Made by a program: the position numbers and the translations under genes. The notes below the pieces were generated by a model. The model did no database searches. It was not told where the DNA came from and was given only the letters and a program-made list of their open reading frames with translations. From positions 1-41,638 of the IMG/VR virus record IMGVR_UViG_3300043399_000579: 41,638 nt of DNA; one strand, 5' to 3'. This DNA comes from a virus. Positions 1 through 41,638 of the stretch are shown here, piece after piece (position 1 is the stretch's first letter; each line of letters begins with the position of its first letter).

Positions 1-127
1 GGCGCTGCAGCCGGGCGCTGCTGGCGCTGTGGGGCAGCCTGGCGCTGTTCGCCATCGCCACCCTGACGGCTGCCAAGCATTTGCATGGTGTCGGCCCTGA
101 TGCCGGTGGCGAATTTCTCCACCCCGT
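1..127. repeat. Terminal direct repeat, left copy (circular-assembly overlap)
   Basis: Bases 1-127 are identical to 41512-41638. The overlap lies inside ssb and keeps its frame, so it is best read as the same locus seen twice. The length of 127 equals a common maximum assembler k-mer, which points to an assembly overlap and not to a biological terminal repeat. Confidence 0.9.
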
Positions 128-398
128 TTTTGTCGGTGTACTTGCGCGTCTGCAGCTTGCCTTCGACGTAGACCTGGCTTCCCTTCTTGAGGTACTGGCT
201 GGCGATTTCGGCCAGCTTCCCGAAGAAGCTGATGGAGTGCCATTCAACGCTCTCCTGCATTTCTCCGGTCTGCTTGTCCTTCCACTTTTCGGTGGTGGCC
301 ACCCGGATGCTGGTCACAGCATCGCCGCTGGGCAGGTATCTGGTTTCAGGATCGGCCCCCAAGTTGCCGATGATTTGGACTTTGTTCAGTGATGCCAT
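1..398 (-). CDS. ssb: Single-stranded DNA-binding protein SSB, N-terminal part (gene crosses the circle junction)
   Basis: Binds and protects single-stranded DNA during phage replication and Bet-driven recombination. The ATG is at 396-398 on the minus strand and the product starts [20 protein letters not shown], the classic OB-fold opening of bacterial-type SSB. The reading frame runs off base 1 and continues in the terminal copy at 41511 down to a TAA at 41385, giving 174 aa. The OB fold fills about residues 1-110; a Gln/Pro/Ala-rich linker and an acidic DDIPF tip follow in the other part. It sits just downstream of the FtsK-gamma-like gene. The in-frame join is strong support for a circular genome. 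Confidence 0.95.
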
Positions 399-407
399 GA
401 TGTTTCC

Positions 408-1133
408 TTATGCGGTTTCAATAACTTTGCGCTGGCCGTTTGGCTGCATGGGGCCGACGATGCCGTTCTGCTCCAAGATTTCCATGACGCGGGCGGCTTG
501 GTTGTAGCCAATCTTCATGCTGCGCTGGATATAGCTGATGCTGGCTTTCCCTCCTGGCGCCTTCACCAGAGAGATGGCAAGCTCCACCAGGCTGTCGGGC
601 AGCTTTGATGCGGCCTTGATGACTTCGGCTTTTGTGGCGCTGCCTTTATCGGCCTGAGTGTCAGGGGATGAGGCGAACAGATCGGGCGGGCCTTCGATGG
701 ACACATGGGCGTCGTCCTGCACCAGCTTGGCAAGGCCAGACACCTCGGATGCCAAGGGGTACACAGAAACGGCGCAGGTGAGGGTCATCACGCCACCGTC
801 GCGGGGTTCCATCGCAAACTTCTTCACCTCACAGCCGACGAATGTCTTGCTTTCGATGGTGAAGCTCGCGCCCGTGATCAGGTTTGAAAACGCGACCGGC
901 TGCAAGTACATGTTGCGGGCGATCAGGGCGTCCGTGTTGCCCCGCCACAAGAAAGCCTCCAAGGCGTCATCGAAGTAGGCGCACAAGCGGCGGTCCACAT
1001 GCTTGATTTCCAGCTTGATGTCCACGGCAATGATCTTGTCGTCCTCGGGGCCTTCCTTGCGGACGTTCAGGTGCTTGATGGTTGCCGCCCCGTTCACCTT
1101 GAACGGGGGGCGTTTTGTTGCTTGGTCTTGCAT
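408..1133 (-). CDS. Phage protein with C-terminal FtsK-gamma-like winged helix
   Basis: 241 aa. The last ~70 residues (ISYIQRSMKIGYNQAARVME, then LEQNGIVGPM and GQRKV) match the gamma domain of the DNA translocase FtsK. In FtsK that domain reads the polar GGGNAGGG (KOPS) motif and contacts XerD. No Walker A or B ATPase motif is present, so this is the DNA-reading domain without the motor. Residues 1-155 form a separate, beta-rich-looking domain I do not recognise. It lies nine bases upstream of ssb, in the operon that starts at the 2090 promoter. A role as transcription factor or recombination accessory is inference. A perfect GGGTAGGG lies at 2114-2121 in its own operon's promoter region. 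Confidence 0.85.
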   Translation of the reverse strand: MQDQATKRPPFKVNGAATIKHLNVRKEGPEDDKIIAVDIKLEIKHVDRRLCAYFDDALEAFLWRGNTDALIARNMYLQPVAFSNLITGASFTIESKTFVGCEVKKFAMEPRDGGVMTLTCAVSVYPLASEVSGLAKLVQDDAHVSIEGPPDLFASSPDTQADKGSATKAEVIKAASKLPDSLVELAISLVKAPGGKASISYIQRSMKIGYNQAARVMEILEQNGIVGPMQPNGQRKVIETA

Positions 1134-1281
1134 GGTGTTGCTTTCAAAAAATGGTGGGCGGCGCGTCCTTCTCAGACCGGCGCTGGGTGGTTCCTGCTAT
1201 CGCCTTCGCGTTAGGGTCTGTCGGCGTTCCACCTTCACAGACCCACAGGTGCAATCCCTGCGGCGTGCCGCCCGTAACTGT
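1134..1281 (-). ncRNA. Structured intergenic element, possible small RNA or attenuator
   Basis: A 148-bp gap inside an otherwise tightly packed operon; I find no ORF of note in it. GGGCGGC at 1156-1162 pairs with GCCGCCC at 1267-1273, and the helix extends to 10 bp with one wobble (plus strand) or A-C mismatch (minus strand). Inside it, GGGTCTGT (1214-1221) pairs perfectly with ACAGACCC (1237-1244). Read on the minus strand, the closing helix is followed within five bases by TTTTTT (complement of 1146-1151), then the start of the FtsK-gamma-like gene. That is the layout of a structured RNA ending in a terminator or attenuator. No known RNA family was recognised. Confidence 0.45.
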
Positions 1282-2058
1282 TCAGGCGCGGCTCGCGGCC
1301 AGCGTCTTTTCTTCAAAGGCGCGAACGCCTGGGATCTGCATCGTTTCCTTCATGGCCTTGGCCATCTGGTTCAGCGCGGAGGCGTTGACCTCGACCAGAT
1401 TGAGAAACGCTGGGTTGGCGGCGATGTAGGAGATAAGCGCAGCCTTGTCGGTGCACTCGGCCTTCCACACGCTGCGCTGGCTGATGCCTGACACCTTGGC
1501 CACGGACACCTCGACCACGGGGGCCGTCATTACCTGCGCCGTGGCGGTAATACTCGCGGCCTCGATGGCAGCCTGGGCCTGCACCTCGGCGGCTTTCTCG
1601 GCATTGCCTGCTGCGATCAGGGCGTCGGCTTCGGCCTTGGCAGCGGCTTCCTTGGCGGCTGCTTCGCGGGCCAGGCGCTCTTGCTCGGCACGCACCAAGG
1701 CCTCGGCCTTGCGGCGTTCTTCGGCGGCGATGCGCTCCTGCTCGGCTGAATAGGTGAGCATCTTGGCCTTGATGATCTTTTCGGCTTGCTCAAGGTACTG
1801 CGCCGGGCCACGAAACAGATCGTTCACGGCCTTGAGCGCCTTGTTGATCGGGCCGGTGATGGCGGTGCGCTGCGTTTCCAGCGTGGTGGACTTGCTTTTG
1901 ATCGCCTTCAGTTCGTCGGCGGCAAGGTCGTAGGTTTCCTGCGAGTCGATCACCATGGACTCGACCATGGTCAAGGCCGCATGGGCACGGCTGTTTAGCT
2001 GGTTGGCGTCGGGCGCGTGGATGGCGGCGAGTGGGGCGAGGATGCTGTCGGTTGTCAT
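1282..2058 (-). CDS. Coiled-coil phage protein, first gene of the leftward ssb operon
   Basis: 258 aa. Residues ~100-170 are an Ala/Glu/Lys/Arg-rich helix (runs such as AEEERRKAEALVRAEQERLA) that should form a long coiled coil. The C-terminal ~65 residues (SALNQMAKAMKETMQIPGVR) look like a conserved module of proteins found beside phage Bet/RecT genes. A nucleic-acid-related or recombination-accessory role is inferred from that neighbourhood only; no catalytic motif is visible. The start is the ATG at 2056-2058, preceded by a good AGGAG site and, about 30 bases further up, a perfect TATAAT box. Confidence 0.75.
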   Translation of the reverse strand: MTTDSILAPLAAIHAPDANQLNSRAHAALTMVESMVIDSQETYDLAADELKAIKSKSTTLETQRTAITGPINKALKAVNDLFRGPAQYLEQAEKIIKAKMLTYSAEQERIAAEERRKAEALVRAEQERLAREAAAKEAAAKAEADALIAAGNAEKAAEVQAQAAIEAASITATAQVMTAPVVEVSVAKVSGISQRSVWKAECTDKAALISYIAANPAFLNLVEVNASALNQMAKAMKETMQIPGVRAFEEKTLAASRA

Positions 2059-2087
2059 GGTGTTTTCTCCTGGGTGTTGACGTGTGA

Positions 2088-2130
2088 ATTATATGGTAGT
2101 TTTGCTACCGGGCGGGTAGGGTTTCTACCC
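2088..2130 (-). promoter_or_regulatory. Leftward promoter with overlapping CTACC/GGTAG operators and a KOPS-like site
   Basis: On the minus strand a perfect TATAAT lies at 2088-2093, about 30 bases ahead of the ATG at 2058. No good -35 box is seen at the right distance. Its place is taken by three overlapping dyads: GGTAG-N5-CTACC (2095-2109), CTACC-N5-GGTAG (2104-2118) and GGGTAG-N5-CTACCC (2114-2130). The plus strand also carries GGGTAGGG (2114-2121), an exact match to the FtsK recognition consensus GGGNAGGG. The arrangement suggests a promoter controlled, and possibly activated, by the protein that binds these sites. Confidence 0.7.
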
Positions 2131-2691
2131 GTGTTTTTGAAGAAAGTTGTTGATCGTGATGAGCGAGGCAAACGTTGGCCAGTCGGCGGCGTCCGACCAT
2201 TCCAACAGCCGGTAGGTGCCGTCCTTGCGCAGCTGCACCGTGGCGCGGCTGGCGGTCGTTTCTCCCAGCGCGTGGGCGTAGGCAGCGGTCTGCAAACCCC
2301 AGACGGGGTGCGATGCCACGCTGGTCTTGATGTCCAGAACGTACCGCTTGCCGTTGAGCAAGCCTACCCGGTCCACCGTCCCCGCGTAGCGCATGACCGG
2401 GTGAAAGCACTGCGCCTCAATGTGCGTCCATTCGGGTCGCATTTCGGCGGTGAACAGACGCCAGGCGTCAACGTAGCCCGCGATGGCCGGGTCGATGCTG
2501 TCCTCGTCTAGGATGCCTTTGTCAAGGTATTCGCAGCACAGGTGCACGGCAGTGCCGCGATCCTGTGCAGGGACAAGGATGCTTTCGGGCACACCGTCGA
2601 AGCTGTGCAGCGCCTGCAGGATGCTGGTCACGCCCGGAACGGGCTTGCCGTTCCAGAAATACTTATGGGCGGCTTCGTCAAACGTCAGCAT
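2125..2691 (-). CDS. PD-(D/E)XK exonuclease, partner of Bet
   Basis: 188 aa. The fold is shown by YAGTVDRVG (an Asp metal ligand), then YVLDIKTS (the D-x-K core) and a following helix QTAAYAHAL, the usual motif II, III and QxxxY order of the RecB/lambda-Exo/Cas4 nuclease clan. It should resect double-strand ends to expose 3' single strands for the annealase encoded four bases upstream. The two genes are clearly co-transcribed from the promoter near 3580. Its 3' end overlaps the operator block at 2114-2130. Length is within the range of compact phage exonucleases. Assignment to lambda Exo proper rather than a Cas4-like relative is not certain. Confidence 0.85.
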   Translation of the reverse strand: MLTFDEAAHKYFWNGKPVPGVTSILQALHSFDGVPESILVPAQDRGTAVHLCCEYLDKGILDEDSIDPAIAGYVDAWRLFTAEMRPEWTHIEAQCFHPVMRYAGTVDRVGLLNGKRYVLDIKTSVASHPVWGLQTAAYAHALGETTASRATVQLRKDGTYRLLEWSDAADWPTFASLITINNFLQKHG

Positions 2692-2695
2692 CGAA

Positions 2696-3502
2696 TCAGC
2701 CCTGCGTCATCAGGTGGTTCTTGATCTGGTCGAACTGCTCTGGCGTCATGGCGTCAAGCGATTCAATTCCCAGGTGCTCAAGAGGCACGCTGACCTCGAT
2801 GCCCAGCGACTTGCACTTGTTCTCGATCCACTTGAGCTGGCCTGCTGTGACCGGCTTGGCGGCGGCAGTCGCTGCGGGCTGCGCGGACGTGGCCTGCGCG
2901 GGAACGTCATCGATAACGACTGCCTCGGGTCTAGCCCGTGGCATGGTCGTGCGTGGCTTCTGAATCACCTCGCCCGTGTTGCCATCAATCACGGTGCCTT
3001 CAACAATGCGCTCGGCCTCGTCTTGGTCAAAGATGCCGCCATACCCGAAGGCCAAGCGAGCGCCCTGAATCATCGCCTTGTGGCGCAGCATCCGCTTTGG
3101 GTGCGTTTGCCATGGGCCAGTGCCTCGGCGGCATTCGTCCATGTACTCGGTGACCTTGACCGGGTGGCTGCGGTCCTTGCGGTAGATGATGCAGGTGCAG
3201 GCTTGGTCGGTCTGGTCAAAGTCCATGCCGTCAAACTGCGGGTGGTTGTTGATGATCCGTGCCCAGCCGTCAACGCCGACCACGGGCACGATGCCGTTGT
3301 TCTTGTCTGGGAAGGCGTAGATTTCCTTCGTCCAAGGGTTCAGGCCGTACTGGTTGGCCACGACCATCAGCGCGGTCATTTGCGCGTCACTGACTTGGCC
3401 TTTGAAGGCTGTGGCCTTTAGGGTTTCGATCAGGCCCGAGCCGTCGCCCATGTCGAGGCGTTCGGCCAGTCGTGTGGTGAGTGTGGCGAGTGCGTTTGTC
3501 AT
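2696..3502 (-). CDS. bet: Bet-family single-strand annealing recombinase
   Basis: 268 aa. Residues ~25-170 contain the hallmark strings of the lambda Red-beta family: LIETLKATAFKG, ANQYGLNPWTKEIYAFPDK, VVGVDGWARIINNHPQFDGM, VTEYMDECRR and HPKRMLRHKAMIQGARLAFG. Red-beta anneals complementary single strands in phage recombination. The C-terminal ~90 residues are a flexible Ala/Pro linker and a small helical domain, which in relatives contacts SSB or exonuclease. The ATG at 3500-3502 follows a GGAGAA site. Exonuclease follows four bases downstream. The promoter has an operator in its spacer (3575-3603). Confidence 0.95.
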   Translation of the reverse strand: MTNALATLTTRLAERLDMGDGSGLIETLKATAFKGQVSDAQMTALMVVANQYGLNPWTKEIYAFPDKNNGIVPVVGVDGWARIINNHPQFDGMDFDQTDQACTCIIYRKDRSHPVKVTEYMDECRRGTGPWQTHPKRMLRHKAMIQGARLAFGYGGIFDQDEAERIVEGTVIDGNTGEVIQKPRTTMPRARPEAVVIDDVPAQATSAQPAATAAAKPVTAGQLKWIENKCKSLGIEVSVPLEHLGIESLDAMTPEQFDQIKNHLMTQG

Positions 3503-3574
3503 TGGTGGTTTTCTCCTGTTGATGCGCCTGGACGGGTATCTGACTGACCCCGCGTTTCCTGGTGCATGTGCGTG

Positions 3575-3603
3575 ATCTTACTACCCCGCCGGTAGCTTTG
3601 CAA
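3575..3603 (-). promoter_or_regulatory. Promoter for bet-exo with operator in its spacer
   Basis: Minus strand: -35 TTGCAA (3598-3603), 17-bp spacer, -10 TAAGAT (3575-3580). The dyad CTACC-CCGCC-GGTAG (3581-3595) fills the spacer directly next to the -10 box, so a bound protein would block RNA polymerase or remodel the promoter. Confidence 0.65.
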
Positions 3604-3632
3604 CTAGCGGGACAGCTCTTGTCGCTTTTTCG

Positions 3633-4214
3633 CTACTTGCCCCGGATTCGCTTGGCCTCGGCCCTGTAATGCCGGGCAATTTCGATCAGACCTTCGTGGC
3701 TGTATTTGCGCAGGATGGTGTCGGCCTCGATCAGCTCCACGTTGCGCAGGCCGATGCGAGCGACCAATCCAAGGCGGTACGCCACATGGTTCCCGGCCAG
3801 GTAGTTGTTGCAGTGCTTGCATTGCCCGTGGCAGTTGTCCTCAACAAAGCGCATGTGGGGGGCGCTGCCCACGCTGCGGTAGTGGCCCGCGTCGTAGGTG
3901 TTGGGTTCGTTGCTCAGGGTCGTGCCGCAGCTGATGCAGGGCTTTCCCGCGTCCCGGGCGCGAATAAAAGCATTGAAGGCTTGCTGCGCCAGCTTGGTCA
4001 GCTGGGGCTTGGTGCGCATGGCGTCCAGCTTCGCCTTGTCGGCCTTGCGCTCGGCTTTGGCTTCGCGCTCGGCCTTCTTCTTCACCAGCTCACGGGTGTG
4101 AGTCATGGCACAGACCGGGCTGCACACTTTCTGCATGGGCCGCAGGCGTTGGTAGGTGCCCTCGCAAACCTTGCACTTAGCGGTCTTTGGCTTTGGTTCA
4201 GTGTTCGACTGCAT
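3633..4214 (-). CDS. ninG: NinG recombination protein (Rap-type)
   Basis: 193 aa from the ATG at 4212-4214; an upstream in-frame start would overlap NinB heavily and adds non-conserved residues. NinG/Rap is a Holliday-junction or D-loop nuclease of lambdoid phages. Visible features: an N-terminal zinc ribbon (CKVC then CSPVC), a basic Lys/Glu-rich helix, then the HNH-like zinc core CISC, YDAGHYRSVGS, NCHGQCKHCNNY, and the C-terminal HYRAEAKRI. It overlaps the end of NinB by 17 bp and is the last gene of the replication operon. Confidence 0.92.
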   Translation of the reverse strand: MQSNTEPKPKTAKCKVCEGTYQRLRPMQKVCSPVCAMTHTRELVKKKAEREAKAERKADKAKLDAMRTKPQLTKLAQQAFNAFIRARDAGKPCISCGTTLSNEPNTYDAGHYRSVGSAPHMRFVEDNCHGQCKHCNNYLAGNHVAYRLGLVARIGLRNVELIEADTILRKYSHEGLIEIARHYRAEAKRIRGK

Positions 4215-4620
4215 GGCGGGCCTCGATGGGGTAAACAACAACACCCCGCAGGGCCGCAACACTGTGAAGAAACTCCAGCCACTCGCTGAACTTCTTTTTC
4301 CCGAACTTGCTGGTGCGTTGGCCAAGCATCACCACGCCACCATCGAGGCCCATGGCCAGGCGGGCAGTCTCGCGCTGAAAGGCCGCAGTCAGGACATCTT
4401 TCCATTCTTCGGCGGTCATCTTGACCATCTGGCCATTGACCGGCCACAGCAGCTGATCGCTGAATGCTTCCAAGATCGGCCATTGAGCCGCGTTCTGGTC
4501 GAGCGTGCGGTTCACGTCGCGGATCGTCACGCACAGGCCATCAGGCGCGGTCTGCACGGCGTGGATTGCGTTTGCGCGGGCCTGTGGGTGCGCCAAGATG
4601 AAGACTCGGCGCTCGCTCAT
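4198..4620 (-). CDS. ninB: NinB recombination mediator (Orf family)
   Basis: 140 aa. NinB (lambda Orf) binds single-stranded DNA and helps load annealase or recombinase in place of host RecFOR. Family signatures are RRVFILAHPQARANAIHAV at the start, NRTLDQNAAQWPILEAFSDQ, EEWKDVLTAAFQ and TSKFGKKKFSEWLEFLHSV. It forms a NinB-NinG pair with overlapping ends, as in lambdoid nin regions. Its ATG overlaps the stop of the membrane-protein gene upstream by four bases. Confidence 0.92.
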   Translation of the reverse strand: MSERRVFILAHPQARANAIHAVQTAPDGLCVTIRDVNRTLDQNAAQWPILEAFSDQLLWPVNGQMVKMTAEEWKDVLTAAFQRETARLAMGLDGGVVMLGQRTSKFGKKKFSEWLEFLHSVAALRGVVVYPIEARHAVEH

Positions 4621-4865
4621 GCTGCAACCTTTGCGGCCAGGGCCTGCGCTGCGCGGTGCAGCTTGGCATTGAACCAGCGCCGGATTGCATAGCTGCGGGC
4701 CACGCTGATGACGGTGTAGAGCAACCCAATGAACAGGTTTTGTCCCACGCTGATCTGAAACCCGATCAAGGGCAGGATCAGAAGGTTCGCGCAGAAGTTG
4801 ATGGCGTAGCCGATCAGAACGTTGATGCTCGCCTCAATCAGCGAGCCAATACGCGTCTGGTTCAT
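4617..4865 (-). CDS. Small membrane protein, DUF7220-like
   Basis: 82 aa from the ATG at 4863-4865. The product MNQTRIGSLIEASINVLIG continues into two hydrophobic segments (about residues 13-32 and 40-60), then a basic amphipathic tail. This looks like the widespread phage/prophage DUF7220 inner-membrane family, whose role is unknown. It overlaps the methyltransferase gene by four bases on one side and ninB by four on the other, so all three are translationally coupled. Confidence 0.75.
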   Translation of the reverse strand: MNQTRIGSLIEASINVLIGYAINFCANLLILPLIGFQISVGQNLFIGLLYTVISVARSYAIRRWFNAKLHRAAQALAAKVAA

Positions 4866-5479
4866 GCCGCCTCCCGCATAGGCTGCAAAGCGCCCCACTG
4901 GGTAGCCATTGCGGACGCAATGCCGCTGTATGTCTCGCTTCGCACCTTCCACCGATCAGCAGACGGGGCCAGCTTGTTCTGGCCGCTGTCGGTCTGGTTT
5001 CCCCAGCGCGGTTTGCCGTTGACCATTCGTGGCTCGACGTACTCGGTCTGGCGCAGCGGCGGCAGGTTCTTAAGCCAAAGGCAGGTTTTCTTACTGGCGT
5101 CGTGGCCAAACTGGTAGGGCGTGATGATTTGGTCGGGCTTCCTGATCCGGCTGGAAATCACGCTGATCGGGTTTTCGATGGCGATCCGTTCGATGGGCGC
5201 GGCCATCAGCAGGCGCACAAAGTCCAAAGCCTCCTCTGTCAGTTGCGGGTCGCGCAGTCCTCGCGTGGTCCAGTGCATCCCGCTGACCGACAGGTAGGTG
5301 CATGGCGGGTGTGCGACCATCAAGTCCCAGCCGTTGTTGATGATGTCGAACACATCACCTTGGTAGTGCGGGCCGGGCACATCGGTTGGCAACAGGTCGC
5401 AGCTCATAGCCTCATGGCCAGCCCGAATAAATGCGTCACGGACACGGCCCGAGTATTCGCAAGCGATCAAAACTTTCAC
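4862..5479 (-). CDS. Short C5-type cytosine DNA methyltransferase
   Basis: 205 aa from a GTG at 5477-5479, chosen because an AAAGGA site lies just upstream and the conserved KVLIACEYSGRVRDAFI begins there. It carries the SAM-binding motif I (ACEYSG), an acidic loop (CDLLPTDVPG), HPPCTYLSVSG (motif IV with the catalytic Pro-Cys) and IENP (motif VI). It is much shorter than standard C5 methyltransferases and lacks a clear target-recognition region. It belongs to a compact phage family usually annotated as cytosine methyltransferase. Protection of phage DNA from restriction is the likely role; activity is not certain. Confidence 0.8.
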   Translation of the reverse strand: MKVLIACEYSGRVRDAFIRAGHEAMSCDLLPTDVPGPHYQGDVFDIINNGWDLMVAHPPCTYLSVSGMHWTTRGLRDPQLTEEALDFVRLLMAAPIERIAIENPISVISSRIRKPDQIITPYQFGHDASKKTCLWLKNLPPLRQTEYVEPRMVNGKPRWGNQTDSGQNKLAPSADRWKVRSETYSGIASAMATQWGALQPMREAA

Positions 5480-5519
5480 AGCAATTCCTTTCGTACTGCA
5501 AACGCAACTTCGTCGTAGC

Positions 5520-5735
5520 TCAAGGGTGTTTCCCAAGGCTCCGGGCGACGGACTCCAACACTTGCGCCCGGCCAGGACTGCCCTGGAATCGCTCGATAGC
5601 GGCAAGCATGGCCCCAGCCTGTCGCTTGTCGGGGTAGGCCGACAGCACCAGGCGCGTGCAGCACTCCAGGCACTGAAATTGGTACAGCCCGCTGTGTGGG
5701 CGTTCTTTTGATTTCTGGCAGGCTTGGCATTTCAA
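5520..5735 (-). CDS. Small zinc-ribbon-like protein
   Basis: 71 aa, TTG start at 5733-5735. The start is favoured because the TTG overlaps the TGA of the upstream 27-aa ORF (TTGA) and a GGGGGA sequence lies just upstream. CQAC near the N-terminus and CLECC about 20 residues later could bind one zinc. The rest is helical and charged. Function unknown; it lies between small membrane proteins and the methyltransferase in the replication operon. Confidence 0.65.
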   Translation of the reverse strand: MKCQACQKSKERPHSGLYQFQCLECCTRLVLSAYPDKRQAGAMLAAIERFQGSPGRAQVLESVARSLGKHP

Positions 5736-5815
5736 AGCATCCCCCAGCCGATGTGATTGTTTGTCCAGCCTGCGAGCATGAGGCCACCTTGGAATGCGGG
5801 GCGAACTTCGCTCAT
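5732..5815 (-). CDS. Tiny 27-aa ORF, coupled on both sides
   Basis: ATG at 5813-5815 overlaps the stop of the upstream gene (ATGA), and its TGA overlaps the TTG of the zinc-ribbon gene. The product begins MSEVRPAFQGGLMLAGWTNN and ends IGWGML. That ending echoes the IGWGMLP at the end of the 40-aa membrane protein nearby (6021-6143). Coding is supported only by this perfect coupling and by the echo; it could be a leader peptide that links translation of its neighbours. Confidence 0.5.
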   Translation of the reverse strand: MSEVRPAFQGGLMLAGWTNNHIGWGML

Positions 5816-6024
5816 GCGTCCCTCGCTTTCAGCATGGCGTCGGCCATTTTGTAGGCCGTGTTTGCATATTCCATCGGCTTGCCATTCACGTCTTGCCGAC
5901 CAAACAACGATTGCATGGCCATGGCCGCGAAAAAGTCGCGTCGTGCGCGGCGGTATCCGTACAGCACGGAAAAATAGAGACCGATCATTGCGATCAGCTG
6001 CAGGGTAAGTAAAAGCCAGTTCAT
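5812..6024 (-). CDS. Small membrane-anchored protein with ADAMLKARDA tail
   Basis: 70 aa from the ATG at 6022-6024. One N-terminal transmembrane helix (LLLTLQLIAMIGLYFSVLYG) is followed by RRARRDFFAAMAMQS and a C-terminal KMADAMLKARDA. The second part matches a soluble module seen in many phage and prophage hypothetical proteins, and in another gene here (9603-9824). It overlaps both neighbours by four bases. Function unknown. Confidence 0.7.
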   Translation of the reverse strand: MNWLLLTLQLIAMIGLYFSVLYGYRRARRDFFAAMAMQSLFGRQDVNGKPMEYANTAYKMADAMLKARDA

Positions 6025-6143
6025 GGCAGCATCCCCCACCCGATCATGAAGACCGTCCAGTAGACCTTGAGCACCAGGCCGGTGAACAACAGCACCGCAG
6101 CGGTGGCGGCAAAAAACAGCATGAGGTTTGCAAGGGCTTTCAT
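6021..6143 (-). CDS. 40-aa single-helix membrane protein
   Basis: ATG at 6141-6143. MKALANLMLFFAATAAVLLF continues as one or two hydrophobic helices, ending FMIGWGMLP. The start overlaps the stop of the upstream gene by four bases and its stop overlaps the next ATG by four, so translation is coupled. Role unknown; small membrane proteins in early operons sometimes act in superinfection exclusion. Confidence 0.6.
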   Translation of the reverse strand: MKALANLMLFFAATAAVLLFTGLVLKVYWTVFMIGWGMLP

Positions 6144-6469
6144 AAGATTTTCCAGACCCGAATGGCGCGGGCGTGTGACTCGGGCCTGGTGGCCTTGATG
6201 TACGTGTCGGTGGGAAAGCACAAACCGCTTGCGGCGGCAGTGCGGGTGAAGGCGCCCCAAGCATTGATGCTCAGGGGGACAGGCAGACCGGCCTGCTCGG
6301 CGTAGATGCGGAACTGCTCAAACGTGAACAGCTCGCAACCGTCGTCCATGCGGTCACACACGAACATGCGCAGGTAGTCCATGGCCTGCTGGGTCCACTC
6401 CGGCCCTGTTTTCAGCAGTGCGAGCTGCTGGCCTGTTTGTTTGCGCTGCTGCGCGATGGTGGCGGTCAT
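6140..6469 (-). CDS. Conserved phage protein, probable winged-helix fold
   Basis: 109 aa. The pattern EWTQQAMDYLRMFVCD, then FTFEQFRIYAEQAGLPVP, INAWGAFTRTAAASGLCF and a C-terminal ARAIRVWKIL occurs in phage proteins next to helicase loaders. It looks like a winged helix-turn-helix. It overlaps the P-like gene by four bases upstream. A DNA-binding role in replication or recombination is inference. Confidence 0.65.
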   Translation of the reverse strand: MTATIAQQRKQTGQQLALLKTGPEWTQQAMDYLRMFVCDRMDDGCELFTFEQFRIYAEQAGLPVPLSINAWGAFTRTAAASGLCFPTDTYIKATRPESHARAIRVWKIL

Positions 6470-6933
6470 TCTTTGCCTTTCAAAATGTCAAGATGAAGCG
6501 CCTCGCGGGCAAAGCGCAGCGTGGTGGGGTTTACCTTTTCGCCGCCCTCATAGCGGCCCATGATTCGGCGTGCCCATGCCCGGTGATCGACGGTATGGCC
6601 GGTCGATAACTTGGCCCGCATTTCGCCCAGCTTGGCCAGCTCGGCTTTCAGGCGCTCTGGGTCTGCCTTTGGCTCCGGCAGCTTTGGCATTTCTGGTGCC
6701 GGGGCATTGCGGCACAGCTGCTTAAACTCGATTACGTTGGGGGCGCGGGGAGGCAGGTTCTCCAATGCCCAGGCAATTGCGTCAAGGTTGTTGGCGAAGC
6801 CAGAAAGCTCATGGGACCAAGCGCTCTTGACATCAGCTATCGGAACATCGGCCCATTGCCGTGTCCAAGCCGCGCCATAAGTTGCGCCCAGCCTCTGGAA
6901 AAGGCGGTCAATTGCTTTCAGGGGTAGGCTCAT
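6466..6933 (-). CDS. Replication protein P-like helicase loader
   Basis: 155 aa. The N-terminal half (AIDRLFQRLGATYGAAWTRQ, then VKSAWSHELSGF, AIAWALENLPPRAPNVIEFK, QLCRNAP) matches the phage P-like family that delivers host DnaB helicase to the phage origin. The C-terminal half is charged and helical. Its start overlaps the O-like gene by 26 bp, the usual O-P arrangement. No DnaB-like helicase gene exists in the window, which supports recruitment of the host helicase. Confidence 0.75.
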   Translation of the reverse strand: MSLPLKAIDRLFQRLGATYGAAWTRQWADVPIADVKSAWSHELSGFANNLDAIAWALENLPPRAPNVIEFKQLCRNAPAPEMPKLPEPKADPERLKAELAKLGEMRAKLSTGHTVDHRAWARRIMGRYEGGEKVNPTTLRFAREALHLDILKGKE

Positions 6934-7771
6934 AAAACAGCTCCGTTCCGGTTGGTGTGATGTCGATGGTTCTGGCGTCCTGTTCGTCCGGCCACTTTTG
7001 CCCGGTCATTTCCTCCCAGCGTTTGCGGGCCAGCGCCTCGTCGCGCTCCTTGAACGTCATGGGCATGGCCACGGCTCCCTGGCGGGTAGCCGTTGCGGAC
7101 GTGACTTCGCGCTGAATCCACTCGGCTTTAAACCCCTGCCATCCACGGGCGCAGCATGTCTCAAGCGCGGCCTGCAGTGTCATCCCGGCTTTGGCGGATT
7201 CGCGCTCGATCCCTGCAAGCGCCGTTGCCGTCAGGGGTGCGCCCTTTGCCTTTCGGATCGTCAGGAAGTCCGACCAGACTTGTTCGTCAACATCAATCGG
7301 CTTTGAAATCTTCGGAGTACTAGCACTGCGCTTGCGCGGTGCCGTGTCTTTGTTTTGGTTTACGGTCTCTGTTTCTGTTCCGGTTACGGTTTCGGTTAAA
7401 GGTAGAACTGCGCGGGGCTTGCTTGCATATGTATGCAAGTGCATGGCATCGACATCAGGTGCAGGATGTTTGCTTTCCTTTGCGCGGGGCACGTTGTCCC
7501 ATTTGCACATCTGCACGTAGGGCTTGTCGTCCACCGTGTAAAGCACAACCAGGCCACGGTCGTGCAGCTCCTGCAGCAGCGCGGCGCACTTGGCCACCGG
7601 CATGTCTTTGATCGGGAAACAGTGGGCTTTGATCATTGCTGCGCGACCGTCATAGCGCCCAAAGTCATCAACGGTCACAAGCAATCGGTAGAACAGGACT
7701 TCGGCAAGAGGCGAAAGCGAATCAATCGCCTCGCTGTCTCGCACTCCGGGCTTGAGGTATCGGGTTGGCAT
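6908..7771 (-). CDS. Replication initiator, O-like
   Basis: 287 aa from the ATG at 7769-7771; upstream in-frame codons run into the terminator-like stem and are discarded. Residues ~1-100 form a winged-helix domain (MPTRYLKPGVRDSEAI, SPLAEVLFYRLLVTVDDFGR, KWDNVPRAKESKHP). A low-complexity Thr/Glu hinge (TETVTGTETETV) is encoded by a tandem hexamer array that may be the origin. The C-terminal domain (QVWSDFLTIRKAKGAPLT, GWQGFKAEWI) is the usual region for contact with the loader. First gene of the replication operon. Confidence 0.8.
   Translation of the reverse strand: MPTRYLKPGVRDSEAIDSLSPLAEVLFYRLLVTVDDFGRYDGRAAMIKAHCFPIKDMPVAKCAALLQELHDRGLVVLYTVDDKPYVQMCKWDNVPRAKESKHPAPDVDAMHLHTYASKPRAVLPLTETVTGTETETVNQNKDTAPRKRSASTPKISKPIDVDEQVWSDFLTIRKAKGAPLTATALAGIERESAKAGMTLQAALETCCARGWQGFKAEWIQREVTSATATRQGAVAMPMTFKERDEALARKRWEEMTGQKWPDEQDARTIDITPTGTELFYEPTPESN
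7363..7398. repeat. Tandem hexamer array inside the O-like gene, candidate origin iterons
   Basis: Six consecutive 6-bp units on the plus strand: CGGTCT, CTGTTT, CTGTTC, CGGTTA, CGGTTT, CGGTTA. An A/T-rich stretch (tttgttttggttta) lies immediately to the left. Lambdoid origins lie inside the O gene as iterons plus an A/T-rich block. Unit length is shorter than lambda's, so this is a candidate only; simple coding repetition is the alternative. Confidence 0.45.
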
Positions 7772-7894
7772 TTGTTGCCGCCTTCCAAACAAAAAAGCCC
7801 TAGGCGGGACTCTCACCCCGAAAGAGGTGTTGGCAGACCGGGCAGTACCGGCAGAGTCCCGTCTAGGGCTTACTACGAATCGCTGCCAAGCGAT
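7772..7894 (-). ncRNA. Structured 5' leader of the replication operon
   Basis: If transcription starts about seven bases after the TAGAAT box, the RNA begins at ~7894 with a perfect hairpin (ATCGCT-loop TGGC-AGCGAT, 7879-7894). Eight bases later comes the 18-bp terminator-type stem and U-tract. The order of 5' hairpin, terminator, operon resembles an attenuator or a cis-acting antitermination leader such as HK022 put. No known family was recognised. Confidence 0.5.
7791..7871 (-). terminator. Long terminator/attenuator hairpin ahead of the replication genes
   Basis: Arms 7796-7813 and 7853-7870 pair over 18 bp (one A-C mismatch on the minus strand, G-U on the plus strand). On the minus strand the stem runs directly into TTTTTT (complement of 7791-7796). 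The loop holds two small hairpins: CACCTC-TTTC-GGGGTG and CCGG-N6-CCGG. Only about 20 bases separate the U-tract from the O start codon, so transcription of the whole replication operon must pass it. Confidence 0.75.
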
Positions 7895-7900
7895 GTGGTG

Positions 7901-7928
7901 ATTCTAAGACTACCTGCCGGGTATTCAA
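7901..7928 (-). promoter_or_regulatory. Promoter of the replication operon with operator in its spacer
   Basis: Minus strand: -35 TTGAAT (7923-7928), 16-bp spacer, -10 TAGAAT (7901-7906). The near-dyad CTACC-TGCCG-GGTAT (7910-7924) fills the spacer, the same geometry as at bet and at 11435. It begins right at the stop codon of the cro-like gene. Confidence 0.65.
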
Positions 7929-8264
7929 TCAATCACCCACTGTTTCAGTCGGGATTTTGCTTTTCTGCAACAGCCGATTGCGTGCGCGGACAAACTCGGT
8001 AGCCGGGGTGATCCGTTTGGCTGGGTTGTGACCGGCCCGGGGCACGCCCGCCAGCAGCAGCTCCAAGTCAGGCTCATACGGGGCCGTGTGCCGACGAGCG
8101 GACTCAATAATGCGCAGGGCCTGGGGACCGCCGGGCTTCTTAATTCCGTACCTCAACATCCGAAAATACTTCAATGAGCTACCCAGGTCGGTGATGATCT
8201 TTTCCATGTTCTGGGTGCCCACGGCGTCCCAATACTCTCGCAGGTTCAGTGGTTTACGTGCCAT
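7929..8264 (-). CDS. Cro-like small regulator
   Basis: 111 aa. An N-terminal helix-turn-helix-like region (LREYWDAVGTQNMEKIITDL, YFRMLRYGIKKPGGPQALRI) resembles compact Cro/YdaS-type regulators; the C-terminal 45 residues look disordered and basic. It is divergent from the CI-like gene, the usual partner position in a lysogeny switch. The ATG at 8262-8264 follows an AAAGG site. A candidate promoter is at 8324-8352. Which gene product binds which operator cannot be told from sequence. Confidence 0.7.
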   Translation of the reverse strand: MARKPLNLREYWDAVGTQNMEKIITDLGSSLKYFRMLRYGIKKPGGPQALRIIESARRHTAPYEPDLELLLAGVPRAGHNPAKRITPATEFVRARNRLLQKSKIPTETVGD

Positions 8265-8323
8265 TTGGCGGGCCTTTCTATGTTCTTCAATCGTGCTATC
8301 GCAAGGGAATGTTTGCGCCCCGT

Positions 8324-8352
8324 ATGGTAGCCGTTCTCGGCAAGCGTTACAA
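8324..8352 (-). promoter_or_regulatory. Candidate leftward promoter for the cro-like gene
   Basis: Minus strand: TTGTAA (8347-8352), 17-bp spacer, TACCAT (8324-8329), both weak matches (4 of 6). A CTACC half-site overlaps the -10 box. It lies about 60 bases upstream of the ATG. Confidence 0.4.
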
Positions 8353-8373
8353 GGAAAACCGCTGCCGTTTTCC
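8353..8373. promoter_or_regulatory. Inverted repeat in the cI-cro gap, candidate switch operator
   Basis: GGAAAAC (8353-8359), seven-base spacer, GTTTTCC (8367-8373): a perfect 21-bp dyad in the middle of the divergent intergenic region, directly upstream of the candidate cro -35 box. Its centre spacing suits a dimeric helix-turn-helix protein. Confidence 0.5.
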
Positions 8374-8517
8374 GTAAGTAGAGCGCCCTTCGTCAGCGCA
8401 CATCCCTGTTCAGTTGTCTCATAGTGTCGGCGCGTTTTACATTTGCCCCGCTACTTCCAGGGCGGTCAGTGTGCTACCTTGCGGCTACTGCGAGTCACCA
8501 GCGGGGAGCCTTTCGGC

Positions 8518-8958
8518 ATGGATGTGAACGAGATTCGGATGCGCAACTACACGATCCTGATGCAGCAGTTCCGCACCAGGGAGTTGGATAGCGGGGAGCC
8601 TGAACGGGGCCTGTTAAATCGCTTTGGCGAATTCACGGGCGTCAGCCCCCGGTATTTGTCGCATGTGAACAACAGTCGAAAGCATCTGGGGCCAGAAACC
8701 TGCCGCCGGATGGAACAGGCTTTCAAGCTGCCGCACGGCTGGATGGATCACGACCACTTGGGAAGCCCGGCACCAGGCACACGCGCAGAGCGTGAATACC
8801 TGGAGCTGGCCCTAAAACTGTTCCGAGAATCGCCGCTTGAGGCGCAGTCGGTCTTGCTGCGCTACATGGGGGAAAGGATGATCGGAGCAAGCACGACAGA
8901 AAGGCCCGAGGGGGACCGTGAGCAGAAGGCAAGAAAAAAGGCGGCTGCGAGTCGATGA
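8518..8958 (+). CDS. Short CI-like repressor without peptidase domain
   Basis: 146 aa from the ATG at 8518, preceded by GGGGAG about ten bases upstream. The helix-turn-helix is NRFGEFTGVSPRYLSHVNNS followed by GPETCRRMEQAFKLPHGWMD. The rest is a short helical tail (LALKLFRESPLEAQSVLLRY) and a basic end. There is no S24 (LexA-like) autoprotease domain, so classical RecA-stimulated self-cleavage is not available. It is the only gene of this type in the window and is divergent from the cro-like gene. Confidence 0.8.
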   Translation: MDVNEIRMRNYTILMQQFRTRELDSGEPERGLLNRFGEFTGVSPRYLSHVNNSRKHLGPETCRRMEQAFKLPHGWMDHDHLGSPAPGTRAEREYLELALKLFRESPLEAQSVLLRYMGERMIGASTTERPEGDREQKARKKAAASR

Positions 8959-9118
8959 GCCGGTCACCGATGAATACCGCTTTGCGGCCCTGCTGATGGC
9001 CGTGCAAAAACGCCACCGTCAGGCTGTGCTTGATGTGTTGGCGTCGTTGTCCGTGGAGAAGTGCCAAGCGCCAGGTGACACGCCAAGCCGTAAAACAAAA
9101 AAGGCCCCCACACGGTAG
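8918..9118 (+). CDS. Small basic protein downstream of the CI-like gene
   Basis: 66 aa. GTG at 8918, chosen because GAGGGGGA lies directly upstream. It overlaps the repressor gene by 41 bp in another frame and ends inside the terminator stem (TAG at 9116-9118). The product has a helical core (FAALLMAVQKRHRQAVLDVL) between strongly basic ends. It may be an antirepressor or co-regulator by position; nothing in the sequence proves that. Confidence 0.55.
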   Translation: MSRRQEKRRLRVDEPVTDEYRFAALLMAVQKRHRQAVLDVLASLSVEKCQAPGDTPSRKTKKAPTR

Positions 9119-9130
9119 GGAGCCTTTTTT
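9097..9130. terminator. Bidirectional terminator between the repressor unit and the small-gene operon
   Basis: AAAAAAGGC (9097-9105) pairs perfectly with GCCTTTTTT (9122-9130), and CCC (9107-9109) pairs with GGG (9118-9120). The stem ends in a T-tract on both strands, so it can end the plus-strand repressor transcript and the minus-strand operon that finishes at 9161. Confidence 0.85.
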
Positions 9131-9160
9131 ACGATTCGTCGCCTGTCAGCTCTGTTTTGG

Positions 9161-9442
9161 TTATGCCTGCACCTTTGTTTTGCGACGGCCTGCGCCGTCA
9201 AACACGCTGTGCTTGCTTCCTAATGGGATGCCGCAGTACATCTCGCGCTGATGGTCCCGGGCGGCAGCCGCCACCGTAAAGCGCACCATGGCGCGGGCTT
9301 CGGCCACCATGCGGGCGGTGACGGTGGCGTAAAGCTGGCCACCCCAATAACGCGGGTCTTCGGTGATGTTTTGCATTGGGGTGCGCTTCATCAAGTGGTA
9401 GCCGGTGGCGCGGTCAGCGCGGTCGAAATATGTGTCGATCAT
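9161..9442 (-). CDS. Hypothetical early protein, last gene of its operon
   Basis: 93 aa. MIDTYFDRADRATGYHLMKR, a middle section rich in Ala and Arg (ARMVAEARAMVRFTVAAAAR), and a basic tail (GRRKTKVQA). No recognised domain. It is the last gene of the leftward small-gene operon and is followed by the bidirectional terminator. The ATG is at 9440-9442. Confidence 0.55.
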   Translation of the reverse strand: MIDTYFDRADRATGYHLMKRTPMQNITEDPRYWGGQLYATVTARMVAEARAMVRFTVAAAARDHQREMYCGIPLGSKHSVFDGAGRRKTKVQA

Positions 9443-9450
9443 TGTTGTCC

Positions 9451-9606
9451 TCAGAATGGTGCAGGCTCGGCCTGGGGTTGTTGGGGCTGGCGTGCCAGCT
9501 TTTGGATTTGGCGGATCAGGTCAGTGCTTGCACGCTCAAACGGGTCGTGCTGAAGCCACTGGCGCAGGATTTCTTCGCTTGGCGGTGGGCGGCGACGTGT
9601 GTTCAT
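9451..9606 (-). CDS. 51-aa hypothetical early protein
   Basis: From the ATG at 9604-9606, which overlaps the stop of the upstream gene (ATGA). The product has an Arg/Pro-rich start (MNTRRRPPPSEEILRQWLQH) and a Gln/Pro tail. No recognised domain. Confidence 0.5.
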   Translation of the reverse strand: MNTRRRPPPSEEILRQWLQHDPFERASTDLIRQIQKLARQPQQPQAEPAPF

Positions 9607-9824
9607 GCGTCCCTCTCTTTCAGCATGGCGTCGGCATGCATGTAGCGGCAAGTTGATCGCCAGCCCTCTGGAAGGATTCGCATGGGGCTGACTTCACGGA
9701 GCCGTTCGGCCTGTGCCTTAACGTCCTCATCGGTCGCATTGGCGGCGAAGTAGTCGCGCAGGGTCACGTGTCTTATATAAAGCGTGAGGTCTTCCTTGGT
9801 AACTGGAGGCATCGGATATCTCAT
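9603..9824 (-). CDS. Small early protein of the RDYFAA...ADAMLKxRDA family
   Basis: 73 aa from the ATG at 9822-9824. TLRDYFAANATDEDVKAQ and the C-terminal YMHADAMLKERDA belong to the same module as the tail of the membrane protein at 5812-6024 (DFFAAMAMQ, MADAMLKARDA). Here it is soluble, with no membrane helix. Both neighbours overlap by four bases. The family is common in phages and its role is unknown. Confidence 0.65.
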   Translation of the reverse strand: MRYPMPPVTKEDLTLYIRHVTLRDYFAANATDEDVKAQAERLREVSPMRILPEGWRSTCRYMHADAMLKERDA

Positions 9825-10048
9825 GCTGCACCGCCTTTCTTGGCCGCGCCTCGTTCGCTGTACTTCCGCTTGAGGCGCGGGACCGGGCAATCGTAGGCGT
9901 GCCAGTTTGGTCGGTACAAGACACCAGCACCGCTTTCGTGGTCGCAAATGCGGCAATGTATGAAGGTCGAGCCGTGAACGCCGTAGTCATCGTTGTAGGT
10001 AGCCCGCTCAAGCAAGGCCTGCATGTCTTTCAGCGGTACGCGGCTCAT
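9821..10048 (-). CDS. Small protein with possible zinc site
   Basis: 75 aa, ATG at 10046-10048. FIHCRICDHESGAG, a downstream HAYDCPVPRLKRKY and a basic tail suggest a small zinc-binding, possibly nucleic-acid-binding protein, with two Cys in CxxC and further His and Cys ligands. It overlaps its neighbours by four bases on both sides. Confidence 0.55.
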   Translation of the reverse strand: MSRVPLKDMQALLERATYNDDYGVHGSTFIHCRICDHESGAGVLYRPNWHAYDCPVPRLKRKYSERGAAKKGGAA

Positions 10049-10227
10049 GCTTCAACCCTCCCTCTTTTTTCGCCAATAATCTTGGCTGTGGCCTTCAGTT
10101 CTTCCAGCCGATCCAGCGCGTGAGTCCAATCGAGCGCAAACAGCTCAAAGTAAAACGTGCCCTCCTGAGTTTCAAACTCGACCAAGAACGGCGACCACTT
10201 CACTCCGTCGACGATTACGGTGCTCAT
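10045..10227 (-). CDS. 60-aa hypothetical early protein
   Basis: ATG at 10225-10227. MSTVIVDGVKWSPFLVEFET and GTFYFELFALDWTHALDRLE suggest a small alpha/beta protein. No family recognised. It overlaps both neighbours by four bases. Confidence 0.5.
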   Translation of the reverse strand: MSTVIVDGVKWSPFLVEFETQEGTFYFELFALDWTHALDRLEELKATAKIIGEKRGRVEA

Positions 10228-10619
10228 GCGCCCCCCTTAATGCCGTGGGCGGCTGCAAAGGCCGCACGCATCCGCTTTGCGAATGGCTGTCGGCCAGCAA
10301 CGATGTCATTTTCAAACCATGCTTTGATAGCGGCGTCGATCTGCTCATCCGTCAGCGGCTTGCGTTGTGGTGGGGTGGTGTAGTCAGCACGACAGCAATT
10401 AGATGCCTCACAACCCGCAGGTGAGCCACAGTGACCAAGAACACAGTCACCATCCCACGCCACAGGCTCCTGCTGCGGCTTCTGTGCAGGCTGGCCGATC
10501 AACACGCTCATCGCTTCGTGGAGCTTTGCCCACGTATCTATCGTCATGCCCATTGCATCGCCGGGTCCAAAAGCTGCCAATGTTGCTTTGATGTATTGAG
10601 TTGCTTCGATGTGGTTCAT
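10224..10619 (-). CDS. Early phage protein with QRKPLTDEQID module (paralogue of 40581-41051)
   Basis: 131 aa. Starts MNHIEATQYIKATL and carries QQEPVAWDGD, then TTPPQRKPLTDEQIDAAIKA and an AHGIK ending. The paralogue at 40581 has the same MNHIDAM start, the QQEPVYF and QRKPLTDEEIDAIG strings, and the same AHGIK end. The central region is variable and rich in Cys here (DCVLGHCGSPAGCEASNCC). The family is frequent in phages and unstudied. Confidence 0.65.
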   Translation of the reverse strand: MNHIEATQYIKATLAAFGPGDAMGMTIDTWAKLHEAMSVLIGQPAQKPQQEPVAWDGDCVLGHCGSPAGCEASNCCRADYTTPPQRKPLTDEQIDAAIKAWFENDIVAGRQPFAKRMRAAFAAAHGIKGGA

Positions 10620-10900
10620 TTCGTTTCTCTTGTTGCTTTTGCGATGGCGGCGCGAGCTTTGATAACGGCCAAGCGCATACGGTGGCGGCTTTCCATGCCA
10701 TCACCAAGTTCGTTAAACGCCTCGTCGTATTTTTTCAGCGCCTCCAGCAGCTCGGCATTCAAATCGTGCAGTCGGCGCAGTTCGGCGGCGGCTTCGTCGG
10801 CAATGTTTTGGCATCGACGCGGCAGAGATGACCCTGAGTAGTCTTCAAGCGAGTCTTCTAATGCGTCTGCCAGTCGCAGTGCTTCGGATTGTGTGCTCAT
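10616..10900 (-). CDS. Helical early protein
   Basis: 94 aa from the ATG at 10898-10900. All-helical, heptad-like pattern: EALRLADALEDSLEDYS, IADEAAAELRRLHDLNAELL, and the ending RARAAIAKATRE. The last part echoes the AAIAKATGG ending of the upstream gene product, so the two share a C-terminal segment. A coiled-coil scaffold or adaptor is possible; no known function. Confidence 0.55.
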   Translation of the reverse strand: MSTQSEALRLADALEDSLEDYSGSSLPRRCQNIADEAAAELRRLHDLNAELLEALKKYDEAFNELGDGMESRHRMRLAVIKARAAIAKATRETK

Positions 10901-11229
10901 ACAGCACCCCCAGTCGCCTTGGCGATGGCGGCACAAGCGGCTTGCCATTCGGGGAACTCATCCCATTCAGCAATCTCGCCATTCAGGTGGTAGCCAGCAA
11001 CGCCACGGCTATCTGAGGCGATGTCCACCATCTTTTTCAGCGCCTCCAGCAAATCAGGCGCTGCGGCGATCAGGCGGGCGTTGGCTTGGGTGACTGCTTT
11101 GTCCACCTCTGGTTCGTGAAAGCCGCACGCTTTAATGGTGTGCGTGACGTGAAACATTCCGGCTTTGATGGACGTACCATCAAATTCTTTCGATACGTAC
11201 CACGGCCCTGGTGTGTGCGCGGCGCTCAT
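10897..11229 (-). CDS. Early phage protein, HTPGPW family
   Basis: 110 aa from the ATG at 11227-11229. SAAHTPGPWYVSK and the downstream QANARLIAAAPDLLEALKKM are the two conserved blocks of a very common family of phage and prophage proteins, probably small beta-alpha folds. Function unknown. Its ATG overlaps the stop of the 57-aa gene upstream (ATGA). Confidence 0.7.
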   Translation of the reverse strand: MSAAHTPGPWYVSKEFDGTSIKAGMFHVTHTIKACGFHEPEVDKAVTQANARLIAAAPDLLEALKKMVDIASDSRGVAGYHLNGEIAEWDEFPEWQAACAAIAKATGGAV

Positions 11230-11399
11230 GACGACCACCATGCAACAAGCAGTGCAGCCATGCCGGTGCCAATGGCCAGGGCCAGCGCATAACCCGCGAT
11301 GCGCTCCCAAAGCGGCTCACGGTTGGTCAGGCTTTGGTACCCGGGAGTGAAATGGCACTCGTTCAAAGTGCGCGGTGTCTTGACGTGTGAGTTCTTCAT
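11226..11399 (-). CDS. 57-aa membrane-anchored protein, first gene of the small-gene operon
   Basis: ATG at 11397-11399 follows a CGGAGAAAACC site identical in style to those of other early genes here. The product begins MKNSHVKTPRTLNECHFTPG, followed by REPLWERIA and one C-terminal transmembrane helix (AGYALALAIGTGMAALLVAW). It ends in a four-base overlap with the next ATG. It is the first gene after the regulated promoter at 11429-11457. Topology suggests N-in, C-tail-anchored. Confidence 0.65.
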   Translation of the reverse strand: MKNSHVKTPRTLNECHFTPGYQSLTNREPLWERIAGYALALAIGTGMAALLVAWWSS

Positions 11400-11428
11400 G
11401 GTTTTCTCCGTGGGTTGTTGAAGGCCTC

Positions 11429-11457
11429 ATTGTAATACCCGGCGGGTAGCATTTCAT
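11429..11457 (-). promoter_or_regulatory. Promoter of the small-gene operon with operator in its spacer
   Basis: Minus strand: -35 ATGAAA (11452-11457), 17-bp spacer, -10 TACAAT (11429-11434). The near-dyad ATACC-CGGCG-GGTAG (11435-11449) abuts the -10 box, exactly as at bet. Beyond the -35 box, a small perfect dyad CAGGG-TTTT-CCCTG lies at 11458-11471. Confidence 0.65.
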
Positions 11458-11540
11458 CAGGGTTTTCCCTGTTTATTGGCATCTGTTGCCACCGCGCCAC
11501 ATAGGGAGCGGATGCGAAGCTCACGGACATAACGCACAAT

Positions 11541-11565
11541 CGCAGGTATCACAAAGCTACCTGCG
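11541..11565 (+). promoter_or_regulatory. Inverted repeat abutting the ribosome-binding site of the first late gene
   Basis: CGCAGGTA (11541-11548), nine-base loop, TACCTGCG (11558-11565): a perfect 8-bp dyad. The right arm runs straight into the GAGGAA ribosome-binding site of the GTG at 11574. In RNA this hairpin would partly hide the site; as DNA it could be an operator for the late promoter. Confidence 0.5.
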
Positions 11566-11573
11566 AGGAACCC

Positions 11574-12245
11574 GTGAGCAACCAACTGAAAATCACCTAT
11601 CGGCCAACTGACGGCCTTATTCCCTACGTGCGCAACAGCCGCACGCACAACCCGGAACAGGTCGCGCAAATCGCGGCAAGCATCCGAGAATTCGGATTCA
11701 CCAACCCCGTGCTGGTGGACGAGGAAGGCGGAATCATTGCGGGGCACGGCAGGGTCATGGCCTCCCAAAAACTGGGACTGTCCGAAGTGCCCACGATCAC
11801 CTTGGCAGGTCTGACCGAGGCCCAGCGCCGTGCCTACGTCATCGCGGACAACAAGCTGGCCCTCAATGCCGGGTGGGACGAGGAAATGCTCGCGCTTGAG
11901 CTGGCCGACTTGAAGGAGGCCGGTTTCGACCTGGAGCTGACCGGCTTCGGTGAGGACGAGATCAAAGGCCTGCTGGCCGAGGCCGAAAAGACCGACGGCC
12001 TGACCGACCCCGACGATGCGCCCCCGGTACCGGCCAACCCGGTCACCGTCCAGGGCGACGTTTGGGTGATGGGCAACCACCGCCTGTTGTGCGGCGACAG
12101 CACCAGCATTGCCGACCTGGAGCGCCTGTGCGCTGGCCAAATGGTTGACATGTGGCTGACCGACCCGCCCTACAACGTGGCCTACGAGGGCGGGACCACC
12201 GACCGCAAGGACGCCGCCAAGAAGGCCAAGAAGGTGGCGGCATGA
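11574..12245 (+). CDS. ParB-like domain fused to a truncated DNA methyltransferase
   Basis: 223 aa, GTG start with GCGAGGAA just upstream. Residues ~1-110 form a ParB/Srx-type domain (IREFGFTNPVLVDEEGGIIA, GHGRVMASQKLGLSEVPTIT, AYVIADNKLALNAGWDEE). A methyltransferase start follows (GDVWVMGNHRLLCGDSTS) up to motif IV DPPYNVAYEGG, and then the protein ends in a Lys-rich tail (DAAKKAKKVAA). Complete ParB-methyltransferase fusions run to about 400 residues or more and include a SAM-binding FxGxG motif, which is absent here. The enzyme is therefore probably inactive, leaving a DNA-binding or nicking ParB-like domain next to the terminase genes. Confidence 0.8.
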   Translation: MSNQLKITYRPTDGLIPYVRNSRTHNPEQVAQIAASIREFGFTNPVLVDEEGGIIAGHGRVMASQKLGLSEVPTITLAGLTEAQRRAYVIADNKLALNAGWDEEMLALELADLKEAGFDLELTGFGEDEIKGLLAEAEKTDGLTDPDDAPPVPANPVTVQGDVWVMGNHRLLCGDSTSIADLERLCAGQMVDMWLTDPPYNVAYEGGTTDRKDAAKKAKKVAA

Positions 12246-12457
12246 ACGGCGCTTGCACTCGCTGGGCTGTCCTGTACCGGCACGACCAGATGCCGATTGA
12301 GGGATGTGTTTATGCCGACAAGTCCAAAGCCATCAAACGCCTGAAAGGCATGTCTGACCCCACCAAGTTCACGATTGGCGAGGTCTGCGTCATGCCAAAA
12401 GAGCTGATGATGCGGCTGCTCGACGCCATTCCTGGCGGAAAGGTCGCGGTGTCTTGA
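12242..12457 (+). CDS. 71-aa hypothetical protein before terS
   Basis: ATG at 12242 overlaps the TGA of the ParB-methyltransferase remnant. Product MNGACTRWAVLYRHDQMPIE, then YADKSKAIKRLKGMSDPTKF and a helical C-terminus. No known domain. The stop overlaps the ATG of the small terminase gene. Its position at the truncation point makes it possible that it arrived with the deletion event. Confidence 0.55.
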   Translation: MNGACTRWAVLYRHDQMPIEGCVYADKSKAIKRLKGMSDPTKFTIGEVCVMPKELMMRLLDAIPGGKVAVS

Positions 12458-12888
12458 TGGCCGGGCTGACCCCAAAGCAGGAGGCGTTTGCCCTTGCCTA
12501 CATCCAGACCGGCAACGCTTCCGAGGCTTACCGGCTCGCCTACGACACCTCGAAGATGACGGAAAAGAGCGTCAACGAGAACGCCAGCAAGCTGCTCAAG
12601 CACGCCAAGGTTGCGCCAAGGATCGCGGAGCTTCGCGCACCCGCCGTGGAAAAGGCCGGGCTAACACTGGAAAAGCACCTCGATGACCTGTTGCGCCTAC
12701 GCAACATGGCGGTGAAGGATGCCAAGTGGACGGCAGCGATTCAGGCCGAGATTGCCCGGGGCAAGGCGGCGGGGCTGTATGTCGAGCGCACCGAGTTGAC
12801 GGGCAAGGATGGCGCACCCATTCCCCTGACCAATGTGCCGGTCGATGAATACCTCAAGGCCCGATCCAAGGTTCTCGGGGAGTTCTGA
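12457..12888 (+). CDS. terS: Terminase small subunit
   Basis: 143 aa from the ATG at 12457 (a TTG three bases earlier is less likely). The N-terminal helix-turn-helix LTPKQEAFALAYIQTGNASE, AYRLAYDTSKMTEKSVNENA and SKLLKHAKVAPRIAELR is the Terminase_2 pattern that recognises phage DNA to begin packaging. The C-terminal part is the oligomerisation region (LEKHLDDLLRLRNMAV). TerL follows three bases downstream. Confidence 0.92.
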   Translation: MAGLTPKQEAFALAYIQTGNASEAYRLAYDTSKMTEKSVNENASKLLKHAKVAPRIAELRAPAVEKAGLTLEKHLDDLLRLRNMAVKDAKWTAAIQAEIARGKAAGLYVERTELTGKDGAPIPLTNVPVDEYLKARSKVLGEF

Positions 12889-12891
12889 CGG

Positions 12892-14364
12892 ATGCACGCC
12901 GATGACCCGGCCCGTCAGCTTGCGATCAGGCTGGAGGCGCGGCAGGACTTTTATTTCTTTGTGCGCCGGATGTTTCACGCCCGCCGGGGCTTTCGCTGGG
13001 CGCACAACTGGCACCACCAAGCCGTCTGTGATGCGCTGACCCGGGTTTTCAACGGGGAGTGCAAGCGGCTGATCATTAACATGCCGCCCCGGTACTCCAA
13101 GACCGAAATTGCGGTGGTGTGCTTTATCGCTTGGGCGTTGGGCCACTACCCGGACAGTGAATTCATCCACACCAGCTACTCGGGCACGCTGGCGGTCAAC
13201 AACACGGCCAACGCCAAGATCATGGTGGAGTCGGACGAATACCGCGAAATCTTCCCCGAGGTGGCGCTTCGCCATGACAGCAACGCCAAGGGCGACTGGC
13301 GAACCACGGAGGGCGGGGTGGTCTATGCCCAGGGCGCGGGCGGCACGATCACCGGCTTTGGCGCGGGCAAGATGCGGCCGAAGTTCGGTGGGGCCATCAT
13401 CATCGATGACCCGCACAAGGCCGACGAAGCCCGGTCGGACACGATGCGCAAGAACGTGATCGAGTGGTTTGGCAACACGCTGGAAAGCCGAAAGAACAGC
13501 CCCGACACCCCGATCATCCTGATCATGCAGCGCCTGCATGAATCGGATTTGGCGGGCTACCTGCTGGCCGGGGGCAATGGCGAAAAGTGGGAACACGTCG
13601 TGATCCCCGCGATCAGCGAAGACGGCAAGGCGCTGTGGCCAGCGAAGCACACGATTGAACAGCTCCGGGTGATGGAGCAGGCGAACCCCTACGTTTTCGC
13701 CGGGCAGTACTTGCAGCGCCCTGCCCCGCTGGCCGGTGGCGAGTTCAAGCCCGGCAAGATCGAAATCATTGACGCCATGCCCGCAGGTGCCCGCCTGGTG
13801 CGCGGTTGGGACTTGGCCGGTACCAAGGACGGCGGCGACTGGACGGCGGGCGGTCTGTTGGGCCTCACGCCTGACGGCCAGTATGTCATCGGCGGCATGG
13901 AGCGCGTGCGCGAGTCGCCCGAGGGTGTCGAGGCCATCATCAAGGCCACGGCCACCCGCGATGGCCAACTTACCACCGTGACGATCCCGCAAGACCCCGG
14001 CCAAGCCGGTAAGTCTCAAGTCAGGGCACTGACCCGGATGCTTGGCGGCTACCCGGTAAGCAGCAAACCCGTGTCGGGCGACAAGGTGCAGCGGGCGCGG
14101 CCATTTGCCGCCCAGGTCAACGTCGGCAACGTGCTGATGGTGCGCGGCCCGTGGAACGATGCCCTGCTGGACGAAATGCGCAACTTCCCCAACGGCGCAC
14201 ACGATGACCAGATCGATGCGCTGTCCACTGGCTTTGACGAACTGACGGCCAACAACTTCTCGATGCTGGACTTCTACGCCGACCGGGCGCGTGAAGAACA
14301 GGCATTGCGCGAGGCCAGCGCCTCCCCGCCGGATATCTCGCAGGTAGCCGGACTCTATGGATAA
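12892..14364 (+). CDS. terL: Terminase large subunit
   Basis: 490 aa. The packaging motor and headful nuclease. Residues 64-72 (MPPRYSKTE) are the Walker A variant, and 169-173 (IIIDD) are Walker B. The RNase-H-type nuclease has its first Asp at ~307 (RGWDLAGTKDGGDWT) and the final acidic cluster in AHDDQIDALS at ~440. Both domains look complete. A circular assembly without fixed ends fits headful packaging, but terminase phylogeny would be needed to say so. Confidence 0.95.
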   Translation: MHADDPARQLAIRLEARQDFYFFVRRMFHARRGFRWAHNWHHQAVCDALTRVFNGECKRLIINMPPRYSKTEIAVVCFIAWALGHYPDSEFIHTSYSGTLAVNNTANAKIMVESDEYREIFPEVALRHDSNAKGDWRTTEGGVVYAQGAGGTITGFGAGKMRPKFGGAIIIDDPHKADEARSDTMRKNVIEWFGNTLESRKNSPDTPIILIMQRLHESDLAGYLLAGGNGEKWEHVVIPAISEDGKALWPAKHTIEQLRVMEQANPYVFAGQYLQRPAPLAGGEFKPGKIEIIDAMPAGARLVRGWDLAGTKDGGDWTAGGLLGLTPDGQYVIGGMERVRESPEGVEAIIKATATRDGQLTTVTIPQDPGQAGKSQVRALTRMLGGYPVSSKPVSGDKVQRARPFAAQVNVGNVLMVRGPWNDALLDEMRNFPNGAHDDQIDALSTGFDELTANNFSMLDFYADRAREEQALREASASPPDISQVAGLYG

Positions 14365-14406
14365 AGCGATAATTCCCAGCACCCCCCCCAACATTAGGAG
14401 TCCGAG

Positions 14407-14802
14407 ATGGCCAACGCCCTTTATCCCAAGTTCAAAGAATCCGCGCTGCAGGCTGGCGTCAACATGTCGTCCGGCACCGTCAAGGTCGCCCTGGTGGACA
14501 CCGGCACCTACACATACAGCGCCGCGCACCAGTTCGCCAGCTCGCTGTCAGGTGTGGTCGGTACCGCCCAGACCATCGGCAGCAAGACATTCACCAATGG
14601 CGTGTTCGATGGCGCTGATGTGGCGTTTACCGCTGTGTCTGGCGCTACGGTCGAGGCCCTGGTGATCTACGTTGACACCGGCAACTCTGCCACGTCGCCC
14701 CTGGTCGCCTACATCGACACTGGCGTGACCGGCCTGCCCGTCACCCCCAACGGCGGCGACATCAACGTGGCTTGGAACGCATCCGGCATCTTCGCCCTGT
14801 AA
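14407..14802 (+). CDS. Virion-associated protein, possible decoration or fibre subunit
   Basis: 131 aa. ATG preceded by TTAGGAGTCC. The sequence (MANALYPKFKESALQAGVNM, KVALVDTGTYTYSAAHQFAS, VTPNGGDINVAWNASGIFAL) matches a conserved phage family found among head genes, all-beta by composition. A structural role is inferred from position after terL and the family's usual setting. Confidence 0.65.
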   Translation: MANALYPKFKESALQAGVNMSSGTVKVALVDTGTYTYSAAHQFASSLSGVVGTAQTIGSKTFTNGVFDGADVAFTAVSGATVEALVIYVDTGNSATSPLVAYIDTGVTGLPVTPNGGDINVAWNASGIFAL

Positions 14803-14817
14803 AGCGAGGTGTCAACC

Positions 14818-15033
14818 ATGCTCAAGATTGACTTTCAATTTCAGACTGAGCACGGTTTGTTCCGTGATGCGCTGCACCTTCCTGACGATCACGGTTTGAC
14901 GGATGTGCAGATCGAAGCCATGAAGGAACAGCGCCGCGACAACTGGATTGCCGTGGTGACCTCGCCGCCACCGGAGGAACCCGCTCCGGAATACATCGAG
15001 ATTGATGGCGTCCAGTATGTAAAGGCGGTCTGA
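14818..15033 (+). CDS. 71-aa hypothetical protein
   Basis: ATG at 14818 with GCGAGG about ten bases upstream; a GTG at 14809 is an alternative that adds three residues. Product MLKIDFQFQTEHGLFRDALH, a Pro/Glu-rich linker (SPPPEEPAPEY) and a final short beta motif IEIDGVQYVKAV. Found between virion genes. Function unknown. Confidence 0.6.
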   Translation: MLKIDFQFQTEHGLFRDALHLPDDHGLTDVQIEAMKEQRRDNWIAVVTSPPPEEPAPEYIEIDGVQYVKAV

Positions 15034-15034
15034 C

Positions 15035-16843
15035 ATGGCGGCTCGATATTGGGTCGGTGGTGCGGGCACCTGGGCTGCTGGCAATACTGCAAACTGGTCT
15101 GCAACGTCCGGCGGTGCTGGTGGCGCTTCGGTCCCAACTTCTGCTGACACACCAATTTTTGACGCCAACTCTGGCAGCGGGGTGGTCACGTTTACGAACA
15201 GCGGGGTTTCATCTGGCGCCCTCACAATCAACAACGCCAACATCGAGTTAAGCCTTGGCGCTGCCTATTCGTCAAGCGGTGCCATAACGCTAACCCAAGG
15301 GACTTTCACAACCAACAACTACAACGTCACGATTTCGGCGCTTTTGTCCAACAACTCCAACGTCAGAGCGATCAATTTGGGTAGTAGCACGGTGACGATC
15401 AGCACCGGCTTCACAATGACGACAAGCACCAACTTGACGTTCAACGCTGGCACATCGCAAATCAACTGCACCGGTTCTGGTATTAGCTTTGACTGCGGCG
15501 CGGGGCTGACTTTCAACAATGTCAGCTTTACCAACACCGCGCAAACCATCTTGACCATTGCAGGCCCAAACACCTTCAACAACCTGTCCATCGCAGGCCG
15601 CGCCACCGCTGGTTTCTCCCAAGTTGTAATTGGCGGCAATCAAACGATCAACGGCACGCTCACGCTTCCTGTTGGGGTTAATGCTGTTGCCCGCACATTT
15701 ATTCGCGCAAACGCAAACGGCTTCGCTAGTACCATCACCGTTAACAGCATTGCTTCCGGTGCTGCTGACATTGATTTTCGTGACATTGAAATTAGTGGCT
15801 CTGTTGCTCCGATCAGTGGTACCAGGTTTGGGGACTGCGGAGGCAACACCGGCATCACATTTGATGCGCCCAAGACTGTGTATTGGAGAAACACGTTGTC
15901 GGCAAACTGGAACGCAGCCTCATCCTGGTCGGCCACGGTGGGTGGCCCCAGTGGTTTAGATCTGTTTCCATTGGCGCAAGACACAGCTGTCATCCCCGCC
16001 TCAACATACCCGAGTTCTGGCTCTGACATCGCCGTCAACGTGGGATACAACATCGGCACGATTGATATGTCGTTGCGAACGACAAACACAATGTCGTTGT
16101 CGATGAGCGCAAACACCACAATTTATGGCGATTGGATCACTGGATCAGGTGTCACGCTGGGCGGGTCATTGATCGGCCTTACATTTGCTGGCCGCAAAGA
16201 TCAAAAGCTGACCAGCGCCGGGAAAAATTTTCAATACCGACTCGCGATTGACACCCCTGGCGGCTCTGTCACGCTTCAAGATGCGCTGAACATAACTGTC
16301 GGACAACAAAACGCCTTGCAGCTTACCCAAGGCACTTTTTCGGCGAACGGGTACAACTTAACATTTACGGGCACCAGTGGAAATTTCTCATCTCAGTCGG
16401 GAGCAAATAGGACGCTAGATATTGGCTCTGGGACGTGGACTATTGTGGCATCAGGGAGCACGCCAGCATGGAACATTACAAACTCCACTGGCCTGACGGT
16501 CACTGGCACTGGATTGCTTCGATTTACCTCCACGTCGTCAAAGATATTTGCTGGCGCTGGGATTCAGACCTACCCAACACTGGTGCAGGCCAATACCGGA
16601 ACGCTGACCGTCACCGGCAACAACAAGTTCTACGACATCACCAACACAGCGATTGGCAGCGTGCGGTTTACGGGTGGGTCAATCAACGAGTTCACGAACT
16701 TCAACCTGAACGGCATTGCAGGCAACCTGTTGCAGCTTGGGTCCACAAACACGACGCAGGCGATTTTGCGCAGGTCCGACAACTGGAACGTCGGTGCCAA
16801 TTCGGTTGACGCTGGCAACAACACTGGATTGAGCTTTATCTAA
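15035..16843 (+). CDS. Large beta-rich appendage-like protein
   Basis: 602 aa of Ser, Thr, Asn and Gly-rich beta sequence. It begins ARYWVGGAGTWAAGNTANWS, a Trp-rich opening seen in phage and adhesin-type beta-helical proteins. A weaker second copy starts near residue 283 (YWRNTLSANWNAASSWSA). Between and after these are many short strands with periodic LTFTG, ITNNN-type patterns that suggest a right-handed beta-helix. No signal peptide and no enzyme motif are seen. It lies between terL and the portal gene, so it could be a head fibre or a host-binding fibre assembled on the head. Its stop overlaps the next ATG. Confidence 0.65.
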   Translation: MAARYWVGGAGTWAAGNTANWSATSGGAGGASVPTSADTPIFDANSGSGVVTFTNSGVSSGALTINNANIELSLGAAYSSSGAITLTQGTFTTNNYNVTISALLSNNSNVRAINLGSSTVTISTGFTMTTSTNLTFNAGTSQINCTGSGISFDCGAGLTFNNVSFTNTAQTILTIAGPNTFNNLSIAGRATAGFSQVVIGGNQTINGTLTLPVGVNAVARTFIRANANGFASTITVNSIASGAADIDFRDIEISGSVAPISGTRFGDCGGNTGITFDAPKTVYWRNTLSANWNAASSWSATVGGPSGLDLFPLAQDTAVIPASTYPSSGSDIAVNVGYNIGTIDMSLRTTNTMSLSMSANTTIYGDWITGSGVTLGGSLIGLTFAGRKDQKLTSAGKNFQYRLAIDTPGGSVTLQDALNITVGQQNALQLTQGTFSANGYNLTFTGTSGNFSSQSGANRTLDIGSGTWTIVASGSTPAWNITNSTGLTVTGTGLLRFTSTSSKIFAGAGIQTYPTLVQANTGTLTVTGNNKFYDITNTAIGSVRFTGGSINEFTNFNLNGIAGNLLQLGSTNTTQAILRRSDNWNVGANSVDAGNNTGLSFI

Positions 16844-18156
16844 TGCCAGCCAACTACCTTTTCATAAGCTACATCAACGGCCAGCTCGTTTCCAACGTCG
16901 AGCTGTCGCCGTCGCTGCTGAATAACAGCCAGCAATTCTTTGCGGCCACCGTGTCGCAAATGGGGCAGGACATTGCCCCGCCGCTCACGATCAATGACCA
17001 GGCTTTCTACGGGCCAACAGTCCGTAGCGCGACCACTGTCAGCCCCGCCAGGCTTGACAACGCTCAGGCTTTTTATGCTGCCCAGGTGTTGCGCGGGCCA
17101 GTTGCTGTGCTGCCCGCATTGGTCAGCAACGCGCAACAGTTCTTTGCGCCTGCGGTTACCCCTGGTGCCGTAATCCTGTCACCTGCGAGACTCGATAACG
17201 CTCAGGCTTTCTATGCCGCCACCCTGACGCCTGGCGCGGTGAATGTGTCCGCACCCCTGACGGTCAACGATCAGGTGTTCTACGCCGCCAACGTGCAGCC
17301 CGGAGCGGTGACTATTGCTCCTGATTTGTTGGGCAGCGAGTCGGCCATCTATGCGCCAGTCGTGGAGCTATCGGGCGCATTTGTGCAGCCCCCCAGGGTC
17401 GATAACGAGAGCGCGTTCTACGCTGCCACGGTGTCCGTGGGCGCTGTCGTTATTGCGCCGGGCCTGCTGGTCAACGCCCAAGACTTCCTGCCCGCATCGG
17501 TGGAGCCTGGCCAGGTCACGGTTCAAGCGCCACGCCTGGACAATGCACAGGCGTTCTATCCCCCGGCGGTGCAGTCCGCTGCCAGCAACCTGGCACCTGA
17601 GCGCCTGGACAACACGCAGGCGTTCTACGGCGCGACGGTGGAGATTGGCGCGGCCCAGCTGCTGCCTGCCCGCCTGAACAACGCACAGACGTTCTTTGGC
17701 CCGGTGGTGAGCACTGGCCCGGTCAGTGTGGCGGTGCCGCTGTTGGCCAACACCCAGGCCTTCTACTCGGCCATCGTGGTGCCCGTCGTCATCAGCCTTG
17801 GCGCACCTGAGCTGGTCAACGAGTCGGTGATTTATGCCCCAGAGGCATCGCCTGGCGCGGTGAACCTGCTGCCCCAGCTGGCGAGCAACAGCCAACTTTT
17901 CTACCCGATCACCCTTGAGCGCGTGGCTGTTGGCTTGCGCCCTCAACTGTTGGTCAACTTGTCCGACCTCTACCAGGCCCGCGTGCTGGGCTTTTTGCCC
18001 AACGATGGATCGAGCGCACGGGGCACGGCCAAGCGTGATGATGATGGCGATCCGCTGGTGACCAGAGGCAACGACTCTGTGGTGGCGGCTGACGCGAGGC
18101 GTTACATCGCGGACAATGCACGCAACATGACCGCTACCAGAGGGCCAATTCAATGA
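16843..18156 (+). CDS. Protein with sixteen tandem 23-residue repeats
   Basis: 437 aa. Residues ~30-395 consist of about 16 back-to-back units with a 23-residue period (one unit is 22). The unit consensus is QAFYAAxVxPGAVxxxPxRL followed by DNA, with an invariant aromatic pair and Asn. This looks like a solenoid, with each unit one coil. Similar repeats occur in unstudied phage virion proteins. After the repeats a charged, Gly-rich tail (DGSSARGTAKRDDDGDPLV) ends the protein. The gene overlaps the beta-rich gene by one base and the next by four, so the three are one cassette, probably of head or fibre components. Confidence 0.7.
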   Translation: MPANYLFISYINGQLVSNVELSPSLLNNSQQFFAATVSQMGQDIAPPLTINDQAFYGPTVRSATTVSPARLDNAQAFYAAQVLRGPVAVLPALVSNAQQFFAPAVTPGAVILSPARLDNAQAFYAATLTPGAVNVSAPLTVNDQVFYAANVQPGAVTIAPDLLGSESAIYAPVVELSGAFVQPPRVDNESAFYAATVSVGAVVIAPGLLVNAQDFLPASVEPGQVTVQAPRLDNAQAFYPPAVQSAASNLAPERLDNTQAFYGATVEIGAAQLLPARLNNAQTFFGPVVSTGPVSVAVPLLANTQAFYSAIVVPVVISLGAPELVNESVIYAPEASPGAVNLLPQLASNSQLFYPITLERVAVGLRPQLLVNLSDLYQARVLGFLPNDGSSARGTAKRDDDGDPLVTRGNDSVVAADARRYIADNARNMTATRGPIQ

Positions 18157-18455
18157 CCTACCTTTCAGAACCCAAAGACCCCGCCGAGGTCGTGACCATC
18201 GGCTTTGACTTTTCCGTCGTGACCGACACGCCAAGCGATCCGGACATCAGCATTGCCGTGCGCTGGGGACATGGCCATCATCACACAGAGCTGGTTGCGT
18301 CTGGCGACCCAATTATTGAGGGCGCAAAGGTGTTTCAGCGTTTTACGGCTGGCACTGACCTGCACGACTACGATCTGAAATGCTTGGCGTACACGCCGAC
18401 CGGCGACCGCATTTCCGTGGACTGCACCCTGGCCGTCCGCACCCGACCCGTGTAA
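18153..18455 (+). CDS. Small beta-sandwich-like virion protein
   Basis: 100 aa. KDPAEVVTIGFDFSVVTDTP opens like the small phage proteins built on KDPxxVxxYxxDW. It contains a His-rich loop (WGHGHHHTELV) and a C-terminal strand (RISVDCTLAVRTRPV). It overlaps the repeat protein by four bases. A head-fibre base or assembly chaperone is possible; function not established. Confidence 0.5.
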   Translation: MTYLSEPKDPAEVVTIGFDFSVVTDTPSDPDISIAVRWGHGHHHTELVASGDPIIEGAKVFQRFTAGTDLHDYDLKCLAYTPTGDRISVDCTLAVRTRPV

Positions 18456-18468
18456 GGAGTAAGCAAGC

Positions 18469-20670
18469 ATGAACGCAAGAGCAAGCGCCGGGGGCGGTAC
18501 CGTCACCACCATCGAACCACAACAGCCGCCCACCGGGCTGCTGCAGCGGCTGCGTGTCGCCTACCAGTTTGTCAGCACCGGCAGCACCGACTGGTTTGGC
18601 CCGCGTGACCCCATGCCCCCCGTGGCACCGGAGAACGTGGCAGGCCGCGCCCTGGACTACCAGACCGGCTACAACCAGAACCTGACACCCCGCGCCCTGG
18701 AGCCGGTGAGCTTCACCCAGCTGCGCGTGCTGGCCGAGTCCTACGACCTGATGCGCCTCATCATTGAGACACGCAAGGATCAGGTCAGCCGCATGAAGTG
18801 GAACGTCAAGCACCGCGACGTGAAGAAACAGCCGGACGCCCGCACGGACAAGATCAACAAGTTTCTGATGCAGCCCGACCGCGACCACGATTGGGACGTG
18901 TGGGTGCGGGCACTGGTCGAGGACATGCTGGTGATCGACGCAGCCACCATCTACCCCCGCAAGACCCGAGGCGGTGAGCTGTACGCCTTGGACCTGGTGG
19001 ACGGGGCCACCATCAAGCGCGTGATCGACCAGAGTGGCCGCACGCCAGTCGAAGGCCCGGCCTATCAGCAAGTGCTTAAGGGTGTGGTGGCGGCTGACTT
19101 CACCCGCGACGAGCTGATGTACCGGATGCGCAACTGGCGCGTGCACCGCATCTACGGCTACAGCCCTGTTGAGCAGGTCATCACCACGGTGAACATCGCT
19201 TTGCGCCGCCAGATGAACCAGTTGCAGTACTACACCGAGGGCAACGTCCCAGAGGCCCTGATCGGCGTGCCCGAGAACTGGACCACCGAGCAGATTCGCC
19301 AGTTCCAAGCCTATTGGGACGACCTCATGGAAGGCAACACGGCCAAGCGCCGCCATGCCAAGTTCGTTCCTGGCGGCATGGAGTACCAGCCGACCAAGGA
19401 CAGCGTGCTGAAAGACATGTACGACGAGTGGCTGGCCCGCATCATTTGCATGGCATTCAGCGTGTCGCCCAATGCCTTCATCGCCCAGGTCAACCGTGCC
19501 ACGGCTGAGGTGTCGGCTCACACCGCCATGGAAGAAGGCTTGGCCCCCGTGATGACGTGGATCAAGAACACCATGGACGCAGTGTTGGCCCAACAGTTTG
19601 ACGCCCCCGATCTGGAATTCGATTGGGTCGAGGAAGTCAACCTGGACGCCACCACCCGCGCCAACGTGCACAAGACCTACATTGACGCCGGGGTGCTGAC
19701 GCCTGACGAGGTGCGTGAGGAATTGGGCCGCGATCCGCTCACGCCCGAGGAAAAGGAAGCGCAAGCGGCACGCAAAGCGCCTGCCGGTGGTAATCAAAAT
19801 GATGAGGGTGAGCCGCCGGGCGACGACGACGACGAAACCAAGGGCGAGTACTTGGGCAGCCTGATGAAGCGGAGCGCCCCCCGCCCAAAAGCCAAAAGCC
19901 CTGCACCCATCAACCGGGATCGCAGGGCTGCGAAGCGTGCCGAGAAGGCCATTCGTTCAGCTATTGAGGCATGGTTTGCCTCAGTGCTGGAAGAAGCCAT
20001 TGAAGCGACCTCCGAGGTAGGCAAGGCGGCAAGCGAGGGCGAACAGCTTGCTAATGCGCTGCGCCTGGCAGGCTTTGAGGCCTTGGCCGATGCGCTGGCC
20101 GACATCTTCATGGATCTGGTCAAGGACGCCGGAAAGCAGGGCCTGACCCAGATCGACATGAACACGCCCGAAATGCTGGCGCTGGTCAACGAGAAAGCAG
20201 TGGAGTGGGCCAAGGATCACGCCGCCGAGCTGGTGGGTAAGCGGTGGGTGGAAGGCAAGCTGGTGGACAACCCCAATGCCGTCTACCGCATCGACACCGT
20301 GACCCGTGATGGCGTTCGCTCGTTGGTGGATCAGGCCATCGGCGGCGGCTGGAGCAATGAGCGCCTGGCCGCTGCCTTGAAGGACAGCTACGCATTCAGC
20401 GCCAGCCGGGCCGAGCTGATCGCAGTCACCGAAACCGCCTTTGCCGACGTGCAGGGCAACATGATCGCTTACGAGGAATCGGGCGTGGTCGTGGGCAAGC
20501 GGTGGATCGTGGGCAGTGCTGAAAAGCTGTGCGAAATCTGCGCCGATAATGCCGCTCAGGGAGTGATCCCGTTTGACAAGCAATTCGCCTCTGGACGCCT
20601 TGCGCCACCGGCTCACCCACGGTGCCGGTGCGATGTTTTGCCGGTCACCAAAAAGCCGTCACGGGCGTAA
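18469..20670 (+). CDS. Portal protein fused to MuF-type head protein
   Basis: 733 aa, nearly twice a normal portal. Residues ~1-430 are a portal (DLMRLIIETRKDQVSRMKWN, HRIYGYSPVEQVITTVNIAL, GNVPEALIGVPENWTTEQ, FSVSPNAFIAQ). A charged linker follows (GDDDDETKG). Residues ~540-725 form a MuF domain with its hallmark end CEICADNAAQG, then APPAHPRCRCDVLPV, where the two Cys pairs and His probably bind zinc. The portal is the packaging channel and MuF is a minor head protein injected or placed near the vertex; here both come as one chain. It has an AAGGAGTAAGC site upstream. Confidence 0.92.
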   Translation: MNARASAGGGTVTTIEPQQPPTGLLQRLRVAYQFVSTGSTDWFGPRDPMPPVAPENVAGRALDYQTGYNQNLTPRALEPVSFTQLRVLAESYDLMRLIIETRKDQVSRMKWNVKHRDVKKQPDARTDKINKFLMQPDRDHDWDVWVRALVEDMLVIDAATIYPRKTRGGELYALDLVDGATIKRVIDQSGRTPVEGPAYQQVLKGVVAADFTRDELMYRMRNWRVHRIYGYSPVEQVITTVNIALRRQMNQLQYYTEGNVPEALIGVPENWTTEQIRQFQAYWDDLMEGNTAKRRHAKFVPGGMEYQPTKDSVLKDMYDEWLARIICMAFSVSPNAFIAQVNRATAEVSAHTAMEEGLAPVMTWIKNTMDAVLAQQFDAPDLEFDWVEEVNLDATTRANVHKTYIDAGVLTPDEVREELGRDPLTPEEKEAQAARKAPAGGNQNDEGEPPGDDDDETKGEYLGSLMKRSAPRPKAKSPAPINRDRRAAKRAEKAIRSAIEAWFASVLEEAIEATSEVGKAASEGEQLANALRLAGFEALADALADIFMDLVKDAGKQGLTQIDMNTPEMLALVNEKAVEWAKDHAAELVGKRWVEGKLVDNPNAVYRIDTVTRDGVRSLVDQAIGGGWSNERLAAALKDSYAFSASRAELIAVTETAFADVQGNMIAYEESGVVVGKRWIVGSAEKLCEICADNAAQGVIPFDKQFASGRLAPPAHPRCRCDVLPVTKKPSRA

Positions 20671-20734
20671 CAGCTACCCCGTGGCTATCCAAGCGCCCTG
20701 AAAGTGCTACATAATCCGAAACAAGGAGCGATCC

Positions 20735-21997
20735 ATGAACATTTTTAAAGCCTTTGCCCCGATCACCAAAGTCGATGACGAGCAGCGCATGGTCTATGGC
20801 TATGCGTCTACCGACACCAAAGACAGCCAGGGTGAAATCGTCAAGTCCGACGCCATCGAGGCCGCGCTGCCCGACTACATGAAGTTCGCCAACATCCGTG
20901 AAATGCACACGATGTCGGCGGTCGGCGTGGCCAAGTCGGCTGAGGTCAACGAAAACGGCCTCTACATCGGTGCCAAGATCGTTGACGACGCTGCCTGGGC
21001 CAAGGTCAAGGAAGGCGTCTACAAGGGTTTCAGCATCGGCGGCAAGGCATTGGAGAAGGCCAACGGCATCATCACCAAGCTGCGCCTGACCGAGATTTCT
21101 GTGGTGGATCGCCCGGCTAACCCCGAATGCGTGATCGACACCTGGAAGGCCGAAGCGCTGGACGACGATGTTTCCCTCACCAATGAGGGTGACAAGGCTG
21201 ATGTGGCAAAGGCTGACGAACAGCCAACCGAAAAGAGTGAGCAGCAAGCCGCCCCGGTGGCTGTCGATCACTTCGGTGAAATCAAGAAATACGACCGTGA
21301 CGCTGTGGACGCCATGAGCGGCGGCGGCAAGGCCATCTGGGACGCGCAACGCGCCATCGACGCCATGAACTGCGTGTTCGGCTTGATGATGTCCGAGGTG
21401 AGCGAGAAGGAAAAGGAACCCGAGCAGATCGCCATTCTGCAACGCGTGCTGGACGGCCTCAAGGCGTTCGTCATTGCCGAGCTGCAGGAAAAGATGGAGA
21501 ACGGCACGCCAGTCGCCATGGGTGACGGCATCGACAACCTGGACGTGCTCAAGGCCGGTGCCATGTACTCCAAAGCCACCAAGGCAGCCTTGTCGAAGGT
21601 GCACGGCATGATCCGCGACTGCGACAAGATGATGAAGGGCATGGGCTACGACGCCGACATGGACAAGGCCGATGCCGCTGAACTGTTGGTGGGCACTGTC
21701 ACTGCTGACGACGACCTGAAAAAGGCCGCGACTGACCTGGGCCTGACAGTCATTGACAAGCAGCCCCTGGCCGACCTGGCCAAAGCCGCATTTGCAGAGT
21801 TGGCCAAGTCCAAGGCCCGCGTGACCGAGCTGGAAGCCCAGCCCGCACCGGCCAAGGCCGCGACCACCACCATCGAGAAATCGGACGACACCAAGGACAG
21901 CCTGGCCTCGCCAGCGCAAGTCCAAGGTGATCCAAGTGATCCGCTGTCCATGTTCAAGGCTGTGCTCGCACGGCCCCTCAACATGGTCGGCAACTGA
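20735..21997 (+). CDS. XkdF-type capsid maturation protease with scaffold-like tail
   Basis: 420 aa. Residues ~1-140 match the XkdF/HK97-type serine protease: VYGYASTDTKDSQGEIV, His58 in REMHTMSAVG, Ser100 in GVYKGFSIGG, and the ISVVDRPANPECVID ending. His and Ser are the expected catalytic pair. The remaining ~280 residues are helical, Lys/Glu/Ala-rich and suited to an internal scaffold that would be cut away during maturation. It lies just before the capsid gene. AAGGAG lies ahead of the ATG. Confidence 0.88.
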   Translation: MNIFKAFAPITKVDDEQRMVYGYASTDTKDSQGEIVKSDAIEAALPDYMKFANIREMHTMSAVGVAKSAEVNENGLYIGAKIVDDAAWAKVKEGVYKGFSIGGKALEKANGIITKLRLTEISVVDRPANPECVIDTWKAEALDDDVSLTNEGDKADVAKADEQPTEKSEQQAAPVAVDHFGEIKKYDRDAVDAMSGGGKAIWDAQRAIDAMNCVFGLMMSEVSEKEKEPEQIAILQRVLDGLKAFVIAELQEKMENGTPVAMGDGIDNLDVLKAGAMYSKATKAALSKVHGMIRDCDKMMKGMGYDADMDKADAAELLVGTVTADDDLKKAATDLGLTVIDKQPLADLAKAAFAELAKSKARVTELEAQPAPAKAATTTIEKSDDTKDSLASPAQVQGDPSDPLSMFKAVLARPLNMVGN

Positions 21998-22062
21998 ATC
22001 AGCGGGCCGTCCTCGGCTAACTGAAACCGCCCGCAAGGGTATTTTTTAACGGAGTGAAAGTA

Positions 22063-23526
22063 ATGAGCACCCAGCAAACCATCGAACTGTTGAAGGCTAT
22101 GCAGCCCACGCAGCTTGCCGAGGACATCGCAAAGTCGTTCTCGCAAGCTACTGGCCTGGTCTTCTATGACCTGCAACCTGCCGCCAAGACCCTCTACCCG
22201 GTCTTGACGCCCCTGCGCAACATCATCCCCCGCACTGCTGCAAACGGTGGCACCGCGACGAACTGGAAACAGATCACCGCTGTCAACGTCAACAACATGC
22301 GCCCCGGTGTCTCCGAGGGCAACCGTGGTGGTGTGATTGCTGACGCTGTGCAAGACAAGACTGCCGCCTACCGTGGCATCGGTCTGGAAAACAGCGTGAC
22401 CTATGAGGCCGACTACGCCGCTCAGAACTTCGATGACGCTCGCGCTCGCGCCAGCCAGTCGCTGCTGAACAGCGTGTTCATCCAAGAGGAGCAAGTGATC
22501 CTGGGCGGCAACAACAGCCTGGCCCTGGGCACCACACCCACGCCGACTGTTGCAGCCTCCACCACTGGTGGCACGCTGGCAGCCGCGACCTACTCGGTCA
22601 TCTGCGTGGCCCTGACTCACATCGCCTGGCGCTACAGCTCGGTGACTGCTGGCCTGACCCTGAACGCTACCCGCACCAACGCTGACGGCTCGACCGACAC
22701 CGTGAAGTCCGGCCTGGCTCAGAAGTCTGCTGGCGGCACAGCTGCTGTCGCTTCCGGCACCACCGGCTCCCTGACCGCCACTGTCACGCCCGTCAACGGT
22801 GCCGTGGCCTACGCCTGGTTCTGGGGTGCTGCTGGCTCCGAGGCCCTTGGCGCGATCACTGCCATCAACAGTGTGGCCATCACTGCCGCTGCTGCCGGTA
22901 CCCAGCTGGCTTCTGCCCTGCCATCGACCGATGACAGCCGCGACTCCCTGATCTATGACGGCTTGCTGACACAGATTCAGACCCCCGGCTCCGGCTCCAT
23001 CGTCACCAACCTGGCCACCGGCACTGCTGGAACTGGCACTGCCATGACCAGCGACGGCGCTGGCGGCATCACCCAGATCGACACTGAGCTGGCCAAGTTC
23101 TGGGACAACAGCCGCCTGTCGCCTTCGGTGATGTGGTGCTCTGCCAAGACGATGCTGGCCATGAACAAGCTGGTCATCGCCAACGGTGGCGCTCCCCTGA
23201 TCCGCTTCAACATGGACAACGGCGGCAACCAGACCATCGCTGCCGGTTCCGTGATCGGCACCTACCTGAACAAGATCACCAACCAGCAAATCGCTGTGCG
23301 CGTGCATCCCGATATGGCCGATGGCCAGATCATGTTCTGGTCTGACACCGTGCCCTACCCCGTTTCCAACGTGGGCAGCCTGACGCAGATGAAGATGCGC
23401 CAGGACTACTACCAGATCGAATGGCCCCGCCGCACTCGTAAGTTCGAGTTCGGTGTGTACGCCGACGGTTTGCTGCAGATGTACTTCACACCGGCCTTTG
23501 GCCTGTTGAAGAACATCGCTGTCTAA
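22063..23526 (+). CDS. HK97-fold major capsid protein with inserted Ig-like domain
   Basis: 487 aa from the ATG at 22063 (ACGGAG upstream; a GTG at 22054 would add three residues). Flanking regions read as a capsid: LTPLRNIIPRTAANGGTATN, GVSEGNRGG, DARARASQSLLNSVFIQEEQ and KMRQDYYQIEWPRRTRKFEF. Between about residues 160 and 275 lies a Thr/Ala/Gly-rich insertion (GTLAAATYSVICVALTHIAW, NADGSTDTVKSGLAQKSAGG, GAVAYAWFWGAAGSEALGAI) with an immunoglobulin/FN3-like strand pattern. Such domains usually decorate the capsid surface. A strong terminator follows the gene. Confidence 0.9.
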   Translation: MSTQQTIELLKAMQPTQLAEDIAKSFSQATGLVFYDLQPAAKTLYPVLTPLRNIIPRTAANGGTATNWKQITAVNVNNMRPGVSEGNRGGVIADAVQDKTAAYRGIGLENSVTYEADYAAQNFDDARARASQSLLNSVFIQEEQVILGGNNSLALGTTPTPTVAASTTGGTLAAATYSVICVALTHIAWRYSSVTAGLTLNATRTNADGSTDTVKSGLAQKSAGGTAAVASGTTGSLTATVTPVNGAVAYAWFWGAAGSEALGAITAINSVAITAAAAGTQLASALPSTDDSRDSLIYDGLLTQIQTPGSGSIVTNLATGTAGTGTAMTSDGAGGITQIDTELAKFWDNSRLSPSVMWCSAKTMLAMNKLVIANGGAPLIRFNMDNGGNQTIAAGSVIGTYLNKITNQQIAVRVHPDMADGQIMFWSDTVPYPVSNVGSLTQMKMRQDYYQIEWPRRTRKFEFGVYADGLLQMYFTPAFGLLKNIAV

Positions 23527-23561
23527 GCACCCGAGTTTTTCCTTGGAGTGGTGAAGCCATT

Positions 23562-23593
23562 TCCCCCCGGTCTCACGGCTGGGGGGATTTTTT
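23562..23593 (+). terminator. Intrinsic terminator after the capsid gene
   Basis: CCCCCC (23563-23568) and GGGGGG (23581-23586), extended by a T-A pair, form a 7-bp G/C stem with a 12-base loop, followed by six T residues (23588-23593). It probably reduces transcription of the tail genes relative to the capsid. Confidence 0.85.
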
Positions 23594-23617
23594 CAAAGTC
23601 CAACCTGCGAGCATGAA

Positions 23618-23812
23618 ATGAGCAAGACCGTAAAGATCAAGCACCCGAGCATCACGTCGTTTTCCCACGACGGCAAGCAATACGACGCCGTGAAAGGCGT
23701 GTTTGAGGTGCCGCCCGAGGCTGCAGCTGTTGCTGTGCAGACCTGGGGCTTTACCGATGCGACCCCCGCCAAGGGCGAGAAGCAAGCCCCAGCCGCCGAA
23801 GGCGCTGAGTAA
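23618..23812 (+). CDS. Small head-tail region protein
   Basis: 64 aa. MSKTVKIKHPSITSFSHDGK, QYDAVKGVFEVPPEAAAVAV and an Ala/Pro/Glu tail. A small beta protein that lies between capsid and connector in many siphoviruses. Its ribosome-binding region shares CCTGCGAG with other late leaders (11558, 26717). Function not known. Confidence 0.6.
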   Translation: MSKTVKIKHPSITSFSHDGKQYDAVKGVFEVPPEAAAVAVQTWGFTDATPAKGEKQAPAAEGAE

Positions 23813-23822
23813 GGGGTAGACG

Positions 23823-24368
23823 ATGGCACTGACCACGCTGGCCAAGCTCAAGCAATACGGGCATGTCGAATCCTTTGAGGACGACACCCTGTTGCTGCGC
23901 ATGATCGAAGCCGCCAGCGCCAACATAGAAACCTACTGCTCGCGCACGTTCCTGTCGGCCAACTACACCGAAGTGCGTGACGGCAACGGCAATCGCCGCA
24001 TGTCGGTTTCCAATTTCCCGATGACAGCCGTTTCCAGCGTAACCATCAATGACCAGCCGATCCCGTTGCGCACCACCGCGTTGGGCAACGGTTACACGTT
24101 CGATGACATCACGGTGAAGCTGTCCGGGTACCGGTTTGACGAGGGCATGAACAACGTGGTGATTGCCTACACGGCGGGCCTGGTTGACGTGCCGCAAGAT
24201 GTTGATCTTGCCTGCTGCGAAATGGTGATGCTGCGCTACAAGACTCTTGACCGCATCGGCGTGTCGAGCAAGTCACTGGCAGGTGAGTCCATCACGTTCA
24301 CCAACGACGACTTTTCAGACTCGGTGCGCCGGGTGCTGGACCAGTACAAGACGCTGCACCTGTCATGA
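23823..24368 (+). CDS. Head-tail connector (gp6-like)
   Basis: 181 aa. The N-terminal helices (LTTLAKLKQYGHVESFEDDT, LLLRMIEAASANIETYCSRT) and C-terminal VDLACCEMVMLRYKTLDRIG are those of the HK97 gp6-like connector, which forms a ring under the portal. A beta-rich central insertion (NGNGNRRMSVSNFP-like region) is longer than in the minimal family. The next gene overlaps by four bases. Confidence 0.85.
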   Translation: MALTTLAKLKQYGHVESFEDDTLLLRMIEAASANIETYCSRTFLSANYTEVRDGNGNRRMSVSNFPMTAVSSVTINDQPIPLRTTALGNGYTFDDITVKLSGYRFDEGMNNVVIAYTAGLVDVPQDVDLACCEMVMLRYKTLDRIGVSSKSLAGESITFTNDDFSDSVRRVLDQYKTLHLS

Positions 24369-24934
24369 TTGAAGTTTCCATCCCCAACGCCAAGAAGCTG
24401 GAAACCCAGCTGAACGTAGTGCGCCGTTGGCTGTTTGCTGACGTGAAAAAAGAAATTCGCACGGTGGCAATCGAGCTGACGGCTCGGATTAAGCGAAACA
24501 AGCTATCCGGTAACCCATTAAAGGTGCAAACAGGGCGATTGCGTCGATCCATCAACTACCGGATGACCGACACAGAAACTGGTGTCGAGGCCCGTGTGGG
24601 CACCAATGTCGAGTACGCCCGCATCCATGAATTTGGCTTCAACGGAACGGTCAACGTCAAAGAGTCAATTCGGAACAAAAAGCTGACCGTCAAAGTGCGC
24701 GGCCAAGCCACCTACGACAAGAACGGAAAGATGCGTCTTGGCAGGCTGCGCAAAATGGAGCTGATCGGGGACGCATACACTGTCAGGGCACACACTCGCC
24801 GCGTCAATATGCCCGCAAGGTCTTTCTTGCGATCCAGCATGAACGAAATGCGAAGCGAAATTAAATCGCGTGTTGCGCAGGCTGTTGGTAACGCTCTTGC
24901 CAAGCGACAAACTCCGTCAGAAGGTGGCGCATGA
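24365..24934 (+). CDS. HK97 gp10-like tail completion protein
   Basis: 189 aa. The signature KVQTGRLRRSINYRMTD, then EARVGTNVEYARIHEFG and the ending NMPARSFLRSSMNEMRSEI is that of the HK97 gp10-like family, which completes the head-tail joint. It contains an additional basic stretch (RNKKLTVKVRGQATYDKNGK). Overlaps both neighbours by four bases. Confidence 0.88.
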   Translation: MIEVSIPNAKKLETQLNVVRRWLFADVKKEIRTVAIELTARIKRNKLSGNPLKVQTGRLRRSINYRMTDTETGVEARVGTNVEYARIHEFGFNGTVNVKESIRNKKLTVKVRGQATYDKNGKMRLGRLRKMELIGDAYTVRAHTRRVNMPARSFLRSSMNEMRSEIKSRVAQAVGNALAKRQTPSEGGA

Positions 24935-25368
24935 GCATCGCCCGCGAAACCTACTACGGCACGCTGGCCAACAAGCTGAAGGCCATCCCCGGCGTGCGCA
25001 CGTTCTCGCGCCGCCTTGAACACTTCAATGATGTGCCCGCTGCCCAGCAGCCCGCCATTTACCTCGCCCAGACAGGCCAGGTGCCGCTGTACCAGCCTGG
25101 CCGAACGATCATTTGGGAACTGAGCGCCGACATCTACCTGTATGTCCGCGACCCCAAAGGCAAAGACCCTGGCCCGCTGATGAACCCGATCATGGATGCC
25201 CTGTGTGACGTGTTCAAGCCCGACAATCTGATGGTGAATGCCTGCACGTTTGGCGGCTTGTGCCACAAGGTTGAAATGGGTCAAATCGCAACGGACGAGG
25301 GGACGATGGGTGAGCAAGCGATTGCCATCATTCCAGTGACAATGACGGTGGTGGGCACGCCCATCTGA
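24931..25368 (+). CDS. Tail terminator-like protein
   Basis: 145 aa. ETYYGTLANKLKAIPGVRTF, IYLAQTGQVPLYQPGRTIIW and the C-terminal AIIPVTMTVVGTPI fit the small alpha/beta tail-terminator family that caps the tail tube. Position between gp10-like and tube genes supports this; the family is divergent, so the assignment rests partly on context. Confidence 0.7.
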   Translation: MSIARETYYGTLANKLKAIPGVRTFSRRLEHFNDVPAAQQPAIYLAQTGQVPLYQPGRTIIWELSADIYLYVRDPKGKDPGPLMNPIMDALCDVFKPDNLMVNACTFGGLCHKVEMGQIATDEGTMGEQAIAIIPVTMTVVGTPI

Positions 25369-25392
25369 AACAATTTTTGAAGGAGTCTTGAA

Positions 25393-26628
25393 ATGAATAT
25401 TGCTGCCGGTTTATTCAAACAGTTGGCCTACAAGGTCGAAACATCATTCGGTGAGGCCCCTGGCCAATCCGGTGGTCAGTTGCTGCGCCGTGTGCAAAGC
25501 ACGATTGACCTTTCCAAAGAGGCCTACGCCGCGAACGAAAAGCGAACTGACTTCCAGATCGCTGATTACCGTCATGGCGTGCGCCGCGTGCAGGGCCAGG
25601 TGACCGGCGAACTGTCGCCCAAGACCTATGCCGACCTGTTCGGCGTGCTGCTCAAGCGTGACTTCGCTGCCGTGACTGCCCTGACCGGCTTGTCGCTGAC
25701 CATTGCCGGTACCGGCCCGACCTACACCGTGACTCGCGCCGCTGGCGACTTCCTGACCGGTGGCTTGAAGGTCGGTGACGTGATCCGCCTGACTGGCAGC
25801 TTCAACGCCGCCAACTCGGCCAAAAACCTGCTGGTGACGGACCTGACGGCCACTGTTGCTACCGTGCTGCCGCTCAATGGCAGCGCCCTGGTGGCAGAAG
25901 GCCCCATTGCTTCGGCCACGGTGACCGTGGTGGGCAAGAAGACCTACATCCCCACGACCGGCCACACCGACAAGTCGATTGCCTTTGAACACTGGTACAC
26001 CGACATCGTTCAGTCCGAGCTGTTCCTGGGCAACAAGATCGGAAAAGCCAGCTTGAGCCTGCCGCCCACTGGCCTGGCCACTGTCGCGTTTGACGTGATG
26101 GGCAAGGACGTGGCCGACACATTGGCCAAGCGTGGTGGCGTCGTGGCCACTTCGCAGTACTTCACAACCCCCACGGCCATCACCAGCACTGGCACCCTGG
26201 CAGCCGTGAACGGCGTGCTGCGTGCCGCTGGCTCGATTGTGGGCACCGTGACCGGCCTGACAGTGGAAATCAACGCCAACTACACGGGCGACCCTGTGGT
26301 GGGTGCCAACGTCATCCCCCAGATGTTCCCTGGCAAGGTGAGCGTCACCGGTCAGTTCACGGCCTACTTTGAGAACGTCACCCTGCGTGACGCCTTCATC
26401 AACGAGACCGAGATTGACCTGATCGGCGTGTTCACCAGCGACAACACCGCCGCCGCCGATTTCGTCAGCGTGGTCATGCCGCGCATCAAGGTCGGCAGCG
26501 CCAACAAAGACGACGGCGATGGCGGTCTGGTGCAGACATTCAGCTTCCAGGCCCTGCTGAACACAGCTGGCGGCACTGGCGTCAAGACCGAGAAGACCAC
26601 CTTCTCGATGCAAGATTCTGCCGCCTGA
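25393..26628 (+). CDS. Major tail tube protein
   Basis: 411 aa, ATG preceded by AAGGAG. Tube-like beta pattern: LLRRVQSTIDLSKEAYAANE, QGQVTGELSPKTYADLFGVL, GHTDKSIAFEHWYTDIVQSE, GNKIGKASLSLPPTGLATVA and KVSVTGQFTAYFENVTLRDA. The length exceeds a minimal tube protein; residues ~95-185 (LTGLSLTIAGTGPTYTVTRA and following) look like an extra beta domain facing outward. It polymerises around the tape measure. Confidence 0.85.
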   Translation: MNIAAGLFKQLAYKVETSFGEAPGQSGGQLLRRVQSTIDLSKEAYAANEKRTDFQIADYRHGVRRVQGQVTGELSPKTYADLFGVLLKRDFAAVTALTGLSLTIAGTGPTYTVTRAAGDFLTGGLKVGDVIRLTGSFNAANSAKNLLVTDLTATVATVLPLNGSALVAEGPIASATVTVVGKKTYIPTTGHTDKSIAFEHWYTDIVQSELFLGNKIGKASLSLPPTGLATVAFDVMGKDVADTLAKRGGVVATSQYFTTPTAITSTGTLAAVNGVLRAAGSIVGTVTGLTVEINANYTGDPVVGANVIPQMFPGKVSVTGQFTAYFENVTLRDAFINETEIDLIGVFTSDNTAAADFVSVVMPRIKVGSANKDDGDGGLVQTFSFQALLNTAGGTGVKTEKTTFSMQDSAA

Positions 26629-26670
26629 TAAGCGGTTGATCCCTGGCACCTACCCGGCGTCTGTCTCCAT

Positions 26671-26724
26671 CTCGCAGGTGGAGCAGGCGTCGGGCAAGGG
26701 CAAATTTCTGTAACTACCTGCGAG
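26671..26724 (+). promoter_or_regulatory. Long-range inverted repeat abutting a ribosome-binding site
   Basis: CTCGCAGGT (26671-26679) and ACCTGCGAG (26716-26724) pair perfectly over nine bases with a 36-base loop. The right arm contains the GCGAGG that serves the ATG at 26732. This is the same pair of words as at 11541-11565, so late translation may be controlled by the same kind of fold at both places. Confidence 0.45.
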
Positions 26725-26731
26725 GTTAAAA

Positions 26732-27169
26732 ATGCAAGCACATCAAACCGGCGACACCGCCGCCCCCGAGGTTTTCGACTTGGCAACAGTCGAGGACGTG
26801 GAATCCGCTGAAATCCAGCTCAAGCGCAACGGCCAGCCCCTGCCCATCTTCGTGACCATGGCCGGGCCTGAGCACAGCAAGCGCAAGCGCTTTGCCTTCG
26901 ACAAGCAGCGCAAGGTGCGCAAGCAGCTGGCCAAGACCGGCAAAATGGAATTTGGCGATCCGGTCGAGGATGAGGCCGAAGAAAACGACCTCTTGGCCGA
27001 TTGCGTGCTGGCCTGGCGTGGTGTGGCCTTCAACGGCGAGACCCTGCCCTGCACCAAGGACAACGTGACCCGCCTGCTGTACGACAAAAAGCGTGCGTGG
27101 TTCCGCAAGGCCATCAAAGAGGCGTTTGACGACGCTGAGGCTTTTACGCGGGTCTCCGCAAGCGCCTGA
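26732..27169 (+). CDS. Tail assembly chaperone, short (G-type) form
   Basis: 145 aa. EIQLKRNGQPLPIFVTMAGP, HSKRKRFAFDKQRKVRKQLA and DLLADCVLAWRGVAFNGETL belong to tail chaperones placed between tube and tape measure. The stop at 27167-27169 overlaps an open -1 frame that leads into the next ORF, as for lambda G/GT. It should bind tape measure during tail assembly. Confidence 0.85.
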   Translation: MQAHQTGDTAAPEVFDLATVEDVESAEIQLKRNGQPLPIFVTMAGPEHSKRKRFAFDKQRKVRKQLAKTGKMEFGDPVEDEAEENDLLADCVLAWRGVAFNGETLPCTKDNVTRLLYDKKRAWFRKAIKEAFDDAEAFTRVSASA

Positions 27170-27495
27170 TCGAATTCGCCTCAACCGAGGCGGAATTGTC
27201 GGAGTTGCAGGGGGATGGTGCACCACTTCGCACCCACCTGCAACGCGCTGCGGGGACTGGTCGGGTTGATGATCGACTGTTCAACGAGTGTCCCAAGGAA
27301 GGCCTGACCGTGTGGACGGCCTTCACTCAAATTGCCAGATCACGTCCAGCCGGATTCGGTGCAAGCGCGATCAGCCTCCAAGAGATTGAAGCCTGGCAGC
27401 GACTTTACGGCGTGCGGCTGACAGCCTGGGAGTTGGACACGATAATCGAGCTTGATTCCGTATTTGTGCGGCGTGCAAGCAAGAAGAAGGGCTGA
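27139..27495 (+). CDS. Tail assembly chaperone T-type extension, reached by -1 frameshift
   Basis: In the -1 frame the ORF opens after a TGA at 27136-27138 and runs to 27495. No convincing start codon of its own is seen (a TTG at 27196 is the first), so it is probably read as a fusion: a -1 shift between 27139 and 27169 gives a 254-aa G-T protein. A T-run (G GCT TTT A, 27139-27146) is the best slip site. The C-terminal LQEIEAWQRLYGVRLTAWEL resembles T-type chaperone domains. Confidence 0.75.
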   Translation, partial: GFYAGLRKRLIEFASTEAELSELQGDGAPLRTHLQRAAGTGRVDDRLFNECPKEGLTVWTAFTQIARSRPAGFGASAISLQEIEAWQRLYGVRLTAWELDTIIELDSVFVRRASKKKG

Positions 27496-27497
27496 GT

Positions 27498-30400
27498 ATG
27501 AGTGCTGTTGTCAGTGAAATGTTGATCCGCATCGCGGCTGACACGGCACAGCTCCGCTCGCAGATGCAGCAAGCCGAGCAAACAGTCGGCGGCTCCCTCA
27601 ACGGCATCAAGAACATTGCCAGTCAGGCCCGCAACGCTTTAATTGGATTCTTTGCCATCGACAAGGCCATGGACCTGGCTGGCGCGTTCATCAAGACCGC
27701 TGACGCCATGGCCCTCACGTCTGCCCGGCTCAAGCTGGTCACCACCAGCGAGAGTGAGTACCTGGCGGTGCAGAAGGATGTCTACCGAATAGCGCAGCAG
27801 AACAGCATCGGGCTTGAGGAAATGTCCCAGCTCTATGCCAAGCTGCATGAGCCGGTGAAGCGCCTGGGCGGTACGACCGCTGAGACCACCAAGATCACCG
27901 AGTCTTTTGCCCTGGCCTTGCGCGTGGGCGGGGCCAACACGCAGGAAGCGGCCAGCGCCACCTTGCAGTTTGCGCAGGCCATGGCGTCGGGCAAGCTGTC
28001 CGGCGACGAATTCCGATCCATCGCAGAGGCTTCGCCGCGTTTCATGAAGGCTCTGGCTGATGGCATGGGCGTGCCGATTGAAAAGCTCAAGGAAATGGGC
28101 AGCGAGTCCAAGCTGACGGCGGACGTGGTGGGCAACGCCCTCATGAAGTCGCTGGCCCAGCTCAAGCAAGAGGCCCAAGGCATCCCCGACACCGTTGGCG
28201 GCGCGTTTCAGCGGCTCAAGAACGACGTGGCGGTGTTTGCTGTTGAACTCAATGGCGCTTCCAATGCAACGGGCAGCCTGGCCGAGGTCATTGGCGGCTT
28301 GGCCGATTGGGTGAAACAGATCACGGCGGTGTTCAAGGCGTGGAGCGATGCCACCAAGGGCACGACCGACCAAGTGGACATTGCCGGAATCGCCATCAAG
28401 GTGCTGGGCACCATTTTTGAAACGCTAATCGTGGTGGGGGCCGAGCTGGCTTACATGGTCCGCGCCATTGGCAAGTCTTTTGTGGACGTGGCGACATTGG
28501 CCAAGGCGTTTGCCGATGGTGGTCTGGAAGGCCTGTCTGACGCCTACAAGAAGGTGACCGCCGAGAACAAGGCCAGCCTTGAGGCCCACAACAAATTCAC
28601 CACTGGCGTGGTGGGCGCGACCAACCGCGTGCTGCAACAGCGTGACGCTCTCAGAAATCACAGCCTGTCGGCTGGTGAGAACGCCAACGAAATTGCCAGA
28701 CTGACCGGACGGCACGGCCAAGCCGAAACCGCGACGTTGAGGTCCACGATTGCCACCAAGGAGCAAACGGACGCGGCCAAGAAGGCGGCAGAGACCGAAA
28801 TCAAACGCGCCGCCGAAGTCAAGAAGCTGATGGACAGCATTGAGGACCAGACTGCTGCGCTGATCGTCAACGAAAACGCCACGGAAAGCCTCACCAAGTC
28901 TGAGCAGTTCGCACTGAAAGTGATGCAGGACTTGCAACATGGCCGCATCAAGCTGACCGATGCTGAAAAGGTGGCGCTGACGGCATCGCTTGAGTTGCTG
29001 ATTCAGACTGAGAAGCGCATCAAGGCCGACAAAGACCTTGCCGAGACCAAGCGCAAGGTGGCCGAGCACTCCGCCAAGCTGACCGAAGCCGAATGGAAAG
29101 AGGTCGAGGCGCTGCGCGAGGGCAACGTCAAGCTGATGGAGCAAAACGACGTTTTGCGCCTTGGAGAGGACGCAGTGCGTGCGCGTGAGGTGGCCGTGAT
29201 GCGTTCGCGTGCGTCTGATCTTGAGTGGGCAGCCGCCAACGTAGAGGGTAACGAAGCCTTGAATGAACAGGCCCGACTGTTGCGCCAGCGTGCTGACCTG
29301 GTGGAGGACAACGCGGGTCTGCAAGCGGCCAAAGCGGTCAAGGACGAATGGGCTGAGACCGCCAAGAACATCGAGACCAGCCTGACGGATGCGCTGATGC
29401 GCGGCTTCGAGTCCGGCAAGGGCTTCTTTGAGAACCTGCGCGAGGTGGCGGTCAACATGTTCAAGACGCTGGTGCTGCGCCCGATCATTCAGCCGATTGC
29501 GCAGGGCATGGCGGGCACGGTGCTCAGTTCCATGGGCATGAACGCATCGGCATCGACCGGCGGGGCAAGCGGCGGGGTCGGATTGTCGAACCTGATTTCA
29601 GGCGGCATGAACTTCCTGAACGGGTCGATGATTACCAATGCAGCCACGTCCGGGATCAGCAACCTGGGTGCAAGCATTGGCGGCGACTTTGGTGCCAACC
29701 TGATGATGAACTCGGGCACCTATGGCGCATACCTGGGCATGGCTGGCAACGCCTTTGCTGGGTACGGCCTTGGCCGCATGGCCAACGGTGCGATCAGTGG
29801 CGGCTACCAGATCAGCAGCGGCATGAGCACCATGCAGGACATTGGATCAGCTGTGGCCGGTGCCCTTGCTGGCCCGCTGGGTGGCTTGATTGCTGGCGCT
29901 GTCAGTGGTCTGGTCAATCGCGCCTTCGGTCGCAAGCTGACCGACCAAGGCATCGAGGGGAATTTCAGCGGTGGCAACTTTGCTGGCCAGAGCTACCAGT
30001 TCTATCGCGGCGGCTGGTTCAGAAGCGACAAAACCAAGTATGGCGACCTTGACTCTGAAATGGGCGAGGCCTTGTCGGTTGGCTCGCTGGCAATTTACTC
30101 CCAAGTCAAGCACTTCGCCGAGGTTTTAAAGCTGCCTGCTGAGTCATTGGCCAACGTCAGCAGCTACATGAAGATTTCGCTGACTGACGATGCCGAAAAG
30201 AATAAGCAGGCCATCGCTGATGCAATGACGGCCTACGGTGATGTGCTGGTGTCGTCGTTCTCTGCTTTGTTGGTGCCATTCCAACGGGAAGGTGAAAAGC
30301 TGATCGAGACACTGCAACGCCTGTCGGTCTTGCAGACGTTCAGCGAGTCCATCAACCAGCTAGGCGGCATCTTCTCGACCATCGCCGGGTCATCCATTGA

Positions 30401-30995
30401 AGCGCGTGAGGCGCTGATCGGCATGGCCGGTGGCATCGACGCCCTGATGGGCAAAGCCGCATCGTTCATCGAGGAATACTACAGCCAAGACGAAAAGGCT
30501 GGGATGCTGGCCCGCGACGTGGCCAACGCGCTGCAATCGGTCGGCATCGACACGACCAACTTGACTACCCGCGAGGACTTCCGGGCACTCGTTGAGTCGC
30601 GTGACGTTGAGACAGATGCAGGACGCCAGCAGCTGGTGGCCCTGTTGAACCTTGCCCCGCAGTTTGCCGGGCTGGCCGACTACATCAAGGAAAACGACAC
30701 CACGCTGGCCGAGCTGGTGGAGTCCGCGCCGCAAGTGGCCGTGCTGCAAAACATTCTTGACCCAGCGATGGCCACGGCAGACGCCACGCTGCAAATGGCC
30801 TCAAGCCTGGACCAAAGCAACGCCACGCTGACGGCCATCAACGGCAACTTGGAAGGCATCGCGGCATCGTCGGCGGCGGCAGCGGCGGCGGCAGCGGCAG
30901 CAGCAGCAGCAGCTGAGGCGGCGGCAACAGCGGCGCAGAGCCTGGTCTATGACGGCTCCGCGCCACAGTACGCTTACAACATTGGTGGTCTGTAA
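27498..30995 (+). CDS. Tape measure protein
   Basis: 1165 aa, the longest gene. The N-terminal ~250 residues form the tape-measure domain (TADAMALTSARLKLVTTSES, AQQNSIGLEEMSQLYAKLHE, GGANTQEAASATLQFAQAMA, SGKLSGDEFRSIAEASPRFM). A membrane-like segment follows near 305-325, then a long helical rod (about 400-640). A Gly/Ala/Met-rich hydrophobic part follows (about 660-810), and an Ala-rich run (A x 13) ends near residue 1145. If 1.5 angstroms per residue holds, the tail is roughly 170 nm. Confidence 0.93.
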   Translation: MSAVVSEMLIRIAADTAQLRSQMQQAEQTVGGSLNGIKNIASQARNALIGFFAIDKAMDLAGAFIKTADAMALTSARLKLVTTSESEYLAVQKDVYRIAQQNSIGLEEMSQLYAKLHEPVKRLGGTTAETTKITESFALALRVGGANTQEAASATLQFAQAMASGKLSGDEFRSIAEASPRFMKALADGMGVPIEKLKEMGSESKLTADVVGNALMKSLAQLKQEAQGIPDTVGGAFQRLKNDVAVFAVELNGASNATGSLAEVIGGLADWVKQITAVFKAWSDATKGTTDQVDIAGIAIKVLGTIFETLIVVGAELAYMVRAIGKSFVDVATLAKAFADGGLEGLSDAYKKVTAENKASLEAHNKFTTGVVGATNRVLQQRDALRNHSLSAGENANEIARLTGRHGQAETATLRSTIATKEQTDAAKKAAETEIKRAAEVKKLMDSIEDQTAALIVNENATESLTKSEQFALKVMQDLQHGRIKLTDAEKVALTASLELLIQTEKRIKADKDLAETKRKVAEHSAKLTEAEWKEVEALREGNVKLMEQNDVLRLGEDAVRAREVAVMRSRASDLEWAAANVEGNEALNEQARLLRQRADLVEDNAGLQAAKAVKDEWAETAKNIETSLTDALMRGFESGKGFFENLREVAVNMFKTLVLRPIIQPIAQGMAGTVLSSMGMNASASTGGASGGVGLSNLISGGMNFLNGSMITNAATSGISNLGASIGGDFGANLMMNSGTYGAYLGMAGNAFAGYGLGRMANGAISGGYQISSGMSTMQDIGSAVAGALAGPLGGLIAGAVSGLVNRAFGRKLTDQGIEGNFSGGNFAGQSYQFYRGGWFRSDKTKYGDLDSEMGEALSVGSLAIYSQVKHFAEVLKLPAESLANVSSYMKISLTDDAEKNKQAIADAMTAYGDVLVSSFSALLVPFQREGEKLIETLQRLSVLQTFSESINQLGGIFSTIAGSSIEAREALIGMAGGIDALMGKAASFIEEYYSQDEKAGMLARDVANALQSVGIDTTNLTTREDFRALVESRDVETDAGRQQLVALLNLAPQFAGLADYIKENDTTLAELVESAPQVAVLQNILDPAMATADATLQMASSLDQSNATLTAINGNLEGIAASSAAAAAAAAAAAAAAEAAATAAQSLVYDGSAPQYAYNIGGL

Positions 30996-33505
30996 TGCTT
31001 GAACAAATCGTTGTCGCTGAAATTGATGGCTACGACCCGGCCATCTACGGCACCCGCACGCTGCGCTTTTCCACGCAGGGCTTTGCCACAGCTGGCGCAC
31101 CGCTTGGCGACCCCACTCTGGACTCGCGTTTCACCGTCATCAGGGCAGGCGAGGCCACGCGCATCAATAGGCTTGGCCTAATTGAGACTGTTGCATCTAA
31201 CACGCCGCGCTTTGACTACAACCCAACAACCAAGTCAATCAATGGCTTGCTGATTGAGGAATCTCGCACCAACGTGTTGCTCAACAGCTTGCTCAACGGC
31301 AATAACTTGGCCACGCAAAACGTCACGGTCACGGCTACCGCGTACACCCTGAGCTTTTACGGCGCAGGAACAGTCACGATGTCGGGCGCATTTTCGGGGT
31401 CGCTGGTTGGTTTGGGAGCCTATCCAACGCGCTCCACACTGACATTTACGCCAACAGCAGGCACCCTCACGCTGACTGTGACGGGAACTGTGCAGTTTGC
31501 CAACTTGGAAGCTGGGTTGTCCGCTACCTCATTCATTCCAACGGCAGGCGCGGCAGTGACGCGCAACGTCGATTCGATTGTCATGAGCGGGTCAAATTTC
31601 ACGCCCTGGTACAACAGCGCGGAGGGCACGTTGTTTGCCGAGTGGCAGCAAGGCACTACCGATGTGGTGATCCCGGTTGGCATCACGGACGGCACAGTCA
31701 ACAACCGACTGACCATTGTTGGCGGAACGACCATTGGGGGCCGTATCACTGTTGCTGGTGTCTCGACCAACCCAGCGGCTGTGACCGGCGGTGTTGGTGT
31801 GCACCGATCTGCGATGGCGCTCAAGAGTGGCGACAGTGCGCAGTACACCAACGGCGTGCTGAACTCCGCTGTAACGCCTTCTGGCGTGCCCACAGTCAAC
31901 CGCATGGAGCTGGGCGGGCAGCCTGCCACATCAAGCGCCTACCTCAACGGCTGGTTGCGCCGGGTGATGTACTGGCCGACCAGGCTGACCAATACCCAGC
32001 TGCAACAGCTGACAACCGGCCAGCTGGTGCCATCCGGCATGAGGATGGAACTCGATCTGACCGGCGGCGCAAACGCCTATTACGAGGCCCGCATCAAGGT
32101 GCCGCCGAGCGTGCAGCGCGAGTGCTTCCAGAACGCCCGCACATTTGGCCGCAGCCAGATCGGCTATGGCGAGACCACGCTGGTCAACAACGACGGCGGG
32201 CTGGATTACATGCTTGGCTACAGCTATTCGGGCCGACGCATCGTGATTCGCCTGGGCACGCTGCAAAACGATCAGCTGACCTACGCCTGGTCAACCATCC
32301 TGGTCGGCAGCATGGAACAGGTCGAACTGTCATGGCAAGAGGTGGCCGTTCGCATCCGTGACCGACTGCTGGACCTGGCCACGCCACTGCAACAAGTCCG
32401 TTACGCGGGCGGCAACGTGCTGCCTGCCGGGCTTGAGGGCAACGACGACGACTTGAAGGGCAGGCCAAAGCCCCTGGTGTATGGCCAGGTGTTCAACATT
32501 TCCCCACCCTGCGTGAACACCACGCGCTTCATTTATCAGATCCACACTGGCGGCCAGGTGGTGTCGGTCAACGGCGTTTATGACCGGGGGGCCTTGCTCA
32601 CGGCTGGCGCTGCCTACAGCTCGCAGGCCGACATGGAAGCGAACTCCCCAAGTGCTAACCAGTACCGGGTCTGGAACGATGCAACGCTGGGATGCTTCAT
32701 CCGGCTTGGCTCAAACCCGACCGGTACCGTGACGGCTGACGTGACGCAGGGCGCAACCCGGACTGTTGGCCAACTGTTTCAGGCGATCTTGCTCAAGGCG
32801 GGCGTTCTGTCTTCACAAATCAATTCTTCGGACATCGCGGCGCTCGATGCTGCGGTGAGCTACCAGGTCGGCGTCTATGCAGGCTCAAACAGCGACGTGA
32901 CGCCGCTGGAACTGCTTGACGAGCTTTGCGCCAGCGTGGGTGCCTGGTACGGCACCGACATCAACGGCAACTTTCGCATTGGCCGGATCGTGCTGCCTAC
33001 CGGCACGTCCTTGGGCACCATCACAACGGTCGAGATCATCCAGATCGAGCGGATCGCCAGCCGTGATGCCGGTGTCGGCGTGCCTTCATGGAAGGTGAAG
33101 TTGGGCTGGCAGAAGATGCAGACCGTGCAGCCTGACCTGAACACATCGGTCAGCGTGGCCCGCAAGACCTTGGTGGCCGAGGAATACCGCCGCCAAGAGG
33201 TGAGTGACGCCACCGTGAAGACGGCCAACCTACTCAGCCCGGAAATTGAATTCCCGACCGTGCTGGTGAACAAGGGTGACGCGGCAAACGAAGCCGCCAG
33301 GCGCTTGGCAATCTACAAGGAGCGCCGCGACATCTACAAGCTGACCGTGCGGGTCGATGCGCAGCTTGCGTCGATTCTCGACCTGGGCAACATCGTGACG
33401 CTGCAGATCAACCGCTTCGGCATGAACGCAGGTAAGAAATTCCTGATAATCGGAGTCAAGAGCAATATGCGTGGCTACCTGTTTGAACTGACTTTGTGGG
33501 GCTGA
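30995..33505 (+). CDS. Tail-tip protein with inserted LamG-like carbohydrate-binding domain
   Basis: 836 aa. The C-terminal half (from about 360: YYEARIKVPPSVQRECFQNA, VELSWQEVAVRIRDRLLDLA, LLDELCASVGAWYGTDINGN) reads as a tail hub or distal-tail-type phage protein. Residues ~70-350 look like an insertion with a concanavalin/LamG-like fold: LLIEESRTNVLLNSLL, SATSFIPTAGAAVTRNVDSI, GTLFAEWQQGTTDVVIPVGI and YLNGWLRRVMYWPTRLTNTQ. That string order is typical of glycan-binding domains in phage tails. The start overlaps the tape measure stop by one base. Confidence 0.75.
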   Translation: MLEQIVVAEIDGYDPAIYGTRTLRFSTQGFATAGAPLGDPTLDSRFTVIRAGEATRINRLGLIETVASNTPRFDYNPTTKSINGLLIEESRTNVLLNSLLNGNNLATQNVTVTATAYTLSFYGAGTVTMSGAFSGSLVGLGAYPTRSTLTFTPTAGTLTLTVTGTVQFANLEAGLSATSFIPTAGAAVTRNVDSIVMSGSNFTPWYNSAEGTLFAEWQQGTTDVVIPVGITDGTVNNRLTIVGGTTIGGRITVAGVSTNPAAVTGGVGVHRSAMALKSGDSAQYTNGVLNSAVTPSGVPTVNRMELGGQPATSSAYLNGWLRRVMYWPTRLTNTQLQQLTTGQLVPSGMRMELDLTGGANAYYEARIKVPPSVQRECFQNARTFGRSQIGYGETTLVNNDGGLDYMLGYSYSGRRIVIRLGTLQNDQLTYAWSTILVGSMEQVELSWQEVAVRIRDRLLDLATPLQQVRYAGGNVLPAGLEGNDDDLKGRPKPLVYGQVFNISPPCVNTTRFIYQIHTGGQVVSVNGVYDRGALLTAGAAYSSQADMEANSPSANQYRVWNDATLGCFIRLGSNPTGTVTADVTQGATRTVGQLFQAILLKAGVLSSQINSSDIAALDAAVSYQVGVYAGSNSDVTPLELLDELCASVGAWYGTDINGNFRIGRIVLPTGTSLGTITTVEIIQIERIASRDAGVGVPSWKVKLGWQKMQTVQPDLNTSVSVARKTLVAEEYRRQEVSDATVKTANLLSPEIEFPTVLVNKGDAANEAARRLAIYKERRDIYKLTVRVDAQLASILDLGNIVTLQINRFGMNAGKKFLIIGVKSNMRGYLFELTLWG

Positions 33506-33506
33506 G

Positions 33507-34865
33507 ATGGCAAACATTTTTTTGGCGTGGCAGAACCGAGCTGACGAAGCCATCTTGTCGGGCGGCTCTTGGCTGTCGAGCCTACCCATCACCAACATGC
33601 AGAACCGACAGCTGCAGAAGGTCGCACGCACCAGCAACGCAGCCCTGACCTCGACCCGGTTTGACATCGACCTGCAGCAGGGTAGGCCGATTGGCGTGCT
33701 GGCGCTGGTCAACCACAACATCAGCGTGACGGGGCGCATCCAGATCACGGGCGCGGCCACGGCGGCGTCCCTGGCCAACCTGTTCACCACGTTCACCAAT
33801 GATTTCAGCAATGCCGCCTGGACCAAGGGCAATGTGTCGGTGACGCCCAACACCAGCAACGTGTTTGCACCCGATGGCAGCTCGACCGCAGCGCAGATTC
33901 TGGGGACGGCAACGACAGAGGCCAACGTCTACCGACAAATAAGCCTGCCTGGCACCTCAACGGTCACTCACAACATCTACCTGCAAGCCGGATCGACAAG
34001 CGCTGCTGCTACCAAGATCACATGGATGACAGGCGGCACAACGCAAACCGCATCGTGCTCGATTGACTTGCTAACTGGCGAGGTTTCAGCGATCACCGGC
34101 ACCGCGTCATCTATCACGGCATGGTCGGTTGACGCTGGAAACGGATGGTGGCTGTTGACCCTTTCAGGGACTGGCACCAGTGCGGGTAACACGGTGGTGC
34201 GCTACGAATTTGAAGTGTTTGGAGGCAAGAGCATTTACGCCTGGGGCGCTTTCATCACGCAGGCCGAGCCGCGCATCTACGTCAGCCCCTACATCGACGT
34301 GTGGCCCAATGGCATCGTGGTGCCCGAGCTGCTGGAGTGGGAGCAGGACAACTTCTGGCTTGGCACGCTGACGCAAGAACAGCGCGACCAGTATCAGTCC
34401 CCCTTCATCAACAAGATGCCCGAGCCGGACACGGCGCAATACTGGCGCGTCGAAGTGTTCGACGTGGACAACCCAGACGGCTACATTGAGATTGGCCGAC
34501 TGTTCCTGGCTCGCGGCTGGACGCCCGCCATCAACTACGCATACGGCGCGGACTTCGGCTACCAGGACATCACCCCGGTGGACAGAAGCCTGAGCGGTGC
34601 CGAGTACTTCGACATCCGGCCCAAGTTCCGGGTGATGAAGTTTGGCTTGGAGTACATCGAGGACAAGGACACCTACAGCTTTGCCCTTGACCTGCAGCGC
34701 GTCGCCGGTATCAGTGGCGAGGTGCTCATCATCCCTGACGGTGGCGAAAACCTGTCACGCCAGCCGCTCATCAGTTACCTCGGCAGGCTCAACCAGCTGA
34801 CGCCAATCGCGCAGACGCAGCCTACCGCCTACAACGTGTCATTTGAAGTCAAGGAGCTTTTGTAA
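33507..34865 (+). CDS. Tail protein with a second inserted binding domain
   Basis: 452 aa. Flanks are phage tail sequence: NIFLAWQNRADEAILSGGSW, STRFDIDLQQGRPIGVLALV and, after the insert, GRLFLARGWTPAINYAYGAD and YSFALDLQRVAGISGEVLII. Residues ~92-260 (FSNAAWTKGNVSVTPNTSNV, APDGSSTAAQIL, YRQISLPGTSTVTHNIYLQA) look like a jelly-roll carbohydrate-binding insert. It is found in the gene next to the LamG-like insert. Confidence 0.72.
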   Translation: MANIFLAWQNRADEAILSGGSWLSSLPITNMQNRQLQKVARTSNAALTSTRFDIDLQQGRPIGVLALVNHNISVTGRIQITGAATAASLANLFTTFTNDFSNAAWTKGNVSVTPNTSNVFAPDGSSTAAQILGTATTEANVYRQISLPGTSTVTHNIYLQAGSTSAAATKITWMTGGTTQTASCSIDLLTGEVSAITGTASSITAWSVDAGNGWWLLTLSGTGTSAGNTVVRYEFEVFGGKSIYAWGAFITQAEPRIYVSPYIDVWPNGIVVPELLEWEQDNFWLGTLTQEQRDQYQSPFINKMPEPDTAQYWRVEVFDVDNPDGYIEIGRLFLARGWTPAINYAYGADFGYQDITPVDRSLSGAEYFDIRPKFRVMKFGLEYIEDKDTYSFALDLQRVAGISGEVLIIPDGGENLSRQPLISYLGRLNQLTPIAQTQPTAYNVSFEVKELL

Positions 34866-35758
34866 TGTCCTCAGTTTATTTTGATCCCGCTGTTGGAGGC
34901 AACGGCTCCACTGTCAGCGATGATGCTAATCCGTCAACCGGCCTGGCCGATGGTGGCCACCGCACCCGCTTTGTGCCCGCGCTGGCGCAAGTGGTGGCGA
35001 TTGCTGGCAACACAGTCACCAAGGCTCAAGAAGCCGCTGCAAGCGCGGCCTCTGCGTCTGCAAGTGCCCTGACAGCGATCAACGCGCCAGGCACACAAGC
35101 CACGTCCACCAGCAGCGTGTCGATTGGTACCGGCAGCAAGTCATTCACTCTGGCGCAGACCGGCAAGAGCTTTGTGGTCGGCCAGTATGTGCAGGTGGTC
35201 AGCACGGCATCGCCAGCCAACTACATGGTCGGCGCGGTGACGGCCTTCAACAGCGGCACCGGGGCCATGACAATCAGCGTCACCAACGCTGCCAACGTCG
35301 GCGGGTCTGGCACGTTCTCGGCGTGGGCTGTTTTGCCTTCTTCACCACTGCCACCCAACGGCATGGCTTTGCTGGCCACCGTCACACCAACCAACGGCGC
35401 TTCAACTGTTGTCGTCACCGGTTTGCAGGCCTCCTCGGAACTCATCATTCTCGGGACAAAAGCTGTTTTGAACGGCAACAGCAATCTGTCATTTGCCGCC
35501 AGCGCAAACAACGGAACGAACTGGACATCAGAAAGCAGTGTTTCCGGTACCACCACAATTCATTCATTCAAGGCAGCGGTCAGCCTTGCAAACATCACTT
35601 CTGCTGACAAGCTAGTTGAGTGGCAGGGCGAGGCCGCAACACGGGGCTTTGGCAATCTGACCATGCCGACAACCGGTGCGGTGAACGCCCTCAGAATTAC
35701 CGCGCCATCGAGCACCTTTACTGGTGTTGGCACGATCTACGTTTACGGAGTGAACTGA
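34865..35758 (+). CDS. Tail fibre or receptor-binding candidate
   Basis: 297 aa. A short helical segment (VTKAQEAAASAASASASALT), typical of fibre coiled coils, separates an N-terminal adaptor from a Ser/Thr/Gly-rich beta C-terminus (SVSIGTGSKSFTLAQTGKSF, VVVTGLQASSELIILG, TFTGVGTIYVYGVN). Last large structural gene, so a candidate host-binding fibre. The ATG overlaps the previous stop. Confidence 0.7.
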   Translation: MSSVYFDPAVGGNGSTVSDDANPSTGLADGGHRTRFVPALAQVVAIAGNTVTKAQEAAASAASASASALTAINAPGTQATSTSSVSIGTGSKSFTLAQTGKSFVVGQYVQVVSTASPANYMVGAVTAFNSGTGAMTISVTNAANVGGSGTFSAWAVLPSSPLPPNGMALLATVTPTNGASTVVVTGLQASSELIILGTKAVLNGNSNLSFAASANNGTNWTSESSVSGTTTIHSFKAAVSLANITSADKLVEWQGEAATRGFGNLTMPTTGAVNALRITAPSSTFTGVGTIYVYGVN

Positions 35759-35759
35759 T

Positions 35760-35993
35760 ATGACACGCCCACTGATTCAAATCAACGATGAGGTCCGCGA
35801 AATGAACGACGCGGAATATGCGGACTGGCTCGCCGTGAGCACGGACCCGTTGCTTTACCAGGCGCAACGGGCTGCAGAGTACCCGCCGATGACGGACTAC
35901 CTCGACGGCATCGTCAAAGGCGACCAGGCGCAGGTGCAGGCCTACATTGACGCCTGCCTTGCCGTGAAAGCCAAGTACCCCAAACCCTCATGA
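35760..35993 (+). CDS. Tail fibre-associated small protein
   Basis: 77 aa. MTRPLIQINDEVREMNDAEY and YPPMTDYLDGIVKGDQAQVQ with CLAVKAKYPKP at the end resemble the XkdW/fibre-assembly family encoded after phage tail fibres. It may be a fibre chaperone. It follows the fibre gene by one base. Confidence 0.7.
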   Translation: MTRPLIQINDEVREMNDAEYADWLAVSTDPLLYQAQRAAEYPPMTDYLDGIVKGDQAQVQAYIDACLAVKAKYPKPS

Positions 35994-35997
35994 CGGT

Positions 35998-36052
35998 TTG
36001 AAAAGTGTCAACTTGCGGAGACAATAGCTACCCAGCGGGGCGCTTTGCGCCC
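35998..36052 (+). promoter_or_regulatory. Candidate lysis promoter and hairpin
   Basis: TTGAAA (35999-36004), a 16-base spacer and GACAAT form a possible promoter just after the fibre-associated gene. A perfect hairpin GGGCGC-TTT-GCGCCC (36038-36052) follows, without a T-tract, so it is more likely leader structure than a terminator. Confidence 0.35.
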
Positions 36053-36081
36053 AAAGAGACCAAGATGTGAAGGACCATGAA

Positions 36082-36279
36082 GTGAGCACCACGCACCACG
36101 CAACAGAATCGGGCATTGCCCTTGCGGCCAAAGCAGCCCCACCAGTGTCAGTGTCCATCGCCTCCGTTGCTGGGTACCAGGTCTCCGAAATCCTCCTTTG
36201 GGCCACGCTGATCTACACCGTCTTGATGATTGGCCACAAGCTGTATGTGATTTACAAGGACGTGCGGGGCGACAAGTGA
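36082..36279 (+). CDS. Holin
   Basis: 65 aa from the GTG at 36082, chosen for its AAGGA site seven bases upstream; a GTG at 36067 would add five residues. Product MSTTHHATESGIALAAKAAP, then one strong transmembrane helix (SEILLWATLIYTVLMIGHKL), possibly a weak one before it (VSVSIASVAGYQ), and a basic tail YVIYKDVRGDK. It would form membrane holes that time lysis. It is next to endolysin and spanins. The two GTGs raise the possibility of dual-start holin and antiholin. Confidence 0.8.
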   Translation: MSTTHHATESGIALAAKAAPPVSVSIASVAGYQVSEILLWATLIYTVLMIGHKLYVIYKDVRGDK

Positions 36280-36737
36280 GCCGTATTCGCCTTGCTGGCC
36301 TCTCCCTCAGTGCTGCGGCGCTGATCGGCCTTGCAGTGCATGAGGGCTACCGGGAAACAGCCTACATCCCGGTTAAGGGTGACGTGCCCACCATTGGATT
36401 TGGTGACACCCATGGGGTGAAGCCTGGCGACAAGACCGATCCGGTCCGCGCCCTGATCCGCATGGGCCAGCACGCAGAAAACTTCCAGCGCGACCTGCGC
36501 AAGTGCATCGGGGATGTGCCCATGCACCAACATGAGTGGGACGCCATCGTGTCTTGGGCCTACAACGTGGGCACGCCTGCCGCCTGCAGCTCGACCCTGG
36601 TGCGCAAACTCAAGGCCTTCGACTATCCCGGCGCGTGCGCTGAACTGTTGCGCTGGGATCGCTTCAAGGGCCAGCCACTTCCAGGCCTCACCAAACGCCG
36701 CCAAGCTGAACACCGACAGTGCATGGGCACCCAATGA
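36276..36737 (+). CDS. SAR endolysin, GH24 muramidase
   Basis: 153 aa from the GTG at 36276, which overlaps the holin stop. The first ~20 residues (SRIRLAGLSLSAAALIGLAV) are weakly hydrophobic and rich in Ala, Gly and Ser, the pattern of a signal-arrest-release helix that lets the enzyme be held and then freed at the membrane. Glu23 in HEGYRETAY is the catalytic acid; Asp36 and Thr39 follow in GDVPTIGFG, a spacing usual for this subfamily and different from T4. WAYNVGTPAACSSTL is the C-terminal GH24 block. Confidence 0.9.
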   Translation: MSRIRLAGLSLSAAALIGLAVHEGYRETAYIPVKGDVPTIGFGDTHGVKPGDKTDPVRALIRMGQHAENFQRDLRKCIGDVPMHQHEWDAIVSWAYNVGTPAACSSTLVRKLKAFDYPGACAELLRWDRFKGQPLPGLTKRRQAEHRQCMGTQ

Positions 36738-37240
36738 TCGCCATCTTGCTTTCACCCCGCCTGTGGATCGCCCTGGCCCTTGCTGCCTTGCTGGGCTGGT
36801 CACACCTGACGGCCTACCAGGCAGGCAGGGACCGTGTACAAGCCCGCTGGGACGTGGCCAAGGCATCAGAGGCCCAACAGCGGGCCAGCGACCTGGAACA
36901 GGCCCTGGCCACCCAGCGCGGCCTGCAGGCACAGATCGACACGCTGAGAAAGGAAGCACGCAATGAAGTTGCTCGCATCAATCGCAATCACGCTTTGGCT
37001 CTTGACGGGCTGCGCAACCGCCCCGAAGCCCGCGCCACCGACACAGCTGGTGTGCCCCAGGCTGCCGGACCTGGTGTTGGATGCACCGGTCAGGGACTGG
37101 CAAGGCCAGATGCTGAATTTCTTATCTGGTTTGCTCGGGACGCCGCCCGACTACAGTCTGCCCTCGACCAATGCCGGGCCGGGTATCAAGCCGCCCAAGA
37201 ACGCCTTGCAGGGGGGGACATGAAGGATGGCACTCCCTGA
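36734..37240 (+). CDS. Rz-like inner-membrane spanin
   Basis: 168 aa. ATG at 36734 overlaps the endolysin stop. One N-terminal transmembrane helix (LWIALALAALLGWSHLT), then a long periplasmic coiled coil (AKASEAQQRASDLEQALATQ). It should bind the outer-membrane spanin encoded inside it and disrupt the outer membrane at the end of lysis. Confidence 0.85.
   Translation: MIAILLSPRLWIALALAALLGWSHLTAYQAGRDRVQARWDVAKASEAQQRASDLEQALATQRGLQAQIDTLRKEARNEVARINRNHALALDGLRNRPEARATDTAGVPQAAGPGVGCTGQGLARPDAEFLIWFARDAARLQSALDQCRAGYQAAQERLAGGDMKDGTP
36963..37223 (+). CDS. Rz1-like outer-membrane spanin lipoprotein, nested in Rz
   Basis: 86 aa in another frame entirely inside Rz. A lipoprotein signal (MKLLASIAITLWLLTGCATA) with lipobox LLTG-Cys17, then a Pro-rich mature part (PKPAPPTQLVCPRLPDLVLD). 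Fully embedded Rz1 is a known spanin layout. The second half is longer than typical Rz1. Confidence 0.85.
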   Translation: MKLLASIAITLWLLTGCATAPKPAPPTQLVCPRLPDLVLDAPVRDWQGQMLNFLSGLLGTPPDYSLPSTNAGPGIKPPKNALQGGT

Positions 37241-37463
37241 GTACGACCCCGCCTGCGGTCTGAGCAGGTTCGCATGGATACTTGAGGCGTCAAAGACGGT
37301 GCGAGCCGAGCGCATAGCTGCCGCAAGCAACAGGCAGCTGTTCAGTCAGCTTGACCGTGTGGCCATGGCCGAACACGACGCCGCAATGGACGCAGAGGAC
37401 GACAACCGGCTCAAGAATCTGCGCCGCCAATACGACCCGGCAAGGAACCGGGCTACCAAGTAG
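37227..37463 (+). CDS. 78-aa hypothetical protein at the end of the lysis cassette
   Basis: Overlaps the end of Rz by 14 bp. MALPEYDPACGLSRFAWILE, then a helical, acidic and basic mix (MAEHDAAMDAEDDNRLKNLR, RQYDPARNRATK). No known domain. The stop lies inside the perfect dyad at 37451-37469. Confidence 0.5.
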   Translation: MALPEYDPACGLSRFAWILEASKTVRAERIAAASNRQLFSQLDRVAMAEHDAAMDAEDDNRLKNLRRQYDPARNRATK

Positions 37464-37469
37464 GTAGCC
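37451..37469. repeat. GGCTACC-N5-GGTAGCC dyad at the end of the late region
   Basis: A perfect 7-bp inverted repeat with the same five-base spacing as the early operators (CTACC-AAGTA-GGTAG). No promoter boxes are visible around it and no T-tract follows, so it may be an additional operator or a hairpin protecting the 3' end of the lysis transcript. Confidence 0.5.
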
Positions 37470-37651
37470 TGCATGACTGGCGTGCCTGGTGCGGTAAGCC
37501 TTTGAAACTACCCCACAGAGCGCGAATGTTGTAGCCGCGTGGCCCATTGATAAGGTCTTGATCGAGCGGGGGATTTTTCATTTTTCCGCGCTCCGGTCGG
37601 GGGTCATCGACAAAAGCCAAAATTCGCGCCTGGGGGTGCCTTGCAGGTAGC
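37470..37651. other. Non-coding gap between lysis genes and integrase, possible attP region
   Basis: 182 bases without a convincing gene, between the convergent lysis cassette and the 3' end of the integrase gene. It contains A/T-rich stretches (ATTTTTCATTTTTCC, about 37570-37590) within G/C-rich DNA, as expected for an integrase and IHF-binding attP. No tRNA 3' end is recognised, so the core cannot be placed. Confidence 0.35.
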
Positions 37652-38515
37652 TTACGCCAGCGGGTCCACCTCGATCACGCGCCTGCGGTCGTATACGCGT
37701 CGCATGGTGGCCTCGCTGCGGTGCGTGTTGGGGTCTTGGCCCCGGTTCAGCATGGTGGAGACATACAGCGCCCGAAGATCATGGGCGCGGAATCGGTCTC
37801 CCGTGGCCTTCTCGTATAGGTTCATCATCACGGCCCACTCGCGCCGAAACGACCCGTCAGCGTAGGGGTTGCCGTACCGGGTCGGGAACACCCAGCCGGT
37901 CCCTGGACGCAGCGCCCTGGCCTTTTCGATCACGCTTTTCAGCATGGGTGACCAGCGCACCAGGTAGCGGCGCTCACCATACCGCCGGGTCTTGGTGTCC
38001 ACCACCTCGATGCCTTCATCGGTCAGGGCCTCGACCGGCAGGCCCAGCACCTCGCCCCGCCTGCGCCCGGTCAGGGCAACAGTCACGGCGATCAGCGAGA
38101 CCATGAGCAAGCCGCCATGCGTGCCCTGCGATGCAATGTCCAGCAGGGTGTTGACCTCGGCAATGCTCACCGACCGGGTGCGTGCCCGTTCCTTGTTTCG
38201 CCGGACACCCTTGCAGGGGTTGGAGTCGCACGCGCCCACCGACATGCCGTAGGCGAACACAGACCCCAGGCAGGACATTTCCCGGTTGCCGCGGATCGGT
38301 CGCCCGGCCAGGCGCTGTGCCCGGATGTACTGCGCGGCATGGGTGGCCTTGAAGCTGTTGGGCTTCATGCTGCCAAACTCGGGCAGGACGTGGCGCTCCA
38401 TCATCTTGGTGTAGTCGCGGATCGTGCGCGGAGACAGCGCGGCGGGGTCTTGCGACTTCACCAGCTCGCGCTGCTCTGCGATGTAGGCCTTCCACAACTC
38501 GGTCAGGTTTCTCAC
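37652..38515 (-). CDS. int: Tyrosine integrase
   Basis: 287 aa from a GTG at 38513-38515; an upstream TTG at 38593 would give 313 aa but overlaps the next gene and adds non-conserved residues. The catalytic domain carries Arg in TGRRRGEVLGLP, HxxR in RAHDLRALYVST and a late HRSEATMRRVYDRRR, in which Tyr is the nucleophile. The N-terminal domain (ELWKAYIAEQRELVKSQ, LSPRTIRDYTKMMERHVLPE) is the usual SAM-like core-binding fold. It inserts the phage into the host chromosome. It lies at the distal end of the leftward operon. Confidence 0.9.
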   Translation of the reverse strand: MRNLTELWKAYIAEQRELVKSQDPAALSPRTIRDYTKMMERHVLPEFGSMKPNSFKATHAAQYIRAQRLAGRPIRGNREMSCLGSVFAYGMSVGACDSNPCKGVRRNKERARTRSVSIAEVNTLLDIASQGTHGGLLMVSLIAVTVALTGRRRGEVLGLPVEALTDEGIEVVDTKTRRYGERRYLVRWSPMLKSVIEKARALRPGTGWVFPTRYGNPYADGSFRREWAVMMNLYEKATGDRFRAHDLRALYVSTMLNRGQDPNTHRSEATMRRVYDRRRVIEVDPLA

Positions 38516-38544
38516 GGGTGGCTCTTGGTTGGATTCAAAGTTGG

Positions 38545-38769
38545 TTAGGCCGCAATCTGGGCCACGTCGTATTCCTCGGCCCAATCCACGCAAGACCTCA
38601 AATTCTCCTTGTGTCGAGGCTGCATCTTGTCGATGACGCCTTTGACGCTGGCTGGATTGTTGCTGCCGAATTTGAACGGTGTTGGCAAGCCAAAGCGGGC
38701 GGGGTCTGTCGCTATCAGGTTGGCCGCTAAGTTCAGCCTGTGTTCGCCTCTGGAGCTAATGGTTTTCAT
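38545..38769 (-). CDS. Small basic protein upstream of int
   Basis: 74 aa. MKTISSRGEHRLNLAANLIA, then DPARFGLPTPFKFGSNNPAS and a helical end (CVDWAEEYDVAQIAA). No clear domain. By position just upstream of int an excisionase role is possible, but no winged-helix signature is visible. Confidence 0.5.
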   Translation of the reverse strand: MKTISSRGEHRLNLAANLIATDPARFGLPTPFKFGSNNPASVKGVIDKMQPRHKENLRSCVDWAEEYDVAQIAA

Positions 38770-38965
38770 GCTGGTGCTCCAACGCTGTCACAAAGCCACC
38801 CGGCACGCGGGCGGTTCCTTCGGCATAGCCGTCTTGATCCACGACCCACCCGTTTGACAGCTTGGCCTGGCCGCGCTTGCGCAGTTCGGTCACGGTGACT
38901 TCTTCGGGTTTGTCGTGGTTGTTGTTTCTCTGCCAGATCAGTTTCTGGCCGATGACGTATTGCAT
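38756..38965 (-). CDS. Small SH3-like/KOW-like protein
   Basis: 69 aa from the ATG at 38963-38965; a TTG at 38974 is an alternative, and neither has a clear ribosome site. QYVIGQKLIWQRNNNHDKPE, EVTVTELRKRGQAKLSNGWV and VDQDGYAEGTARVPGGFV suggest a small beta barrel of the kind found in phage early regions. It overlaps the next gene by 14 bp. Confidence 0.55.
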   Translation of the reverse strand: MQYVIGQKLIWQRNNNHDKPEEVTVTELRKRGQAKLSNGWVVDQDGYAEGTARVPGGFVTALEHQHENH

Positions 38966-38966
38966 T

Positions 38967-39296
38967 TCAGGCAAAAAACTTGTCGCGCTTGTGAATGATC
39001 TGAAATGTCATGGCTTCTTTTGCTTCTTCAGCAAACTGAATCTTCCATTCAATTTCTTGGGCCATTCGCTTGATTTCTTCCTCAAAACGCATGGTCAAAG
39101 GTTTTTTCACAAGGTAGGCCATCGCAGCGGTTTCAAGGATCAGGTAATACAAATCCTCTCCGTCTAACTCGCCATTGGAAATCTCCCCAGCTGATTGAAG
39201 AATGCGGCCCATGAGCTGCTGGCGCTTTTCTTCTTTGGCAAGGAATGCCTGATCTTCCGGGCTGATTTCATTTTGCGTTGCTTCTGCTGTCGTCAT
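38967..39296 (-). CDS. Helical hypothetical protein
   Basis: 109 aa. MTTAEATQNEISPEDQAFLA, then DGEDLYYLILETAAMAYLVK and a basic and acidic helical tail (FEEEIKRMAQEIEWKIQFAE). No recognised domain. A TAGGAGAAAG site lies ahead of the ATG at 39294-39296. Confidence 0.55.
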   Translation of the reverse strand: MTTAEATQNEISPEDQAFLAKEEKRQQLMGRILQSAGEISNGELDGEDLYYLILETAAMAYLVKKPLTMRFEEEIKRMAQEIEWKIQFAEEAKEAMTFQIIHKRDKFFA

Positions 39297-39355
39297 AACT
39301 TTCTCCTATTTGTGCCGCGCTCATGGGCGCACGGCAAAGCCCCAAAAATTTCATA

Positions 39356-39541
39356 TCAAGGGTGGCTCTTTTGGATAAACACCTCACGGATCAGACCGGC
39401 CTGCATCCCGGCCCCGGCTTGCTCCAGGCGCTTGGCCACGGCCTCAGACAGATCGGCCAGCTCGCGCTCCAGTCGGTCGTTGCGGGCGCGTAACAGGCGG
39501 TTCTCCTGTTCCAGTTCGGCAATCAGGCTTTCGTCGCTCAT
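39356..39541 (-). CDS. 61-aa coiled-coil protein
   Basis: ATG at 39539-39541, overlapping the upstream stop. ESLIAELEQENRLLRARNDR and LERELADLSEAVAKRLEQAG form a clear heptad coiled coil, then a short tail GLIREVFIQKSHP. It may dimerise with another early protein. No known role. Confidence 0.6.
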   Translation of the reverse strand: MSDESLIAELEQENRLLRARNDRLERELADLSEAVAKRLEQAGAGMQAGLIREVFIQKSHP

Positions 39542-39720
39542 GCCGCACTTTTCGCCCGGCTGTAGACCGTGATCGACCGCCCGGGGCTTGGTGCAAGGGT
39601 CTTGGCCAAGGAGACTTTCTCGGCGGCTGTCGGCTTGGCCAACATGCTGGGCTTGCATCGCCAGTTGAATGCGTTGCCTTGGCTCTTGCGTGTGCCATCT
39701 GGCCAGGTGTAGGCGCTCAT
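39538..39720 (-). CDS. 60-aa hypothetical protein
   Basis: ATG at 39718-39720. MSAYTWPDGTRKSQGNAFNW, RCKPSMLAKPTAAEKVSLAK and a basic tail. The start resembles small phage proteins of unknown role. Four-base overlaps on both sides. Confidence 0.5.
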   Translation of the reverse strand: MSAYTWPDGTRKSQGNAFNWRCKPSMLAKPTAAEKVSLAKTLAPSPGRSITVYSRAKSAA

Positions 39721-40124
39721 ACGGCTTCACCCACCACTTTCAGGGCCAGCGTCTGCGGCTGTTCCTTGACGAAAATGCCATCCGGCATCAGCGTGCCCTT
39801 GCGGTCCTTGATTTCGTCGTAGGCCAAGCCCAGGCATTGCACCGCGTCCACATCGGCCAAGGCGCAGCCATTGATGATCGTCACCAGCACATCGCCCACG
39901 GCATCGCGGTATTTCTCAAGCCAGTGGGCGTAAATCTTCGAAGTGCTGGGGATGCCGGTGTCGATCAGTGTCTTGAGGACGGTGGCCGCTTCCAGCAGCT
40001 CGCCGCATTCCTCCAGCGTCTTTTGCGCTTGGGCCTTGGCCGTGCTGTTCGGGATGATCTTGCGAGCCTCGGCCCATCGGATCACAAGGAGTTCCAGTTC
40101 TCGGTAGCTGTTCGGGTTGCTCAT
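39717..40124 (-). CDS. MazG-like nucleotide pyrophosphohydrolase
   Basis: 135 aa. All-helical MazG-like fold: WAEARKIIPNSTAKAQAQKT, LEECGELLEAAT (the E-E-x-x-E metal-binding helix), then EKYRDAVGDVLVTIINGCAL (the second acidic helix, with Asp) and LGLAYDEIKDRKGTLMPDGI. Such enzymes remove unusual or alarmone-type nucleotides; phage versions may blunt host stress signals. Substrate is unknown. Confidence 0.8.
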   Translation of the reverse strand: MSNPNSYRELELLVIRWAEARKIIPNSTAKAQAQKTLEECGELLEAATVLKTLIDTGIPSTSKIYAHWLEKYRDAVGDVLVTIINGCALADVDAVQCLGLAYDEIKDRKGTLMPDGIFVKEQPQTLALKVVGEAV

Positions 40125-40579
40125 ACGGGTTCTTTCTGTTTGCTTTTAAAAACGTTGACAGCGTGCATGACAGCCAGCGCCTCGTGCTGTTCGCGCCTGG
40201 TCGCTGCCATTTGCATGGCGTCTGTGTGCTTGAGGCCTTCGCCCATCTGGATGAACTCAGGCCCGGTCGTGCCCCATTTGCCGGTGCGTTCGTGCCTTGC
40301 CTTGACTGACCGGATCGCGGCCAGCGCCAGCTCCATGTCGGCGCGGACTTCGGGGTTGTCGAAAACTTCGCCCGCCATGACGTAGCCCCAATTCAGGCGA
40401 AAGGCCATGGTGTTGGCGGTGTACTCGTCGGCGGTGCCGTCGCGCAGTTTTTCCAGCTCGGTGTGCGGCACCAGCTGCAGCGCCGTGTCTGCCTCGGAGC
40501 TTTGCCGGATGGTGATCGGCAGCGTGCCCTTGGCGTACTTGCGACGGTAGGCCTTGCGGGGTTTCTTGTTGCCTGGCAT
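40121..40579 (-). CDS. Conserved phage hypothetical protein
   Basis: 152 aa. A basic N-terminus (MPGNKKPRKAYRRKYAKGTL), then helical segments DEYTANTMAFRLNWGYVMAG and MELALAAIRSVKARHERTGK, and a C-terminal HTDAMQMAATRREQHEALAV. It occurs in related phages near MazG-like and SSB genes. Overlaps the MazG-like gene by four bases. Role unknown. Confidence 0.6.
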   Translation of the reverse strand: MPGNKKPRKAYRRKYAKGTLPITIRQSSEADTALQLVPHTELEKLRDGTADEYTANTMAFRLNWGYVMAGEVFDNPEVRADMELALAAIRSVKARHERTGKWGTTGPEFIQMGEGLKHTDAMQMAATRREQHEALAVMHAVNVFKSKQKEPV

Positions 40580-40580
40580 G

Positions 40581-41051
40581 TCACTCCTTGATGCCGTGGG
40601 CGGCTTCGATGGCGCGAGCTATGTCGCGGTTTGCGTGGATTTCTTCAACATCAAGAAAGTCTGCGCTGAAAATCTTTGCGCCTATTGCGTCAATTTCCTC
40701 ATCCGTCAGCGGCTTGCGCTGTGCTGGGTGTGGGGAGGTGTAATAAGCCTCGACGGTCATGCCGCAAGCACGATTTTCGGCAGCCATAGCTGCATCGACT
40801 TTTCCCCAGCCCTCGTACCCGTAATCGCAGAAATACACAGGCTCCTGCTGTGCTGGCTGCTCTGCCCTCAACAGCGCAATGGTCAAGGCTTGGTCGGCTG
40901 CTACAGCTTCCCAGTCTGTTTGTGCTGGCTGCTCTGCAAGTGCTTCGCGCAGGGCGGTGATGGCTTCGTTGCGGACAAAGGTCCATCCCGGCGACATGAG
41001 TGATGGCTGCGAGTTCTCCAGCACCAGCTTCATTGCATCAATGTGGTTCAT
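40581..41051 (-). CDS. Early phage protein with QRKPLTDEEID module (paralogue of 10224-10619)
   Basis: 156 aa. MNHIDAMKLVLENSQPSLMS, then repeated EQPAQ motifs (EQPAQTDWEA, EQPAQQEPVYF) and the conserved HPAQRKPLTDEEIDAIG, ending AIEAAHGIKE. The start, module and end match the 131-aa protein at 10224. The family is common in phages and unstudied. Overlaps the winged-helix gene by four bases. Confidence 0.65.
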   Translation of the reverse strand: MNHIDAMKLVLENSQPSLMSPGWTFVRNEAITALREALAEQPAQTDWEAVAADQALTIALLRAEQPAQQEPVYFCDYGYEGWGKVDAAMAAENRACGMTVEAYYTSPHPAQRKPLTDEEIDAIGAKIFSADFLDVEEIHANRDIARAIEAAHGIKE

Positions 41052-41395
41052 GCTGTGAGTCTTTCAAACGGGTTGCCACCGATCCAGCGCGTGAGCGTGT
41101 GCACGCCTGGTCGCGGTGCGTTGATCATCTTGGCTTTGCCAGCTTTTGGCTTTGAGGCAGGCTTGACGATCACCCCCCAGACGTTTGCTGGCGTGTTGAA
41201 CTGACCAACCAGCCTTTGTTCTATGACTTTGATTTCACCCATGTCGCGCAGGTGCCGGACGTAGTGGTTGGCGTGTGGCGCAGACATTTGCAAGACCCCA
41301 GCCAACTCAACGACAGTCATCGGGGTTTTGCGCAACAAATGGCGCATCTGTTGCAAGCGGGCGCGTGATTGTTCGGATTGAAATTTAGTAGTCAT
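41048..41395 (-). CDS. Winged-helix DNA-binding protein
   Basis: 115 aa. A helix-turn-helix with wing (LRKTPMTVVELAGVLQMSAP, HANHYVRHLRDMGEIKVIEQ, RLVGQFNTPANVWGV) of the MarR/DprA-like size, then a basic tail. A small regulator or replication-associated protein in the leftward operon. The start overlaps the ssb stop by 11 bp. Confidence 0.7.
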   Translation of the reverse strand: MTTKFQSEQSRARLQQMRHLLRKTPMTVVELAGVLQMSAPHANHYVRHLRDMGEIKVIEQRLVGQFNTPANVWGVIVKPASKPKAGKAKMINAPRPGVHTLTRWIGGNPFERLTA

Positions 41396-41638
41396 AGCGG
41401 CGCATCCTGCCTGTAATGCTGTCGGTCATGTCGTGCGCCATAGACGCCGAAATGAATGGAATGTCGTCGGTCATGTCATCAAACCCGTCACTTGCACCAC
41501 CTGTGTTCGCGGGCGCTGCAGCCGGGCGCTGCTGGCGCTGTGGGGCAGCCTGGCGCTGTTCGCCATCGCCACCCTGACGGCTGCCAAGCATTTGCATGGT
41601 GTCGGCCCTGATGCCGGTGGCGAATTTCTCCACCCCGT
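41385..41638 (-). CDS. ssb: SSB, C-terminal part (continues the gene at 1-398)
   Basis: Second half of the SSB gene: the end of the OB fold, a Q/P/A-rich linker (QQRPAAAPANTGG) and the acidic motif DDMTDDIPF that recruits host replication and repair proteins in the SSB family. DDIPF is normally the extreme C-terminus, but here about 22 more residues follow, ending RRYDY. The interaction tip may therefore be modified or shielded. Bases 41512-41638 duplicate 1-127, so only 41385-41511 is new sequence. The stop overlaps the start of the winged-helix gene at 41395 by 11 bp, suggesting translational coupling. Confidence 0.93.
   Translation of the reverse strand, partial: GVEKFATGIRADTMQMLGSRQGGDGEQRQAAPQRQQRPAAAPANTGGASDGFDDMTDDIPFISASMAHDMTDSITGRMRRYDY
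41512..41638. repeat. Terminal direct repeat, right copy
   Basis: Exact copy of bases 1-127. Removing one copy gives a 41,511-bp circle, consistent with either a circularly permuted headful-packaged virion genome or an excised prophage circle. Confidence 0.9.

Follow-up and report, generated by a model that had tools for sequence, protein, structure and literature searches.

Carbohydrate-binding modules inserted in the Dit and Tal proteins of the phage tail tip have been documented (PMC7291167). In skunaviruses, an evolved Dit is described as restoring infection of EPS-bearing hosts, with changes in both adsorption and infection (PMC10688798), and in streptococcal Brussowviruses an insertion in the gp27-like domain of Tal, between sub-domains 3 and 4, has been read as two lysin domains (PMC9437275). 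Head-spike fibres provide a second point of reference: tagged Rcc01080, the head-spike fibre of RcGTA, is reported to bind capsule-bearing cells better (PMC10218006), and head fibres are cited as enabling attachment to the capsule (PMC7296036).

Here we describe a locus in a virus record, IMGVR_UViG_3300043399_000579, analysed over its whole stretch of 41,638 nucleotides (the window), in which two open, adjacent ORFs, A and B, lie right downstream of the tape measure gene. An earlier note on this DNA had proposed that two neighbouring tail-tip genes each carry a different insert with core sequence continuing on both sides, and comparison with the insert-free relatives L010 and L011, which align along both flanks of each insert at 57-65% identity, bears this out. 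The genes and their parts are as follows.

27498..30995, + strand: tape measure gene, the context upstream of A (Pfam TMP_3, E 3.9e-55; PHROG tape-measure families)
30995..33505, + strand: gene A, 836 aa, predicted tail/baseplate hub of gp27 / T5 pb3 type with an internal insert (PHROG 8917, E 1.1e-97; fold matches)
30995..31090, + strand: A core, first two strands, residues 1-32 (alignment with relatives; strands 4-14 and 19-26 in the AlphaFold2 model)
31091..31576, + strand: A insert, proximal "RTN" module, residues ~33-194 (64% identity to part of a stand-alone ORF in L216; Rcc01080 profile match)
31577..32044, + strand: A insert, distal domain of the LamG/ConA family, residues ~195-350 (PHROG 5939, E 2.6e-16; Pfam matches of the family; weak match to a sialidase chain)
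32075..33502, + strand: A core, remainder of the hub, residues 361-836 (69% identity to L009; pLDDT mostly >90)
33507..34865, + strand: gene B, 452 aa, putative tail-tip protein with a predicted CBM32/discoidin-like core and an internal insert (PHROG 8610, E 4.2e-44; fold match)
33762..34292, + strand: B insert, predicted CBM-like jelly roll, residues ~86-262 (fold matches of model residues 82-255; Rcc01080 profile match)
34293..34862, + strand: B core, C-terminal part, residues 263-452 (68% identity to L009; 57-61% to the insert-free L010 and L011)
34865..35758, + strand: gene C, putative tail-fibre-like protein, its role suggested by context (N-terminal stretch matches DNA just 3' of B in many relatives)

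The two cores and their inserts

Both PHROG 8917 and PHROG 8610 are families of unknown function, gene C matched no PHROG family at E up to 1, and a megablast search of positions 27498-35755 against phage records returned no match. Profiles of A and B likewise matched no PDB chain sequence at E up to 10. In the AlphaFold2 model of gene A, 479 of the 836 residues have a pLDDT of 90 or more, with most ten-residue blocks in 1-30 and 361-836 scoring >90, and the core matches T5 pb3 (7zqp_b) over 453 residues with Z 18.8 and 3d37_B over 289 residues with Z 19.2; the modelled fold is that of a gp27-like hub, and a foreign domain is set within this gp27-like domain, as in evolved Tal proteins. The modelled core of B (residues 6-336, insert skipped) matches the CBM32 structure 2v72 with Z 11.3 over 128 residues and also resembles CBM32 and fucose-binding lectins at Z 10-11, so that its predicted fold is a discoidin-like beta sandwich of the CBM32 / F5-8 type C kind. 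As to a possible Dit core in B, the CBM32/discoidin matches fall on the N-terminal core and the C-terminal part is barely covered by matches, and of the 50 matches listed from a Foldseek comparison of this model with viral models, most are unnamed or uncharacterised proteins.

Alignment to insert-free relatives places the A insert at residues ~33-360, directly after the second strand of the hub, and the B insert at residues ~86-262, in a loop of the B core. The earlier note had drawn a LamG-like insert at ~70-350 of A and a jelly-roll insert at ~92-260 of B; both inserts and the jelly roll stand with these adjusted extents, and the LamG-family part of A is confined to ~195-350. Insert-free cores measure 519-520 aa for A (L010, L011, L012) and 287 aa for B (L010, L011), and identities to L010/L011 are similar before and after each insert: 65/62% for residues 1-32 and 61/65% for residues 361-836 of A, and 65/65% for residues 1-85 and 61/57% for residues 263-452 of B. 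Within the insert ranges, just 8 residues of L010/L011 align in A and 12-14 in B. The same edges are visible in the DNA, where homology to L011 at the B site ends at window position 33733 and restarts at 34293, leaving a gap of 559 bp compared with 64 bp in L011. At the A site, homology to L009 and L004 begins at 32080-32081, just past the insert, and homology to the insert-free L011 restarts at 32147. At the edges of the inserts, a search for repeats indicative of transposition gave short, imperfect matches only.

The whole A insert matches the profile of PHROG 5939 (tail protein) with E 1.9e-45. Among 24 aligned members of the family of its distal domain, 23 match PHROG 5939 at E up to 0.001 and six match Pfam Laminin_G_3 at E up to 0.1 (best 1.6e-9), and the family profile has weak matches in the PDB to a sialidase chain (E 0.007) and to BNR/Asp-box proteins (E 0.02), which are compatible with a ConA-like sandwich. 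The name LamG for this domain is taken from the sequence family, because a Pfam scan of the window's own sequence for LamG gave no match and the insert is modelled at low confidence (pLDDT <50 across most of it), so that its fold is not modelled reliably. For the B insert, with pLDDT of about 54-81 by blocks, model residues 82-255 match a baseplate chain of phage Pa193 (9b45_1; Z 14.1, 165 residues) and, at Z ~10, several CBM chains, and the modelled fold is the jelly roll of carbohydrate-binding modules. On these models, B looks like a jelly roll placed inside another lectin-like sandwich. A tblastn search with the B insert against phage records gave no match at E up to 1e-3. Profile comparison detected no relation between the distal A domain and the B jelly roll (probability 3%).

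Several features elsewhere in the window were recorded. The tail tube protein (411 aa) was considered as a third decorated gene, being longer than the Pfam domain, yet those relatives covered over the full gene match it along the whole length and the extra sequence looks like an integral part. A long alanine run lies near the C-terminus of the tape measure protein (window ~30865-30940). Most of the ORF at 18469-20670 matches a portal family, and its C-terminal part matches head-morphogenesis families, a pattern that would suit a fusion of portal and minor head protein. Overlapping ORFs at 36719-37240 and 36963-37223, 3' of a lysozyme-like ORF (36198-36737), have by eye the look of a spanin pair. 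No tRNA genes were found.

Distribution and exchange of the inserts

Relatives were drawn from viral contigs, genome contigs and phage records, with 80 of 175 confirmed relatives retained in one search and 80 of 81 in another. At least 134 distinct ORFs match the A core and at least 136 the B core, and the sampled relatives include 109 distinct adjacent complete A-B pairs. Counted as sequences rather than lineages, with insert classes assigned by hand and a cluster about L058-L092 (~42% identity to L010) over-represented, the hub-loop insert is present in 4 of the 109 pairs (window, L009, L004 and L138), the B-loop insert in 5 (the same four and L115), and 92 have neither an A longer than 600 aa nor a B longer than 330 aa. 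Most sampled relatives thus lack the inserts, rather than all homologues carrying them as integral parts of the fold. Three relatives discussed below lie outside the 109 pairs: L113, in which A is truncated; L178, in which the B start is over-called; and L153, in which the hub is truncated by the edge of the sampled DNA and B is not adjacent.

Other long A or B proteins have, on manual reading, N- or C-terminal extensions or inserts elsewhere. Among hub relatives, L162 (L162:3129-4478) has a 450-aa N-terminal fusion matching Pfam NosD (E 1.5e-9; 38.1 bits, cut-off 23.6) that is probably a beta-helix; L177 (L177:3304-4119) has a repeat insert of ~270 aa in another loop, perhaps a propeller, with weak DUF6242 and Kelch matches below cut-off; and gp72 of EBPR siphovirus 2 (L001:4669-5910) has a repetitive N-terminal extension of ~414 aa on the hub.

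A profile search of genome contigs with the B core found 14 loci, 13 on contigs titled as proteobacteria and one on a Gemmatimonadaceae contig; no relative was confirmed when the A core profile was used in the same way. A genome contig of Limnohabitans radicicola encodes a B core 82% identical to that of L010.

The hub tree, built from 89 of the 134 distinct A ORFs without the first 39 columns, places the window copy (L003) with L009 and L004 in a clade (SH-aLRT 99) that groups with five insert-free hubs and L125. At the A site, the L009 and L004 hubs hold a jelly roll of ~190 aa instead of the LamG domain, 61% identical between the two and with no detected relation to the window A insert; the A proximal module likewise showed no relation to these relatives' jelly rolls in profile comparison (0.2%). 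The L138 hub belongs to a separate lineage, paired with the insert-free L054 (SH-aLRT 99); its hub loop holds a CBM_4_9-like domain (Pfam 25.3 bits, cut-off 25.9), and there is a jelly roll at the B site. Hub-loop inserts are thereby found in three lineages, the third being that of L153, and other kinds of B-site insert are found in L113, L115 and L178. The earlier note had called the two insertions independent. For the A type this is supported, in that the two nearest hubs hold a different domain at the same site; for B it needs qualification, as L009 shares the jelly roll (58% identity) and the A-site jelly rolls of L009 and L004 look like distant relatives of it (hhalign probability 89%, with two-row profiles).

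The L113 cassette suggests a recombination breakpoint, as read from aligned DNA: the 773 bp leading up to the B site show 94% identity between L113 and the insert-free L050, L113 then has 653 bp against 59 in L050, and downstream of the insert identity is 75% over 2.4 kb (L113:1429-3804). This drop in identity means that the cassette may have arrived with downstream DNA. The B tree (86 of 136 distinct ORFs), built from 179 columns and less clear than the hub tree, mixes L138 and the insert-free L011 with the window group at support values of 83-90, a mixture that recombination or weak signal may explain.

Decoration of both genes is recurrent, occurring in the window clade and in L138, and is not a rule. 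Of the five hubs identified with this hub-loop insert, four are accompanied by a decorated B and one, L153, by a plain B; the full L153 hub rules out the proposition that a hub-loop insert is always paired with a B insert. Conversely, L115 and L178 combine a B insert with an insert-free hub, and L155 and L156 have an insert-free B and a hub insert in a neighbouring loop, the turn that joins the first strand to the second (the L155 insert, L155:4054-4557, matches PHROG 5939).

The L153 hub, in a third and distant part of the hub tree, is 1407 aa long (L258:515-4738, - strand) and consists of core columns 4-40, an insert of ~890 aa and core columns 35-519, with an insert-free B protein of 267 aa encoded ~2.7 kb downstream. 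PHROG 5939 covers much of its insert, which resembles the window A insert at its start (48% over 54 aa) and contains both a LamG-like stretch related to window A (32% over 207 aa, E 3e-12) and a stretch like the window B jelly roll (30% over 140 aa, E 3e-5). Since this single hub insert holds relatives of both window inserts, genes A and B seem, as far as sequence similarity indicates, to draw on one pool of modules. The related start and LamG part at the same site in so distant a hub could also be taken to mean that the ancestor already had the inserts and that most relatives lost them. We regard such a history as very improbable, because insert-free forms are spread over the sampled tree, with 92 of 109 pairs lacking a long A or B, and because a single ancestral domain would need later replacement to account for the A-site domain of L009 and L004, the nearest relatives.

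Cassettes in other genes and the probable role of the inserts

Related cassettes also occur away from the A and B cores. A stand-alone ORF of 334 aa (L216, L217) shares 50% identity over 312 aa with the A insert, the match in L216 being 64% for the proximal module and 38% for the distal part; the L216 record, a 25-kb fragment, contained no match to the A or B core, whereas the control L010 record showed both. Limnohabitans phage DC31 has a protein with 50% identity to part of the A cassette. The distal A domain was found at 39 loci, one of them the window copy, and forms the C-terminal end in 24 of 28 other host ORFs examined, none of which contains the A or B core. In Azospirillum phage Cd, the B homologue has an N-terminal extension of 614 aa containing similar modules. 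Both window inserts are also linked by profile to Rcc01080: positions 4-69 of the two-row profile of the A proximal module match residues 32-93 (E 6.2e-5), and the B jelly roll profile matches residues 83-250 (E 1.8e-8), with E 4e-27 for the profile of related B jelly rolls.

We consider it probable that the inserts are auxiliary glycan adhesins at the tail tip, taken up by recombination and exchangeable among relatives. A and B would be conserved siphovirus tail-tip parts, each with a loop that tolerates foreign domains. Recombination with the tail- and spike-fibre genes of other phages would have placed the RTN and LamG cassette in the hub loop and, by the same route, a jelly-roll carbohydrate-binding module in the B loop, where related phages hold other cassettes. 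The inserted domains would most likely hang off the tip, bind host polysaccharide (capsule, EPS or LPS) and help adsorption; sugar binding is suggested by the fold and by the similarity to a protein that binds cells through their capsule.

CBM-like folds can act as structural spacers, and the inserts might instead stabilise or space the tail-tip ring, or hold the gene C fibres, without binding the host. The hub fold belongs to tube-closing proteins and similar jelly rolls occur in the baseplate wedge/triplex protein of Pa193/E217, both of which would suit such a structural part. It is nevertheless an unlikely account, given that the A site holds different cassettes (RTN with LamG, jelly roll, CBM_4_9-like) and in most sampled relatives none, indicating that no specific fold is needed there, and given that both inserts resemble Rcc01080, a likeness that speaks for polysaccharide binding.

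That cassettes differ between near relatives would also be expected if they were neutral passengers of recombination with no function. The reading frames are open, and change is greatest at third codon positions in the B insert compared with L009 (raw differences of 0.32/0.29/0.62 by codon position, which are not a formal dN/dS) and in the A proximal module compared with L216 (0.37/0.19/0.53, likewise raw). The distal A domain is less clear (0.51/0.46/0.68). These patterns make a purely neutral origin hard to credit. The earlier note had gone further and seen selection on host attachment; the data show repeated acquisition, replacement at the same site and a predominance of third-position change, from which such selection may be inferred.

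As an extension of the adhesin reading, the hub loop and the B loop could be alternative docking sites that lie near each other once the tip is assembled and are filled from one pool of fibre modules, such that the composite adhesin of L153 (RTN head, jelly rolls, LamG) would be split in the window over two adjacent genes acting as a unit. We put this forward tentatively, as a possibility that we do not favour. If it were true, a phage of Gram-negative hosts would retune its attachment through domain exchange in the conserved, tube-closing hub region and not only in its fibres.

Comparison with known tail-tip and head-spike adhesins

The locus resembles the evolved Dit and Tal proteins described mainly in Gram-positive siphophages, in that conserved tail-tip proteins encoded next to the tape measure contain inserted modules, binding or lytic in the known cases, whose presence varies among relatives. 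It differs in the position of the A insert, which follows the second strand near the hub start and does not lie between sub-domains 3 and 4 as described for the Brussowvirus Tals (PMC9437275); in the second decorated protein, B, for which a CBM32-like core is predicted; and in its setting, as the relatives of B are mostly on proteobacterial contigs rather than in Gram-positive systems. The fold of the A core is, by model comparison, like that of the T5 baseplate hub pb3 (BHP), but the T5 hub is described as having a large hdII insertion and C-terminal FNIII domains, whereas the extra domain of A is near the hub start. The A proximal module and the B jelly roll share their profile matches with Rcc01080, in which both parts are in one head-spike protein; here the related parts are split over two adjacent tail-tip genes. 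Roseophage R4C (PMC10276861) is a further siphophage of a Gram-negative host described with carbohydrate-binding accessories on its tail-tip proteins, namely an insertion domain in Dit and a carbohydrate-binding domain in the megatron, although other proteins and domains are involved and the available account of that phage presents no exchange at the same site.

With the present locus, the idea of evolved Dit and Tal reaches phages found chiefly in proteobacterial genomes and takes in a new insertion position, near the beginning of the hub. The likeness of its cassettes to a capsule-binding head spike gives a concrete class of ligand, and near relatives with different or no cassettes at one loop form a natural comparison set for tail-tip inserts and adsorption. 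In the open-access literature we found no report of the same arrangement. Its kind is already known; the sites, the exchange of cassettes and the split over two genes are new here.
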